Positions 1-7,053 of a stretch of DNA of 7,053 bases are shown here, one piece after another. The stretch spans positions 1 to 7,053 of the forward strand of contig JAGXHC010000037.1 of NCBI GenBank assembly GCA_024636405.1, read 5' to 3'. The notes below the pieces were generated by a model that saw only the letters and a program-made list of their open reading frames with translations, had not been told where the DNA came from and made no database searches. A program made the position numbers and the translations under genes. Numbering within the stretch: position 1 is the stretch's first letter; each line of letters opens with the position of its first letter. The DNA is from Sulfitobacter sp. (GTDB lineage Bacteria; Pseudomonadota; Alphaproteobacteria; Rhodobacterales; Rhodobacteraceae).

Positions 1-888
1 GACCACATGGACCCTGCATTGCCCGTCTATGCGGAGTTCTCAAACGAGGTCTGGAACTGGCAATTTGCACAGACCCGCTGGGCGGACGAGCAGGCACAGG
101 CGCGCTGGGGCGAAAAGGATAAGGGCGCGCAATTCTACGGGGTGCGCGCTGCCGAGATCGCGCGGATATGGACGACGGTTTTTGGTGGCGTAGCCGATGC
201 GCGACTGGTGAATGTGATTGCGACCCAGACCGGCTGGTTAGGGCTTGAGACGGAAATATTGGCGGCACCGCTTTTGCAAGCCCAAGGCGGCGCGGCCCCG
301 GTTGAGGCATTTGATGCCTACGCCGTCAGCGGGTATTTCGGTGGTGTTCTGGGCCTTGCCGACGCCAAGCCAATGGTTGACGGCTGGCTAGCGGACAGCC
401 TTGCAACGGCGCAGGCGGATGCAACGGCACAAGGGCTGAGCGGCGACGCGGCCACGCAATATATTGCGGCGCACCGCTTTGATCTGGCATCCGCGCAAGC
501 AGGCCGCGAGTTGGCGGATGGATCAATCAGCGGCAATCCACAGGACACACTGGCGGATTTGATCGGGCGGGTCTGGCCCTATCACGCGGCTGTGGCGCGG
601 GCGCATGGGTTGGACCTGATCATGTATGAGGGCGGATCGCATGTTGTCGGGATTGGTGCGCAAGTCGACGACGCAGACGTGACCGAGTTCATGCAGCACT
701 TTAATTATACGCCGGAAATGGCGGAACTCTATGGAAAATTATTAGCTGGATGGAAAGACGTTGGCGGGCGGCTTTTCAATGCTTATTCAGACGTCTATGC
801 GCCGACGAAATGGGGCAGTTGGGGTGCGCTGCGGCATCTGGATGATCGAAACCCGCGCTGGGATGCGCTGGTCGATTTTCTGGAATGA
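1..888 (+). CDS. Glycoside hydrolase-like protein (clan GH-A style), 3' part
   Basis: Probably a glycan-cleaving or glycan-binding enzyme acting on the polysaccharide made by this locus; the substrate is unknown. The reading frame is open from base 1, two codons before the first ATG at 7. The protein text around that ATG looks like the interior of a domain, so the true start lies upstream of the window. About 295 residues are visible. An Asn-Glu pair in the context EFSNEVWNW (Glu codon 46-48) resembles the acid/base Asn-Glu of clan GH-A hydrolases. A second Glu in the context MYEGGSH (codon 628-630), 194 residues later, fits the nucleophile strand. The C-terminus, rich in Trp and Tyr (YSDVYAPTKWGSWGALRHL), looks like a natural domain end. 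No membrane segment is visible here, and a signal peptide, if present, would be outside the window. The stop overlaps the start of the next gene, suggesting translational coupling. The family is assigned by motif resemblance only; a catalytically inactive carbohydrate-binding relative is possible. Confidence 0.6.
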   Translation, partial: DHMDPALPVYAEFSNEVWNWQFAQTRWADEQAQARWGEKDKGAQFYGVRAAEIARIWTTVFGGVADARLVNVIATQTGWLGLETEILAAPLLQAQGGAAPVEAFDAYAVSGYFGGVLGLADAKPMVDGWLADSLATAQADATAQGLSGDAATQYIAAHRFDLASAQAGRELADGSISGNPQDTLADLIGRVWPYHAAVARAHGLDLIMYEGGSHVVGIGAQVDDADVTEFMQHFNYTPEMAELYGKLLAGWKDVGGRLFNAYSDVYAPTKWGSWGALRHLDDRNPRWDALVDFLE

Positions 889-1973
889 CGCGCGTCAGTA
901 TCCTGATCCCTGCGCATAATGAGGCGCAGTATCTGTCGGCCTGCCTGGAGGCGATGCTGTTGTCAGACACCGATCCGGATGAGGTTGTGGCGGAGGTGGT
1001 GGTGATCGCAAACGGTTGCATCGACGCAACGGTTTCAATCGCCCGCGCAATGGCAGGCCGGATGGCGGCAAGGGGCTGGACCTTGCAGGTGCTGGAATTG
1101 CCAGAGGGTGGCAAGCTGAAGGCGTTGAACAGGGGCGAGACGGCAGCGACGGGCGATGTGCTGATCTATCTTGACGCGGATGTGCATGTCTCGCCGCCGC
1201 TTGTCGGCCAGATCGTGCGGGCGTTGGATATAGATGCGCCGCGCTATGCCAGCGGCCAGCCGCATGTGCTGACGGCACAGGGCAGGATCGCCCGCGCAAT
1301 GGCAGGCCGGATGGCGGCAAGGGGCTGGGCCTTGCAGGTGCTGGAACTGCCGGAAGGTGGCAAGCTGAAGGCGTTGAACAAGGGCGAGGCGGCGGCGACG
1401 GGCGATGTGCTGATCTATCTTGACGCCGATGTGCATGTCTCGCCGCCCCTTGTCGGCCAGATCGTGCGGGCGTTGGACATAGAAGCGCCGCGCTATGCCA
1501 GCGGCCAGCCACATGTGGTGACGGCACAGGGCAAGATCGGCCGTGCATATGCGCGGTTCTGGCAGACGATGCCCTTCATGACCCAAGGGGTGGCCGGTTT
1601 CGGGCTGTTTGCGATGAACCGGGCCGGGCGCGCGCGCTGGGGCCAATGGCCCGACATCATTTCCGACGATACGTTTGCGCGGTTGCACTTCGCTCCGGCG
1701 GAACGGATCGGGGTCGCGGGCGGGTTTACATGGCCCATGGTTGAAGGTTTCGGGCCATTGGTGCGGGTGCGGCGGCGGCAGGACCGCGGGAACGCAGAGA
1801 TTGCGCAGCGTTATCCGGCGTTATTGCAAAATGCCGATCCGCACGATGGCGCTGTGCCACTTTGGCGGCGCGGGGCGCGTGATCCGGCGGGGTTGGCTGT
1901 TTATCTTGCCGTGCGCATTGCGGGGCGTCTTCCGATACTGCGCAGTCAGGACCGTTGGGCGCGGGGCAGGTAG
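885..1973 (+). CDS. Family 2 glycosyltransferase with internally duplicated catalytic segment
   Basis: Predicted to transfer a sugar from a nucleotide-sugar donor to a growing glycan at the cytoplasmic face of the membrane. The 362-residue protein begins with the GT-A signature VSILIPAHNE (residues 4-13), followed by the second strand VVVIANGCIDAT (38-49). It has the DXD metal/nucleotide motif LDADV at 96-100, and again at 179-183 because residues 52-134 are repeated as 135-217. The acceptor half follows: VAGFGLFAMN (236-245), the probable catalytic Asp pair in ISDDTF (259-264), and RVRRRQDRG (294-302), which resembles the basic R/Q-rich motif of the family. Without the repeat the protein would be 279 residues. 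The start is the ATG of an ATGA overlap with the upstream gene; I see no strong Shine-Dalgarno, which fits coupled translation. No clear transmembrane segment is seen. The family call is secure; donor, acceptor and whether the duplicated enzyme is active are unknown. Confidence 0.88.
   Translation: MTRVSILIPAHNEAQYLSACLEAMLLSDTDPDEVVAEVVVIANGCIDATVSIARAMAGRMAARGWTLQVLELPEGGKLKALNRGETAATGDVLIYLDADVHVSPPLVGQIVRALDIDAPRYASGQPHVLTAQGRIARAMAGRMAARGWALQVLELPEGGKLKALNKGEAAATGDVLIYLDADVHVSPPLVGQIVRALDIEAPRYASGQPHVVTAQGKIGRAYARFWQTMPFMTQGVAGFGLFAMNRAGRARWGQWPDIISDDTFARLHFAPAERIGVAGGFTWPMVEGFGPLVRVRRRQDRGNAEIAQRYPALLQNADPHDGAVPLWRRGARDPAGLAVYLAVRIAGRLPILRSQDRWARGR
1038..1286 (+). repeat. Tandem duplication, copy 1 (249 bp, in frame)
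   Basis: First unit of a direct tandem repeat inside the family 2 glycosyltransferase gene. It starts at ATCGCCCGCGCAATGG and ends at GGCACAGGGCAGG, encoding residues 52-134. Aligned base by base with copy 2, I count 14 mismatches in 249 positions (about 94% identity) and no indels. Six of these change the amino acid, mostly conservatively (Thr/Ala twice, Arg/Lys twice, Asp/Glu, Leu/Val). This unit carries the first GGKLKALN helix and the first LDADV DXD motif, and is contiguous with the N-terminal nucleotide-binding strands. Confidence 0.97.
1287..1535 (+). repeat. Tandem duplication, copy 2 (249 bp, in frame)
   Basis: Second unit, immediately abutting copy 1 and encoding residues 135-217. 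It carries the second GGKLKALN and LDADV motifs and runs straight into the acceptor half of the enzyme. The base following the unit begins ATCGGCCGTGCA (1536-1547), a 10-of-12 match to the unit's own first 12 bases, which marks the likely recombination junction. Confidence 0.97.
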
Positions 1974-1975
1974 CG

Positions 1976-3172
1976 TCAGTCGGCCATCAGCTTGGCTAGT
2001 TTGGCAGCTGCGTCATGCACATCGTGCCGTTCAAGTGCGCGGGTGCGACCGGCTTGCCCCATCTCTTCCAGTCTCGCGACTGATGTCGTGCTCAGCGAAG
2101 TCAGCGCATCCGCCAGCGCGGGCACATCCCCCGCAGGCACCAGCCATCCGGTTACGCCCGGTTGCACCAGTTCAGGCGAGCCCGCGATATACGTGGTGAT
2201 CACCGCACGCGCGGCGGCCATCGCTTCCATCACCACCATCGGCAGACCTTCGGCAAAGCTGGGCATCACCAGCGCATGGGCATTCGCCAATTCCGCATGG
2301 ACGCGGTCTTCTGAAACCCACCCGGTCAGGGTGATGTTGTCAGACAGGCGATGGTGCGAAATAAGTGCCTCGATCTGGCCGCGCATGGGGCCATCGCCGA
2401 TCAGGGTCAGGTGCAGGTCCGGCGCTTCTTTTGTAATCTTTGCCATAGCTGCAATCAGGGCAAGTTGGCCTTTTTGTTCAACGAACCGCCCGATATTGAC
2501 CACCCGGATCGGCCCACCGGGCATTGGACTGGGCGCGGCAAAGCGTTCCGGCTCCACGCCGCAATGTACCACCTTGATCCTGTCCCAGTCATCGTGATCT
2601 GCCCAACGGCAAAGCTGGCTTCGGCAGAACTGGCTGATTGCGACGGTAAAAGTGGCATGGCTGATCTTGGTGCCCAACGACAGTGCGCGCGGGCTGTCGA
2701 ATTCTTCGGGGCCGTGGACGGTAAAGCTGTATTTCGGACCGTCAAGCGCGTGTGCAAGCATCGCAACTGTTGTTGCATTGGTGCCGAAATGGGCGTGCAC
2801 GTGGCTGACCTTGGCGTCCTTGAGCAGGGGCAGGACTGCGCAGGCCTCGGCAAGATAGACAAGGTGCCGCATCATGCCGCCTTCGGATCGCCGGGCGCAG
2901 ACCAGAGCAAGGCGAAACGCGCCGAACCATTGAGCAGGCCTTGTTGCCAGCGTTTTGACCGTGGCGAGGGCCAATGCACCCAAGCCCTCAGCGAGGATAT
3001 ACCGCGTCTGCGCGGCCTCGCTGACGTCCTGGGGGTCCACAGGTATCTCATCGCTGCGGCGCATGGCGATGCGGGTGATGTCATGGCCCTGCGCCTCCAG
3101 CGCGCGCAATTCGCGACGGATAAAGGACTGCGAAGGCTGGGGATAGGTATTGAGAATATAGGCGATCTGCAA
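1976..3172 (-). CDS. Family 4 (GT-B) glycosyltransferase for exopolysaccharide
   Basis: Predicted retaining GT-B glycosyltransferase adding a sugar to the lipid-linked repeat unit in the cytoplasm. Counting from the TTG at 3172 it has 398 residues, normal for the family. The N-terminal domain opens with IAYILNTYPQPSQSFIRREL, typical of exopolysaccharide GT4 enzymes, and has VHAHFGTN (125-132) and FTVHG (150-154). The C-terminal donor domain has NIGRFVEQKGQ (226-236), with Arg229 and Lys234 fitting donor-phosphate contacts. LIGDGPM and GWVSEDRV follow. The EX7E pair is Glu308 and Glu316, in FAEGLPMVVMEAM. Start choice: the TTG has AGGA (3181-3184 on the plus strand) eight bases upstream and sits directly before the conserved first strand. 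An in-frame GTG at 3226 would add 18 residues but lacks a visible ribosome site. The gene converges on the upstream family 2 glycosyltransferase, with stop codons 2 bp apart. The substrate is unknown. Confidence 0.88.
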   Translation of the reverse strand: MQIAYILNTYPQPSQSFIRRELRALEAQGHDITRIAMRRSDEIPVDPQDVSEAAQTRYILAEGLGALALATVKTLATRPAQWFGAFRLALVCARRSEGGMMRHLVYLAEACAVLPLLKDAKVSHVHAHFGTNATTVAMLAHALDGPKYSFTVHGPEEFDSPRALSLGTKISHATFTVAISQFCRSQLCRWADHDDWDRIKVVHCGVEPERFAAPSPMPGGPIRVVNIGRFVEQKGQLALIAAMAKITKEAPDLHLTLIGDGPMRGQIEALISHHRLSDNITLTGWVSEDRVHAELANAHALVMPSFAEGLPMVVMEAMAAARAVITTYIAGSPELVQPGVTGWLVPAGDVPALADALTSLSTTSVARLEEMGQAGRTRALERHDVHDAAAKLAKLMAD

Positions 3173-3323
3173 AACGGCCGTCCTGAATGGATTTTCGCAC
3201 GCTAGCCGGGTGGTTGTGGCTGGCACAAGGGTGCAAAGCGAAATATGGTGCGGCGAAATCTTAGGTGAGGCAATTTTCCCAGTGTTGGCGCGGGTTTCCC
3301 ATGTTCTGAAGGGTTCACACCTG
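3173..3323. promoter_or_regulatory. Divergent intergenic region between GT4 and flippase genes
   Basis: The two flanking genes point away from each other, so this 151-bp stretch (97 bp if the GT4 gene starts at 3226) should contain promoters for both strands. It holds the AGGA ribosome site for the minus-strand TTG start and, at 3308-3313, GAAGGG ten bases before the flippase ATG. I could not identify a convincing -35/-10 pair on either strand. The assignment rests on gene orientation, not on a recognised promoter. Confidence 0.45.
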
Positions 3324-4640
3324 ATGGCGCGCGCGTTGCGCTCTGCATCGTGGATTGTGCTGAGTTACGGCGCCTCACAGGGCATCCGGCTGGCGTCGAA
3401 CCTGATCCTGACGCGGCTGCTGTTTCCTGAGGCATTCGGCCTGATGGCCCTGATCAGCGTGATAACCGTCGGGCTGACGCTGTTTTCCGACGTCGGCATC
3501 GCGCCCTCGATCGCGCAGAGCAAGCGGGGCGATGATCCTGATTTCCTGAACACGGCCTGGACCATTCAAGTGATGCGCGGGTTTGGCCTGTGGCTTGCGG
3601 CCTGCGCGTTGGCTTATCCGGTGTCGGTTTTCTATGGCGAGCCGCTTCTGGCGCTTTATCTGCCTGTCGCGGCGCTGTCGCTGGTGGTGTCGGGGTTCAA
3701 TCCGACGCGCGTCGAAACCGCACACCGCCATCTGCTGATGGGGCGGGTGACCGTGCTTGATCTAATATCGCAAGTGATCGGGATTGTGGCCATGGTGTTG
3801 CTGGCGCTGTGGCTGCAATCGGTGGCGGCATTGGTGATGGGCGGGGTGATCGGTGCGCTGGCCAAGCTGGCGCTGATGCATTTCGGCCTGCCCGGCGCGC
3901 GCAACCATCTGCGCTGGGAGCGGGCGGCAGCGATTGAGCTGGTCACTTTCGGCAAATGGATATTTCTGTCCACCATGTTCTGGTTCTTCGCTTCACAGGG
4001 GGACAAGGCCGTTTTGGGTAAATTCCTGACGCTGGAAAACCTCGGGATATATAACATTGGCTATTTTCTGGCGAGCTTTCCGCTGCTGCTGGGTCTCAGT
4101 GTCACGGGGCGAGTGATGATACCGGTCTACCGCGAAAACGCGGGCCAGATTAATCCGCGACTAAAGCGCATGCGGTACGGGCTGACGGCGGCGGTCATGG
4201 CGCTGCTGGTGGTGATGGCGATGATCGGTCCGTGGCTGGTGTCGGCGCTTTATGACATCCGATATGCCGCGAGCGGGGCGATTGTTGTTGTTCTTTCGGT
4301 CGCGCTAATGCCGCAGGTGATTGGCATGACCTACGATCAGGCAGCGCTGGCGGCTGGAGATTCGCGGCGCTTCTTTGTCTATTCGGCGCTGCGCTCCACG
4401 CTTCAGATTGTGCTGTTGCTGGTGGGGGCTGTCCACTCCGGGTTGATCGGGGCGCTTATCGGGATGGGCGTGGCGATGGTGTTGTCGCACGGGGTGCTGA
4501 TCTGGCTGGCGCGAGCGCACCGGGTGTGGGATCCGCGCCATGACGCCCTTTTTGCCGTGATTGCGATTGTTGTGGGGACATGGGCCGTGTGGCTGAACCT
4601 GCCGCAGATCAAGCTTATGATGGCAATCACCGGGTCCTGA
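3324..4640 (+). CDS. Wzx-type oligosaccharide flippase (PST family)
   Basis: Predicted inner-membrane flippase that moves undecaprenyl-linked repeat units from the cytoplasmic to the periplasmic face for polymerisation. The 438-residue protein is hydrophobic throughout, with about 12 likely membrane segments (roughly 10-30, 38-58, 85-105, 107-125, 150-185, 210-225, 245-262, 287-308, 316-336, 356-372, 374-395 and 408-426). The N-terminal stretch SQGIRLASNLILTRLLFPEA, followed by FGLMALI and a Gly-Ile-Ala-Pro-Ser-Ile segment near 58-63, is characteristic of the polysaccharide-transport branch that includes WzxC- and ExoT-like proteins. The frame is open back to 3210, but the preceding 38 codons do not look like a transporter N-terminus. 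The ATG at 3324 has GAAGGG upstream and begins with the family-like MARALRSASW. The gene converges on the chain-length gene with a 3-bp gap. The family call is strong; the glycan specificity is unknown. Confidence 0.9.
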   Translation: MARALRSASWIVLSYGASQGIRLASNLILTRLLFPEAFGLMALISVITVGLTLFSDVGIAPSIAQSKRGDDPDFLNTAWTIQVMRGFGLWLAACALAYPVSVFYGEPLLALYLPVAALSLVVSGFNPTRVETAHRHLLMGRVTVLDLISQVIGIVAMVLLALWLQSVAALVMGGVIGALAKLALMHFGLPGARNHLRWERAAAIELVTFGKWIFLSTMFWFFASQGDKAVLGKFLTLENLGIYNIGYFLASFPLLLGLSVTGRVMIPVYRENAGQINPRLKRMRYGLTAAVMALLVVMAMIGPWLVSALYDIRYAASGAIVVVLSVALMPQVIGMTYDQAALAAGDSRRFFVYSALRSTLQIVLLLVGAVHSGLIGALIGMGVAMVLSHGVLIWLARAHRVWDPRHDALFAVIAIVVGTWAVWLNLPQIKLMMAITGS

Positions 4641-4643
4641 ACG

Positions 4644-5954
4644 CTAACTTTTTGCGCGCGGTCCATTTCGGGCAAGTCGCGCGGCGCGGCCCTGTTGGCC
4701 TGCCTTGGTCCGGTCATGCAACACCTTGCGCAGACCGCGCGGCATTTTGCGCTTTGGCACTTCGGGTATGGACACCACAGGGGTCAGCCCGGTTTCGCGT
4801 TCCATCTGCCGTGCGCTGCGGATGACCGGGCGGCGGATTTCCAGCATCAACGCCGCCAGCAACGCAAGCGCTACGCTGGCGGCGCCGCCCAGGACCGCGC
4901 GATTGCGGCGGCTCATCGTGATGGGATAGTCGGGCAACAGCGCCTCTTCGATGGTGATCAACCGTTCACCGCGAGACGCCGATTCAAGCGTGAAGCCAAC
5001 CTCTGCCTCATTGCGCCGGGTCGCGACCACCTCAAGTTGGTCTTGCAGTTGCGTCAGACGGCGGTCGAACTTGGCCAGCTCCCGCTCCACTTCCGGTGTA
5101 GTCTGCAATGTCGCGTTCAGCGTGTCGCGGCGGTCGTTCAGCAAACTGCGCTGAGTTGTCAGCGTGTCGATTTGCCCGTCGATCTCAGCCTGTTCGCGCG
5201 CCACGGTGGACGCGCGCCCGCCCTGATCAATGCGCCCGCGCGCCAATTGCGCTGCAATGATCTCGCGGTCCAGCGCAAGGATCGATTCGTTCAGGCTGGA
5301 GATTTCGGCGCGTTGAAATTCAACGCCCCCTTCGACGGAAAGGTCGTTCTCACTGCGGTAGGTTTCAACCTCCGCCTCGAGGGCGCGCAGGTCACGGATC
5401 AGGTTGCGTTCCTGCCCCTGAAAGAACTCAAGCGTTTCGCGGGTCTGCTCCTGGCGCTGTGCCGCAGACAGTGCGCGCGTACGGTCGGCAAATTCATGGG
5501 CAACAAGCTGGGCATTTTCGGCGCTGCCCATTTCGGCGGTGATGGTCAGAACAGCAATGGTGCCATCGTCTGCAAAGCCTTCGCGCGCGGCGGCAACGCC
5601 GGCAATGGTGACAGCAGTGCGCAGCCGGTCCACTTTTTCGGAGGGCCGAAGCGTGGACAAGTCTTGGTAAAGGCCGAATTTGTCGATGATTTCGGTCAGG
5701 CTGCTGCGCGCCATAAGTTGCTGTTCGATCAGCTGCAACCGCCGGGCGGAGGATCCTTCAACCGTGGAGGGGGCCAGATCATTGGCGATCTTGGGCTGCT
5801 CGATCTGTATCACTTCGGCGGAGCGGTACAGATGTGGCTGCTGCAGCGCCCACCAGACAGATGTCAGACAGCCAAGCACGATGATCGCAAGGATCAATCC
5901 TGCGCGCCTGCGGATCATGTCCAGCACGTCTTCGAGAGAATAGATCGGCCCCAT
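4644..5954 (-). CDS. Wzz/GumC/ExoP-type polysaccharide co-polymerase
   Basis: Predicted inner-membrane co-polymerase that controls polymer chain length and helps export, working with the adjacent CpsD-like protein. Counting from the ATG at 5954 it has 436 residues: a cytoplasmic start MGPIYSLEDVLDMIRRR, membrane segment about 18-37, then the Wzz-type periplasmic region. A long Glu/Arg/Leu-rich coiled coil spans about 170-285. A TTPEVEREL segment (285-293) matches the GNVR-type region, and a Pro-containing PDYP (341-344) precedes membrane segment two (about 353-373), as in chain-length regulators. A cytoplasmic tail of about 60 residues follows instead of a fused kinase domain, so the P-loop protein is separate. 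The frame stays open to 6185, but that extension overlaps the upstream gene and lacks family-like sequence. ATG 5963 is an alternative, adding three residues; ATG 5954 was preferred because GGAA lies nine bases before it. Confidence 0.88.
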   Translation of the reverse strand: MGPIYSLEDVLDMIRRRAGLILAIIVLGCLTSVWWALQQPHLYRSAEVIQIEQPKIANDLAPSTVEGSSARRLQLIEQQLMARSSLTEIIDKFGLYQDLSTLRPSEKVDRLRTAVTIAGVAAAREGFADDGTIAVLTITAEMGSAENAQLVAHEFADRTRALSAAQRQEQTRETLEFFQGQERNLIRDLRALEAEVETYRSENDLSVEGGVEFQRAEISSLNESILALDREIIAAQLARGRIDQGGRASTVAREQAEIDGQIDTLTTQRSLLNDRRDTLNATLQTTPEVERELAKFDRRLTQLQDQLEVVATRRNEAEVGFTLESASRGERLITIEEALLPDYPITMSRRNRAVLGGAASVALALLAALMLEIRRPVIRSARQMERETGLTPVVSIPEVPKRKMPRGLRKVLHDRTKAGQQGRAARLARNGPRAKS

Positions 5955-5963
5955 CGTTCTCAT

Positions 5964-6093
5964 TTCCAATCGCTGCCGCCGATAAACGCGACAAGCGCAC
6001 GACGTTTTGTCGTTCAAAACCGAATAGTTTGTCGACAATAGGGCATTCGACAGGTTTCTGACAGTCCTGTGGCATGCCGGGCAGGGCTGCGGC
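5964..6093 (-). promoter_or_regulatory. 130-bp gap with TTGTCG/CGACAA word cluster
   Basis: Non-coding stretch between the CpsD-like stop codon and the co-polymerase start, less GC-rich than its neighbours around 6004-6045. It contains CGACAA at 5989-5994, TTGTCG at 6007-6012, and the overlapping pair TTGTCG 6029-6034 / CGACAA 6033-6038. A small dyad, ACGAC-GTTTT-GTCGT, lies at about 5999-6013. No T-run follows a strong stem, so I do not call a terminator. A promoter or operator giving the co-polymerase gene separate control is an inference from length and repeats. Confidence 0.35.
6029..6038. repeat. Perfect 10-bp palindrome TTGTCGACAA
   Basis: The sequence reads identically on both strands. 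It lies about 75 bp upstream of the co-polymerase start. A half-site, GTTTTGTCG at 6004-6012, recurs as GTTTGTCG at 6027-6034, about two helical turns away, which would suit a dimeric regulator. No known regulator is recognised. Confidence 0.5.
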
Positions 6094-7053
6094 TTAGCTG
6101 TAGCGGCGGATGCTGGCCGCACGCGCCCGGTTAAGGACCACGCCCAGCAGCGGAACCTGACCTTCGAGCATGCGTTCACATTCAATCAGTTGCTTTGCCA
6201 TGGTGCGGGTGCCATCGGACACCAACAATACACCGTCGAGCTGCGGCAAAAATGCAGACAGATCATCGTGGGCCAGCATGGCAGGCAGATCGTAAATCAC
6301 GATCTCGGGCTGCAGCGCCGCGCGCATATCCTGAAGGGTCTGCGCAGTTGCGGGGTTCTGTATGGTCTCGGCGGCATGCGTATCGATTTCGGCGTTGAGC
6401 CCAAGCGCCAAGGTATCACCCAACCGCACGAATTGATCTGTAAGGGGCGTCGACCCATCCAGAAACGCGCGCATCGCAGGGCCGGGCTTTAGCCCAAGGG
6501 CGCGTGCGATACCGGGGCGGCGCAGATTGAGGTCCATCAAAACGGTTCGCGAACCGGGCACCCGTGACAGGCTGAGCGCGAGGTTGACGGCAGTGAACGT
6601 ATTGCCACAGTGAGATGTTGGAGCGCAGACCGCAATATTGCGCCAGCCATTTTCCTGCGTCGTTTGGCGCAACCGGGTGCGCAGCAGATCGAACGCGCGC
6701 AGCGCAGGGCTGTCGCGGTTCGGGTCTACCAATGCCGCAGCGCCGGATGTGCCGCTGGCCGTGTCCGTCTGGGCCTGGGGCAGATCGTCCCATTGCGGTG
6801 TTTCGGGATCGGCAACGATTTGTGGTGTTTCAAGATCAACGATAAATTGGCCAATGATAGGTGTAACTGCGACCTTGTCAGCACTTGGGATCATCTCAGG
6901 ATTGCTTTGGGGCGCGCGCGTCTGCTGTTGGGTCAGACGGCGCGGTCGGATGCTGTGCCGCATACCGGGTTGCGCCTGCAGCCCTTCATGCGCGAGCGTG
7001 GTATCATCCATTGCCCACGGGTCCGCAGGATTTGGGGAGTAATTGTCTTTCAC
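6094..7053 (-). CDS. CpsD/CapB-type P-loop protein with degenerate Walker A
   Basis: Predicted cytoplasmic partner of the co-polymerase, related to bacterial tyrosine kinases (BY-kinases) that control polysaccharide chain length. Of 319 visible residues, 1-110 are a low-complexity, Pro/Gln/Thr-rich leader. The P-loop domain then begins near SPALRAFDLLRTRLRQ (115-130). The Walker A position reads CAPTSHCGNTFTAVNLAL: the glycine of the usual GEGK is His148 and the invariant Lys is Asn151 (codon 6601-6603, AAT in the coding strand). Walker A' is TVLMDLNLRRP (170-180, Asp174) and Walker B is IVIYDLPAML (251-260, Asp255). VLLVSDGTRT and LLGVVLNRA complete the family pattern. The C-terminus has one Tyr (RRYS) rather than a tyrosine cluster. 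The first visible codon is GTG exactly at the window edge, so this may be the start or the gene may extend beyond. The family is clear; kinase activity is doubtful. Confidence 0.82.
   Translation of the reverse strand: MKDNYSPNPADPWAMDDTTLAHEGLQAQPGMRHSIRPRRLTQQQTRAPQSNPEMIPSADKVAVTPIIGQFIVDLETPQIVADPETPQWDDLPQAQTDTASGTSGAAALVDPNRDSPALRAFDLLRTRLRQTTQENGWRNIAVCAPTSHCGNTFTAVNLALSLSRVPGSRTVLMDLNLRRPGIARALGLKPGPAMRAFLDGSTPLTDQFVRLGDTLALGLNAEIDTHAAETIQNPATAQTLQDMRAALQPEIVIYDLPAMLAHDDLSAFLPQLDGVLLVSDGTRTMAKQLIECERMLEGQVPLLGVVLNRARAASIRRYS

Follow-up and report, generated by a model that had tools for sequence, protein, structure and literature searches.

Spontaneous, reversible duplications have been described in pneumococcal capsule genes, in the type 3 locus, in cap8E/wchA and in tts (Waite 2001, 2003, as cited in PMC4022640, PMC4243769 and PMC3784515, the 2003 study also in PMC13410964). 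As these citing papers relate them, they are in-gene tandem duplications of a polysaccharide gene, formed without long flanking repeats, which switch the capsule off and can revert. A second described situation concerns GT-A glycosyltransferases: in the account of the fold given in PMC7185993, the connection between beta3 and alphaC is the hypervariable region HV1, which lies beside the alphaC helix near the donor pocket and in which insertions place extra residues between these two elements. Here, we analysed a window of 7,053 bp, apparently the whole of a lone contig from a marine Sulfitobacter-like bacterium, in which a GT2-family glycosyltransferase gene contains a doubled segment of 83 codons. 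Like the pneumococcal duplications, the doubling is in tandem, inside a single gene and without long flanking repeats, and the gene's polysaccharide role is read from its neighbours; in contrast to duplications that switch a capsule off and revert, the window's copies differ at 14 sites and keep the reading frame, and the gene is not known to switch. It resembles the HV1 insertions in the predicted place of the extra residues in one of our two models, but differs from them in that the insert consists of the enzyme's own core, DXD motif included. A literature search on tandem duplications in the context of capsules, phase variation and glycosyltransferases found no match, and a search for intragenic tandem duplication in a glycosyltransferase gave nothing on point, judged by title. 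The component parts of the doubled gene are ordinary, and the doubling is unique among the relatives examined. The reading that we favour, with a probability of roughly 0.48, is that part of the gene was truly duplicated in tandem and in frame, in this lineage only, that one GT-A core is built on the DXD motif of the second copy and that the enzyme remains at least partly active.

A 249-nucleotide tandem repeat inside a GT2 gene

The GT2 gene (885..1973, + strand) encodes 362 amino acids and matches PF00535 (Glycos_transf_2, E 3.3e-29, 102.4 bits, cut-off 23.3) and PF13641 (E 1.1e-14). Together with the matches of one of its structural models (A1, below) to solved GT2 enzymes, this supports the assignment made in the original prediction, a GT2 glycosyltransferase of the GT-A fold, for which sugar transfer is the predicted activity. 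All NCBIfam matches of the 362-residue protein fall below cut-off, so they do not tell which sugar or polymer is involved. The repeat search found one long direct-repeat family in the window, made of two adjacent units of 249 nt each that are 94% identical, copy 1 at 1038..1286 (residues 52-134) and copy 2 at 1287..1535 (residues 135-217), both on the + strand; the 6 other direct-repeat families are each 20-34 nt long and 74-90% alike. Compared base by base, the two copies differ at 14 of 249 positions, 8 silent and 6 missense (T66A, R83K, T86A, D117E, L129V and R134K from copy 1 to copy 2, in copy-1 numbering), with transitions making up 10 of the 14, and the longest exact run common to both is 42 bp. 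The 83-residue unit is doubled in frame, and the ORF 885-1973 stays open through its 362 codons. The repeat coordinates and difference counts given by the original prediction were reproduced, its GGKLKALN and LDADV motifs and its single-copy length of 279 residues were correct, and the doubling is confirmed as present in the sequence itself. Its biological reality is unproven. The lone contig is probably metagenomic.

Each copy carries the GGKLKALN motif of the alphaC helix (1107..1130 in copy 1 and 1356..1379 in copy 2, + strand) and, after beta4, a DXD motif that reads DAD in both (residues 97-99, 1173..1181, and residues 180-182, 1422..1430, + strand) and is invariant as DAD in 187/187 other homologues. 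Farther along, SDD at residues 260-262 (1662..1670, + strand), with both Asp invariant in alignment A1, is the putative equivalent of the xED motif, which PMC7185993 presents as the catalytic base in GT-A enzymes.

At the edges of the repeat, similarity ends immediately on the 5' side and fades on the 3' side across a 12-bp imperfect homology. The short homology ATCGCCCGCGCA stands at the unit start (1038..1049, + strand) and recurs at the junction (1287-1298), and an imperfect match to it, ATCGGCCGTGCA, lies just past the unit end (1536..1547, + strand) with 10/12 positions alike. Within it only ATCG is exact, which gives 4 bp of exact junction homology, and no long repeat flanking the unit was found in the base-by-base comparison. 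We infer that illegitimate recombination, a slip or a template switch between these short homologies may have doubled the segment in frame.

The junction also bears on whether the doubling is an artefact, namely a chimeric molecule or contig that joins two strain variants. In the protein search, the window's GT2 formed a one-member cluster from one contig, and this single 7053-bp contig with one member sequence counts against the favoured reading and speaks for a chimera, as do the allele-like divergence between the copies and the presence of the doubling in no relative examined. On the other hand, with 4 exact bp at the junction, an assembler working with k of at least 21 should need real reads across it, which makes a simple k-mer misassembly unlikely; a chimeric read would need to prevail over the true reads and, with a chance of 1 in 3, happen to preserve the frame, and ordinary reads can tell apart copies whose longest exact run is 42 bp. 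We therefore hold an artefact to be distinctly unlikely. Were it one, the lesson would be that tandem copies which differ as alleles do may betray a chimera when they stand on a metagenome contig.

Single-copy relatives and divergence between the copies

The homologue set comprised 187 other proteins, drawn from the best 120 of 2336 and the best 120 of 763 matches. All 187 are single copy, with lengths of 271-305 aa, so that none of the listed homologues (0/187) shares the 83-residue insert and two DXD blocks are not the normal architecture; homologues showing the opposite would, by the original prediction's own account, have refuted it. Among these 187 and the window's GT2 itself, a copy-2 probe found two segments only in the latter. 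A search with residues 48-222 ranked P0121-P0125 and, more weakly, P0127 unexpectedly high; they were rejected as further two-copy homologues, since their phmmer envelopes overlap on one target segment. A two-copy gene is expected to span nearly all of the 362 query residues. In the genus of S. brevis L001, 54 of 62 genomes have a GT2 match and no listed match covers more than 230 of the 362; in the family, where at most five candidates were scored per genome, 142 of 394 genomes matched with E no higher than 1e-40, and their matches likewise stay within 230 residues. The nearest GT2 homologues among the matches listed are at most 68% identical, the best of 120 listed flippase homologues at most 80%, and the long matches of a neighbouring DNA stretch to the 62 genus genomes reach at most about 72%; neither the listed GT2 and flippase matches nor the 62 genus genomes include a near relative of the organism. 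The doubling is seen in no relative examined and, on the favoured reading, is lineage-specific.

Between copy 1 and copy 2, dS is 0.12, dN 0.034 and dN/dS 0.28, while for the same segment in pairs of single-copy orthologues dN/dS ranges from 0.0 to 0.49 with a median of 0.26 (the 25 closest pairs, which are not independent, among 31 single-copy orthologues compared as DNA). When changes were placed at random, a mean of 9.6-10.3 of the 14 were missense and six or fewer occurred in 1.3-3.6% of runs, and neutral change in both copies is accordingly disfavoured (P 0.013-0.036 for at most 6 missense among 14); with one copy constrained and one free, six or fewer occurred in 11-14% of runs. Of the 83 sites, 29 are at least 90% conserved, and at all 29 the family residue is present in copy 1 and in copy 2. 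The placement of the missense changes at variable, non-conserved sites is suggestive only, with P 0.07 that all six miss the 29 conserved sites by chance and P 0.05 that six random sites are as variable as the changed ones. In trees, the copies grouped together with 100% support. By these measures, the two copies appear to resemble two ordinary functional alleles, and their allele-like dN/dS fits a kept duplication, a hybrid between alleles and a chimera equally well. What stands of the predicted persistence under constraint is that neutral drift of both copies is disfavoured; the comparison of dN/dS that had been proposed as a check does not establish it, because the value between the copies equals that of single-copy orthologues.

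Which copy changed more was compared on the basis of six missense sites. Protein branches were 0.061 for copy 1 versus 0.009 for copy 2 (IQ-TREE, 31 orthologues) and 0.055 versus 0.024 (FastTree, larger set). These suggest more change in copy 1, but a decaying copy 1 was not upheld, as six missense sites do not decide the matter: the nucleotide branches are near equal (0.028 and 0.031), dN to each of the 31 orthologues is much alike from either copy, and single sites point both ways, the common residue being in copy 2 at site 86 (150 of 187 vs 8) and in copy 1 at site 117 (109 vs 13). Over 161 distinct rows, relatives matched copy 1 alone at a mean of 0.86 sites and copy 2 alone at 1.14.

Tandem repeats of this size (249 bp) are expected to be lost often, so the 14 differences need either long retention or selection, or two alleles at birth, and a two-allele origin explains the allele-like differences equally well. 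In such a hybrid duplication, the second unit would have come from a ~6% divergent allele of a sister strain through transfer and recombination, possibly very recently, which would account for the 14 differences without a long residence of an unstable repeat. The closeness of dN/dS to the allele median and the near-equal nucleotide branches agree with this, and merodiploids formed via transformation are known in pneumococcus, as mentioned in PMC3784515. Two events are required, however, and the donor or sister strain was not found among listed GT2 and flippase matches, whose identities stay within the limits given above; we regard this origin as unlikely.

The duplication could also abolish function, switching off or changing the polysaccharide until the precise loss of one copy restores it. 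The pneumococcal precedent is close, as the duplications in capsule genes are described as reversible and as causing phase variation (PMC4022640, PMC4243769, PMC3784515), with a site and flanks that are random and unique in those descriptions, and the window too is without a long flanking repeat. By our reading of that type, though, freshly formed copies should be identical, and those of the window differ at 14 of 249 positions; moreover, the frame is intact, all the conserved sites are kept in both copies and neutral drift of both is disfavoured, although one of them could have drifted. On balance, this explanation seems rather unlikely to us. If the gene were inactive or switching, reversible in-gene duplication of polysaccharide genes would be extended from pneumococcus to marine alphaproteobacteria.

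Predicted structure of the doubled enzyme

AlphaFold2 models were obtained with two alignments, in which MAFFT placed the 83-residue gap at residues 84-166 (A1, 121 rows) and 52-134 (A2, 57 rows). Mean pLDDT was 84.0 for A1 and 81.8 for A2, and pTM was 0.76 for both. In both models, the alphaC helix, the DXD motif and the next strand of copy 2 are predicted with confidence and continue without a break into the acceptor half, and the DXD motif of copy 1 lies within a low-confidence stretch. This stretch covers about 73-158 in the A1 model (ten-residue means 34-67), between a strand at 66-72 and a helix at 159-170, and does not coincide with the alignment gap; in the A2 model it covers about 41-130 (means 43-71). 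The basis for judging the core was model confidence with secondary structure rather than coordinates, and the alignments supplied account for part of the preference for copy 2. The claim that one GT-A fold can use only one copy is supported by the models, both of which seem to use a single DXD, and the inserted loop, one of several options first offered, agrees with the prediction of the extra residues as a low-confidence insert in both. The most likely arrangement according to these models is one normal active site with an extruded extra piece.

K4 chondroitin polymerase (2z87) and heparosan synthase 2 (8vh8), GT2 enzymes that are GT-A fold matches to the A1 model, also have two DXD-bearing segments in one polypeptide, and each of them has two complete GT domains. 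Two complete domains of this type were rejected for the window's GT2, which doubles 83 residues of one domain: residues 52-134 alone are doubled, whereas the N-terminal strands and the acceptor half occur once. The enzyme of 2z87 is listed as multidomain in PMC7185993.

In the A1 model, the extra residues 73-158 fall at the beta3-alphaC connection, which would put them at HV1, a known variable site. Under the favoured reading of a partly active enzyme, the N-terminal nucleotide-binding strands would pair with copy 2 through its alphaC helix and DXD motif, which run on into the acceptor half, and a stretch as long as one unit, the copy 1 DXD included, would be pushed out, most plausibly at this loop. 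Since neither the frame nor any conserved residue has been lost in either copy, the enzyme would probably keep at least some activity. The low-confidence insert may destabilise the protein, and in the A1 model it adjoins the alphaC helix, which PMC7185993 locates near the donor pocket; this position speaks for the loss of function considered above. If real and active, the gene would be a natural test of how well a GT-A enzyme tolerates having its metal-binding segment twice, and of the way in which a variable loop absorbs core duplications.

A new function would arise if the extra unit acted as an HV1 insert conferring acceptor specificity, or if the DXD segment were swapped between protomers. 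Such a role would be in accordance with the retention of all 29 conserved residues in both copies and with MGAT2 (GT16), where HV1 residues are stated to confer acceptor specificity (PMC7185993), but there is no sign of functional divergence, the insert has low confidence in both models and the protein is a singleton, and we consider this most improbable. That the duplicated alphaC-DXD-beta5 segment was kept by selection as an HV1 insert, or through a protomer exchange letting either copy complete the nucleotide-binding site, appears very unlikely; if true, it would represent a natural case of a Rossmann-like enzyme whose catalytic core tolerates the in-frame duplication of a segment.

Gene neighbourhood

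The GT2 gene follows the 3' part of an upstream gene (1..888, + strand) that has no Pfam match and a similar ORF in the same place in S. brevis L001. Downstream lie an EpsE-like GT4 glycosyltransferase (1976..3226, - strand, below the NCBIfam cut-off), a polysaccharide flippase (Polysacc_synt_3; 3210..4640, + strand), a polysaccharide chain-length determinant-like protein (4644..5954, - strand; TIGR03007, below cut-off) and an exopolysaccharide tyrosine autokinase-like protein read from the window end (6094..7053, - strand; TIGR03018, below cut-off). These neighbours point to a role of the GT2 in exopolysaccharide synthesis. Comparison by reading ORFs gave the same order in S. brevis L001, namely the upstream gene, GT2, GT4 on the other strand, flippase, chain-length protein and kinase; its GT2 is 63% identical over the single-copy length and has one 83-residue unit versus two in the window.

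At 885-888, an ATGA holds both the start codon of GT2 and the stop codon of the gene before it. By their coordinates, the ORFs of S. brevis L001 (5001-5004) and of L002 overlap in the same way, and this suggests translational coupling of the two genes. The GT4 (-) and flippase (+) ORFs overlap at 3210-3226 if the flippase is read from its first GTG; the listed homologues (n=120), which are 412-468 aa long, make an in-frame ATG at 3324 the more probable true start.

A plasmid origin of the window was rejected, as no near match was found among 72,556 plasmid records. A distant search of plasmid records with the GT2 gene matched 9 records, and the 5 listed are all annotated as glycosyltransferases at 60-80% identity. 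In S. brevis L001, the region 5' of GT2 (L001:20-5004) contains ORFs that, judged by eye, are adenylation/carrier-domain-like, phosphopantetheinyl transferase-like and SGNH-like, which is unusual company for an exopolysaccharide locus.
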